In this document: piece after piece, positions 1 to 41,619 of the stretch
Layout: every line of letters starts with the position of its first letter
Position numbering within the stretch: position 1 is the first letter of the stretch
Source of the DNA: Clostridiales bacterium
GTDB taxonomy: Bacteria; Bacillota; Clostridia; Lachnospirales; Lachnospiraceae
Direction of reading: 5' to 3'
DNA length: 41,619 nt
Assembly (NCBI GenBank): GCA_012523775.1
Contig: JAAYTK010000095.1
Location: 1-41,619 of the forward strand
The notes under the pieces: generated by a model
What the model saw: only the letters and a program-made list of their open reading frames with translations
What the model was told of the DNA's origin: nothing
Databases searched by the model: none
Position numbers and translations under genes: made by a program

Positions 1-5
1 AAAAA

Positions 6-1124
6 ATGGATGAAAGAATTAAAACATTAGCACATAATCTGGTAAACTTTTCTATGGAAGTAAAGGAAGGAGACAAGGTATACGTACATCATATCGGAGA
101 GTCAACAGAGGGCTTAGCGAGACAGATTGTCAAGGAAGTATATAAGGTAGGCGGAGTACCCTTCGTTCACTACACTAATCCCAGACTGCAAAGAGAGGTA
201 TTATTAAACTGTACAGAGGAGCAGATGTCATTAATGGCAAAGATTGATGCCGCTGAAATGGATCAAATGGACTGCTATGTAGGCATAAGAGGCTCGGATA
301 ATATAGCTGAGAATGCCGATGTACCGCAGGATAAAATGAAGCTTTACGAGACCTACTATCAGACCCCTGTACATCATGATATTCGTGTTAAGAAGACCAG
401 ATGGGTTGTTCTTCGTTATCCGAATGCTTCAATGTCACAGTTGGCAGGAATGAGTCAGGAGGCTTTCGAGGATTTCTACTTTAGGGTATGTAATTTGGAC
501 TATGGTAAAATGGATGAGGCAATGAAGAACCTTATTGACTATATGAATAGAACGGATAAGGTGAGAATTGTCGGACCCGGCACAGATTTAAGCTTTTCAA
601 TCAAAAATATACCAGCCGTTCCCTGTTCCGGAAAAAGAAATATCCCTGATGGAGAGGTGTATACGGCACCGGTAAGAGACAGTGTCAACGGAGTACTAAC
701 CTATAATACCCCGGCTGTATTTCAGGGATTTACTTTTGAGAACATATCATTTCGTTTTGAAAACGGTAAGATTGTCGAGGCGACTTCGAACGACACTGCA
801 AGAATTAATGACGTACTGAATACAGATGAGGGTGCCCGCTATATTGGTGAATTTGCTATAGGTGTCAACCCCTATATTCTTAAGCCAATGAAGGATACTT
901 TGTTTGACGAGAAAATCATGGGTTCCTTCCATTTTACACCCGGAAATTGCTATGAAGAGGAAGCGCCTAACGGAAACAGTTCTGCTATTCATTGGGATTT
1001 GGTATGCATCCAAACACCCGAATATGGTGGCGGCGAGATTTATTTTGATGATGTATTAATCCGTAAGGATGGTAGATTTGTTGTCAAGGAGTTGGAGTGC
1101 TTAAATCCTGAAAATTTAGTCTAA
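6..1124 (+). CDS. M29-family metallo-aminopeptidase (AmpS/PepS-like)
   Basis: Cytoplasmic two-metal exopeptidase that removes N-terminal residues from peptides. The 372 residues have no signal peptide or membrane segment. The expected M29 metal ligands can be placed in order: E217 in NIPDGEVYTAP, E282 in GEFAIG, H309 in SFHF, Y316 in GNCY, and H329 with D331 in IHWD. The family usually has about 400 residues, so this copy is slightly short at the N-terminus. The ATG lies five bases from the window edge, so the ribosome site cannot be seen and an earlier start is possible. The glycosyltransferase follows after 14 bases and may be cotranscribed. The family is clear; the peptide preference cannot be read from sequence. 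Confidence 0.9.
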   Translation: MDERIKTLAHNLVNFSMEVKEGDKVYVHHIGESTEGLARQIVKEVYKVGGVPFVHYTNPRLQREVLLNCTEEQMSLMAKIDAAEMDQMDCYVGIRGSDNIAENADVPQDKMKLYETYYQTPVHHDIRVKKTRWVVLRYPNASMSQLAGMSQEAFEDFYFRVCNLDYGKMDEAMKNLIDYMNRTDKVRIVGPGTDLSFSIKNIPAVPCSGKRNIPDGEVYTAPVRDSVNGVLTYNTPAVFQGFTFENISFRFENGKIVEATSNDTARINDVLNTDEGARYIGEFAIGVNPYILKPMKDTLFDEKIMGSFHFTPGNCYEEEAPNGNSSAIHWDLVCIQTPEYGGGEIYFDDVLIRKDGRFVVKELECLNPENLV

Positions 1125-1138
1125 GAAGGTGATTTTCA

Positions 1139-2155
1139 ATGAAGCTTTTGACGGCAGCGGTACCCTGTTATAACTCGGCAGCATATATGAGACGTGCTAT
1201 TGATACGTTGTTGACAGGGGGAAATGATATAGAGATTATCATTGTAAACGATGGATCAAAGGATGAGACAGAAGAAATAGCATTGGAATACCGGGAGAAA
1301 TATCCGGAGATTGTCCGCGTTATTTCACAGGAGAACGGTGGGCATGGAGAAGCCGTTAACACGGGACTTGCTAATGCTACCGGCCTATATTTTAAAGTGC
1401 TGGACAGTGACGATTGGGTAAGTGAAAATGCACTGCAGGATGTTTTAAATAAGTTAAAGGAACTGATTGCGGACGGTAATAGTCCGGATTTGTTCCTGGC
1501 TAATTATGTTTATGAGAAGGTTGGAGCAAAACGTAAGAAGGTTATTAATTATAATTGGGCTCTTCCCAAGAACCGGATATTTACATGGGATGAAATCATG
1601 CATTTTAGGCAGAGCCAGAACATCCTAATGCACTCCACGATATATCGTACTAAGCTTTTAAAGGATTGTGGAATGAAGCTTCCAAAGCATACATTCTATG
1701 TGGACAATATATTTGTATATCAGCCGCTTCCCTTCGTGAAAACTCTCTATTATATGGATGTTAATCTATACCGTTACTTTATCGGAAGATCCGATCAGTC
1801 AGTCAATGAGAAGGTGATGATTAGCAGAATAGACCAACAGCTAAAGGTCACAAGAATCATGATTGAATCTCATGACCTGACACAAATAAAGAGTAAGAAG
1901 CTAAGAAATTATATGATAAAGTATTTATCTATGATGATGGTAATCTGCTCGGTATTTCTGATAAAAGAGGGTAGTGATGAGAGCATTAAGAAAAAGCAGG
2001 AGCTTTGGAATTATCTGAAGGATCAAAACAGATGGCTTTATAAAAGGATTAGATCCCATATACTCGGCCGTTCGGTGGATCTTCCCGGAAGGTTTGGCCG
2101 CAGAGTAGTCGAGTTGGGATATGATATAGCAAGAAAGATTTATGGATTCAATTAA
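1139..2155 (+). CDS. Glycosyltransferase family 2 (GT-A fold)
   Basis: Predicted to transfer a sugar from a nucleotide-sugar donor to an unknown acceptor, as in cell-surface polysaccharide synthesis. The N-terminus has the GT2 hallmarks: AVPCYNSAAYMRRAI near residues 7-21, IIIVNDGS at 33-40, and the metal-binding DXD-type motif VLDSDDWV at 87-94. The C-terminal 100 or so residues are basic with one hydrophobic stretch (YLSMMMVICSVFLI) that may be membrane-associated. The ATG follows AAGGTGAT at a suitable distance. The gene sits just behind the aminopeptidase and converges on a PAP2-type phosphatase. Donor and acceptor are not identifiable. Confidence 0.85.
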   Translation: MKLLTAAVPCYNSAAYMRRAIDTLLTGGNDIEIIIVNDGSKDETEEIALEYREKYPEIVRVISQENGGHGEAVNTGLANATGLYFKVLDSDDWVSENALQDVLNKLKELIADGNSPDLFLANYVYEKVGAKRKKVINYNWALPKNRIFTWDEIMHFRQSQNILMHSTIYRTKLLKDCGMKLPKHTFYVDNIFVYQPLPFVKTLYYMDVNLYRYFIGRSDQSVNEKVMISRIDQQLKVTRIMIESHDLTQIKSKKLRNYMIKYLSMMMVICSVFLIKEGSDESIKKKQELWNYLKDQNRWLYKRIRSHILGRSVDLPGRFGRRVVELGYDIARKIYGFN

Positions 2156-2192
2156 ATCTCCGGTAATTAAAGAGGTTATATAATAATAAGCA

Positions 2193-2270
2193 GGGGTTGT
2201 TTCAAAAATAATAAGGAGGATGCTTATATGCTTGATATGCATCCTCCTGGTATTATTTTGAAGCATCCCC
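2193..2270. repeat. Long imperfect inverted repeat between convergent genes
   Basis: Arms of about 31 bases at 2193-2223 and 2239-2270 are near reverse complements. The innermost part (AAGGAGGATGC against GCATCCTCCT) is perfect, with a short AT-rich loop. It lies between the stops of the glycosyltransferase and the oppositely oriented phosphatase. It may be a bidirectional terminator, but neither side has a clear T-tract. The length and symmetry would also suit a small palindromic repeat or MITE relic. Confidence 0.6.
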
Positions 2271-2283
2271 TTATATGATTTAG

Positions 2284-2967
2284 CTAGACATTAGACAACT
2301 TGCTGTCTGCTTCCTTAAGCACTCTGTGGCGGTCAGGCAGATATATAAATGCGTACATGATGATGCTCAAAATGATTCCTCCGAATATGTCAAGAACCGA
2401 ATGCTGCTTTAAGAATACGGTTGACATACAGATTAATACTGTCAGTATAAAGGTAGATATCTGAAGCCATATGATGTTTCGCAGGGATTCGCTTTTTCTG
2501 ATTGCAATCATAGCTCCAATGGAATTATATACATGGATACTTGGAAATACATTTGTGGCAGTATCTAATTTATACAGCCTTCTTATTATATCGATAAAAA
2601 TATTATTTCTTCCGAGAGTATTCAGATTCACCCTAAGATAGTGACCGTTAGGCCATATGGTATATATAATCAAGCAAATTGTCATTCCGATAAAAAGAAA
2701 GGCACAGCATTTATAAAAGTCCTGTTTTGAGGTCAGAAAAAAGTAAGCAACAGTTATGAAAATGTATAAAAACCATAGGGCATATGGTATTATAAATATT
2801 TCCATGAATGGTATATACTTATCCAATGTTGAATGAATCGGTGTAAAATCTGTGGTTACGGTACGCTCCAGATAAGTAAACCAAATCATATAGATAAAAA
2901 AATATACAAGGATTAATCCATGTTTATATTTTTTATAGGTATGTATTAGCTTGTTTTTAATTTTCAT
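2284..2967 (-). CDS. PAP2-superfamily membrane phosphatase
   Basis: Integral membrane protein of 227 residues with about six hydrophobic segments, predicted to hydrolyse or transfer a lipid phosphate at the membrane surface. Two PAP2 signatures are visible: PSIH (C2, in NVFPSIHVYNSIGA) and STVFLKQHSVLD (C3), which keeps the S-x6-H-x3-D spacing with Thr where classical members have Arg. The C1 motif KxxxxxxRP is not seen. This fits the PAP2_3/inositolphosphotransferase-like subgroup common in Firmicutes rather than undecaprenyl-diphosphate phosphatases. The ATG follows GAGGT on the minus strand, and a good sigma-A promoter lies at 3017-3045. Substrate unknown. Confidence 0.75.
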   Translation of the reverse strand: MKIKNKLIHTYKKYKHGLILVYFFIYMIWFTYLERTVTTDFTPIHSTLDKYIPFMEIFIIPYALWFLYIFITVAYFFLTSKQDFYKCCAFLFIGMTICLIIYTIWPNGHYLRVNLNTLGRNNIFIDIIRRLYKLDTATNVFPSIHVYNSIGAMIAIRKSESLRNIIWLQISTFILTVLICMSTVFLKQHSVLDIFGGIILSIIMYAFIYLPDRHRVLKEADSKLSNV

Positions 2968-3016
2968 GCAGATACCTCAATTCCGAATAATTATATAACA
3001 TCATTTTGTAGAAAGT

Positions 3017-3045
3017 AGTATAGCACAAATTCCTATTCTCTACAA
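3017..3045 (-). promoter_or_regulatory. Sigma-A promoter for the PAP2 gene
   Basis: On the minus strand, TTGTAG (3045-3040), a 17-base spacer, and TATACT (3022-3017) preceded by TG-C form an extended -10 promoter. It lies about 50 bases upstream of the start codon. Confidence 0.65.
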
Positions 3046-3118
3046 TATACAGAAAATTACATTAAGAATAACTTAAGAATATTTTAATAATTTATAAGAG
3101 AGAATGATTAAAAGAAGA

Positions 3119-3147
3119 TGGACAGGTAGCGATATAATATTTATAAT
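3119..3147 (+). promoter_or_regulatory. Sigma-A promoter for the deoB operon
   Basis: TGGACA at 3119-3124, a 17-base spacer, and TATAAT at 3142-3147. A second TATAAT at 3133-3138 is too close to that -35 to use it. The leader to deoB is about 80 bases and shows no known riboswitch. Confidence 0.6.
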
Positions 3148-3233
3148 AGAATAATAATGGTAATATATAGGAGACTAATATTGGGGAATTATCCCTTGTT
3201 ATATACCAGACATTTTAAAGGAGGCAGAAATAT

Positions 3234-4412
3234 ATGAAAAGAATATTTTTAGTGGTTTTAGACAGTGTGGGTATCGGTGAATTACCCGATGCCAAGGAAT
3301 ATAATGATGAGGGAAGTCATACTTTATATGGCGCCTCAAAGAGCGAATTTTTTAATATGCCTAACATGGAAAAGCTTGGTTTGTTCAATATAACAGGAGT
3401 AAAGGAAAGGTTTCAAAATATGGATTTATCCAAGGGCTTTGATGGAAGTATTGCCAGACTCGCCGAGAAATCCAAGGGAAAGGATACTACCACAGGGCAC
3501 TGGGAAATCGCAGGTATAATTTCAAAATCACCATTTCCTACCTATCCTAACGGATTTCCGGAAGAAGTGATAAGAGAATTTGAGAAAAAAACCGGCAGGA
3601 AGGCACTGTGCAATCTGCCCTATTCAGGAACCGAGGTTATACTCGAATATGGAAGAGAACACATGGAAACGGGAGCTCTTATAGTTTATACCTCCGCTGA
3701 CAGTGTATTTCAAATTGCGGCCCATGAGGAGGTTGTTCCGGTTAAAGAGCTGTATAGGTATTGTGAGATAGCAAGAGATATGCTTCAGGGAGAACATGGT
3801 GTAGGCCGTGTAATAGCAAGGCCATTCGTGGGTGAATATCCCAACTATACCAGAACTGCCAATCGACATGATTATTCACTGGCTCCTTCACTGACTATGC
3901 TTGATCAATTGGCAGACTCAGGATTGGATGTTCTGGGTGTCGGAAAGATCTATGATATATTCGCAGGAAAGGGTATTACCGATACCGTTCGTACTAAGAG
4001 TAATGAAGAGGGAATCGAAAAGCTGATTGAAAGAATTAACAGAGAATTTACCGGATTGTGTTTTGTAAATCTTGTGGATTTCGATATGGTATATGGACAT
4101 CGGAATGATTCGGACGGATATGCGAAGGCTCTTAGCTATTTTGACAGTCAGTTACCCAGAATCCTCGAAGCACTTAAAGATGATGATATTCTTATTATTA
4201 CTGCAGACCATGGCTGTGATCCGTCCACACCATCTACGGATCATTCCAGAGAATACGTTCCTATGATTGCATACGGAAAGCGGATAAAAAGGAATAATGA
4301 TCTTGGAACAAGGGAAAGCTTCGCTGATATAGCTGCTACAATTCTGGAATATTTTAATGTTAAACAACAGGTTGCAGGGACATCATTTTTAAAGGATATT
4401 CTGAAGGAGTAA
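3234..4412 (+). CDS. deoB: Phosphopentomutase
   Basis: Interconverts (deoxy)ribose 1-phosphate and 5-phosphate in nucleoside salvage and catabolism, in the cytoplasm. At 392 residues it is full length. It has the alkaline-phosphatase-superfamily features: VVLDSVGIGELPDA at 7-20 with metal ligand D10, the phosphorylation site in KDTTTGHWE (83-91), the NLVDFDMVYGHRND segment, and the late metal cluster ITADHGCDPSTPSTDHSRE. The ATG is preceded by AAAGGAGG. It is the first gene of a tight run: the glycosylase starts 7 bases after its stop. No deoR-type regulator or nucleoside phosphorylase is adjacent, so it appears to be expressed with DNA/tRNA quality-control genes. Confidence 0.97.
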   Translation: MKRIFLVVLDSVGIGELPDAKEYNDEGSHTLYGASKSEFFNMPNMEKLGLFNITGVKERFQNMDLSKGFDGSIARLAEKSKGKDTTTGHWEIAGIISKSPFPTYPNGFPEEVIREFEKKTGRKALCNLPYSGTEVILEYGREHMETGALIVYTSADSVFQIAAHEEVVPVKELYRYCEIARDMLQGEHGVGRVIARPFVGEYPNYTRTANRHDYSLAPSLTMLDQLADSGLDVLGVGKIYDIFAGKGITDTVRTKSNEEGIEKLIERINREFTGLCFVNLVDFDMVYGHRNDSDGYAKALSYFDSQLPRILEALKDDDILIITADHGCDPSTPSTDHSREYVPMIAYGKRIKRNNDLGTRESFADIAATILEYFNVKQQVAGTSFLKDILKE

Positions 4413-4419
4413 GACATTC

Positions 4420-4905
4420 ATGGGAAGCAGATTAGTACATCCGTTAGCCCCGGTATTCAATGAGGATTCGAATATTCTTATATTAGGGTCCTTTCCTTCG
4501 GTTAAGTCCAGAGAAGGCGAATTTTTCTATCATCATCCGCAGAATCGATTTTGGCGGGTAATAAGCACCGTTTTTAATGAGGAGTTGCCGGAAACCGTAG
4601 AAGAAAAGAGAAATATTCTATTAAGAAACAATATAGCATTGTGGGATGTTGTACAAAGCTGCGAAATTACGGGTTCGGCTGATATCAGTATTAAGAATGT
4701 TATTCCGAATGATATCATGCCTATCTTAGAAAAGGCTAAAATTCAAGTACTATATGCCAACGGTGGAACGGCTTATAGACTGTATAAAAGATATATCTTC
4801 AACCATAGCAAAAGAGAAATTATTCTGCTTCCGTCTACAAGTCCCGCCAATGCTTCATATTCATTGGACAGACTTATAGAGGCATGGAAGGTTATCAGGC
4901 TTTGA
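4420..4905 (+). CDS. DNA-deoxyinosine glycosylase (UDG superfamily, family 6)
   Basis: Predicted base-excision enzyme that removes hypoxanthine, the adenine deamination product, from DNA. The family is recognisable from GSFPSVKSREGEFF (23-36) with the GxxPS motif, the HPQNRFW block (39-45) holding the conserved Asn42, and the C-terminal LPSTSPANASYS motif. The 161 residues are a normal length. It starts 7 bases after deoB and is followed 18 bases later by dtd, so the three genes are probably one transcript. Family 6 enzymes are known for deoxyinosine activity rather than uracil removal; the activity here is inferred by family. Confidence 0.85.
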   Translation: MGSRLVHPLAPVFNEDSNILILGSFPSVKSREGEFFYHHPQNRFWRVISTVFNEELPETVEEKRNILLRNNIALWDVVQSCEITGSADISIKNVIPNDIMPILEKAKIQVLYANGGTAYRLYKRYIFNHSKREIILLPSTSPANASYSLDRLIEAWKVIRL

Positions 4906-4923
4906 TCATAAGGAGGGGAGAAT

Positions 4924-5373
4924 TTGAGAATTGTCATACAAAGGGTTTCGGAAGCAAAGGTAGAAGTAGAAGGAAGAATCACAGGTCATATCGGCAGGGG
5001 ATATCTTATTCTCCTTGGGGTGGGCAAGGACGATGATAAGAAGGTTGCTGACCGCTATATAGATAAGATTCTTAAACTAAGAATTTTTGCCGATGAAAAC
5101 GGCAAAACCAATCTTTCCCTTAAGGATGTGCAGGGTGAGGTTTTGGTTGTGTCACAATTTACTCTGTATGCCGATTGCAGAAAGGGGAACAGACCGGATT
5201 TTATAAATGCGGGCTCTGCACAAAAGGCCGAGGAATTATATCAGTATTTTCTGAAGCAAATCAAGGAGAAATTGGGTAAGGTAGAAAGCGGTGAATTTGG
5301 AGCCGAAATGAAGGTTTCTTTGGTTAATGACGGGCCGTTTACCATTATATTAAATGAGGACTTGGTTCAATAA
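4924..5373 (+). CDS. dtd: D-aminoacyl-tRNA deacylase
   Basis: Hydrolyses D-aminoacyl-tRNAs (and mischarged Gly-tRNA-Ala) to keep translation homochiral. The 149 residues match the family length. The [17 protein letters not shown] segment carries the catalytic SQxTL motif, and NDGPFTI near the C-terminus carries the cross-subunit Gly-cisPro motif. The start is TTG, chosen because AAGGAGGGG ends a few bases upstream and translation from it gives the canonical MRIVIQRV N-terminus. Last gene of the deoB run; AT-rich sequence follows. Confidence 0.96.
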
Positions 5374-5485
5374 TTTAATTTAATTTTAATCTAATATTAA
5401 GGTAAATTTCTAAATTTATATATAAAATAATATGTAAAGGTTCAGTTTTGCAAAGGCTTAATAATAAAAGGATAGGTGGGATGAC

Positions 5486-6262
5486 ATGATTCAAATTAAT
5501 GAACTAACAAAGGTTTACAAATTAACCAAAAAACAGATGATGGAACAAAAAACAAAAAAGAACATGATGAAAGCCGTAGATAAGCTAAGCTTAACCTCAA
5601 AGCCGGGAGAAATTTATGGGCTTCTCGGACCGAATGGTGCCGGAAAGACGACGGCTCTTCGTTGTATTGCCACTTTACTAAAACCCACTCAGGGAGAAAT
5701 TACGGTAAAAGGGTATGATACAGTAAGGGATTCTGAAAATGTCAGAAAGAAGATTGGTTTTTTGACCAATGAGATTAAGCTGGACCCTCAGTTTTCACCA
5801 AAGTATATGTTTGGCTTTTTTGGCAGACTTCATGGTCTCGATGAAAAGACAATCGATGAAAGAAGAGAGGAATTATTCTCGTATTTTGGTATCAAGGACT
5901 TTGAAGATAAGAAGATTGATGAGCTTTCTTCGGGTATGAAGCAAAAAGCATCAATAGCGGTAAGCCTTGTACATAATCCGGAGGTTGTTATATTTGATGA
6001 ACCTACAAACGGCCTTGATATTGTGACAGCAAGAAATGTGACAGATTATCTAAAACTCCTTAAGAATGAAGGTAGGACGGTTATTATTTCCACCCATATC
6101 ATGACAGAAGCCGAGAAACTTTGCGACAGAATAGGTATTATTATAAACGGTGTACTGGTTATGGAAGGGACTTTGGCTGAAATACTTGAAAAGACCAATT
6201 CAAAGGATCTTGAGGATGCGTTTTTTGAGCTGTATAAAACACATAGTAAGGAGGAGGAATAA
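5486..6262 (+). CDS. ABC transporter ATP-binding protein (NatA-like)
   Basis: Cytoplasmic ATPase subunit of an ABC exporter. Walker A GPNGAGKTT is at 48-56, the Q-loop region near 90-100 (FLTNE), the signature LSSGMKQK at 147-154, Walker B VVIFDEPTNGLD at 167-178 and the switch His in STHIMTEAE at 204. A Lys-rich insert near residues 14-29 precedes the core. The permease starts one base after the stop. The pairing with an ABC-2 permease with a large outer loop resembles the NatAB sodium exporter, but other exported substrates are equally possible. Confidence 0.93.
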   Translation: MIQINELTKVYKLTKKQMMEQKTKKNMMKAVDKLSLTSKPGEIYGLLGPNGAGKTTALRCIATLLKPTQGEITVKGYDTVRDSENVRKKIGFLTNEIKLDPQFSPKYMFGFFGRLHGLDEKTIDERREELFSYFGIKDFEDKKIDELSSGMKQKASIAVSLVHNPEVVIFDEPTNGLDIVTARNVTDYLKLLKNEGRTVIISTHIMTEAEKLCDRIGIIINGVLVMEGTLAEILEKTNSKDLEDAFFELYKTHSKEEE

Positions 6263-6263
6263 G

Positions 6264-7475
6264 ATGGATGGAGTAAAAAATATTGTTAAAAAGGAATTAA
6301 CCAGAGTATTTACGGATAAGAAATTAATTATTAGTCTGTTTATTCTTCCGGGTGTGCTTATTATGGTTATGTACAGCATTATGGGAGGCTTGATATCTAA
6401 TCTTCAGAAGGATATCGAGACTCATATCCCCACAGTATATATTCAGAATGCTCCCGATGATTTGGATAATATTATTGATTCCGTCAGTTACATAGGGGAT
6501 ATAACATATATAAGCTCAAATGATTCAACAGATTCTATAAAAGACGGAATATTAAAAGGTGAAATTGACTTATTGGTTATATTTGATGAGGATTTTACTG
6601 ATAAGATCTATAGTTACAAAGAGGTGGGCGACCCTATTCCTGAGGTCAGAACATTTTATAATCCGTCCGAGGATTACTCAAATGCCGCAAAGGGTAATTT
6701 TATAGCATCCGTATTAAATACATATCAACAGTCATTACTGGCAGAAAGATTGGGCAATATTGAACAGCTACAGGTATTTCATATTGACCGAAATCCTGAG
6801 GCAGGTATAATTATTGATGAGAGTAAAGCGACAGGCAAGTTCCTGGCTATGCTTTTACCATTCCTTATCAACATAATGCTTTTCCAGGGAGCCATGGGAC
6901 TGGGTATGGATACCATTACCGGTGAAAAAGAAAGAGGTACCCTTTCCAGTATGCTACTTTCACCGATTAAACGAAGCCAGATTGTGTTTGGTAAGCTGAT
7001 TTCTTTGGGAATTTTAACAAGCCTGTCTGCAGTTATATATACTGTATCGGTTGTTATAGGAATTCAGAGGTTATCAGGTGAAGCCATGGATATGAATATT
7101 AAGTTTTCACCGATTCAGATTATACAGCTGTTTGTTTTACTGATTATATTGGTTTATCTGTATGTATCCATGGTATCATTGATGGCGGTGTATGCCAGAA
7201 CTCAGAAGGAGGCAGGAACTTATATAACTCCTCTGTATATTCTGGTAATGCTGGGTAGTATAATGACCATGTTCTCCAGTGGAGGAGAGAAGGAGCTCCA
7301 ATTTTATGCGATTCCCATATATAACGGTGCCATCGCAATGCAGGATTTGCTTGTAGGTGAGCTTACTATGGCTAAGTTCGGTATAACTGTAGGTTCACTT
7401 GCTTTAGTAGCATTTTTGCTCACAACACTAATAACCAAAGCATTTAACAGTGAGAGAGTTATGTTTAATGCTTAA
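6264..7475 (+). CDS. ABC-2 type permease (NatB-like)
   Basis: Membrane subunit partnering the preceding ATPase. The start is set at 6264, where ATG GAT GGA follows AAGGAGGAGG. An in-frame ATG at 6150 would overlap the ATPase by over 100 bases and lacks a ribosome site. The 403-residue product has TM1 at about 21-44, an outer domain of about 145 residues, then five hydrophobic segments from about 192 to 391. The cytoplasmic loop GEKERGTLSSMLLSPIKR after TM2 is typical of ABC2_membrane_3 permeases. Substrate is not deducible. Confidence 0.92.
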   Translation: MDGVKNIVKKELTRVFTDKKLIISLFILPGVLIMVMYSIMGGLISNLQKDIETHIPTVYIQNAPDDLDNIIDSVSYIGDITYISSNDSTDSIKDGILKGEIDLLVIFDEDFTDKIYSYKEVGDPIPEVRTFYNPSEDYSNAAKGNFIASVLNTYQQSLLAERLGNIEQLQVFHIDRNPEAGIIIDESKATGKFLAMLLPFLINIMLFQGAMGLGMDTITGEKERGTLSSMLLSPIKRSQIVFGKLISLGILTSLSAVIYTVSVVIGIQRLSGEAMDMNIKFSPIQIIQLFVLLIILVYLYVSMVSLMAVYARTQKEAGTYITPLYILVMLGSIMTMFSSGGEKELQFYAIPIYNGAIAMQDLLVGELTMAKFGITVGSLALVAFLLTTLITKAFNSERVMFNA

Positions 7476-7522
7476 CCAATCGGGAATTTTACATAGAATT
7501 AGGAAGATAGGAGCACGGGATT

Positions 7523-7798
7523 ATGCCGACAATCTGGGATGATTTACTCATTATAATGATATTCTTAGTACCCTTCCTGCTTATACAGATATTTCTTTCG
7601 ATCAGAAAAAGAATTATATGGGGATTTGTTATCCCGATTTTATGGACTGTGTTAGGAGTATGGATGATCATAAGCAACCGAAGGAATGAGAGTAGTCATA
7701 TCCCCGAGCTGATATTATTCTATCTCATTGGAGACTTGATATTTATAGGTATTCTTTTTCTGATAAAACATTTAAGAAAAAGAAGCCATATGATTTAA
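7523..7798 (+). CDS. Small membrane protein, unknown function
   Basis: A 91-residue product with three hydrophobic segments (about 7-26, 32-49 and 66-82), the last two separated by the polar SNRRNESSHIPE stretch, and a basic C-terminus (KHLRKRSHMI). ATG is nine bases after AGGAG. It starts 47 bases after the ABC permease and ends just before a terminator, so it is probably the last cistron of that operon. No family recognised; an accessory role in the transporter is only a guess from position. Confidence 0.6.
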   Translation: MPTIWDDLLIIMIFLVPFLLIQIFLSIRKRIIWGFVIPILWTVLGVWMIISNRRNESSHIPELILFYLIGDLIFIGILFLIKHLRKRSHMI

Positions 7799-7819
7799 GA
7801 ACAGAAGCTTATTATTGGA

Positions 7820-7861
7820 GAATGTCAGGATGGCTGAAAGAGCCTCTTGGCATTCTTTTTG
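7820..7861 (+). terminator. Rho-independent terminator of the ABC operon
   Basis: Imperfect hairpin with GAATG (7820-7824) pairing with CATTC (7851-7855) and an inner GGCT/AGCC stem, followed by a T-run. It separates the ABC operon from the protease pair. Confidence 0.65.
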
Positions 7862-7901
7862 TAAAGAAAAATATTAAATCATAGGAACATACTTTAGTAT
7901 T

Positions 7902-7956
7902 ACAACAATATATATATTACTATAGAAGCAAAATCATGTTTTTCTACTATTGTTGT
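7902..7956 (+). promoter_or_regulatory. Leader hairpin ahead of the Csp-like genes
   Basis: ACAACAATA (7902-7910) and TATTGTTGT (7948-7956) are perfect 9-base inverted arms, with a weaker inner stem and AT-rich loop. The hairpin ends right at the GATGAGGTG ribosome site of the first protease gene, so it could mask or stabilise translation initiation, or be an operator. Sequence alone does not distinguish these. Confidence 0.4.
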
Positions 7957-7971
7957 GATGAGGTGTTATAA

Positions 7972-9678
7972 ATGGTTCTGGAGGGAAGAGATCGAATAAT
8001 AAGTGAAGATTATGCGGATCTAATTATCGAATATAATGGAGATACGAGTGTCTTTGAGCAGTTTCCGGACAGTACCGTTCAAATAATTAATATTCAATAT
8101 GCATTTGTGCATGTACCTGTCAGTTTTATAAGACAGGATATTGTATTCAGATTCGGATATTCTGTTCTTCCAAGATGTTTCGGAATTATCAGTGAATCCA
8201 GCTTAGAATCATCGGGTGTATTTCGACTAAGAAACATACCGATATTTAATCTAAGAGGGCAGGGTGTCTTAGTCGGCATAATAGATACAGGAGTGGATTA
8301 TACCAATCCTGTTTTTCAGTATGCAGATAGGACCACCAGAATTGTATCTATCTGGGATCAGACAATAGTAAGTGATAATCCTCCTCAAAATATGGTATAT
8401 GGGACAGAGTTTACCAGAGATCAGATTAATGAAGCCTTACAAAGTGAAGACCCTTTATCGATTGTTCCCAGTACGGATGAAAACGGACATGGTACTATGA
8501 TAGCCGGAATTGCAGGGGGCAATGAGGTTTCAGAAAGCGGATTCTTTGGTGTGGCTCCGGATGTTGAGTTTATAGTTGTAAAGCTTAAGCCAGCCAAGCA
8601 GTTTCTGCGAAATTTTTTTTATATACCTGCCGATGCTGTATGCTTTCAGGAAACTGATATATTGCAGGGATTTACATACCTATATGAAACTTCATTAAGG
8701 TATGGTCGTCCTATAGTTATATGTTTGGCACTTGGAAGCTCTCAGGGAGCTCATGACGGATTAGGAACCTTAAGTACTTATATTTCAAGAGAGGCATCGT
8801 CACCCGGAATAGGTGTGGTAGTAGCTGCAGGGAATGAGGGTAATGCCAGGAGACATTACAGCGGAACAATTAATTCTGCCACAGGATATGATACGGTAGA
8901 GCTGAATGTGGCAGAAAACGAGCCCGGGTTTTCCATGGAGCTTTGGGGATCTTCTCCGGACGTGTATTCCATAGATATTCTGACTCCTTCGGGTGAGTAT
9001 ATTCCGCGGATAGCGGCGGGAAGAGATGAACATAGAGTTATAACATTTATATTTGAGGCGACTGTTATATACATTGATTATCAAATGGTGGAATCCCAGA
9101 GCGGTGATCAGCTTATTTTGGTTCGCTTTGAAGATCCAAGTCCCGGAATTTGGCGATTTAATGTATATGAAAGAGGGGGCTTGAATCTGGGATTTAACAT
9201 ATGGCTTCCAATGGAGGGATTCATTTCCGATGACACATATTTTATTCGTTCAGACCCTTTTATCACCATCCTGACCTTGGGAAATTCCATAAATCCCTTG
9301 GTGGTAACGGCGTACAATGATGGGGATGACAGCTTATATCTTAATTCCAGCCGGGGCTTTACAAGAATAGACAGAATTAAGCCTGAAGTGGCGGCTCCGG
9401 GTGTAAATGTTATCGGTCCGACTCTGGGTGGAGGATTTGCTCCGTATACAGGAACCAGCGTAGCTGCCGCGCATACGACCGGAATAGCCGCCCTTATTTA
9501 TGAATGGGCAATCGTAAGGGGTAATCTGCCTGCTATGAGCACCGTAGAAATGAAAAATCTTGTAATTAGAGGGGCGAGAAGAAATATTAATACAGTATAT
9601 CCAAATCGTGATTGGGGTTATGGAATACTCGACATATTTAACGTATATGATGCACTTCGTGGTGGACTCAGCATTTAA
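7972..9678 (+). CDS. Csp-like subtilisin-family (S8) serine protease, first copy
   Basis: Predicted subtilase of the CspA/B/C type, which in Clostridium species processes the spore cortex hydrolase SleC during germination. The 568 residues match Csp lengths (about 560-590). Layout: N-terminal prodomain (about 1-90), subtilase core with D105 in IIDTG, H173 in NGHGT and oxyanion N288 in AAGNEGN, a jelly-roll-like insert (about 305-450, ELNVAENEPGFSMELWG), and nucleophile S496 in GTSVAAAH. All catalytic residues are intact. There is no signal peptide, as expected for a spore-internal protein. The second copy follows 12 bases later. Role in germination is inferred from family and from the neighbouring spoVT. 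Confidence 0.88.
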   Translation: MVLEGRDRIISEDYADLIIEYNGDTSVFEQFPDSTVQIINIQYAFVHVPVSFIRQDIVFRFGYSVLPRCFGIISESSLESSGVFRLRNIPIFNLRGQGVLVGIIDTGVDYTNPVFQYADRTTRIVSIWDQTIVSDNPPQNMVYGTEFTRDQINEALQSEDPLSIVPSTDENGHGTMIAGIAGGNEVSESGFFGVAPDVEFIVVKLKPAKQFLRNFFYIPADAVCFQETDILQGFTYLYETSLRYGRPIVICLALGSSQGAHDGLGTLSTYISREASSPGIGVVVAAGNEGNARRHYSGTINSATGYDTVELNVAENEPGFSMELWGSSPDVYSIDILTPSGEYIPRIAAGRDEHRVITFIFEATVIYIDYQMVESQSGDQLILVRFEDPSPGIWRFNVYERGGLNLGFNIWLPMEGFISDDTYFIRSDPFITILTLGNSINPLVVTAYNDGDDSLYLNSSRGFTRIDRIKPEVAAPGVNVIGPTLGGGFAPYTGTSVAAAHTTGIAALIYEWAIVRGNLPAMSTVEMKNLVIRGARRNINTVYPNRDWGYGILDIFNVYDALRGGLSI

Positions 9679-9690
9679 GGGGGGTATTCT

Positions 9691-11394
9691 ATGATAGATG
9701 AGGATAGGACTAGAATTATAGGAGATGAATATTTTGATCTTATAGTTAAATATAGGACTAATACTCAGGTTTTAAATTTGTTTGAAGATGCAACGCTTCA
9801 TATAATGAACGATCTTTATGCAGTACTTCATGTGCCAGTTGAACAGTTTTTGGAGAAGCTTAGCAGTATACGATATGCAGAGATTCCGCTTTTATTTGGT
9901 CTGACTGATGAGGTGAGCTTGGATGCCACACGGGTATTGGACCTTAGAAGAACTGCAGCGTTTAACTTAAAAGGAGAAGGCGTAATAATAGCCATCATAG
10001 ATACAGGTATAGATTACACCAATCCGATTTTTCGTAGGCCTGACGGAACCACAAAGATAATATCTATCTGGGATCAGTCGATTCATACGGGACCTTCACC
10101 GGAGGAAGCCAATTTCGGTACAATATATACAGCGGAGCAAATAAATCAAGCACTTATTTCAGATGACCCCTTTGCCATTGTACCCAGTGTGGATGAGAAC
10201 GGTCATGGAACCATGCTTGCCGGCATAGCCGCCGGAAATGACGTGGAGGAAGAAGATTTTTATGGCGTGGCGCCCGATAGTGACTTGGTGATAGTTAAGC
10301 TTAGGAATGCAAAGCAAAGCGTAAGAAATTTCTTTTTGGTACCTGAAACTAGTATTTGTTTTCAGGAAAACCATATAATGTGGGCAATGCAATACTGCGT
10401 AGATGTTGCAAGGCAGCTTAACAGGCCTCTGGTAATCTGTCTCGGGTTCGGGAGCTCACAGGGAGGTCATACGGGTCGTTCCCCGGTCAGTGTGATAGTA
10501 AACATTTTAGCCGATATTCCTAATACGGGTATCGTAATTTCGGCAGGAAATGAGGGGAATATGGCAAGGCATTATTACGGAGAAATAGACCCCCAGATTG
10601 GAAGTAATACAGTGGAGCTTAACGTTAGCGAAGAAGATAAAGGGTTTACCATAGAATTATGGGGAAATCCACCTGGCATATATTCGGTTGATATTTTATC
10701 ACCTTCAGGGGAGTATATTCCGCGAATTCCTCCCGCACTTATGGTTAGCAGAGTGATTTCATTTATATTTGAAACCACCAGAATATTTGTAAATTATCAG
10801 CTAATCGAATCACAGACAGGAGATCAGCTTATACTATTTAGGTTTGAAAATGCTTCGGCGGGTATATGGAGGTTTAATGTATACGGACATGGAGATATGG
10901 CCACAGGATTTCATATGTGGCTTCCCATGGGAGATTTTATTACAAGAGATACGTATTTTATTCAGCCTAATATATATACAACTGTTTTGGACCCGGGAAC
11001 CGCTATAATTCCGATAACGGTAACCACATACAATCCGATCAATGAAAATCTGTATGTTAATTCCAGCAGAGGATTTACCCGTGACAATATAATAAAACCG
11101 GAGATAGCCGCACCGGGTGTTAATTATCTAGCGCCTACATTAAGTCATACCTTCGAGCCTTTTACAGGAACATCGGTGTCCACGGCACATACGGCCGGAG
11201 TAGTAGCCCTAATGCTGGAATGGGGAACAGTAAGAGGTAATGACCCCGGCATGGATTCAGGGGAATTAAAGAATCATTTGATTCGAGGAGCCAGAAGAAG
11301 AGCAAACATTGTTTATCCTAACAGAGATTGGGGATATGGAATTTTGGATATAATAAATGTGTTTGAAAGCATGAGAGTCGATTCCAGGTTTTAA
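9691..11394 (+). CDS. Csp-like subtilisin-family (S8) serine protease, second copy
   Basis: Tandem paralogue of the preceding gene, 567 residues, roughly half identical by eye. It has the same order of prodomain, subtilase core, jelly-roll insert and C-terminal core. D104 (IIDTG), H172 (NGHGT), N287 (SAGNEGN) and S495 (GTSVSTAH) are all present, so neither member looks like the pseudoproteases (CspA, CspC) known in Clostridioides difficile. The shared C-terminal block VYPNRDWGYGILDI is nearly unchanged. ATG follows GGGGGG-type Shine-Dalgarno sequence. The pair is probably one transcript, and spoVT follows after about 130 AT-rich bases. Confidence 0.88.
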   Translation: MIDEDRTRIIGDEYFDLIVKYRTNTQVLNLFEDATLHIMNDLYAVLHVPVEQFLEKLSSIRYAEIPLLFGLTDEVSLDATRVLDLRRTAAFNLKGEGVIIAIIDTGIDYTNPIFRRPDGTTKIISIWDQSIHTGPSPEEANFGTIYTAEQINQALISDDPFAIVPSVDENGHGTMLAGIAAGNDVEEEDFYGVAPDSDLVIVKLRNAKQSVRNFFLVPETSICFQENHIMWAMQYCVDVARQLNRPLVICLGFGSSQGGHTGRSPVSVIVNILADIPNTGIVISAGNEGNMARHYYGEIDPQIGSNTVELNVSEEDKGFTIELWGNPPGIYSVDILSPSGEYIPRIPPALMVSRVISFIFETTRIFVNYQLIESQTGDQLILFRFENASAGIWRFNVYGHGDMATGFHMWLPMGDFITRDTYFIQPNIYTTVLDPGTAIIPITVTTYNPINENLYVNSSRGFTRDNIIKPEIAAPGVNYLAPTLSHTFEPFTGTSVSTAHTAGVVALMLEWGTVRGNDPGMDSGELKNHLIRGARRRANIVYPNRDWGYGILDIINVFESMRVDSRF

Positions 11395-11522
11395 ATAAAT
11401 TTAAATATAAATAATGATTGGTAAATGTATAAACTTTCCCATTTTACAAACAATATTAGTAGATGAAGTATTAATAACAATTAACTTTAAATTAACGAAT
11501 AATAAGATGGAGGAAGATATAT

Positions 11523-12071
11523 ATGAAGGCTACTGGTATTGTGAGAAGAATAGATGATCTTGGTCGTGTTGTGGTACCGAAGGAGATAAGACGTACGTTA
11601 AGAATCAGGGAAGGAGATCCTTTAGAAATATTTACCGATAGAGAAGGCGAAATAATTTTAAAGAAATACTCACCAATCGGCGAGCTTGGACAATTTGCAA
11701 AGCAATATGCGGATTCCTTAAATCAGACCACAGGATATATAGTTGCTATAACAGACAAGGATCAATTTATAGCGGTAGCAGGTCCTATAAAGAAGGATTT
11801 GCTGGGAAAGGGTATAAGCCGTGAACTGGAAGAGCTTATCAATGACAGAGAAAGCGTTATAGCGTCAAATGATGATAAGAATTATATAAGAATCACCAAT
11901 GATGAGGAAAGCGAATTTTCGTATCAGGTGATTAGTCCTATTATAAGTGAGGGTGATGCCATAGGATCAGTAATTATCCTGACAAAGGATGCAAAGATTA
12001 AATTTGGAGAGATGGAGATGAAGCTTGCCGGTACGGCAGCAGCATTTTTGGGAAGACAGATGGAACAGTAA
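11523..12071 (+). CDS. spoVT: Stage V sporulation protein T
   Basis: Forespore transcription factor that tunes sigma-G genes. The N-terminal AbrB-type swapped-hairpin DNA-binding domain is unmistakable (MKATGIVRRIDDLGRVVVPK, residues 1-20, through about 50). A GAF-like sensor domain fills about 60-180. Length 182 is close to the Bacillus protein (178). ATG follows GGAGGAAG. A strong terminator follows its stop, so it is its own transcription unit despite the conserved cluster. I could not find a convincing sigma-G promoter in the 128-base leader. The Csp pair upstream is a plausible member of the same forespore programme. Confidence 0.96.
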   Translation: MKATGIVRRIDDLGRVVVPKEIRRTLRIREGDPLEIFTDREGEIILKKYSPIGELGQFAKQYADSLNQTTGYIVAITDKDQFIAVAGPIKKDLLGKGISRELEELINDRESVIASNDDKNYIRITNDEESEFSYQVISPIISEGDAIGSVIILTKDAKIKFGEMEMKLAGTAAAFLGRQMEQ

Positions 12072-12098
12072 ACCAATTGAGTGGATAAATTCATGTCT

Positions 12099-12130
12099 AA
12101 GCGAAAGAAGGCAATTCTTTCGCTTTTTTA
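12099..12130 (+). terminator. Rho-independent terminator of spoVT
   Basis: Perfect 11-base stem AAGCGAAAGAA (12099-12109) / TTCTTTCGCTT (12115-12125), 5-base loop, then T-tract. It overlaps the in-frame upstream extension of mazG and argues against a mazG start at 12081. Confidence 0.9.
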
Positions 12131-12137
12131 TATATTG

Positions 12138-12146
12138 TGCTATAAT
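12138..12146 (+). promoter_or_regulatory. Extended -10 promoter for mazG
   Basis: TGC-TATAAT (TG at 12138-12139, TATAAT at 12141-12146), with no good -35, sits between the spoVT terminator and mazG. A second TATAAT lies at 12152-12157. Confidence 0.45.
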
Positions 12147-12185
12147 CCGTTTATAATATATTCTACGAGAGAAATGGAGAGGAAC

Positions 12186-12950
12186 ATGGATAAGACCTAT
12201 AGCTTTGATGAGTTTACGGATATTGTCAGAAGATTAAGGAGTAAGGAGGGTTGTCCCTGGGACAGGGAACAGACTCATGCGAGCTTAAGACAATGCCTGA
12301 TAGAAGAATGTTATGAGGTTGTCGAGGCGATTAACAATGATGATAGTGCAAATCTATGTGAAGAGCTGGGAGATGTTTTGCTTCAAGTGGTTATGCATAG
12401 TGTAATAGCCGAAGAGGAGAAGGAATTCTCCATAGAAGATGTAATATCAGAGGTAAGCAGGAAGATGATACGGCGCCATCCCCATGTGTTCGGTGATGTC
12501 AAAGTAAAATCCTCTACTGAGGTATTAAAGAATTGGGATGAAATCAAGAAAAATGAAAAAGAGGAAGCTGACCCGAAGCAGGAGCTGCTTAACGTGCCAA
12601 AGGCCCTTCCTGCAAACATTCGGGCAGAAAAGATACAGAAAAAAGCTGCTAAAATGGGGTTGAATCTCGGAGACAGTAAAGATTCCTTAGAGGACGTTAC
12701 AAAAAGTATCGAGAGACTTGGAAAGGCCATAGAAATAGGCGAAAAGTCCTTAATTTTTAATGAATTTGGTTCTATGCTTTTCCGGATGGTGAAATTATCG
12801 CTGATTTTACAGATAAATGCAGAAAATTCCTTGACAAATGCTACTAATAAGTTTATAAATAGACTTATAGATGTCCTTTCCTTAAGTGAGGGAAATGGCT
12901 ATAATCTATGCGCTATCACTCCCGCAGAGAATGAAGCTTTGTGGCAGTGA
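12186..12950 (+). CDS. mazG: Nucleoside triphosphate pyrophosphohydrolase MazG
   Basis: Hydrolyses (d)NTPs to monophosphate and pyrophosphate as a house-cleaning enzyme. The start at 12186 is preferred over the in-frame GTG at 12081: it has GGAGAGG just upstream, gives the usual N-terminus (YSFDEFTDIVRRLRSKEGCPWDREQT), and avoids the terminator and promoter between spoVT and mazG. The resulting 255 residues carry the metal-binding EECYEVVEAI and EELGDVLLQVV helices. A second, more divergent MazG-like half is present in the C-terminus (GKAIEIGEKSLIFNEFGSMLF). It corresponds to yabN of the Bacillus cluster but lacks the tetrapyrrole methylase domain fused there. Confidence 0.93.
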   Translation: MDKTYSFDEFTDIVRRLRSKEGCPWDREQTHASLRQCLIEECYEVVEAINNDDSANLCEELGDVLLQVVMHSVIAEEEKEFSIEDVISEVSRKMIRRHPHVFGDVKVKSSTEVLKNWDEIKKNEKEEADPKQELLNVPKALPANIRAEKIQKKAAKMGLNLGDSKDSLEDVTKSIERLGKAIEIGEKSLIFNEFGSMLFRMVKLSLILQINAENSLTNATNKFINRLIDVLSLSEGNGYNLCAITPAENEALWQ

Positions 12951-12984
12951 AAAATAATAAATACTTTAGAGGAGGAGCGAATCC

Positions 12985-13260
12985 ATGAACAAAGCAGAAT
13001 TAGTTGCAGCGATTGCTGAGAAAACCGAATTTTCAAAAAAAGATTCAGAAAAGGCTTTAAAGGCTTTCATCGATGTAGTAACAGAAGAATTAAAAAAAGG
13101 TGGTAAGGTACAGTTAGTAGGTTTCGGAACATTCGAAGTTGTTGACAGACCCGCAAGAACCGGAAGGAATCCTTTAACTAACGAGCCAATGAAGATTGCT
13201 GCATCTAAGGCACCTAAGTTCAAAGCTGGCAAGGCTTTAAAGGACGTTATTAACGCATAG
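12985..13260 (+). CDS. hup: HU-family DNA-binding protein
   Basis: Histone-like nucleoid protein that bends DNA. The 91 residues match the HU family throughout: MNKAELVAAIAEKTEFSKKD, the GFGTFEVVDRPARTGRNP arm with the intercalating Pro, and KFKAGKALKDVIN at the C-terminus. ATG follows GAGGAGGAG. Its codon pattern looks more uniform than its neighbours, as expected for a highly expressed gene. It lies between mazG and rqcP, a placement not found in the Bacillus cluster. Confidence 0.97.
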   Translation: MNKAELVAAIAEKTEFSKKDSEKALKAFIDVVTEELKKGGKVQLVGFGTFEVVDRPARTGRNPLTNEPMKIAASKAPKFKAGKALKDVINA

Positions 13261-13281
13261 TTGACCAACTTATATTTAACG

Positions 13282-13341
13282 AAAGAGGCTGTTTTAAATT
13301 CCGAATCTCTAAGGGGGTGTAGGGTGTTTAAAGCAGCCTTT
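13282..13341 (+). terminator. Candidate terminator hairpin after hup
   Basis: AAAGAGGCTGTTTTAAA (13282-13298) and TTTAAAGCAGCCTTT (13327-13341) pair with one or two bulges around a 28-base G-rich loop. There is only a short T-run, so termination is uncertain. Confidence 0.45.
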
Positions 13342-13384
13342 AATCATGAATAAATTATAATTTAGATTTGGATTGGAGAATATT

Positions 13385-13624
13385 ATGAGACTTGACAAGT
13401 TTTTAAAGGTTTCAAGGCTGATTAAGAGAAGAACTGTAGCTAACGAAGCCTGTGATGCGGGCCGTGTAAAGGTAAATGATAAGACTGCGAAGGCATCTAC
13501 TGATGTTAAAGTCGGTGATATCATAGAGATTGGATTTGGCAGTAAGTCAGTCAGAGTCGAGGTTATCGATGTACAGGAGACTGTAAAAAAAGATGAGGCA
13601 AAAGAACTGATTAAGTACTTATAA
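13385..13624 (+). CDS. rqcP: S4-domain RNA-binding protein RqcP
   Basis: Ribosome-quality-control factor (YabO/Hsp15-type) that helps RqcH add C-terminal Ala tails to stalled chains on 50S subunits. The 79 residues are essentially one S4 domain: MRLDKFLKVSRLIKRRTVAN, then the loop CDAGRVKVNDKTAKAS. The ATG at 13385 is preferred over an in-frame TTG at 13373 because TTGGAG precedes it properly and the product begins with the family-typical MRLDKFL. Position between mazG and yabP matches Bacillus yabO. Confidence 0.93.
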   Translation: MRLDKFLKVSRLIKRRTVANEACDAGRVKVNDKTAKASTDVKVGDIIEIGFGSKSVRVEVIDVQETVKKDEAKELIKYL

Positions 13625-13657
13625 CCGTCATGAAGTGAAAAGCATTCTCATATACTT

Positions 13658-13681
13658 AAAAAGGTAGCTGTTACCCTTTTT
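13658..13681 (+). terminator. Rho-independent terminator after rqcP
   Basis: AAAAAGG (13658-13664) pairs with CCTTTTT (13675-13681) with a TA/TA extension and a single bulged C. The 3' arm itself supplies the T-run. It separates rqcP from yabP. Confidence 0.6.
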
Positions 13682-13748
13682 AGAGCAAGCTATCTTATAC
13701 ATTGTACAAAATTTTCAGAGAAAAAGATAATTATGGGGAGGCTTTTCT

Positions 13749-14036
13749 ATGGATGAAAGACAACAGGTTTTAAAGGGACATAAATTGAATATCAATGCCA
13801 GAAAAACTGCACTGATTACCGGTGTCAACGATGTTCTGTCCTTCGATGCAGGAGAGGTATTATTGCAGACAGAGCAGGGTATATTAATGATTAGGGGCAG
13901 TGAACTGCATGTAAACCGTCTGACTCTTGAAAAGGGAGAGGTAGACATTGACGGAAGAATCGATAGTCTTACCTATTCTGATACCGCAAGTCACGGTAAG
14001 ACCGGAGAGTCATTGTTTGGCAGGCTCTTTAAGTAG
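13749..14036 (+). CDS. yabP: Sporulation protein YabP
   Basis: Small sporulation protein, sigma-E controlled in Bacillus, required with YabQ for normal spore formation there. The 95 residues match the family: LNINARKTALITGVNDVLSF, VLLQTEQGILMIRGSELHV, then LEKGEVDIDGRIDSL. No membrane segment. ATG follows GGGGAGG. The stop touches the ribosome site of yabQ, so the two are translationally linked. A sigma-E-like -10 (TATACATT at 13696-13703) is visible but I could not place its -35. Confidence 0.94.
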   Translation: MDERQQVLKGHKLNINARKTALITGVNDVLSFDAGEVLLQTEQGILMIRGSELHVNRLTLEKGEVDIDGRIDSLTYSDTASHGKTGESLFGRLFK

Positions 14037-14045
14037 GTGGCCTAT

Positions 14046-14537
14046 ATGAATAGGGAGATAGCTATCGAGCTGCAGTTTTTCTTAATCTCCGTATTATGGG
14101 GAGCTATTATTCTTTTTGCTTATGACCAGCTAAGAATTTTAAGAAGAGTAATTCGACACAACAATTTCTTTGTTACAGTCCAGGATATAAGTTTCTGGAT
14201 TTTTGCAAGTGTATTTATATTTGCTATGCTTTATGTTAAGAATAGCGGAACAATCCGTGGCTTTTCTGTTATGGGTATGGTAATCGGAATGATTACCTAT
14301 CATTATTTATTAAGTGACAGGATAGTGACGCTTATAAGCCGTGGAATACTATTGCTGATGCGCCCTGTTTCTCTTGCGATAAGGTATATTCGAAAGGCTA
14401 TCGGATTTATCATTAACAGACTTAGTAAATTGATAAATAGGATATATAGACAATTGAAATTAAAAGCTAAATCAGTTAAAATGTTCTTGAAGTCAAGGAA
14501 AAAATCAATATCAAAAGAAGACATAAAGAATATATAA
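14046..14537 (+). CDS. yabQ: Spore cortex biosynthesis protein YabQ
   Basis: Membrane protein of the mother cell membrane around the forespore, needed for cortex formation in Bacillus. The start at 14046 (MNREIAIELQFFLIS) follows AGGTGG; an in-frame GTG at 14037 lies on the yabP stop and is less likely. Of 163 residues, about 8-26, 47-66 and 73-92 are hydrophobic, and a strongly basic tail follows (KLKAKSVKMFLKSRKKS). The length and the YDQLRILRR segment are family-typical. The stop overlaps the region just before divIC. Confidence 0.92.
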   Translation: MNREIAIELQFFLISVLWGAIILFAYDQLRILRRVIRHNNFFVTVQDISFWIFASVFIFAMLYVKNSGTIRGFSVMGMVIGMITYHYLLSDRIVTLISRGILLLMRPVSLAIRYIRKAIGFIINRLSKLINRIYRQLKLKAKSVKMFLKSRKKSISKEDIKNI

Positions 14538-14551
14538 TGAGGGGTGGAGAA

Positions 14552-14839
14552 ATGATACGAAGAAAAGGGACAGGCACCGGAATTATTGTATTTGTTGTAT
14601 TATGTTTTTTTGGTATTGTTGCTTTCGGTAAGATAAAGCTTGAGGATAGAAAAAAAGACCTTGAGGCTAAGATTAAAACCTTAGAACTCCAGACAAAAGA
14701 GGAACAGGAAAGAGCTATAGATATAAAGAATTTGGAGGCCTACGTACAGACGAGAAAGTATATTGAACAGATTGCAAGGGAGAAATTGGGCTTGGTTTAT
14801 GATTATGAAATCATTTTTAAAGAGAATGATGAAGAATAA
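14552..14839 (+). CDS. divIC: Septum formation initiator DivIC (FtsB-like)
   Basis: Bitopic division protein acting with FtsL and DivIB at the septum. The start at 14552 (MIRRKGTG) is preferred over an in-frame ATG at 14537 overlapping the yabQ stop, because GGGGTGGAG lies between them. In the 95-residue product, a single TM (about 10-27) is followed by a coiled coil (KLEDRKKDLEAKIKTLELQT) and the conserved YIEQIAREKLGLVYDYE end. It closes the yabP-yabQ-divIC operon; a strong tRNA promoter follows. Confidence 0.92.
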   Translation: MIRRKGTGTGIIVFVVLCFFGIVAFGKIKLEDRKKDLEAKIKTLELQTKEEQERAIDIKNLEAYVQTRKYIEQIAREKLGLVYDYEIIFKENDEE

Positions 14840-14851
14840 TGGATTTTACCA

Positions 14852-14880
14852 TTGACAATTGATAATAAAGCAGATATAAT
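14852..14880 (+). promoter_or_regulatory. Consensus sigma-A promoter for tRNA-Met
   Basis: Perfect TTGACA (14852-14857), 17-base spacer, perfect TATAAT (14875-14880). The predicted transcription start is about 8 bases before the tRNA. Confidence 0.88.
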
Positions 14881-14895
14881 AATTTTCGTGGCTTT

Positions 14896-14969
14896 GGCGA
14901 AGTAGCTCAGTTGGCAAGAGCATGCGGTTCATACCCGCAGTGTCGGCGGTTCAAATCCGTCCTTCGCTA
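14896..14969 (+). tRNA. tRNA-Met (anticodon CAT)
   Basis: The cloverleaf can be drawn by hand. Acceptor arms GGCGAAG/CTTCGCT (first pair G-T), D stem GCTC/GAGC, anticodon stem TGCGG/CCGCA around TTCATAC with anticodon CAT at 14930-14932, T arm GGCGG-TTCAAAT-CCGTC, discriminator A. No encoded CCA. It looks like the elongator rather than the initiator type, since it lacks the three G-C pairs in the anticodon stem. A tRNA-Met upstream of spoIIE is also known in Bacillus subtilis. Confidence 0.93.
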
Positions 14970-15226
14970 TTTTTTTATATCAATAATTATTATCAGCAGG
15001 TTTAGAACTGAATAAGCAGCACCGATATTTCTATATTCCGTGTATATACACTGATTAGACTATCGGTGCTTTTTTGCTGACCGAGAAAGTCCTTCCAACA
15101 CAATAAAAGATGCTTCTCAAGGATATATTATTATGCTACTCATAATGTCTTTTGAATTGTGAGTTATTAGTATCTTAAAATAGATGAGGCTCCTACATTC
15201 GATAGTATCAGTCTTTTGATGGAATT
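14970..15226. other. Intergenic stretch between tRNA-Met and the spoIIE control region
   Basis: The 364 bases from tRNA to spoIIE contain no credible gene. They hold a T-run directly behind the tRNA, the hairpin terminator at 15018-15076, about 150 bases of unstructured AT-rich DNA, and then the spoIIE promoter region at 15227-15294, annotated separately. Confidence 0.6.
15018..15076 (+). terminator. Strong terminator downstream of tRNA-Met
   Basis: Perfect 10-base stem AGCACCGATA (15018-15027) / TATCGGTGCT (15061-15070) followed by a run of T. The 33-base loop contains the perfect palindrome TGTATATACA (15041-15050), so the structure is larger than a minimal terminator. Confidence 0.8.
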
Positions 15227-15294
15227 CTTGTCAAAAAGTTTTTCAGTCGAGAGGATTGATTTTGACAAACATTTTATCTGGCAGTGCCTATAAT
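15227..15294 (+). promoter_or_regulatory. Spo0A-activated spoIIE promoter with 21-base spacer and 0A boxes
   Basis: A perfect -35 TTGACA (15262-15267) and a perfect -10 TATAAT (15289-15294) are separated by 21 bases rather than 17. Bacillus spoIIE and spoIIG promoters are known for such over-long spacers and need Spo0A-P. An exact 0A box in reverse orientation (TTTGACAAA, 15261-15269) overlaps the -35, and CTTGTCAAA (15227-15235, 8 of 9) lies upstream. A weaker candidate lies around 15242-15250. Confidence 0.75.
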
Positions 15295-15333
15295 AAAGCG
15301 GCATACCAGTAAACGTAAAGGAGCGAAGCAAAA

Positions 15334-17622
15334 ATGAAGGACATGAGTAAAAGAACTATTTTAATTTATGTGATTGGATTTGTTATAGCCAGGGTGGTCT
15401 TCTTTGGTATAAATCCATTGGCTATAGGATATTTTACTGTAGCTTATTTGGATAAGATCAGTCCCGGCCTTCTTTTTATAACAATATTGGCAGGGATAGG
15501 GTCGGTTATGTCACCCACAATGGTATTAAAATATTTGCTTACTATGATTAGCTCGGTTGTATTATTGGAATCTCCTCTTATCAAGAAAAAAAATCTACCC
15601 ATGAGAGTTTATTATTATATACCTGCAATAACCTTGGGGATATTTGCCATGATGGAGGCGGCGGCATACGAATGGAAGATAGATTTTATTGCGATGGCAG
15701 TACTGGAATCAATAATCGCATATGTATCGGCTATCATATTTCAATTGGGAACAGACTTCATTATAAAGAGGCCCAAAGGCACCAAAATGACCAATGAGGA
15801 AATGATCAGCCTAAGTATTTTGGTTGCCGTTATTATTAATGGAATACCTAATATCAACAGTATGTACATAGCTCCTATTGAAACTGTTGTTTATTTTATT
15901 ATAATACTATTTGCATATAAATATGGTGCGGGACAGGGAGCCGTTACCGGAGCAGTGGCAGGGTTAGCATTAAGCCTTCGGGGGGCATCATTTCAAGGTA
16001 TTGGGATGCTCACCATAATGGGTATAGTACCGGCATTGTTCAGAAGCATAGGAAGAATTCCTACTGCTGCGGTATTTTCATTAACCGCAGCGATTATGGG
16101 CTTGGTTTTTAAAGATCTGACAATATCTTTAAGGGAGATTAGTGCCTTAGGCTCGGCACTAATGTTATTTTTACTGTTACCTAAAAGCATAATATACAGG
16201 GTGGATTTTGATAAGGACGGGGTAGAGGCAAATGCGCTTTCTGCAGAAAATTTAAAAAAAGTTGCAAATACAAGAATGAATATATTTTCGGATTCTTTTT
16301 TAAAGCTGTCAAAGACTTTGGATTCAATAACGGAGAGACAGGCAAGGGTGAAGCAAAAAGAAAAGGATATGATTTTTGAGGATATCTCCGAAAGGCTTTG
16401 TAAGAACTGTAGGAACTGTAGCTTCTGCTGGGATACTCATATTAAGGAAGCCCATAAAGCTGCCTGTGATATGTTTGATGTGGCTGAAAAGAAAGGGTAT
16501 ATTGAAAGCAAAGATATTCCCGACTATTTTTTAGAGTATTGTATATGCTCCGATGAATTGATACTGGAGATAAACAGGGGATTTGAAATAGCAAAGTTAA
16601 ATAATATCTGGAGTAACCGATTGGCTGAAAGCAGAGAGGTAATTGCAGGACAGCTTAAGGAGATTTCGTCTGTTATTCACTCACTGACCGGTGATATATA
16701 CGGCGTGGCAAGGATAATGAGGAATGAAGAGGGTAAGGTGATACGAAGGTTAAGAACACATCATATAGATGTAAAGGATATTACGGTATTGGAAAGAGCA
16801 GACAAACGAAAGAAGCTGATTATAAATGCGGCAGTGGGAAGAAGACGCTGTATAACCACCAAGGAGGTGGCAGGATGGATATCAGAAGCATTGGGATTGA
16901 AATTTGTAGTATCAGAGGCTTCAAAATCAGTGTTATCCAGGAAGTATGAAGAGTATATATTTGTTGAGGACACTAAGTTTAAGGTGTTAACAGGGGTAGC
17001 CAGGGCAATGAAGGATAAAATATCGGGAGATAATTTTTCAATAATGAAACTGGAGGACGGGGAAGTGATAATTGCACTGTCTGACGGCATGGGTACCGGT
17101 AAGGAGGCTGCCGATGAAAGCGAAACCGTACTTGCCTTAATGGAGCAGCTTTTAGAAGCCGGATTTAAGACAGAAACGGCGGTAAGATTAATTAATTCTA
17201 ATCTTGTTCTCAAGGCCGATAAGCAGACATTTTCTACGATAGATATGGGAACAATCAATCTATGTACAGGCATGTGTGAATTTGTTAAGCTTGGCGCGGC
17301 CTCTACATTTATAAAGCGGGATAATTGGGTAGAAACAATCAGCTCGACAACCCTTCCTATAGGTATGTTTAAAGCGGTGGATTATGATTCTGTTACAAAG
17401 AAGCTCTATGATGGCGACAAAATTATTATGGTAACTGACGGTGTATTAGACTGCTTAAAAGAGGAAGATAAGGAGGCTTATATGGAGAAGGCCATTATGG
17501 ATATTACAAGCAATAATTCTCAGGAAATTGCCAACAGAATTCTGGATTTAGCGCTTTCGCAGAGAAACTATGTACCTGTGGATGATATGACTGTTATAGT
17601 AGCCGGAGTGTGGATAAAATAA
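15334..17622 (+). CDS. spoIIE: Stage II sporulation protein E (SpoIIE phosphatase)
   Basis: Septal PP2C phosphatase that dephosphorylates SpoIIAA and so activates sigma-F in the forespore. The 762 residues start with about ten TM segments (to about residue 290), then a central oligomerisation region containing a cysteine cluster CX2CX2CX2C (C356, C359, C362, C365). The C-terminal phosphatase domain has metal-binding Asp motifs D584 (SDGMGTGK), D637 (TIDMG), D702 (TDGVLD) and D750/D751 (VDDMTV). ATG follows AAAGGAG. Expression is likely under Spo0A through the promoter annotated upstream. Bacillus SpoIIE is slightly longer (827). Confidence 0.97.
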   Translation: MKDMSKRTILIYVIGFVIARVVFFGINPLAIGYFTVAYLDKISPGLLFITILAGIGSVMSPTMVLKYLLTMISSVVLLESPLIKKKNLPMRVYYYIPAITLGIFAMMEAAAYEWKIDFIAMAVLESIIAYVSAIIFQLGTDFIIKRPKGTKMTNEEMISLSILVAVIINGIPNINSMYIAPIETVVYFIIILFAYKYGAGQGAVTGAVAGLALSLRGASFQGIGMLTIMGIVPALFRSIGRIPTAAVFSLTAAIMGLVFKDLTISLREISALGSALMLFLLLPKSIIYRVDFDKDGVEANALSAENLKKVANTRMNIFSDSFLKLSKTLDSITERQARVKQKEKDMIFEDISERLCKNCRNCSFCWDTHIKEAHKAACDMFDVAEKKGYIESKDIPDYFLEYCICSDELILEINRGFEIAKLNNIWSNRLAESREVIAGQLKEISSVIHSLTGDIYGVARIMRNEEGKVIRRLRTHHIDVKDITVLERADKRKKLIINAAVGRRRCITTKEVAGWISEALGLKFVVSEASKSVLSRKYEEYIFVEDTKFKVLTGVARAMKDKISGDNFSIMKLEDGEVIIALSDGMGTGKEAADESETVLALMEQLLEAGFKTETAVRLINSNLVLKADKQTFSTIDMGTINLCTGMCEFVKLGAASTFIKRDNWVETISSTTLPIGMFKAVDYDSVTKKLYDGDKIIMVTDGVLDCLKEEDKEAYMEKAIMDITSNNSQEIANRILDLALSQRNYVPVDDMTVIVAGVWIK

Positions 17623-17716
17623 GGGCTGCGGGAAAATGGCATTGAAATTTCATATAGAAAGGATTAGAATACAAGTGATACCATGAACCAAGAAGCTGCT
17701 TTAGATAAGGAAAATC

Positions 17717-19147
17717 ATGATAAATAAAGTATCCAGGTATATAAAGACACATAAATTAATAGAAGATGGTGACAGAGTCCTGATTGGCGTATCAGGAGGG
17801 GCGGATTCTGTCTGCCTTTTGCATATACTTACCACTCTGTATAGGGATGCAGACGTAGGTATTTTTGTGGTACATGTACATCACGGAATCAGGGATGAGG
17901 AGGCAAATGAGGATGAAGCCTTTGTAAAAGATTTATGTGGCAGACTTGGTGTGGAATACAGTGCATACCATTTTGATGTGAAGGACATTGCAGATAAAGA
18001 AGGGCTTTCTGAGGAGGAAGCAGGCAGGAAGGTTCGTTATGAGGCTTTTGTAGATGCCTCTATCAGAAACAGGTGTAATAAGGTTGCAATTGCACATAAT
18101 AAAAATGATAATGCAGAGACAATTCTTTTTAATTTATTTAGGGGAAGCGGTATTAAGGGATTAACCGGTATGGATTCCATCCATACAATGAATACCGATA
18201 CCGGAAGTATTACAGTTATACGTCCGTTTATGCAGGTAACCCGGGAGGAGATTGAGGCTTATTTATCAGAAATAAAGCTACAGTATCAAGATGATTCAAC
18301 TAATTTCGGTAATGCATATAGTAGGAATAAAATCAGAAATGTAGTTCTTTCATATGTAAAGGAGCAGATCAATACCAATGTTATCGAGCATATAAATAAC
18401 GCTGCGAAGCATTTGGCAGAGGTTAATAATTTTATTGAGGAGTGTATCGGAAAGCGGTACGCAATTATTGTAAGGGAAGAACAGGGTTCTTATGAATATT
18501 TGGTTTGCGATATGGATAGGGAGGATATAGTAATTCAGAAGGGCATTGTCAGAAGAATTCTCGGCAATCTTGCCGGTAAGTTAAAGGATATTGAGGCAAA
18601 TCATGTGGATGCTGTATTAGCCCTTGGAAGGAAGCAGGTAGGCAAAAGAATAAATCTTCCATATGGAATAGTGGCTGTTAAGAAATATGATATAGTAAGG
18701 ATATATATAGGTAAAGATAATATTAATGTGAATCATAAACCTATTGGGGAGAAGGACATAATAATTCCCGGAAGAACCCATATGGAGGAAAGCGGTATTT
18801 ATATTGATTCAGAAATTCTTAATTATAAAAATAACGAATCATTTCCTAAAAACAGTTGTATGAAATGGTTTGATTATGATAAAATAGAAAATACTCTTAA
18901 GCTAAGGACCAGAAGGCCCGGAGATTTTATTCAGATAGATAGTCATGGTGGGAGGAAAAAGCTCAAGGACTATTTCATTGATTTAAAAATACCGGTTGAA
19001 GAACGAGACAGACTGCTTCTGGTAGCCGACGGTAAGCATATCGTATGGATATTGGGTTATGGTAACCGAATTAGTGAAAAATATAAAATCAGAGATACAA
19101 CTAAGAAAATACTATCTATGATATTAATAAACGCAAAGGAGAAATAA
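17717..19147 (+). CDS. tilS: tRNA(Ile)-lysidine synthetase
   Basis: Converts C34 of the CAU anticodon of tRNA-Ile2 to lysidine using ATP, so the tRNA reads AUA and charges with Ile. The N-type ATP pyrophosphatase P-loop SGGADS is at 26-31, with VHVHHGIRDEEA and AHNKNDNAET downstream. The C-terminal TilS domain ends with the expected LKTRRPGDF-type block (LRTRRPGDFIQID) and a KLKDYFID motif. ATG follows AAGGA. hpt starts one base after its stop, as in Bacillus tilS-hprT-ftsH. Confidence 0.96.
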   Translation: MINKVSRYIKTHKLIEDGDRVLIGVSGGADSVCLLHILTTLYRDADVGIFVVHVHHGIRDEEANEDEAFVKDLCGRLGVEYSAYHFDVKDIADKEGLSEEEAGRKVRYEAFVDASIRNRCNKVAIAHNKNDNAETILFNLFRGSGIKGLTGMDSIHTMNTDTGSITVIRPFMQVTREEIEAYLSEIKLQYQDDSTNFGNAYSRNKIRNVVLSYVKEQINTNVIEHINNAAKHLAEVNNFIEECIGKRYAIIVREEQGSYEYLVCDMDREDIVIQKGIVRRILGNLAGKLKDIEANHVDAVLALGRKQVGKRINLPYGIVAVKKYDIVRIYIGKDNINVNHKPIGEKDIIIPGRTHMEESGIYIDSEILNYKNNESFPKNSCMKWFDYDKIENTLKLRTRRPGDFIQIDSHGGRKKLKDYFIDLKIPVEERDRLLLVADGKHIVWILGYGNRISEKYKIRDTTKKILSMILINAKEK

Positions 19148-19148
19148 G

Positions 19149-19667
19149 ATGACAGATAAAATTAAAATCATGATATCTGAAGAGCAGATAAATGATAGGA
19201 TTAATGAGCTGGCTATGCTAATCAGTAAGGATTATGAAGGAAAGAGCGTACATCTTGTCTGTATTCTTAAGGGCAGTGTGTTTTTTAGCTGTGACCTGGC
19301 CAAAAGGATTACCTTGCCTGTGACTATGGATTTCATGTCAGTCTCCAGCTATGGGGATGAGAAGGTTAGCTCAGGAAGGGTAAGGATTGTTAAGGATTTG
19401 GATGAATCGATTCAGGATAAGGATGTGCTTATTATAGAGGATATTATTGATTCAGGGAGAACTCTTGCGTATTTAAAGGAACTGTTAGGTAGCAGATCGC
19501 CCAGAAGCCTGAATATCTGTACATTGCTCGACAAACCGGAGCGTAGGGTTACGGATGTGGATGTAAAATATGTCGGTTTTGAAATCCCCGATGAGTTTGT
19601 TGTTGGTTATGGCTTGGATTATCAACAGAAATATAGAAATCTGCCTTTTGTAGGCATGATAGAATAA
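19149..19667 (+). CDS. hpt: Hypoxanthine phosphoribosyltransferase
   Basis: Purine salvage enzyme making IMP (and GMP) from hypoxanthine or guanine and PRPP. The PRPP-binding loop VLIIEDIIDSGRTLAYL is at about 93-109 with acidic pair E97/D98. The KGSVFF pyrophosphate loop is near 41-46, and the flexible-loop SSYGD near 66-70. At 172 residues it is near the usual 175-185. It starts one base after tilS, so it is translationally coupled; the ftsH ribosome site follows 20 bases after its stop. Confidence 0.96.
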   Translation: MTDKIKIMISEEQINDRINELAMLISKDYEGKSVHLVCILKGSVFFSCDLAKRITLPVTMDFMSVSSYGDEKVSSGRVRIVKDLDESIQDKDVLIIEDIIDSGRTLAYLKELLGSRSPRSLNICTLLDKPERRVTDVDVKYVGFEIPDEFVVGYGLDYQQKYRNLPFVGMIE

Positions 19668-19700
19668 AATATAAAAATTTACTAATAAGGAGGTTGTTTG

Positions 19701-21539
19701 GTGAGGAAACAAATGAAGGGTTACGGTTTTTACCTGATTATTCTAGCTATCATTTTTTTAACGGTATTCCTATCAGATAGTATTGATATAGATAAGCAGA
19801 ATGCATATAACTATACCCGTTTTGTCCAGGATATTAAAGCAGGTAGGGTAGGTTATGTTGATATACATCCTAATCAAGAAGTATATACAGGTGAAGTTAG
19901 AGTAAGATTTATTGATCAGGAGCAAAGACAAAGCTTTCATGTATCAGACATAAGAGAAATAGAGGCGATGTTAAATGAAGAAGGGGTGCAATATACGACC
20001 CATAAAATTTCAAAGCCAAATTGGTTTTTATCGTCGGTTCTGCCTTATATTCTGATATTTATTGTTGTAATAGCATTATTCTCCTTCTTATCAAACCAGG
20101 CATCGGTAGGCGGAGGAAACAGCAAGGTAATGAATTTCGGAAAAAGTCGAGCGAAGATGATAACTGAGGACAATAAGAAGATGACCTTTAAGAATGTTGC
20201 CGGGCTTGATGAGGAAAAGGATGAGCTTAGGGAAATTGTTGATTTCTTAAAATCTCCAAAAAAATATATTCAAGTAGGAGCCAGAATACCAAAGGGGGTT
20301 CTGCTTGTGGGACCTCCGGGAACGGGTAAGACGCTGCTTGCTAAGGCAGTAGCCGGTGAAGCAGGTGTACCGTTCTTCTCAATATCGGGCTCCGATTTTG
20401 TGGAGATGTTTGTCGGTGTAGGTGCATCCAGGGTAAGAGACTTATTCGAGGATGCGAAGAAAAATTCCCCATGTATCGTATTTATTGATGAGATAGATGC
20501 CGTTGCAAGACGCAGAGGGACAGGAATGGGCGGAGGACATGATGAAAGAGAACAGACCCTTAACCAGCTTCTTGTGGAAATGGACGGTTTTGGTGTTAAT
20601 GAAGGAATAATCGTCATGGCAGCCACTAACAGAGTTGATATATTAGACCCTGCAATACTAAGACCCGGACGATTTGACAGAAGGGTATCCGTGGGACGTC
20701 CCGATGTCAAGGGCAGGGAAGAGATTCTTCAGGTACATTCGAAAGGAAAGCCCTTAGGGGAAGATGTGGACCTAAAGCAGATTGCCCAGACTACTGCAGG
20801 ATTCACAGGCGCGGATCTTGAGAACCTTATGAATGAGGCAGCCATCGGTGCGGCAAGGGAGAATAGAAGCTTTATTATTAGCGAGGATATTAAAAGAGCA
20901 TTTATAAAGGTTGGAATCGGTACCGAAAAGAAGAGTAAAGTGATTAGTGACAAGGAAAAGCGTATTACCGCATATCATGAAGCCGGTCATGCCATATTAT
21001 TCCATGTGCTACCCGATGTAGGACCTGTATATACGGTTTCAATCATTCCTACAGGAGGTGGAGCAGCCGGTTTTACTATGCCGCTTCCTGAAAAGGACGA
21101 AATGTTCCACACTAAGGGAAGGATGCGTCAGGAAATCATTGTAGGACTTGGAGGAAGAGCAGCAGAGGAGCTTGTTCTTGAGGATATAACCACAGGAGCA
21201 TCTCAGGATATCAAAGTAGCTACTAAGATAGCCAGGTCTATGGTAACCCGTTATGGCTTTTCTGATGAAGTAGGTATGGTTAATTATGAACAGGATGAGG
21301 ATGAGGTATTCATCGGCAGAGACTGGGGTCATACCAGAAGCTACAGCGATAACGTGGCAAACAAGATTGATGAAGAAGTGAGAAATATTATAGACGAATG
21401 CTATTCTGAAGCAAAAAGAATTTTATCAGAGCATAGAGATAAACTCGATGCCTGTGTAGAATTGTTATTAGAGAAAGAACGCATAACAAGAGAGGAATTC
21501 GAAGCATTATTTGATTCTCCAAGTGAGGAATCTTTGTAG
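19701..21539 (+). CDS. ftsH: ATP-dependent zinc metalloprotease FtsH
   Basis: Membrane-anchored hexameric AAA+ protease for quality control and, in Bacillus, sporulation. GTG at 19701 is chosen because AAGGAGG ends 7 bases upstream; an in-frame TTG just before it is too close. The 612 residues have TM1 at about 8-26, a periplasm-side domain, and TM2 at about 111-130. Walker A is GPPGTGKT (204-211), Walker [10 protein letters not shown], the second region of homology [21 protein letters not shown], zinc site HEAGH (H426, E427, H430) and third ligand about D503 in TTGASQDI. The last gene of the conserved spoVT-ftsH block. Confidence 0.97.
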
Positions 21540-21613
21540 AAAATGACGAAAAATTGCTTTTAGAATTGTAAAGTTTGTGCACACTTATATTAGTTTATAT
21601 GCTATACTAAGTT

Positions 21614-21711
21614 TGTAAACCCCAATACATTATATAGTTTTTTGCTACACCCCCATAAGTAACAAAAAATACCTTCTCCAAAAAAGGACAGTGATGACTG
21701 TCCTTTTTGTT
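21614..21711 (+). ncRNA. Candidate small RNA between ftsH and the next gene
   Basis: A short transcript of about 95-100 bases is predicted from an extended -10 (21603-21608) to the strong terminator. Its body before the terminator is unusually C-rich for this AT-rich DNA, with unpaired ACCCC, CACCCCC and CTTCTCC tracts that could pair with ribosome binding sites. No known RNA family was recognised. The same DNA could simply be the 3' tail of the ftsH mRNA. Confidence 0.3.
21681..21710 (+). terminator. Rho-independent terminator downstream of ftsH
   Basis: Perfect 12-base stem AAAAAGGACAGT / ACTGTCCTTTTT with loop GATG, then GTTTT. One of the strongest terminators in the window. Confidence 0.9.
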
Positions 21712-21873
21712 TTATATAAAATTAAAACGAAGAATTTCTCTGTAATAATGCGGTAATGTACTTTTTGGTATATAGATAAGCCAAAGATAATATGAAAACA
21801 TATGAGCATATTAGATTATTAGTAAAGGTTCCTGTGACCGGTTACCATAATCAGGATAAGGAAAGGAACATAT

Positions 21874-22272
21874 ATGCTAATACGATACAATTATTTTTTA
21901 CAATATTTATTTCTGTTTTTTATCGGAGGCTTTACCTATGGAGCCATCGAGATACTGTCCAGAGGGTATTCTCATATATCTATGATGATTGCCGGAGGAA
22001 TCTGCTTTATACTTATCGGATTGATAAATAAGCTGTCGGACATAGGATTTATCGGTAAAATGGCTATATCCGTGGTAATAATCACAGTAGTGGAGTTCGT
22101 AACCGGAATCATCGTAAATGTATGGCTGAATCTTAACGTATGGGATTATTCAGACCTGCCACTAAATTTGATGGGTCAGATATGTATATATTATTCCTTG
22201 ATCTGGTTCATACTATCTGCCCTGGCATTAAAGTTGGACAAATACCTTCGAGCCTATCTTAGACTACCCTAA
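21874..22272 (+). CDS. Small multi-pass membrane protein (CmpB-type ABC permease-like family)
   Basis: A 132-residue protein with four hydrophobic segments (about 7-27, 34-52, 60-85 and 101-121). The tight NVWDYSDLPLNLMGQICIYYS segment resembles a family annotated as putative ABC transporter permease (PF06541), whose true function is unsettled and which lacks an obvious ATPase partner here. The ATG follows AAGGAAAGG at good spacing, whereas the overlapping 79-codon frame at 21792 has no ribosome site. Confidence 0.7.
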   Translation: MLIRYNYFLQYLFLFFIGGFTYGAIEILSRGYSHISMMIAGGICFILIGLINKLSDIGFIGKMAISVVIITVVEFVTGIIVNVWLNLNVWDYSDLPLNLMGQICIYYSLIWFILSALALKLDKYLRAYLRLP

Positions 22273-22358
22273 AATCAAAAATTAGTTTATAATGTACACC
22301 ATAGGAGAGTTACTTCTTATTGTATATGAAAACACGGACTCCACAAAAGGATGATAAT

Positions 22359-24104
22359 ATGAAAATTTTATTGGTATCTGTAGATGCTAAATATATTCAT
22401 ACTAATCTTGCTGTCCATAGCCTAAAGGCTTATTGCGGCAGGTACAAGGATTATATTGATATTGCCCAGTATTCCATTAACCATTCCGAAGAGGAGATAT
22501 TAAGGGGAATATATATTCACAGAGCAGATGTGGTCGCTTTTTCCTGCTATATCTGGAATATAAGTATGATTCTTAATATTATTAAGAATTTAAGGAAGGT
22601 ACAGCCGCAGGTAAAAATCTGGGTTGGTGGGCCTGAGGTGTCCTATTATCCCAAGGATTACCTGTTAATATATAATGAGCTTGATGGTATAGTAATCGGT
22701 GAAGGCGAACAGACCTTTTATGAATTAGTCAGGTATTATCTGGAGGACGCACAGACGCTGGATAATATTAACGGTATTGCCTTCAGGGACAGTGCCAGGC
22801 TGCAATGCTCAGACAATATAACCAAGGATGAGATTAGTATTACACCCCCAAGAAAACATATGTCTCTTGATGAGCTTCCCTTTGCCTATGAGAATATGGA
22901 AGAGCATAAAAATAAGATTATATATTATGAAAGCAGCAGAGGATGTCCTTATTCCTGTAGCTATTGTCTGTCATCAGCTCATAGGGGTGTAAGGTATCGA
23001 AATGTTCAGCTTGTAAAAGACGAGCTGAAAATCTTTCTTGATAATAAGGTGCCGCAGGTTAAATTCGTGGATAGGACCTTTAATTGTAATAAAGAGCATG
23101 CCTTGGAAATTCTTCGGTTTATAAAGGAACACGATAACGGTATTACGAATTTTCATTTCGAAATAACAGCAGACATATTAAGTGAAGAGGAGCTGGAGCT
23201 TTTAGAAAGCCTCAGACCGGGTCTTATTCAGCTGGAAATCGGAGTTCAGACCACTAATCCTGATACGATGAAGGCAATAAACAGAAGGGTAGACTTTAAT
23301 AAGCTTTCTGATAATGTCAGACGTATATATAAGGCTAACAATATCCATCAGCATCTGGACCTTATAGCCGGTTTGCCACTAGAGGATTTCGCATCATTTG
23401 AAAAATCCTTTAATGATGTATACAGTCTCAGACCTAATCAGCTTCAACTGGGATTTTTAAAGGTGCTTAAAGGGTCAATAATTGAAGATCAATGTAAGGA
23501 ATATGGCATTGTGTACAGAGATAAGCCGCCGTATGAGGTTTTATACACACGGGATCTAACCTATGACGATATCATAGAGCTTAAAGGAATTTGTGATATG
23601 GTTGAGGTTTATTATAACAGTGGTCAGTTTACCCACTCTGGGGAATATCTGATACATTTTTTTGATTCTCCGATGAAATTTTATTCCTCTCTATATCATT
23701 ATTATGAGAAGCGCGGATATTACACCCTGGCACATTCAAGGCTAAGACGATATGAGATTTTATTGGAGTTTTACGAGAATACTATTGAGAATCAGTCTGC
23801 AGATAATAAAACAGAGAATATGGCTTTATTTAAGGAGATTCTGATTTATGATCTATGCTTAAGAGAGGCTCTTAGGAACAGACCTGATTATTCGGGAGAT
23901 TCGATTCCTTATAAAGTCTATAGAGAAATATGTGATAGAGAAAAGGTAAGCAGAGCCAGGATTCATCTTGAGAAATTCTCATATGACATAATTGAATCTG
24001 CAAAAGAAGGTAAACCGATACAGAGAGAAAGCATTATATTATTTGATTATGATAACAGGGATCCAATAACTTATTCAGCCGAAGTAAGGATTCTGACGGA
24101 ATAA
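22359..24104 (+). CDS. B12-binding-domain radical SAM protein (DUF4080 type)
   Basis: The N-terminal ~130 residues look like a cobalamin-binding Rossmann domain (MKILLVSVDAKYIHTNLAVH, then KIWVGGPEVSYYP). A radical SAM core follows with cluster Cys C196, C200 and C203 in SSRGCPYSCSYC. A helical C-terminal extension of the DUF4080 type completes the 581 residues. Start 22359 is preferred over an in-frame TTG at 22320 because AAAAGGATG precedes it and the product begins at the conserved MKILLV. The family is widespread in Clostridia with unknown substrate; RNA or natural-product methylation are only guesses. nth follows 23 bases later. Confidence 0.85.
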   Translation: MKILLVSVDAKYIHTNLAVHSLKAYCGRYKDYIDIAQYSINHSEEEILRGIYIHRADVVAFSCYIWNISMILNIIKNLRKVQPQVKIWVGGPEVSYYPKDYLLIYNELDGIVIGEGEQTFYELVRYYLEDAQTLDNINGIAFRDSARLQCSDNITKDEISITPPRKHMSLDELPFAYENMEEHKNKIIYYESSRGCPYSCSYCLSSAHRGVRYRNVQLVKDELKIFLDNKVPQVKFVDRTFNCNKEHALEILRFIKEHDNGITNFHFEITADILSEEELELLESLRPGLIQLEIGVQTTNPDTMKAINRRVDFNKLSDNVRRIYKANNIHQHLDLIAGLPLEDFASFEKSFNDVYSLRPNQLQLGFLKVLKGSIIEDQCKEYGIVYRDKPPYEVLYTRDLTYDDIIELKGICDMVEVYYNSGQFTHSGEYLIHFFDSPMKFYSSLYHYYEKRGYYTLAHSRLRRYEILLEFYENTIENQSADNKTENMALFKEILIYDLCLREALRNRPDYSGDSIPYKVYREICDREKVSRARIHLEKFSYDIIESAKEGKPIQRESIILFDYDNRDPITYSAEVRILTE

Positions 24105-24127
24105 CATACTAATGAATTGGGGTGATG

Positions 24128-24781
24128 ATGGGCTTGGATAAAGAAAAAATAAAGAACATAATATTAGCTCTTAACAGAGTATACGGTACCGAAAAGAGAT
24201 GCTTTCTAAACTATGAAACACCCTGGCAGCTATTGATAGCAACCATACTCAGTGCTCAATGTACCGATGATAGGGTCAATCAGGTTACGGATAAGCTCTT
24301 TAAAAAATACCTTAGTTTAGAGGACTTTGCCTATGCAGATATTAGGGAGCTTGAGAAGGATATACATTCGACCGGGTTTTATAGAAACAAAGCAAAGAAT
24401 ATAATTGCTTGTGCACATAGACTTATTACAGAATATAATGGTAAAGTTCCACGGGATATTGAGGATTTGGTAAGTCTGGCCGGAGTTGGAAGAAAGACTG
24501 CCAATGTAATACGGGGCAATATCTATAATGAGCCAAGTATAGTAGTTGACACCCATGTTAAAAGGGTATCCAAACGTCTCGGACTTACTCAGGAAGAGGA
24601 TCCTGTAAAAATTGAATTTGATTTGATGAAGAAGCTCCCAAAGGAGCAGTGGATTGCATATAATTTGCAGATAATAACTCATGGAAGAAGTATATGTACT
24701 GCAAGAAGCCCTAAATGTGAACAATGTTTTTTAAGAGAATATTGTACATATGGAACAGAGATATATAAGCCAAAAAAATAA
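24128..24781 (+). CDS. nth: Endonuclease III
   Basis: Bifunctional DNA glycosylase/AP lyase for oxidised pyrimidines. It has the helix-hairpin-helix LAGVGRKTANVI with catalytic Lys123, catalytic Asp141 in VVDTHVKR, and the [4Fe-4S] ligands in the exact C-x6-C-x2-C-x5-C pattern (C190, C197, C200, C206). The 217 residues are normal. Three consecutive start codons (GTG, ATG, ATG at 24122-24130) are possible; the last is best spaced from GGGG. It converges on the minus-strand TPR-like gene with no obvious terminator. Confidence 0.95.
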   Translation: MGLDKEKIKNIILALNRVYGTEKRCFLNYETPWQLLIATILSAQCTDDRVNQVTDKLFKKYLSLEDFAYADIRELEKDIHSTGFYRNKAKNIIACAHRLITEYNGKVPRDIEDLVSLAGVGRKTANVIRGNIYNEPSIVVDTHVKRVSKRLGLTQEEDPVKIEFDLMKKLPKEQWIAYNLQIITHGRSICTARSPKCEQCFLREYCTYGTEIYKPKK

Positions 24782-24873
24782 CTTAAATTACCCTTGATTG
24801 AAGGTATAAAATATCTTAAAATATAAAACATAGCTGCCGGCACAGTCAAATGTTTACAGGGCATAATTAGGCT

Positions 24874-25521
24874 TTATCTTGAATTTAAAATATCCTGTAG
24901 CTTGATTAACAGTTTTTCTTTATCCCGAATATCGGTAGAGGATATCTTGTCCATAAGCTGATTAAATTTATTTAATAGCCCCTGTTCCATATAGATTTTT
25001 CCCAGCAGCTCATAGGTTTTGTGAACATCTGTCTGACACTCTAATGCGGTCTCCAACACAGAGAGAGCTTCCTTATGATAGCCTGTCAAATACAGACGTT
25101 CACCCCATTTATGAAGAGTAGTTGTAAGCAGAATGTAATTATTATCATATTCGGACAATTTTTTTATATTTGAAACACCATATTTTAACTTTAACTCAGT
25201 ATTAGAAAAGCCGCTTAAATTGAGAATTTTTTTATCGGATTGTGAGAGAATAGTATCACGGTATGAATTAACTGACGGATCGGGATTATTATCCAGGGGA
25301 AGCCTGTCAAAAGGAATGGTTATATAATCCATATCGGATATATCGGTTTTTCGGGTATGATTTGCCTGATACTCTCTGTTCCAGAATTCATCCATGGCTT
25401 TTCTTGAATATTTATCGTTCTTTCGGATTTCATAATTCAACCAAAGGACAAATATAATAACAAGACTCAACGAAACAATATGAACCACAGGGTTTACACG
25501 ACCTTTCCATATAAAAAACAA
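24874..25521 (-). CDS. Membrane-anchored TPR-like protein, unknown function
   Basis: A 215-residue protein with one N-terminal TM (about 11-28, VVHIVSLSLVIIFVLWLNY), a charged linker, and C-terminal helices with TPR spacing (LTGYHKEALSVLETALEC, TYELLGKIYMEQGLLNKF). It is probably membrane-tethered; topology is not settled by the sequence. The apparent start is TTG with no good Shine-Dalgarno sequence, but a TATAAT on the minus strand (25548-25543) sits about 22 bases upstream, suggesting a very short leader. A later in-frame GTG would cut into the TM. No homologue was recognised. Confidence 0.65.
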   Translation of the reverse strand: MFFIWKGRVNPVVHIVSLSLVIIFVLWLNYEIRKNDKYSRKAMDEFWNREYQANHTRKTDISDMDYITIPFDRLPLDNNPDPSVNSYRDTILSQSDKKILNLSGFSNTELKLKYGVSNIKKLSEYDNNYILLTTTLHKWGERLYLTGYHKEALSVLETALECQTDVHKTYELLGKIYMEQGLLNKFNQLMDKISSTDIRDKEKLLIKLQDILNSR

Positions 25522-25565
25522 TAATGTTATATGTAGTACTATATTATAAAAAAGAAGGTGAAAGC

Positions 25566-25673
25566 ATGATTAATTGGCATAGCAGGAAGACGAGAAAAAT
25601 AATATCTACCGTTATTATTATAATTCTTATTCTTTCAATGACATTGCCTGTAATACTCAGTATGTTTAAATAA
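25566..25673 (+). CDS. 35-residue membrane peptide
   Basis: ATG follows AAGAAGGTGAAAGC, a good ribosome site. The product is a short basic N-terminus (MINWHSRKTRKI) and a single hydrophobic helix (about residues 13-33, rich in Ile), ending in a Phe-Lys tail. It sits between a divergent TPR-like gene and the VanW gene promoter. Small membrane peptides of this kind are common in Clostridia and mostly uncharacterised. Whether it is translated depends on comparative or expression data. Confidence 0.5.
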   Translation: MINWHSRKTRKIISTVIIIILILSMTLPVILSMFK

Positions 25674-25715
25674 TATACATAATTCGATTAGAATTGTCAA
25701 TGAAGCAAGATTTTC

Positions 25716-25743
25716 TTGATTCTTCCCGCATTTATGATACAAT
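25716..25743 (+). promoter_or_regulatory. Extended -10 promoter for the vanW-like gene
   Basis: TTGATT (25716-25721), 16-base spacer, TACAAT (25738-25743) with TG-A directly upstream. The leader to the gene is about 120 bases. Confidence 0.55.
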
Positions 25744-25868
25744 AGGAAGAAATCCTTCAGCAGGTATAATAATTATATATTATAAATCATAAAACACCAA
25801 AGAAAATAATTAAGGAGACGTATGAGAATTATTTTATGTTATCTTAAAATCAGAAAGGGAGGATGAAC

Positions 25869-27392
25869 ATGAAAAGGCGCATGACTTATTACTATACAGT
25901 AATAGTCTTATCCATTTCCTTTGTACTGTTTGGGAAAGCCTTTTATGCATATGCAGCTGAGAATAAAACGATAACAAAGGGTGTTTTTATTGATGAAGTT
26001 GACGTAAGCGGTATGACAACTGAAGAGGCTGAAGAGGCGGTTGATGAGTTTGTTAATGAATTAAGAAAAAAGGAACTTATAATCAGGGTTGATGAAAACA
26101 GCGTAACTACAACCTTGGGTGATTTGGGATATTCCTATAAGCTGAATAATGTAATTGAACAGGCACTTGAGCTTGGGACAACCGGGAATCTGATAAAGAG
26201 ATATAAGGATCTTAAGGATGTCGCTTATGAAGGGATAACTTATCCTTTGGAGTTTTATTTGGACGAGTACAGTGTCAGGGAGTTGGTATCCACTAAGGTA
26301 TCTGAGTTTAATAAGGAACCTGTAAATGCCACTGTATCCATAAATAAAGGCAAGTTGGTCTACACAGACCATATTCTTGGAAAAAAGGTGGATGTTGAAG
26401 CCACAGTATTAAATATAGTGGACATAATAACAAATTCGTGGGATAGGGATAATATTGTACTCGATGCTTATATGGAGGATGTTGTTCCTATTTACACCAG
26501 AGATGTTGTTGAACTTTGCAATACGATTTTAGGAAGCTTTACCACCGAATATGCTGATTCTGCGGAAGGACGTGCGGCAAATCTGGCAAACGGTGCAAGG
26601 CTGATTAATAATACAGTGCTTTATCCCGGAGAGATATTTTCCGGTTATGAGCATTTGGCGCCCTTTACGGCAAAGAACGGTTATTTCGTGGCCGGGGCAT
26701 ATTCAAAAGGAAAGGTTATAGACAGTGTCGGAGGAGGGGCCTGTCAGGTCACAACCACATTATATAATGCAGCCTTAGAGGCTGAATTAGAAATTGTACA
26801 AAGACACGAGCATTCAATGACCATAAGCTATGTGAATTTATCAAGAGACGCAGCTATTGCCGGAACTTACAAGGATTTAAAATTTAAGAATAATACAGAT
26901 GTTCCGATATTAATACAGGCATATACAAAGGGACGTAAAATCACATTTAATATCTGGGGACATGAAACCAGGGATACTGAAAACAGAAGAATTGAATATG
27001 TGACCAGAATATTATCCGAGACAGCACCACCACCGGATGTGGTAGAGGAGGATCCTACAAAGCCGGTAACCTATAAGAAGGTAACCCAGTCTGCTCATAC
27101 AGGCTATAAAACGGAGCTATACAAAGTTGTATATGAAAATGACATAGAAGTTAGCAGAACTCTTGTTAATAAAAGCTATTATGCTCCTGCTCCTCGATAT
27201 ATAACTGTCGGAACCAAGAAGGTTGATGAGACTCCTGAGCCTGAGGGTGCCGATAATGCCGATGACGATGTTGATGAACAGGATAATAAATCAGATGCAA
27301 CTCAGGATGATACTGATGTTTCTGATGAACAGTATGAGGATGATATCTATTGGGATCCCGAATGGGACGAGGAGGGTCCGGAAGATGAATAA
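25869..27392 (+). CDS. VanW-family protein with G5 domain
   Basis: Exported, probably cell-wall-associated protein. A signal peptide/TM (about 5-28, TYYYTVIVLSISFVLFGKAFYA) is followed by a peptidoglycan-binding-4-like domain (about 35-200), the VanW domain (about 220-370, with LINNTVLYPGEIFS and GGGACQVTTTLYNAAL), a G5-type segment (VTYKKVTQSAHTGYKTEL), and a highly acidic tail rich in Asp and Glu. Start 25869 is chosen over ATG 25863 because GGGAGG directly abuts the latter. VanW proteins are common in Lachnospiraceae without known activity; vancomycin resistance should not be assumed. Followed after 24 bases by the AIR-synthase-like gene. Confidence 0.88.
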   Translation: MKRRMTYYYTVIVLSISFVLFGKAFYAYAAENKTITKGVFIDEVDVSGMTTEEAEEAVDEFVNELRKKELIIRVDENSVTTTLGDLGYSYKLNNVIEQALELGTTGNLIKRYKDLKDVAYEGITYPLEFYLDEYSVRELVSTKVSEFNKEPVNATVSINKGKLVYTDHILGKKVDVEATVLNIVDIITNSWDRDNIVLDAYMEDVVPIYTRDVVELCNTILGSFTTEYADSAEGRAANLANGARLINNTVLYPGEIFSGYEHLAPFTAKNGYFVAGAYSKGKVIDSVGGGACQVTTTLYNAALEAELEIVQRHEHSMTISYVNLSRDAAIAGTYKDLKFKNNTDVPILIQAYTKGRKITFNIWGHETRDTENRRIEYVTRILSETAPPPDVVEEDPTKPVTYKKVTQSAHTGYKTELYKVVYENDIEVSRTLVNKSYYAPAPRYITVGTKKVDETPEPEGADNADDDVDEQDNKSDATQDDTDVSDEQYEDDIYWDPEWDEEGPEDE

Positions 27393-27416
27393 GGTTACTA
27401 TTATAGGAGGCAGCTT

Positions 27417-28400
27417 ATGAAATTAGGTAAGATACCGGAGGCTGTTCTAAAAAGATCTGTGTTAAAGCAAATTAAACACAGAAGGCAAGAGGTACTGTTA
27501 GGACCTGCTATTGGGGAGGATTGTAGTGTATTAGCGATTAATGATGAAGAGGTTTTAGTTATGTCCACAGATCCCATTACGGGAACTGTTCAGGACATCG
27601 GAACACTTGGTGTTCATATTACTGCTAATGACATTGCTTCCAGTGGCGCTGAGGTAATAGGAATAATGCTTTCTGTATTATTGCCTGAGAATACATCCGA
27701 AGCCGAGCTGAAGAGTCTGATGTATGATATAGATAAGGTTTGTGAACAGCTACAAATAGAGGTTCTTGGAGGACATACAGAGGTAACTAAGACTGTAAAC
27801 CAACCCATTATAACCGTGACCGGTATTGGAAAGATGAAGAAATCAGATTTGGTTAAAACATCGGGGGCCAGACCGGGACATGAAATAGTAATGACTAAAT
27901 GGGCCGGACTGGAAGGAACCGCAATCCTCGCCAGGGCAAAGGAACAGGAACTGCTAATCAGATATCCCGCAAGTTTTATACGTGAGGCACAAGCATTGCT
28001 GGATTACATATCTGTTGTTCCTGAATCAAAAATAGCAATGAATGTTGGTGTGGCTTCAATGCATGATGTAACCGAAGGTGGAATCTTTGGGGCATTATGG
28101 GAAATAGGTGCGGCATCAAAGGTTGGACTCGAGGTTGATTTACAGAAAATACAGTTAAGACAGGAAACGGTGGAAATCTGTGAGTACTTCAACCTTAATC
28201 CTTATATGCTGATATCAAGCGGATGTATGTTGATAGTTACCGACAATGCCAATCTGCTGGTTGACAGACTTAATGAGGAAGGCATAGCAGCTGCTGTAAT
28301 CGGACGTATTACACAGGGTAATGACAGAGTAATTATTAACGGTGATGAACGAAGGTATTTGGAGCCACCTAAGGCTGATGAGTTATATAAAGTAATGTAG
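27417..28400 (+). CDS. AIR synthase-like protein (PurM/HypE/ThiL superfamily)
   Basis: Stand-alone ATP-binding protein with the superfamily fold: GPAIGEDCSVLAI near 29-41 for the first conserved Asp, TDPITGTVQDIGTLGVHITANDIASSGA for the substrate/ATP region, and GGHTEVT near 119-125. The C-terminal domain has MHDVTEGGIFGALWEIG. No hyp, sel or pur genes are adjacent, so it is not assignable as HypE, SelD or PurM; length (327) is nearest HypE/AIRS-related proteins. ATG follows ATAGGAGG. It starts just behind the VanW gene. Confidence 0.8.
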   Translation: MKLGKIPEAVLKRSVLKQIKHRRQEVLLGPAIGEDCSVLAINDEEVLVMSTDPITGTVQDIGTLGVHITANDIASSGAEVIGIMLSVLLPENTSEAELKSLMYDIDKVCEQLQIEVLGGHTEVTKTVNQPIITVTGIGKMKKSDLVKTSGARPGHEIVMTKWAGLEGTAILARAKEQELLIRYPASFIREAQALLDYISVVPESKIAMNVGVASMHDVTEGGIFGALWEIGAASKVGLEVDLQKIQLRQETVEICEYFNLNPYMLISSGCMLIVTDNANLLVDRLNEEGIAAAVIGRITQGNDRVIINGDERRYLEPPKADELYKVM

Positions 28401-28466
28401 TATATATAAAAAACAAACCGGCTTGTTTACAAGCAACTACAAGGTTGGAAAAGAGAGGGATCAGGG

Positions 28467-28949
28467 ATGAGAGAAAAGATACTATTGGCAATTGATAAGA
28501 ATAGTAAATTGTCTGTCGAGGATTTAGCGATTATGCTTGGGTCCAGTGAGGAAGAGGTAAGTACTGTTTTAAAGCAGTTGGAAGATGAGCATATTATATG
28601 TGGATATCCAACCTTGATAAACTGGGATAAGGTTAAATGTGAAAGAGTTACTGCATTGATTGAAGTTAAGGTTACTCCTCAAAGAGGCTTGGGATTCGAT
28701 AAAATAGCAGAGAGAATCTATCAATTTGATGAGGTGCAATCGGTTTATCTAATGTCCGGAGGATTTGACTTAACTGTTATTATCGAAGGCAAGACAATGA
28801 GAGAGGTTGCTAATTTCGTAGCGGCAAAGCTGGCGCCTATGGAAGCGGTACAAAGCACAGCTACTCATTTTGTACTTAAAAAATATAAAGAGCACGGTCT
28901 GCCTCTGGTACAGGCTAAGCAGGACGAAAGGATGTTGATTAGCCCTTGA
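28467..28949 (+). CDS. Lrp/AsnC-family transcriptional regulator
   Basis: An N-terminal helix-turn-helix (about 4-50, LSVEDLAIMLGSSEEEVSTVLKQL) is followed by an effector-binding RAM-like domain (about 65-145, VTALIEVKVTPQRG, VYLMSGGFDLTVIIEG). ATG after GAGAGGGA. The TGA stop overlaps the TTG start of the aminotransferase (TTGA), so the two are translationally coupled; it likely senses an amino acid related to that enzyme. A short perfect hairpin (GCTTGT/ACAAGC, 28421-28434) lies in its leader and could be an operator. Confidence 0.9.
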   Translation: MREKILLAIDKNSKLSVEDLAIMLGSSEEEVSTVLKQLEDEHIICGYPTLINWDKVKCERVTALIEVKVTPQRGLGFDKIAERIYQFDEVQSVYLMSGGFDLTVIIEGKTMREVANFVAAKLAPMEAVQSTATHFVLKKYKEHGLPLVQAKQDERMLISP

Positions 28950-30121
28950 GAAATCCATTATCAAAAAATGTAGTTAATATAAAGCCATCAGGAATAAGAA
29001 AATTCTTTGATATTGTTACCGAAATGAAGGATGCCATATCACTCGGTGTTGGCGAGCCTGATTTTGATACGCCTTGGCATATAAGGGAGGAAGGCATATA
29101 TTCATTGGAAAAAGGAAGAACCTTCTATACATCAAATTCGGGTCTTAAGGAATTGAGGATGGAGATATGTCATTATCTACATAGGAGATTCAATTTGCAA
29201 TATGACTACGAGCACGAGACTGTTGTTACTGTAGGCGGAAGCGAAGCAATAGACTTAGCACTTCGTGCCATGGTTGACCCCGGTGATGAAGTGCTGATTC
29301 CTCAACCATGCTTTGTGTCTTATTATCCCTGTACTGTTCTTTCAGGTGGAGTGCCCGTAGTAATAGAGTTAAAAGAGGAAAATAATTTTAAACTTACAAG
29401 AAGCGAGCTTTTATCTTCAATAACTGATAAAACCAAGATATTAATTCTACCTTTCCCTAATAATCCTACGGGAGCGGTCATGGACTATGATGATTTAAAG
29501 GATATTGTCGATATAATTATAGAGAAGGATCTGTATGTAATTTCTGATGAAATATATTCGGAGCTTTCTTATGGAGAAAAGCATGTGTCGATAGCTTCTT
29601 TCCCCGGAATGAGGGAGCGTACAATTGTCATTAACGGATTTTCAAAATCCTATGCCATGACGGGCTGGAGACTTGGATATGCTGCCGGTCCGGCTCTTAT
29701 AATAGAGCAGATGACAAAAATACATCAGTATGCTATAATGTGTGCTCCTACAACAAGTCAGTATGCTGCTATTGAGGCATTGAAAAACGGAGATTCCGAT
29801 GTTGAGATGATGAAGGATGCATATGATAAGCGCAGAAGATATCTTGTGCATGCCTTTAATAATATTGGACTTAAATGCTTCGAGCCTTTTGGAGCGTTTT
29901 ACGTATTTCCGTGTATCAAGAGCTTAAATATGACTTCAGAAGAATTTGCCACACAATTATTGCTGGAAGAGAAGGTGGCTGTTGTACCCGGAACCGCTTT
30001 TGGAGATTGCGGAGAGGGATATTTAAGAATTTCCTATGCATATTCAATAGATAATATTAAAATAGCAATGGAGAGAATCGAAAGATTTGTCAGTAAGCAT
30101 TTACCAATGACGAACCGATAA
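28946..30121 (+). CDS. PLP-dependent class I/II aminotransferase
   Basis: Fold-type I aminotransferase for an aspartate- or aromatic-type amino acid. Catalytic Lys234 lies in GFSKSYAMTGWRLGYA, N173 in PNNPTG, D201 and Y204 in DEIYSEL, and a C-terminal Arg in YLRISYA. The 391 residues are typical. The start is TTG at 28946, overlapping the regulator stop; no in-frame ATG exists for about 25 codons and the N-terminus is conserved from MRNPLSKNV. Pairing with an Lrp gene is a recurrent Clostridia arrangement. Substrate is not resolved. Confidence 0.92.
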   Translation: MRNPLSKNVVNIKPSGIRKFFDIVTEMKDAISLGVGEPDFDTPWHIREEGIYSLEKGRTFYTSNSGLKELRMEICHYLHRRFNLQYDYEHETVVTVGGSEAIDLALRAMVDPGDEVLIPQPCFVSYYPCTVLSGGVPVVIELKEENNFKLTRSELLSSITDKTKILILPFPNNPTGAVMDYDDLKDIVDIIIEKDLYVISDEIYSELSYGEKHVSIASFPGMRERTIVINGFSKSYAMTGWRLGYAAGPALIIEQMTKIHQYAIMCAPTTSQYAAIEALKNGDSDVEMMKDAYDKRRRYLVHAFNNIGLKCFEPFGAFYVFPCIKSLNMTSEEFATQLLLEEKVAVVPGTAFGDCGEGYLRISYAYSIDNIKIAMERIERFVSKHLPMTNR

Positions 30122-30143
30122 AAGATACTCAGGAGGTACTAGA

Positions 30144-30614
30144 ATGGCTACAATAAGTGTAGAGCATATTAACCCCTTTTTAATTGCATCCTCGAATATT
30201 TTAAAACAAATGTGTTTTATTGAACCGAAGGTTGAAAAGCCCTACATAAGGGAACCAATATTCTTGGATAATACTCTTCTAATTATTATAGGCTTTACAG
30301 GAAAAATGAAGGGGCAGGTCATGATATCATTTGAATATGATATTGCGCTTGACATTGCTTCAAAAATGATAATGATGCCTTTAGAAGAGTTGGACGATTT
30401 TGCAAAGAGTGCTATTAGTGAGCTTGGAAATATGATACTTGGCAATGCGGCCACCATATTTTCAACACAGGGTATCAATATAGACATAACACCGCCGACG
30501 ATAGGAACCGGCACTATGTCATTCTCCTATACATATACGAAAAACATATGTATTCCCTTTGTATATGAAGATAATAAAAGGATAGATATTAATATAGCGG
30601 TTAAGGGTGATTAA
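30144..30614 (+). CDS. cheX: CheX-type chemotaxis phosphatase
   Basis: Predicted CheY-P phosphatase that dampens chemotaxis signalling. The family active-site helix is visible as ISELGNMILGNAAT, with E93 and N96 spaced as in CheX/CheC. The 156 residues and the final beta strand RIDINIAVKG match the family. No other chemotaxis or flagellar gene lies in the window, so it is isolated; it may serve another response-regulator system. ATG follows AGGAGG. trmL starts 3 bases after its stop. Confidence 0.8.
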   Translation: MATISVEHINPFLIASSNILKQMCFIEPKVEKPYIREPIFLDNTLLIIIGFTGKMKGQVMISFEYDIALDIASKMIMMPLEELDDFAKSAISELGNMILGNAATIFSTQGINIDITPPTIGTGTMSFSYTYTKNICIPFVYEDNKRIDINIAVKGD

Positions 30615-30617
30615 AGC

Positions 30618-31115
30618 TTGAATATAATATTGTTAGAACCGGAGATTCCGGCAAATACAGGTAATATAGGCAGAACCTGTGTAGCTACAGGCACAAGACT
30701 ACACTTAATTGAGCCGATGGGATTTCGTATTAATGAAAAGCAGATTAAGAGAGCCGGTCTTGACTACTGGAAGGATTTAGACGTAACCATATATGACAGT
30801 TATAATGATTTTTTAGCAGCAAACAATAATCCTAAGATTTATATGGCCACAACAAAAGCAGTCAAATCATATACTCAGATAAGATATGAACCGGACTGCT
30901 TTCTTATGTTTGGTAAAGAAAGTGCAGGAATTCCCGAAGAACTGCTGTTGGCTAATAAGGAAAACTGTATCCGTATTCCTATGGTAGGGGATATAAGGTC
31001 CCTGAATCTAGGTAATTCAGTGGCAATAATTCTGTATGAGGCCTTAAGGCAAAACGGCTTTCCGGGCATGAATACCATGGGTATGCTCCATAACCATAGT
31101 TGGAGTGATACTTAG
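30618..31115 (+). CDS. trmL: tRNA (cytidine/uridine-34-2'-O)-methyltransferase TrmL
   Basis: SPOUT-class SAM enzyme methylating the wobble ribose of tRNA-Leu isoacceptors. The trefoil-knot motifs are clear: EPEIPANTGNIGRTC, FGKESAGIPEELL and IRIPMVGDIRSLNLGNSVAI. TTG start, eight bases after AAGGGTG, gives the canonical MNIILLEPEIP. 165 residues, normal. Its stop lies only 4 bases from the stop of the convergent histidine kinase gene. Confidence 0.95.
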   Translation: MNIILLEPEIPANTGNIGRTCVATGTRLHLIEPMGFRINEKQIKRAGLDYWKDLDVTIYDSYNDFLAANNNPKIYMATTKAVKSYTQIRYEPDCFLMFGKESAGIPEELLLANKENCIRIPMVGDIRSLNLGNSVAIILYEALRQNGFPGMNTMGMLHNHSWSDT

Positions 31116-31119
31116 ATTT

Positions 31120-32538
31120 CTATTCGGATGTCTTTGTCAGCGAGAAGATAAATTCTGTTCCGACTCCCTCTGTACTAATAACATTGATATTCTCATTATG
31201 GGCTTGGATTATTTCCTTTGAAATGGTCAGACCAAGGCCCGTACCTTTCTTATCCCTTCCTCTGGATGCATCAGTCTTATAAAAGCGGTCCCATATTTTT
31301 TTAATTGACTCCTTGGGGATACCGATTCCGTAATCCTTAATTGATACAAATAACTTGTCTCCCTTTTCCTCAGTAGAAACCTTAATCTGTGAATTATTAT
31401 GACTGAATTTTATTGCATTGTCTATCAGGTTATACAACACCTGCTGAATTTTTCCTATATCTGCATCAACAAAGGTTTCATCAGCTGAAAAGACCAGGTT
31501 AAGCGTTATTTTTTTAGCTCTGCAGGCACCCTCAAAGCTCTCTGCTGTCTTCTTTATAATTTGGTTTATATCAAAGGACACTATGTCAAGGAGAGTGCTT
31601 CGGGTATCGAATCTGTTAAGCTCCAGCAGCCCGGAAGTTAGCTTATTTAGTCGCTCAGTCTCATCGACAATTATACCTAAATATTTATCCTGCATATCTG
31701 TTGGAATTGTACCGTCCATGATTGCTTCGGCATAGCCCTTAATGGAGGTTAAGGGTGATCTGAAATCGTGGGAAATGTTTGCCACAAATTTCTTCTGATA
31801 ATCGTCCAGCATACTGATTTCTTCGGCCATATAGGATATGGCGGCGCTGAGGTCTTTGAATTCATTAAGTCCCTTAGTATTTATCTTGTAATTATAGTTA
31901 CCGGAGCTGTATTCCTTTGCTGCTTTCATTAAGTTTGTCAATGGCTTTGCTGTTATAAAGTATATATATAAAAATATCAAGAGCAGCAACGGAAAGAACA
32001 AAAGGAAGCATATATTTATTACATCAAGATAGATATTCGCTTTGTTTTGAATGTCCTTCATAGGAGAATGAAGGACTATATATCCCCGTAGCTGAAAGTT
32101 ATAATCTATTCTATATACGACACTTAGCATAGGCTCGGGAAGCAAATCTTTTAGTATAGTATTTTCGGACATATTTCTATTTAGAAACTCAGGGTCTATG
32201 TCATTTATATTTACATCGGGAGGATTTGTCACATTTGAGGAATCGGCAACAATACTTCCATCCCTGTTTACAATCCAGACCCGAATATTCAAATAGGAGT
32301 CTATGGAAGCGAACTGGGATGCAAGATTATCTAATGTTATATCCTCTTCAAAAAAGTTGCCTCTATATGCGTTGGAGATCAATGAAGCTTCTTTATACAG
32401 AAGATTGAATTGATCCTTTTTAAGTCTGTTTTCCAACAGAGACATACCGTATGTATTTAAGAATACGAAGACAGCCACGACGGAAACGAGAAAGCATATG
32501 ATTAGCCTTGACCATAGAGTCTTTTTCATGATGTGCAC
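31120..32538 (-). CDS. Membrane sensor histidine kinase
   Basis: Senses an unknown external signal and phosphorylates the adjacent response regulator. TM1 about 10-30, outer sensor domain about 31-170, TM2 about 171-195, a HAMP-like linker, HisKA with phosphorylated H257 in ANISHDFRSPL, and the ATPase with N-box LYNLIDNAIKFSHN, G1 DYGIGIPKE and G2 GTGLGLTIS. Start is GTG at 32538, four bases after AAGGAGG; an in-frame ATG nine bases on is possible. The architecture resembles PhoR/ResE/WalK-type kinases. Encoded 18 bases after the regulator. Confidence 0.93.
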   Translation of the reverse strand: MHIMKKTLWSRLIICFLVSVVAVFVFLNTYGMSLLENRLKKDQFNLLYKEASLISNAYRGNFFEEDITLDNLASQFASIDSYLNIRVWIVNRDGSIVADSSNVTNPPDVNINDIDPEFLNRNMSENTILKDLLPEPMLSVVYRIDYNFQLRGYIVLHSPMKDIQNKANIYLDVINICFLLFFPLLLLIFLYIYFITAKPLTNLMKAAKEYSSGNYNYKINTKGLNEFKDLSAAISYMAEEISMLDDYQKKFVANISHDFRSPLTSIKGYAEAIMDGTIPTDMQDKYLGIIVDETERLNKLTSGLLELNRFDTRSTLLDIVSFDINQIIKKTAESFEGACRAKKITLNLVFSADETFVDADIGKIQQVLYNLIDNAIKFSHNNSQIKVSTEEKGDKLFVSIKDYGIGIPKESIKKIWDRFYKTDASRGRDKKGTGLGLTISKEIIQAHNENINVISTEGVGTEFIFSLTKTSE

Positions 32539-32556
32539 CTGCCCTCCTTAATAGTT

Positions 32557-33270
32557 TTATCTTCTCGAGTTTCGTACCTCGAATTTATAACCTATGCCCC
32601 ATACGGTAGCAATACCCCAATCACTATGGTCTTTTATCTTTTCCCTTAGTCTTTTGATGTGCACATCGACCGTTCGGGTATCTCCATAGTATTCGTATCC
32701 CCATATATGGTCAAGTAGCTGTTCTCTTGTAAATACCTGATTAGGATTTGATGCCAGGAAATAAAGCAACTCCAGCTCCTTTGGAGGCATCTCTATATTC
32801 TTGCCATAATACTGTACAGAATAGTTGCTGATATTAATTAGTAAATCAGTGTACTTAACATATTCACCGGTTGGAGTCTCCTCTATATCCTCGTCTATTG
32901 TCGGATTAAATCTTCTAAGAACCGCACGAACTCTGGCAACCAGCTCTTTAGAATCGAAGGGCTTGATTATATAATCATCAGCACCAAGCTCTAAACCCAG
33001 GACTTTATCAAAAATTTCGCCCTTTGCAGATAACATAATAATAGGCACCTTTGAGATTCTTCTAAGCTCTCTGCACACCTCATATCCATCGATTCCCGGA
33101 AGCATAAGGTCCAGCAGAACGAGGTTTGGGTGGTATGTGCTAAATTCCTGTATTGCTGCTTCTCCATCATGAACTATTTTCGTATCAAAGCATTCCTTTG
33201 TAAGATAAAGGGCAATCAGTTCGGCTATATTTACATCATCATCTACAATAAGAATTTTCTGTTTTAACAT
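32557..33270 (-). CDS. OmpR/PhoB-family response regulator
   Basis: Receiver domain (phospho-acceptor D54 in LLDLMLPG, acidic pair in IVDDD, conserved Lys in IIMLSAKG) with a winged-helix DNA-binding domain (RTVDVHIKRLREKI, then GYKFEV). Start 33270 follows AGGAGG and six spacer bases and gives the usual MLKQKILIVDDD; an in-frame upstream codon at 33288 is not needed. The output is probably transcription activation. The pair resembles PhoP/ResD-type systems, but nothing here identifies the regulon. Confidence 0.95.
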   Translation of the reverse strand: MLKQKILIVDDDVNIAELIALYLTKECFDTKIVHDGEAAIQEFSTYHPNLVLLDLMLPGIDGYEVCRELRRISKVPIIMLSAKGEIFDKVLGLELGADDYIIKPFDSKELVARVRAVLRRFNPTIDEDIEETPTGEYVKYTDLLINISNYSVQYYGKNIEMPPKELELLYFLASNPNQVFTREQLLDHIWGYEYYGDTRTVDVHIKRLREKIKDHSDWGIATVWGIGYKFEVRNSRR

Positions 33271-33305
33271 ACCAATCCTCCTAAACAAATAAATATCTAA
33301 ACAAC

Positions 33306-35690
33306 TTACTCTTTAAATTCTACGATAGTGGCACCGGTATTACCTTCATGATGACCGCCCACCCTATAACTCTTAACATATCTTGACTTCTTAAGGAAGT
33401 CATGCACCGCATTTCTCAGAGCGCCTGTTCCTCTTCCGTGGATTACTGTAACCTGGGGTAAATGGGCTATATATGCATCATCAAGATATTTATCCAGCTC
33501 GAATAAAGCCTCGTCCACTGTCTTTCCGATTAGGTTAATCTCAGGCCTGATGGATGAGGATTTGGATATTCTGATTTTACCGGTCTGTGTACGGCTCCTC
33601 TTAACTTCGACAGGCTTTTCGGTGTCTTCTATGGCCTCCAGGTCACTTATATTTACCTGTGAGCTTAGTGCTCCCATCTGAACCAATAAATCACCCTTTG
33701 CGTTTGGAAGAGTACTTACGGTTCCCCTCAAACCTAGGCTTGTTACAAACACGGAATCTCCGATTTTAAGGTTATCTGGAGACACTTTCTTAGCAGGCTT
33801 TGAATTTTCTTCGATAGGTAAATCGGAATTCTCGCTTAAACGGTCTCGTAGCTGTGCTCTTTCAGCTTCCATCTCCTTGATATTCCCGCCCTGCTGTAAC
33901 CAACGGTTGTACTTTCGTATGCTTTCATCTGCGATTTCCTTAGCTTCCTGGATTATGGAATAAGCCTCTTCCTTTGCTTCCTTAAGAATCCGCATTCTGC
34001 TGGCTTCCAGATTCTCATTCTTTCTGTCAAGATTTTTCTTAAGTTTTTCAATTTCAGCCTTGTATTGCTGAATTTCGTTCTGTTCCTTCTCTATGGTTAC
34101 TCGGCTGGCTTCCAAATCACTGATAAGGTCCTCAAAGGTCCTGTCCTGCTTCCCAATAAGCTTTCTGGCTTCCTCTATGATGTATTCAGGAAGGCCGAGC
34201 TTACTGGATATGGCAAAGGCATTGCTTTTTCCCGGAATTCCTATTAGCAGGCGATATGTTGGCCTTAGGGTTTCCACATCAAATTCACAGGAGGCATTTA
34301 ACACACCCTCAGTAGACAGAGCATAAATCTTTAATTCACTGTAGTGGGTGGTTGCCATGGTTCTGATTCCCTTCTTATGAAGGTGAGTCAGAATTGCCAT
34401 TGCAAGAGCCGCTCCTTCAGTGGGATCGGTTCCTGCTCCCAGTTCATCGAACAGAACAAGTGAATTCTCATTGGCCTTATGAAGAATAGATACTATATTC
34501 GTCATATGTGAGGAAAAGGTACTCAGGCTCTGTTCTATACTCTGCTCGTCCCCTATATCGGCATAGACTTCATCAAAGATGGCTAATTCTGAATTATCGA
34601 ATGCAGGTATATGAAGACCGGCTTGCCCCATCAGAGTGAGGAGGCCTACGGTTTTTAAGGTTACAGTCTTGCCTCCCGTATTAGGACCTGTTATAATCAG
34701 CATATTGAAATCGCTTCCGATTCTGACATCAATCGGTACCACATGCTTAGGGTCGATTAAAGGATGTCTGGCCTTTTTAAGATTAATAATACCTTTATCG
34801 TTGAATTTCGGTTCAGTGCCCTTCATTTGCTTAGATAATTTTGCTCTGGCAAATATAAAGTCGAGCCCTGTTATGGTATTATAATCATATTCAAGCTGCT
34901 CAACGTGTTCCCCGGCCATCATGGAAAGCTCGGCAAGAATTTTTTCTATTTCCTCCTGCTCCTTGATGGCAAGCTCTCTAAGGTCGTTATTAAGACGTAC
35001 AATGGCCATGGGCTCAATAAAAAGTGTAGAACCCGTTGAGGACTGATCGTGAATCATACCTTGGAAATGGTTTTTATATTCAGACTTAACAGGAAGACAA
35101 TATCTTCCGTTACGCATAGTTATAATGTTCTCCTGAAGCACATTCTTAGATGAGTTTAATATAGAGGAGAGCTCGTTGTGAATCTTATCATTGGTTAAAC
35201 GAATTGACCTTCTAATACTTTTTAAGGTAGAAGAAGCATCATCGGCTATCTCTTCCTCTGATATGATACAGCGTTTGATTTCATTATTTAAATTGGTAAG
35301 CGGCTCCAGCCCTGCAAAATATTCAGTCAGTGAATCCCCGGTTTCCTCATCGTCTTCCTTGCCTGTATAGCCCCCATATGCCTTAATTCGAAGGGTTGCA
35401 TCAAGGTCAGAACTTATACGAAGGAGTTCGATAGCACTTAACGAAGATCCAACCCTAAGACGCATAATGGATGACCGAATATCATGGATGCCTGAGAAGG
35501 ACAGACTTCCCTTACGAAGCAGACGGGAGAGTGCATCAGATGTCTCCTTTTGGAGACGAATAATTTCCGATAATTTATTATTAGGGAGTAAGCCTTCGCA
35601 TAGTTCCCTGCCACGACTTGAGCCTGCCATTTCACATAGCCTGTTGATGATTTTATCATATTCAAGAGTACGTAATGCTTTTTCGTTCAT
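33306..35690 (-). CDS. mutS2: Endonuclease MutS2 (ribosome collision / recombination factor)
   Basis: 794-residue MutS2 with the ATPase Walker A GPNTGGKT at 335-342, Walker B LVLFDELGAGTDPTEGAA near 413-430, a long coiled-coil region (about 520-600, rich in K and E) and a C-terminal Smr domain (about 715-794, INLIGKTVDEALFELD, VIHGRGTGALR). It lacks the mismatch-recognition domain I of MutS. In Bacillus it splits collided ribosomes; in other bacteria it suppresses recombination. The response regulator starts 35 bases downstream on the same strand, so the three minus-strand genes may be one transcript. Confidence 0.95.
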   Translation of the reverse strand: MNEKALRTLEYDKIINRLCEMAGSSRGRELCEGLLPNNKLSEIIRLQKETSDALSRLLRKGSLSFSGIHDIRSSIMRLRVGSSLSAIELLRISSDLDATLRIKAYGGYTGKEDDEETGDSLTEYFAGLEPLTNLNNEIKRCIISEEEIADDASSTLKSIRRSIRLTNDKIHNELSSILNSSKNVLQENIITMRNGRYCLPVKSEYKNHFQGMIHDQSSTGSTLFIEPMAIVRLNNDLRELAIKEQEEIEKILAELSMMAGEHVEQLEYDYNTITGLDFIFARAKLSKQMKGTEPKFNDKGIINLKKARHPLIDPKHVVPIDVRIGSDFNMLIITGPNTGGKTVTLKTVGLLTLMGQAGLHIPAFDNSELAIFDEVYADIGDEQSIEQSLSTFSSHMTNIVSILHKANENSLVLFDELGAGTDPTEGAALAMAILTHLHKKGIRTMATTHYSELKIYALSTEGVLNASCEFDVETLRPTYRLLIGIPGKSNAFAISSKLGLPEYIIEEARKLIGKQDRTFEDLISDLEASRVTIEKEQNEIQQYKAEIEKLKKNLDRKNENLEASRMRILKEAKEEAYSIIQEAKEIADESIRKYNRWLQQGGNIKEMEAERAQLRDRLSENSDLPIEENSKPAKKVSPDNLKIGDSVFVTSLGLRGTVSTLPNAKGDLLVQMGALSSQVNISDLEAIEDTEKPVEVKRSRTQTGKIRISKSSSIRPEINLIGKTVDEALFELDKYLDDAYIAHLPQVTVIHGRGTGALRNAVHDFLKKSRYVKSYRVGGHHEGNTGATIVEFKE

Positions 35691-35839
35691 AGTTTTAAGC
35701 CTTTCAGGTTATATATTCTTCTTCTATTTTACCTTAGTTTGTGTAAAATTAAAACACTAAAAAAAATACTGTAGACTCGAGAATGACTAATAGGCCTATG
35801 CGTGGAAGTTTACAAACTATTCATAATATGTTCACAACT

Positions 35840-35885
35840 AGGTGATAAAATAGGACTTATGTATCACCTTATTTATTTACATAAG
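35840..35885. promoter_or_regulatory. Two mutually exclusive hairpins in the mutS2 / htrA-like gap
   Basis: AGGTGATA/TATCACCT (35840-35847 and 35862-35869) and CTTATGTA/TACATAAG (35856-35863 and 35878-35885) are perfect 8-base pairings that share bases 35862-35863, so both cannot form together. They lie in the divergent gap, about 70 bases before the htrA-like start. This may be a switch-like leader or overlapping operators. Confidence 0.35.
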
Positions 35886-35956
35886 AATAAATGATAATTC
35901 TTTTGGAAATCGTTCTATTCTCTATATGAGATTGCTTCAAATAAGGAGAACAATTT

Positions 35957-37348
35957 ATGTCTGAAGTAAATAAGGATAATAAGAAATTTGAATTTATAAA
36001 AGAGCAGGTAGTACCCAAGAAGCGTAAGAAATTCAGGAAATGGTTTATACCCTTTATTATGACCATATTTATGGCAATAGTATTCGGGTTGGTTGCTGCG
36101 CTTACCTTCTGTATAGCAGAACCAAGTTTATTTAGGCTGCTCCATAAAGATGAACACAATCCCTTTACCTTACCAACCCCCACACCAGTTGGCTCAGGGA
36201 ATGAGAATAATGATAGTATTGATGACGATTCTGAGGACAATTTTGATGATGATCCTTTACCTACTATCCATCCGGACGAACAGAAGCCTGACGTACAGGA
36301 TACAAATGATTCAAACGGACAAATAGATGATCAGGTTGATTCCAATCCTGTAATAATTCCTACAAAGGATGCGGATATCGAGGATTATATTGCTATTTAT
36401 AAAGATATTAAGAAGCTTTTCGAGGAGACAAGCAAGTCTATTTTAACCGTATCAAGTATAATTGACGGCAAGGATTGGTTTGGCAATCCAATTGAAAGAA
36501 GAATATATTCAACCGGTGTTGTAATCGAAAATGATGGCACCAACCTTATGCTGTTAGTCAGTCTGGATAGGGTTAAGGATGCCAGCAGTATAATGATTGA
36601 GATAAATGATACAACATTTGCTAATGCCGTTCTTCATGATTATGAAAGTGAGCTGAATATTGCAATTATTTCAGTGAGTCTTATTGATATTCCACCTAAG
36701 TTTTTACGTAATATTAATGTCGCAAATATAGGAGAATCATATACCCTTGCAGTCGGGAGTCCCATTATTGCAATGGGGAGTCCTAATGGATATCCCGAAT
36801 CTATAGATATGGGTATTGTCACGAGCAAAGGCAGTGTGGTTAGTATAACCGATTATGAACTGGATTTATTTAATACCAATATGGTATTCAATGATGAAAG
36901 TGACGGAATACTTATAAATTATAATGGGGAAATCGTAGGACTCATAACCCGAACCTTAAAGAAGGAGCTTAATAAGGAGCTTAGTACGGTATTGGGTATA
37001 AGCAAGATAAAATCATATATTAACAGAATGATAAATAAAAAGCCCAGAATATACTGTGGTATAATTGCTGAGAACTTACCTCAAACAGTTATGTCCGGTT
37101 ATAATGTTACGAGTGGAGTCTATGTGTATGAGGTAAAGAGAGATTCTCCGGCATTTAATTCAGGGCTAATGAGCGGTGATATTATTCTGAATGTAGAGGA
37201 TAGAATAATATCAAATATGAGTAATTTCTATAATGCCATATCGGAGTATGAACCCGGTTCCCAAGTTACTTTAAATATTAAGAGGACAACCGGTACATCA
37301 GATAAGGAAATGGAGATAAAGGTTGTATTAGAAGAAAAAAAGCAATAA
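35957..37348 (+). CDS. HtrA-like PDZ protein with degenerate trypsin-like domain
   Basis: 463-residue, DegP/HtrA-like architecture: cytoplasmic basic N-terminus, TM at about 29-52, an acidic Pro/Asp-rich linker (to about 140), trypsin-like core (about 150-350) and a PDZ domain (about 375-460, SGVYVYEVKRDSPAFNSGLMSGDII). The catalytic triad appears lost. The His motif TNxHVV is LVSLDRV (about 200-206), the Asp of DLAV is N234 in ELNIAII, and GNSGG is NDESDG with S315 retained. It is thus likely a scaffold or sensor rather than a protease. Its AAG-GAGAA site precedes the ATG. Confidence 0.8.
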   Translation: MSEVNKDNKKFEFIKEQVVPKKRKKFRKWFIPFIMTIFMAIVFGLVAALTFCIAEPSLFRLLHKDEHNPFTLPTPTPVGSGNENNDSIDDDSEDNFDDDPLPTIHPDEQKPDVQDTNDSNGQIDDQVDSNPVIIPTKDADIEDYIAIYKDIKKLFEETSKSILTVSSIIDGKDWFGNPIERRIYSTGVVIENDGTNLMLLVSLDRVKDASSIMIEINDTTFANAVLHDYESELNIAIISVSLIDIPPKFLRNINVANIGESYTLAVGSPIIAMGSPNGYPESIDMGIVTSKGSVVSITDYELDLFNTNMVFNDESDGILINYNGEIVGLITRTLKKELNKELSTVLGISKIKSYINRMINKKPRIYCGIIAENLPQTVMSGYNVTSGVYVYEVKRDSPAFNSGLMSGDIILNVEDRIISNMSNFYNAISEYEPGSQVTLNIKRTTGTSDKEMEIKVVLEEKKQ

Positions 37349-37361
37349 GAATTTATTGACG

Positions 37362-37390
37362 GTGGCTGTTTATACAGCCACTTTATTATA
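37362..37390 (+). terminator. Rho-independent terminator after the htrA-like gene
   Basis: Perfect 8-base stem GTGGCTGT (37362-37369) / ACAGCCAC (37374-37381), loop TTAT, then TTTATTATATT. Confidence 0.75.
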
Positions 37391-37489
37391 TTATTTAATA
37401 TAATAAAACATTTCACTTTATATATAATTTATGATAGGGTATAATATGAAGGCAATTAATGAATGCAAATTAGAAAGGTTTAGGTAAAA

Positions 37490-38443
37490 ATGAGGTATAT
37501 CCGGGATTTAAGAGAAGGAGACATAATTAAGAATGAAATTTATCTTTGTAAATCAAAGCAGGTTCTGACCGGAAAGAGCAGTAAGGATTATGTATCTTTG
37601 CTATTGCAGGATAAAACGGGAACAATCGATGCAAAAATATGGAATTTTAACAGCGAGATAGAGCAATATGAAGCAATGGATTTCGTACATATTGATGCGA
37701 AGGTTACCAGCTTTCAGGATGCACTTCAGTTAAATATTAGCAAGATATACAAAGCAAGAGAAGGGGAATATTATCCGGAGGATTTTTTCCCAAAGACCGA
37801 CAAAGACATTGATGAGATGTATCAAAGGATAAAAAAATACATCGGAAGCATCAAGGATATAAATCTTAGATTTCTTGTAGAGGAATTCTTTATTAAGGAT
37901 ACGGAATTCATTAAGAAATTCAAGGAGCATTCCGCAGCAAAAAGCGTACACCATAGCTTTATGGGAGGCTTGCTTGAGCATACACTTAGCGTTGTTAATC
38001 TGTGCCATTACTATGCTGAAAATTATCCAATAATAAACGGAGATTTACTGATTTGTGCCGCCTTACTTCATGATATCGGAAAAATGGATGAGTTGTCTCC
38101 GTTTCCCAGAAATGACTATACTGACGAAGGACAGCTGTTGGGACATATATTTATAGGAGCTAATAAGGTTGCGGAAAAGATAAAAAACATGATTAATTTC
38201 CCGGAGAAACTTGCCGGGGAGCTTATACATTGTATACTGGCTCATCATGGAGAACTGGAATACGGTTCACCTAAGAAACCTGCTACAATCGAAGCCATGG
38301 CACTTCATTTTGCTGATAATACAGATGCCAAGCTTCAGACGATGACTGAACTCTTATGCTCATGTGATTCTAAGGTGGAGTGGATGGGTTATCAGCGGTT
38401 ATTCGAGTCTAATATTATGAGAAGCACAAAGGGAATAGAATAA
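37490..38443 (+). CDS. yhaM: 3'-5' exoribonuclease YhaM-type (OB + HD domains)
   Basis: RNA/DNA 3'-5' exonuclease family seen in Firmicutes. N-terminal OB-fold (about 1-95, YIRDLREGDIIKNEIYLC and LLLQDKTGTIDAKIWNF) and an HD domain with ALLHDIGK containing H194 and D195, preceded by HHSFMGGLLEHTLSVV and followed by HHGELEYGSPKKPATIEA. 317 residues, near the usual 314. ATG follows AGAAAGG. Stand-alone transcription from the upstream terminator is likely; rlmD follows after 31 bases. Confidence 0.92.
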   Translation: MRYIRDLREGDIIKNEIYLCKSKQVLTGKSSKDYVSLLLQDKTGTIDAKIWNFNSEIEQYEAMDFVHIDAKVTSFQDALQLNISKIYKAREGEYYPEDFFPKTDKDIDEMYQRIKKYIGSIKDINLRFLVEEFFIKDTEFIKKFKEHSAAKSVHHSFMGGLLEHTLSVVNLCHYYAENYPIINGDLLICAALLHDIGKMDELSPFPRNDYTDEGQLLGHIFIGANKVAEKIKNMINFPEKLAGELIHCILAHHGELEYGSPKKPATIEAMALHFADNTDAKLQTMTELLCSCDSKVEWMGYQRLFESNIMRSTKGIE

Positions 38444-38474
38444 AGAATAAAATTCATTCATATAGAAGGCAGTT

Positions 38475-39848
38475 ATGAATATGGTTAAGAAAAATGATCA
38501 GATAGTTATAGAAATTGAAGATATTGGAACGAACGGAGAGGGTATAGGCAAATATAAGGGGTATACCCTCTTTGTAAATAACACAATTATCGGTGATAAG
38601 GCTTTGGTTAAGGTAATGAAGGCAGGGAAAAGCTACGGATATGCCAGACTTGTAGAGATTATCCGACCTTCAGAGAATCGTGTTATACCAAGATGTCCGA
38701 TTGCAGACAAATGTGGCGGATGCCAGATAATGCATATGGATTATTCAAAGCAGCTTGTGTATAAGGAGGACAAGGTTAGAAACTGCCTCGAAAGAATCGG
38801 AGGGTTTTCTAATATACCCATAGAAACTATCTGTGGGATGGACGAGCCATATTATTATCGTAATAAAAGCCAGTACCCTGTGGGACGTAATAAAGAGGGT
38901 AATGTTATTATCGGATTCTATGCAGGAAGAACTCACTCGATTATTGATACAGAACACTGCTATATTGGTGCTGAGATAAACACACCGATTATTAAATTTA
39001 TGCGTTCATTTATAGAGGATTACAATATTGAGCCCTATAATGAGGAGCAGCATACAGGGCTTCTTCGCCATATCCTTATCAGAGTTGGATACACAACGGG
39101 AGAGGTGATGGTATGTCTTGTAATAAACGGCAAGGATATACCTCATAAGAAGGAGCTTATAGAAGGACTCATAAGCATTTCAGGTATGAAGAGCATATGT
39201 CTTAATATTAATACTTCAAAGACCAATGTTATTCTGGGTGATAGAATCGTAGCACTCTGGGGAGAGCCGTATATAACAGATTATATCGGTTCTATTAAAT
39301 ATCAAATATCACCGTTATCCTTCTTTCAGGTTAATCCGATTCAGACCGAAAAGCTATATAATATAGCCCTGGAATTCGCTGATCTTCATGGAAATGAGAT
39401 TGTATGGGATTTATATTGCGGAATCGGGACCATATCTTTATTCTTGGCGCAGAAGGCCAAACAGGTTTATGGTGTCGAGATTATACCACAAGCCATCGAG
39501 GATGCGAAGACGAATGCCCAACTAAATGGGATTGAAAATGTAGAATTCTATGTTGGAGCAGCTGAGGAGATACTTCCTAAAAAGCACGCAGAAGAAAATA
39601 TCCGGGCAGACGTAATCGTTGTGGATCCGCCAAGAAAGGGCTGTGATAAGAGCTTACTGGACACCATTTTATCCATAGAACCAAAACGAATAGTCTATGT
39701 CTCCTGTGATCCTGCTACTTTAGCAAGAGATTTAAAGTATCTATGCGAAAGCATGTATGAGATAAAGAGGGTCAAACCTGTGGATCAGTTCGGACATAGT
39801 GTGCATGTGGAGACGGTTTGCTTGCTCTCGCGTAAAGCCCCAGTTTAA
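38475..39848 (+). CDS. rlmD: 23S rRNA (uracil-5-)-methyltransferase RlmD/RumA
   Basis: Makes m5U1939 in 23S rRNA using SAM. An N-terminal TRAM domain (IEIEDIGTNGEGIGKYKG), Fe-S ligands C74, C80 and C83 in RCPIADKCGGC, the SAM-binding WDLYCGIGTISLFLA, and the catalytic Cys411 in YVSCDPATLARDL. 457 residues. The C-terminal peptide HVETVCLLSRKAPV is encoded by a sequence that is repeated 1.67 kb downstream; this 3' end is a known integration target for mobile elements (see findings). ATG follows AAGG. Confidence 0.95.
   Translation: MNMVKKNDQIVIEIEDIGTNGEGIGKYKGYTLFVNNTIIGDKALVKVMKAGKSYGYARLVEIIRPSENRVIPRCPIADKCGGCQIMHMDYSKQLVYKEDKVRNCLERIGGFSNIPIETICGMDEPYYYRNKSQYPVGRNKEGNVIIGFYAGRTHSIIDTEHCYIGAEINTPIIKFMRSFIEDYNIEPYNEEQHTGLLRHILIRVGYTTGEVMVCLVINGKDIPHKKELIEGLISISGMKSICLNINTSKTNVILGDRIVALWGEPYITDYIGSIKYQISPLSFFQVNPIQTEKLYNIALEFADLHGNEIVWDLYCGIGTISLFLAQKAKQVYGVEIIPQAIEDAKTNAQLNGIENVEFYVGAAEEILPKKHAEENIRADVIVVDPPRKGCDKSLLDTILSIEPKRIVYVSCDPATLARDLKYLCESMYEIKRVKPVDQFGHSVHVETVCLLSRKAPV
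39802..39817. repeat. Left att-like direct repeat in the rlmD 3' end
   Basis: TGCATGTGGAGACGGT, coding for part of HVETV in RlmD. A 15-of-16 match occurs at 41474-41489. Together they bracket the AT-rich accessory gene. Confidence 0.5.
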
Positions 39849-40041
39849 GCGGGTTTCCGTGCTTATTTAGAAAATATATATCTGTGTTTTTAGTAGGAAA
39901 AAATGTATATAAAACTCCGATTTTCAAGAAGGGGTAAAATTTCGTAGCCACCTAAGACGTGCGCCGGAATAGTTTGAGCTTACAGACGTGTGCGAATAAT
40001 ATAAAATAATAGACGATTGTTCAAGGAAGGAAGTTAAGAAT

Positions 40042-41283
40042 ATGAAGAAAAAAATATATCAGATCGCAAGTAAATATGTTAATGCGGATAGAATAAAAAT
40101 TATGATTTTATTTATTCCATTAATGACAATCATTATTAATGAGATAAGAGAACGAAGGTTTGTGTTAAAAGATTTTTACGATACATCGATTCTTATTTCT
40201 TTTTTGATTGTATTTATATGCGAGAGTATTGCTAATCTTATATTGGGAATAATAAGAAAAAATACAGAAGATGATGTAAAACTAGAGACAAATTATAAAT
40301 TATTAGCCAATAAGTATGAAGTTGAAAAACGTAATATGATTACATTTAAAAATAAGCAGCAAGAGCTTGTATATATTCCTGTAGTTTCTTTAATTCAACG
40401 AAAAATAAAAGATGATTTTTTTGATATTGAGATTGAATTAGACAAAAATAGGACTGTATATAATTTGCCTAAACAGATTGCAGATAATTCTAGCAATATT
40501 TTTAATGCTCATTCCAATTCTGTAGTTTATAACAACAAAAATATTCGTCTTAATGATTTTGTTTGTGATAAAAAAATAAAACTAATATATGGATATACTA
40601 CTTATTATGATTCGTTATTGACTAATCGTGCTATGGACTATCAATTCAATCAAGGAAGGTCTGTTAGAGAAATTTATGAACCAGGACCATTTTTGTCAAA
40701 ACTGTCTGAATCGAAACTTTCTAATCACTTAGGGTTTAACGGCTTTGTAGAATTAGCTGATGGAAATATTGTTTTTGTAAAAAGGGGAAATGAGTTATCT
40801 GTGGCTAAAGGAATGTGGCAGCAAAGCGTTGGGGCCTCTCTAAAAACTAAATATTGCCTAAATGATAAATATGAATTGACAAAGGAGGGTATTTCGAAAG
40901 CAATATGTTTAGAAATTAGTTATGAATTGAAACTCGATTTGTCAGATGAAAAAGATAATTTTGAAAATACAATATTTGCTTTTTATCGTGATCTTGTAGA
41001 AGGGGGTAAACCACAGTTTCTTTTTTATTATAAAACAGAAAATTATAATAAAGAGCAGTTTATAGAAAATTTTGAAAGAGTGATGAGTTCAAAAGAGCAG
41101 AAAAGACAGAATCGAAAAAAACAAATAATTGATGGGAAAAAATTTGCTTTCTTTACAATAGATAAATTGAAGCAATGTGAATTTAGTGAAAATTATATGC
41201 TTACCCCAAATGGTGTGAAGTATAGAATGATGCCATCTTCTATTGCTTCAATAATTATGCTTATCAATAATATAGAAAAGTAA
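40042..41283 (+). CDS. Two-TM, coiled-coil protein with divergent Nudix-like domain (accessory gene)
   Basis: 413 residues with visibly higher AT content and different codon use from its neighbours. Two TM helices (about 19-34 and 49-71), then a charged coiled coil (about 72-108), then a soluble domain. At 227-300 the pattern LSNHLGFNGFVELADGNIVF followed by VKRGNELSVAKGMWQQSVGAS resembles Nudix proteins, and KAICLEISYELKL aligns with the Nudix helix REUxEE. The key R and one of the Glu are replaced (L290, Y294) while E291 and E295 remain. It may be a membrane-bound nucleotide sensor or effector; no family is firmly identified. RBS AAGGAAGG. Isolated between two rlmD-type 3' ends. Confidence 0.7.
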   Translation: MKKKIYQIASKYVNADRIKIMILFIPLMTIIINEIRERRFVLKDFYDTSILISFLIVFICESIANLILGIIRKNTEDDVKLETNYKLLANKYEVEKRNMITFKNKQQELVYIPVVSLIQRKIKDDFFDIEIELDKNRTVYNLPKQIADNSSNIFNAHSNSVVYNNKNIRLNDFVCDKKIKLIYGYTTYYDSLLTNRAMDYQFNQGRSVREIYEPGPFLSKLSESKLSNHLGFNGFVELADGNIVFVKRGNELSVAKGMWQQSVGASLKTKYCLNDKYELTKEGISKAICLEISYELKLDLSDEKDNFENTIFAFYRDLVEGGKPQFLFYYKTENYNKEQFIENFERVMSSKEQKRQNRKKQIIDGKKFAFFTIDKLKQCEFSENYMLTPNGVKYRMMPSSIASIIMLINNIEK

Positions 41284-41325
41284 CTAATTCTTTTGAGAAA
41301 TTTACTGGTTTACGGGCTGTGCTTT

Positions 41326-41409
41326 GAGTAGTAAGTGTAGTTATTGTGCCGCTTATTCGGAAAATGTTATCGCATACAGAAAGGATAGATACTGCCAACT
41401 TACTACTCT
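41326..41409. repeat. Inverted repeat behind the accessory gene
   Basis: GAGTAGTAA (41326-41334) and TTACTACTC (41401-41409) are perfect 9-base arms about 66 bases apart, in the non-coding stretch between the accessory gene and the orphan rlmD tail. No T-run, so not an obvious terminator. Confidence 0.4.
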
Positions 41410-41463
41410 GTAAATAAGGGGGATAATAATTCAAAACCGTGTGCGCGAATGTTAATGCGAACT

Positions 41464-41523
41464 AAAGTTTCAATGCACGTGGAGACGGTAGTATTGATAA
41501 CAAGGGTGAACACTAAAGGCTAA
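41464..41523 (+). pseudogene. Orphan 3' end of an rlmD-type methyltransferase gene
   Basis: In frame to a stop at 41521-41523 this encodes KVSMHVETVVLITRVNTKG, the classical C-terminus of RlmD/RumA proteins (compare SVHVETVCLLSRK in the intact gene). There is no methyltransferase domain upstream, so it is a detached 3' fragment. It differs from the intact rlmD tail in sequence, so it is not a simple tandem duplication of it. It is consistent with the displaced original end, or element-borne end, left by an integration event. Confidence 0.6.
41474..41489. repeat. Right att-like direct repeat
   Basis: TGCACGTGGAGACGGT, matching the left copy at 39802-39817 except for one base. Confidence 0.5.
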
Positions 41524-41540
41524 ATAAGGAGGATGAATTT

Positions 41541-41619
41541 ATGACAGAATTAAAATACGATTATGCAAAAAAGTCAGATATTTCAGAATTGGTTAGATTA
41601 CGAATTGCGTATATCAAAA
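41541..41619 (+). CDS. GNAT-family N-acetyltransferase, partial at window edge
   Basis: Only the first 26 codons are visible: ATG after AAGGAGGATGAATTT, then MTELKYDYAKKSDISE and LVRLRIAYIK. The DISELVRLRIAYI stretch is typical of the first strand and helix of GNAT acetyltransferases. The acetyl-CoA site is beyond the window, so substrate and intactness are unknown. It follows the orphan rlmD tail by 17 bases and belongs to the same accessory area. Confidence 0.6.
   Translation, partial: MTELKYDYAKKSDISELVRLRIAYIK

Follow-up and report, generated by a model that had tools for sequence, protein, structure and literature searches.

The window analysed here is the whole stretch of 41,619 nucleotides of contig JAAYTK010000095.1 (Lachnospiraceae assembly GCA_012523775.1). 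Near its right end the 23S rRNA methyltransferase gene rlmD is followed by a short segment that lies between two copies of a 16-base sequence, hereafter called the core. The features of the locus are as follows.

38475-39848, forward strand: rlmD, 23S rRNA uracil-5-methyltransferase, 457 aa, integration target (TIGR00479, E 7.7e-148; orthologues in the genus)
39802-39817, forward strand: core copy 1, left junction, inside the rlmD 3' end (286 cores compared for conservation edge and linkage, 21 orthologues for the drop in identity)
39818-40041, forward strand: left end of the inserted segment, non-coding except for the final rlmD codons
40042-41283, forward strand: cargo gene, 413 aa, 27.1% GC, hydrophobic N-terminus by eye
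41441-41473, forward strand: right-end motif, common to a prophage end (30 of 33 bases)
41474-41489, forward strand: core copy 2, right junction, in a detached rlmD-type tail, non-coding
41541-41619, forward strand: beginning of the following gene, truncated at the contig end, 26 aa, GNAT-like by eye only

Both core copies match TGCAYGTGGAGACGGT exactly and differ from each other at one base, and they lie where the initial annotation had placed a 16-base repeat in the rlmD 3' end and its copy with one mismatch. When up to three mismatches are allowed, 0.18 matches are expected in the window and only 2 of 100 shuffles gave two, so the exact pair is not due to chance. Copy 2 is placed between the 413-aa ORF (stop at 41283) and the frame starting at 41541, outside any listed ORF and apart from the rlmD gene, which agrees with its earlier description as a detached rlmD-type tail; the conserved tail sequence that follows it runs to about 41510. 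The two cores are spaced by 1,672 bp, and the 413-aa ORF is the sole ORF of at least 60 aa between them. Its translation has no recombinase-family match, as expected from the earlier remark that no integrase is visible, and neither relaxase nor conjugation genes were found within the 1.67-kb segment. The 26-aa gene start at 41541 has no family match, and 130 bp separate the second core from the contig end at 41619. A third copy of the repeat, proposed earlier as a check, was looked for in the same genome; the only candidate (contig C27) has two mismatches, lies within an unrelated ORF and was rejected. This genome also holds a second rlmD-type paralogue (G000:C101:1-1376, L332) whose tail bears a core-like sequence, with the contig ending about 110 bp later.

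The rlmD orthologues of the genus were gathered by protein search, independently of the repeat; 31 of 34 genomes matched, and loci were obtained for 30 of them, including the window's own. Among the 29 loci of relatives, seven stop short of the core and one (G030) stops with it, which left 21 for comparison with the window. Identity was 69.5% on average (range 59-78%) over the 150 nt before the core, 86% over the first 14 core bases, and 33.7% on average (range 13-50%) over the 30 nt after these. The core within rlmD encodes a conserved HVET peptide, behind which the sequence is variable among relatives and similar in five of them (G027, G003, G009, G015, G011); the tails are exchanged at the core among orthologues. 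In three of the seven loci short of the core (G013, G014, G007) the contig breaks at the core itself, as would be expected from a core that is repeated there. The current C-terminus of the window's rlmD is HVETVCLLSRKAPV, and the tail right of copy 2 would read HVETVVLITRVNTKG if joined to rlmD. Since CLL follows the core in some relatives (G001, G015), and post-core identity reaches 0.50 in G016, either of the two tails may be the older; the 413-aa segment would be the latest arrival only if rlmD itself is where new units enter. A PDZ-protease-like gene, an HD/OB-domain-like gene and rlmD follow one another in the same order, as judged by eye, in the window (35957-39848) and in G373 (L455, 9531-13239); the upstream side of rlmD is therefore conserved whereas its downstream side is not.

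A core pattern matched 47 of the 392 genomes of the order, with none for the reversed control, and was found in at least 117 stretches of genome_contigs and in 65 of viral_contigs. A first scan of the genus with a looser pattern had matched 32 of 34 genomes; as the reversed control likewise gave many matches, the results were used as leads only. For the 286 unique cores, conservation begins at the CA (position -1, 0.06 bit; C, 2.00 bits; A, 1.97 bits); as these cores were gathered by patterns over positions 1-24, conservation inside this span is partly imposed, while the left edge and the positions beyond 24 are free of this constraint. Some positions to the left are conserved as well (-5, 0.90 bit), because many of the rows are rlmD genes. 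Core positions 3 and 6 are linked (no shuffle out of 500 reached the value), position 3 is unlinked to the base on its left (124/500), and weak associations were seen between position 3 and base -2 (44/500) and between position 6 and base -3 (14/500). Given this linkage and the independence of position 3 from its left neighbour, an exchange between positions 3 and 6 is not favoured; strand exchange probably occurs at the CA or just left of it, which in core copy 1 would be the CA at 39804-39805. On the left side of the core, recurrent types were noticed, such as agacatcaat...ctcgagc and ...tcaagg (L015, L046, L047 and others).

An IMG/VR contig is 90.9% identical to the 33 bp that precede copy 2, and the similarity reaches the core itself. 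Two serine recombinase genes (422 and 468 aa) lie on this prophage contig, together with lysin- and holin-like genes (by eye); accessory genes stand between the two recombinases and the contig end, and this end abuts an rlmD-type core. As an exact pattern, the right-end motif was found only in that contig among viral_contigs, and with up to three mismatches it was found in the window's own genome alone among the 34 of the genus. The bases right of copy 2 are similar to many other rlmD tails, and both cores of the window read as site-specific junctions. No strong match to the left end (39818-40041) was found elsewhere; the far end of the prophage contig, tried as a partner for it, showed no match beyond 16 bp and was rejected.

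The cargo gene, described earlier as AT-rich and unlike its neighbours, indeed ranks lowest in GC content (27.1%, against a mean of 38.1%) among the 31 ORFs of 150 aa or more in the window. It had no match in Pfam, NCBIfam, PADLOC, the phage collection or IMG/VR, and its single-sequence structure model (mean pLDDT 32.7) was unusable, so no domain is claimed. The gene is not a common feature of close relatives, being found in 1 of 61 genomes, that of the window; a four-row profile extended the family to 6 of 392 genomes in 6 genera, and homologues at 33-40% identity were found in four records of the plasmid collection. In the one of these records that was examined, from Lachnospira eligens, an annotated Abi protein lies about 3 kb from the homologue, and among the five other genome loci PP2C-like ORFs were seen by eye near two and an Abi-like ORF near one. 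A defence role of the cargo would be a guess from this gene company. No core was found in the flanks examined at these five loci, save two weak look-alikes in L468. Altogether, the identity drop at the core, the right end shared with a prophage, the odd base composition and the patchy distribution of the cargo support a site-specific insertion, and to this extent the initial annotation, which suggested an island, minimal or decayed, or else the left part of a larger element, is upheld. The window thus holds a real site-specific insertion at a known hotspot, in which the segment is cargo-only and, taken alone, modest.

In other genomes, 31 non-redundant same-strand core-to-core intervals of 0.5-4.9 kb were collected (the window's included), mostly with one or two genes in the direction of rlmD: 47 ORFs run along the core direction and 5 against it (p 1.3e-9; ORFs called mechanically from ATG, at least 90 aa, one opposed ORF, in L262, overlapping the place where the recombinase search finds a recombinase). 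Runs of three or four cores, at rlmD or away from it, occur at four loci and also in L478, an array that was found later and of which only the last interval (as L095) is among the 31. One cassette, consisting of an 85-aa ORF, a 308-aa recombinase and a metallophosphatase, occurs in two places with 99.5% identity over 2,651 bp, directly at an rlmD-type gene in Alkalithermobacter thermoalcaliphilus (L184) and beside another kind of left flank on a viral contig (L250); the alignment extends from the first base of one core to 25 bases into the other. L138 has the same right end as this cassette, with a different sequence after the core. Recombinase-free cassettes were also observed: a GNAT gene with the same right end is accompanied by a recombinase in L281 and lacks it in L077 (795 bp at 97%). 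The array of G123 (L478) starts with an rlmD-type gene (tRNA_U5-meth_tr, TRAM), followed on one strand by cores at 1960, 3564, 6070 and 7366, the first being rlmD's own tail and the last three bearing an end of TAGCCTAA or TAGTCTAA type. Its three cassettes encode proteins of 142 and 82 aa, DarT and a macrodomain protein (PF14487, PF01661), and a protein of 158 aa; none of the listed L478 ORFs (80 aa or longer) matched the recombinase profile, and the short recombinase described below was not found in the G123 genome at the cut used.

Genes carried by such units or lying next to them include those for GNAT and CAAX-protease proteins, a HATPase protein and an nSTAND calcineurin-like protein; in L455 a C5 methyltransferase stands behind the recombinase at the rlmD gene, a second core being absent within 3.6 kb. 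A core preceded by the exact TAGCCTAA-type end is rare, being found in 5 of 392 genomes; in one such case, G037:C63 (L479), neither that core nor a further one reached the core pattern. Core-to-core intervals behind rlmD-type genes were also seen outside Firmicutes, in Gardnerella piotii and Arcanobacterium records (L171 3850-6658, L130 1094-2543), and in G006 (L074 14523-18494) several nucleotidyltransferase-like genes, resistance-type by eye only, lie upstream of one core. The hotspot itself is known; the less expected part is the small core-bounded units found elsewhere, some of which stand in tandem.

The recombinase of these cassettes belongs to a short family (about 308 aa). Two members scanned matched PF00239 and PF07508 with no zinc-ribbon match, and the match to the 545-residue YokA ends at residue 307 of the YokA chain, so the C-terminal part is absent; the residues of the YCRVS/YARVS and SRFGRD motifs are conserved in seven members, and one ORF of the family has 441 aa in frame (L160). 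For the 30 short members a core was found upstream in 23/25, downstream in 17/23 and on both sides in 12/18, versus 1/170, 18/132 and 1/111 respectively for 194 long serine recombinases (denominators being members for which a core was found or the flank was 1.2 kb or longer); this link is biased, because the core pattern supplied some of the loci, which also seeded the profile. A search by recombinase similarity gave 21 places (12 + 9, each at least 280 bits, two on one contig; the cut was fixed once the gap to the long recombinases was known), of which 19 lie within 3.6 kb of one or more cores, L355 and G205 (L462) being the two without. Only an upstream core was found, despite downstream DNA, in G255, G373, G086 (which also has a look-alike with three mismatches) and L347, and only a downstream core in L345. 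The short recombinase is present in 9 of the 13 intervals with a TAGCCTAA-like end versus 0 of the 18 others (p 3.5e-5), eight of the nine coming from the interval count and one (L262) from the recombinase search. The window's right end is of TTTCAATG type and not of the TAGCCTAA type of these cassettes; neither a TAGCCTAA end plus core nor, at the cut used for this family's profile, the short recombinase was found in its genome.

We consider that the window segment may be a recombinase-free cargo cassette residing in rlmD and moved in trans by a serine recombinase, a reading to which we give about an even chance (probability near 0.5). A cassette of 1,672 bp would have entered the rlmD 3' end through conservative site-specific recombination by a serine recombinase acting in trans and supplied by an rlmD-targeting phage or ICE that has this right end too. 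With the exchange at the CA of CAYGTKGAG, the tail brought by the cassette would be joined to the rlmD body; rlmD would stay open and gain a new C-terminus while its former tail would be moved to the far side; there it would now precede the next, truncated gene, which is probably an older insertion. The cargo may be co-transcribed with rlmD. The cassettes of other genomes bear on the window by analogy, because its right end is of a class other than that of the ~308-aa recombinase, and the lack of a recombinase in the segment, a left end without strong match and other cargo loci without core all speak against the cassette.

Nearly as likely as a cargo-only cassette is the deleted remnant of a phage or ICE: a larger element integrated in rlmD would have lost its interior and its recombinase, leaving two ends and one accessory gene, so that the segment would have arrived by the same site-specific event and would no longer be its own unit of movement. 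A prophage that carries two serine recombinases has this right end as well, with accessory genes near it, and decayed elements in accretion are reported for streptococci (PMC5357655), but no trace of phage or recombinase genes is left in the 1.67 kb and recombinase-free cassettes of similar size recur elsewhere. It is rather improbable that core 2 is internal to a longer element running past the contig end with its own recombinase; the contig does stop 130 bp after core 2, and tandem arrays with three or four cores exist, but core 2 bears on its left the full end motif of a known element type, which argues for a boundary. There is very little chance that the 16-mer recurs by accident or through conserved codons, i.e. 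the HVETV codon usage considered in the initial annotation, since the core does encode HVET in rlmD but copy 2 is outside rlmD, a pair is improbable by chance, and the prophage end shared on the left of copy 2 largely contradicts it.

The cassette favoured here resembles several known systems. CIMEs and pseudo-SCC elements are att-bounded segments without their own recombinase, located at a gene end in tandem with others, and SCC elements use serine recombinases and target another rRNA methyltransferase gene, rlmH. Like a CIME, the window segment is flanked by att sites on both sides and lacks recombination and transfer genes; CIMEs and pseudo-SCC differ in target gene or recombinase type. A CIME is moved by a related element lying next to it, and such mobilisation in trans is putative for the window segment. 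Integrons are the means by which many Gram-negative bacteria collect single genes, and their cassettes, like the rlmD arrays, are small, mostly co-directed genes in rows with one fixed entry site, many without a recombinase; integrons rely on the tyrosine integrase IntI and on attC sites, whereas the rlmD arrays use serine recombinase sites derived from the rlmD tail and some of their cassettes carry their own recombinase, and the likeness is one of function only. As in the ~308-aa-recombinase cassettes, an rlmD-tail core is present on both sides of the window segment.

In streptococci, serine-integrase ICEs inserting in rumA with exchange of its C-terminus are described in PMC4701971, and rumA IMEs, accretion and decayed elements in accretion in PMC5357655. 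The window segment, an insertion in the rlmD 3' end with direct repeats, shares with these elements (PMC4701971, PMC5357655) the target gene end, short direct repeats and the C-terminus exchange; they have a single serine integrase, whereas the segment is 1.67 kb long with one gene and no integrase, relaxase or conjugation gene. For Dehalobacter, PMC11578063 describes a nested recombinase island at rumA in which, according to its authors, the inner elements could not be delimited; mobile elements are piled beside the same gene there as in the rlmD-tail loci, but the units of the latter are delimited by cores. Five long serine recombinase ORFs of 575-600 aa (L294, L354, L275, L242, L119) end 5 bases into a core, the last bases of the integrase gene thus lying within the attachment site, and such an overlap at attR is reported for streptococcal rumA ICEs in PMC4701971 and PMC5357655. 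No description of a short recombinase with single-gene cassettes was found in the open-access library searched, which is weak evidence of absence.

More broadly, and with odds somewhat under even, we tentatively propose an integron-like system in Firmicutes, in which the rlmD 3' end would serve as entry site and probably as promoter, and a ~308-aa recombinase without zinc-ribbon would move its own cassettes and recombinase-free ones in trans. Units would stand in tandem, part of them with defence cargo, a group II intron would use the same sites, and the window unit would follow the same logic with another end class. If the cassette reading is true, Firmicutes would collect genes in a manner comparable to integrons by a different mechanism, the housekeeping gene being kept open by each new tail; the rlmD-tail core would be a simple marker for delimiting small elements in nested islands, and the compact recombinase would be one to test.

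At 13 unique cores (e.g. L075 9517, L074 14356 and L076, the rlmD of G006) a group II intron interrupts the rlmD-type tail, in all 13 at position +25 relative to the core start. Searches of five of these loci against Rfam gave RF02003 in all five and RF00029 in four. The intron of the rlmD tails recalls the group IIC-attC introns of integrons.
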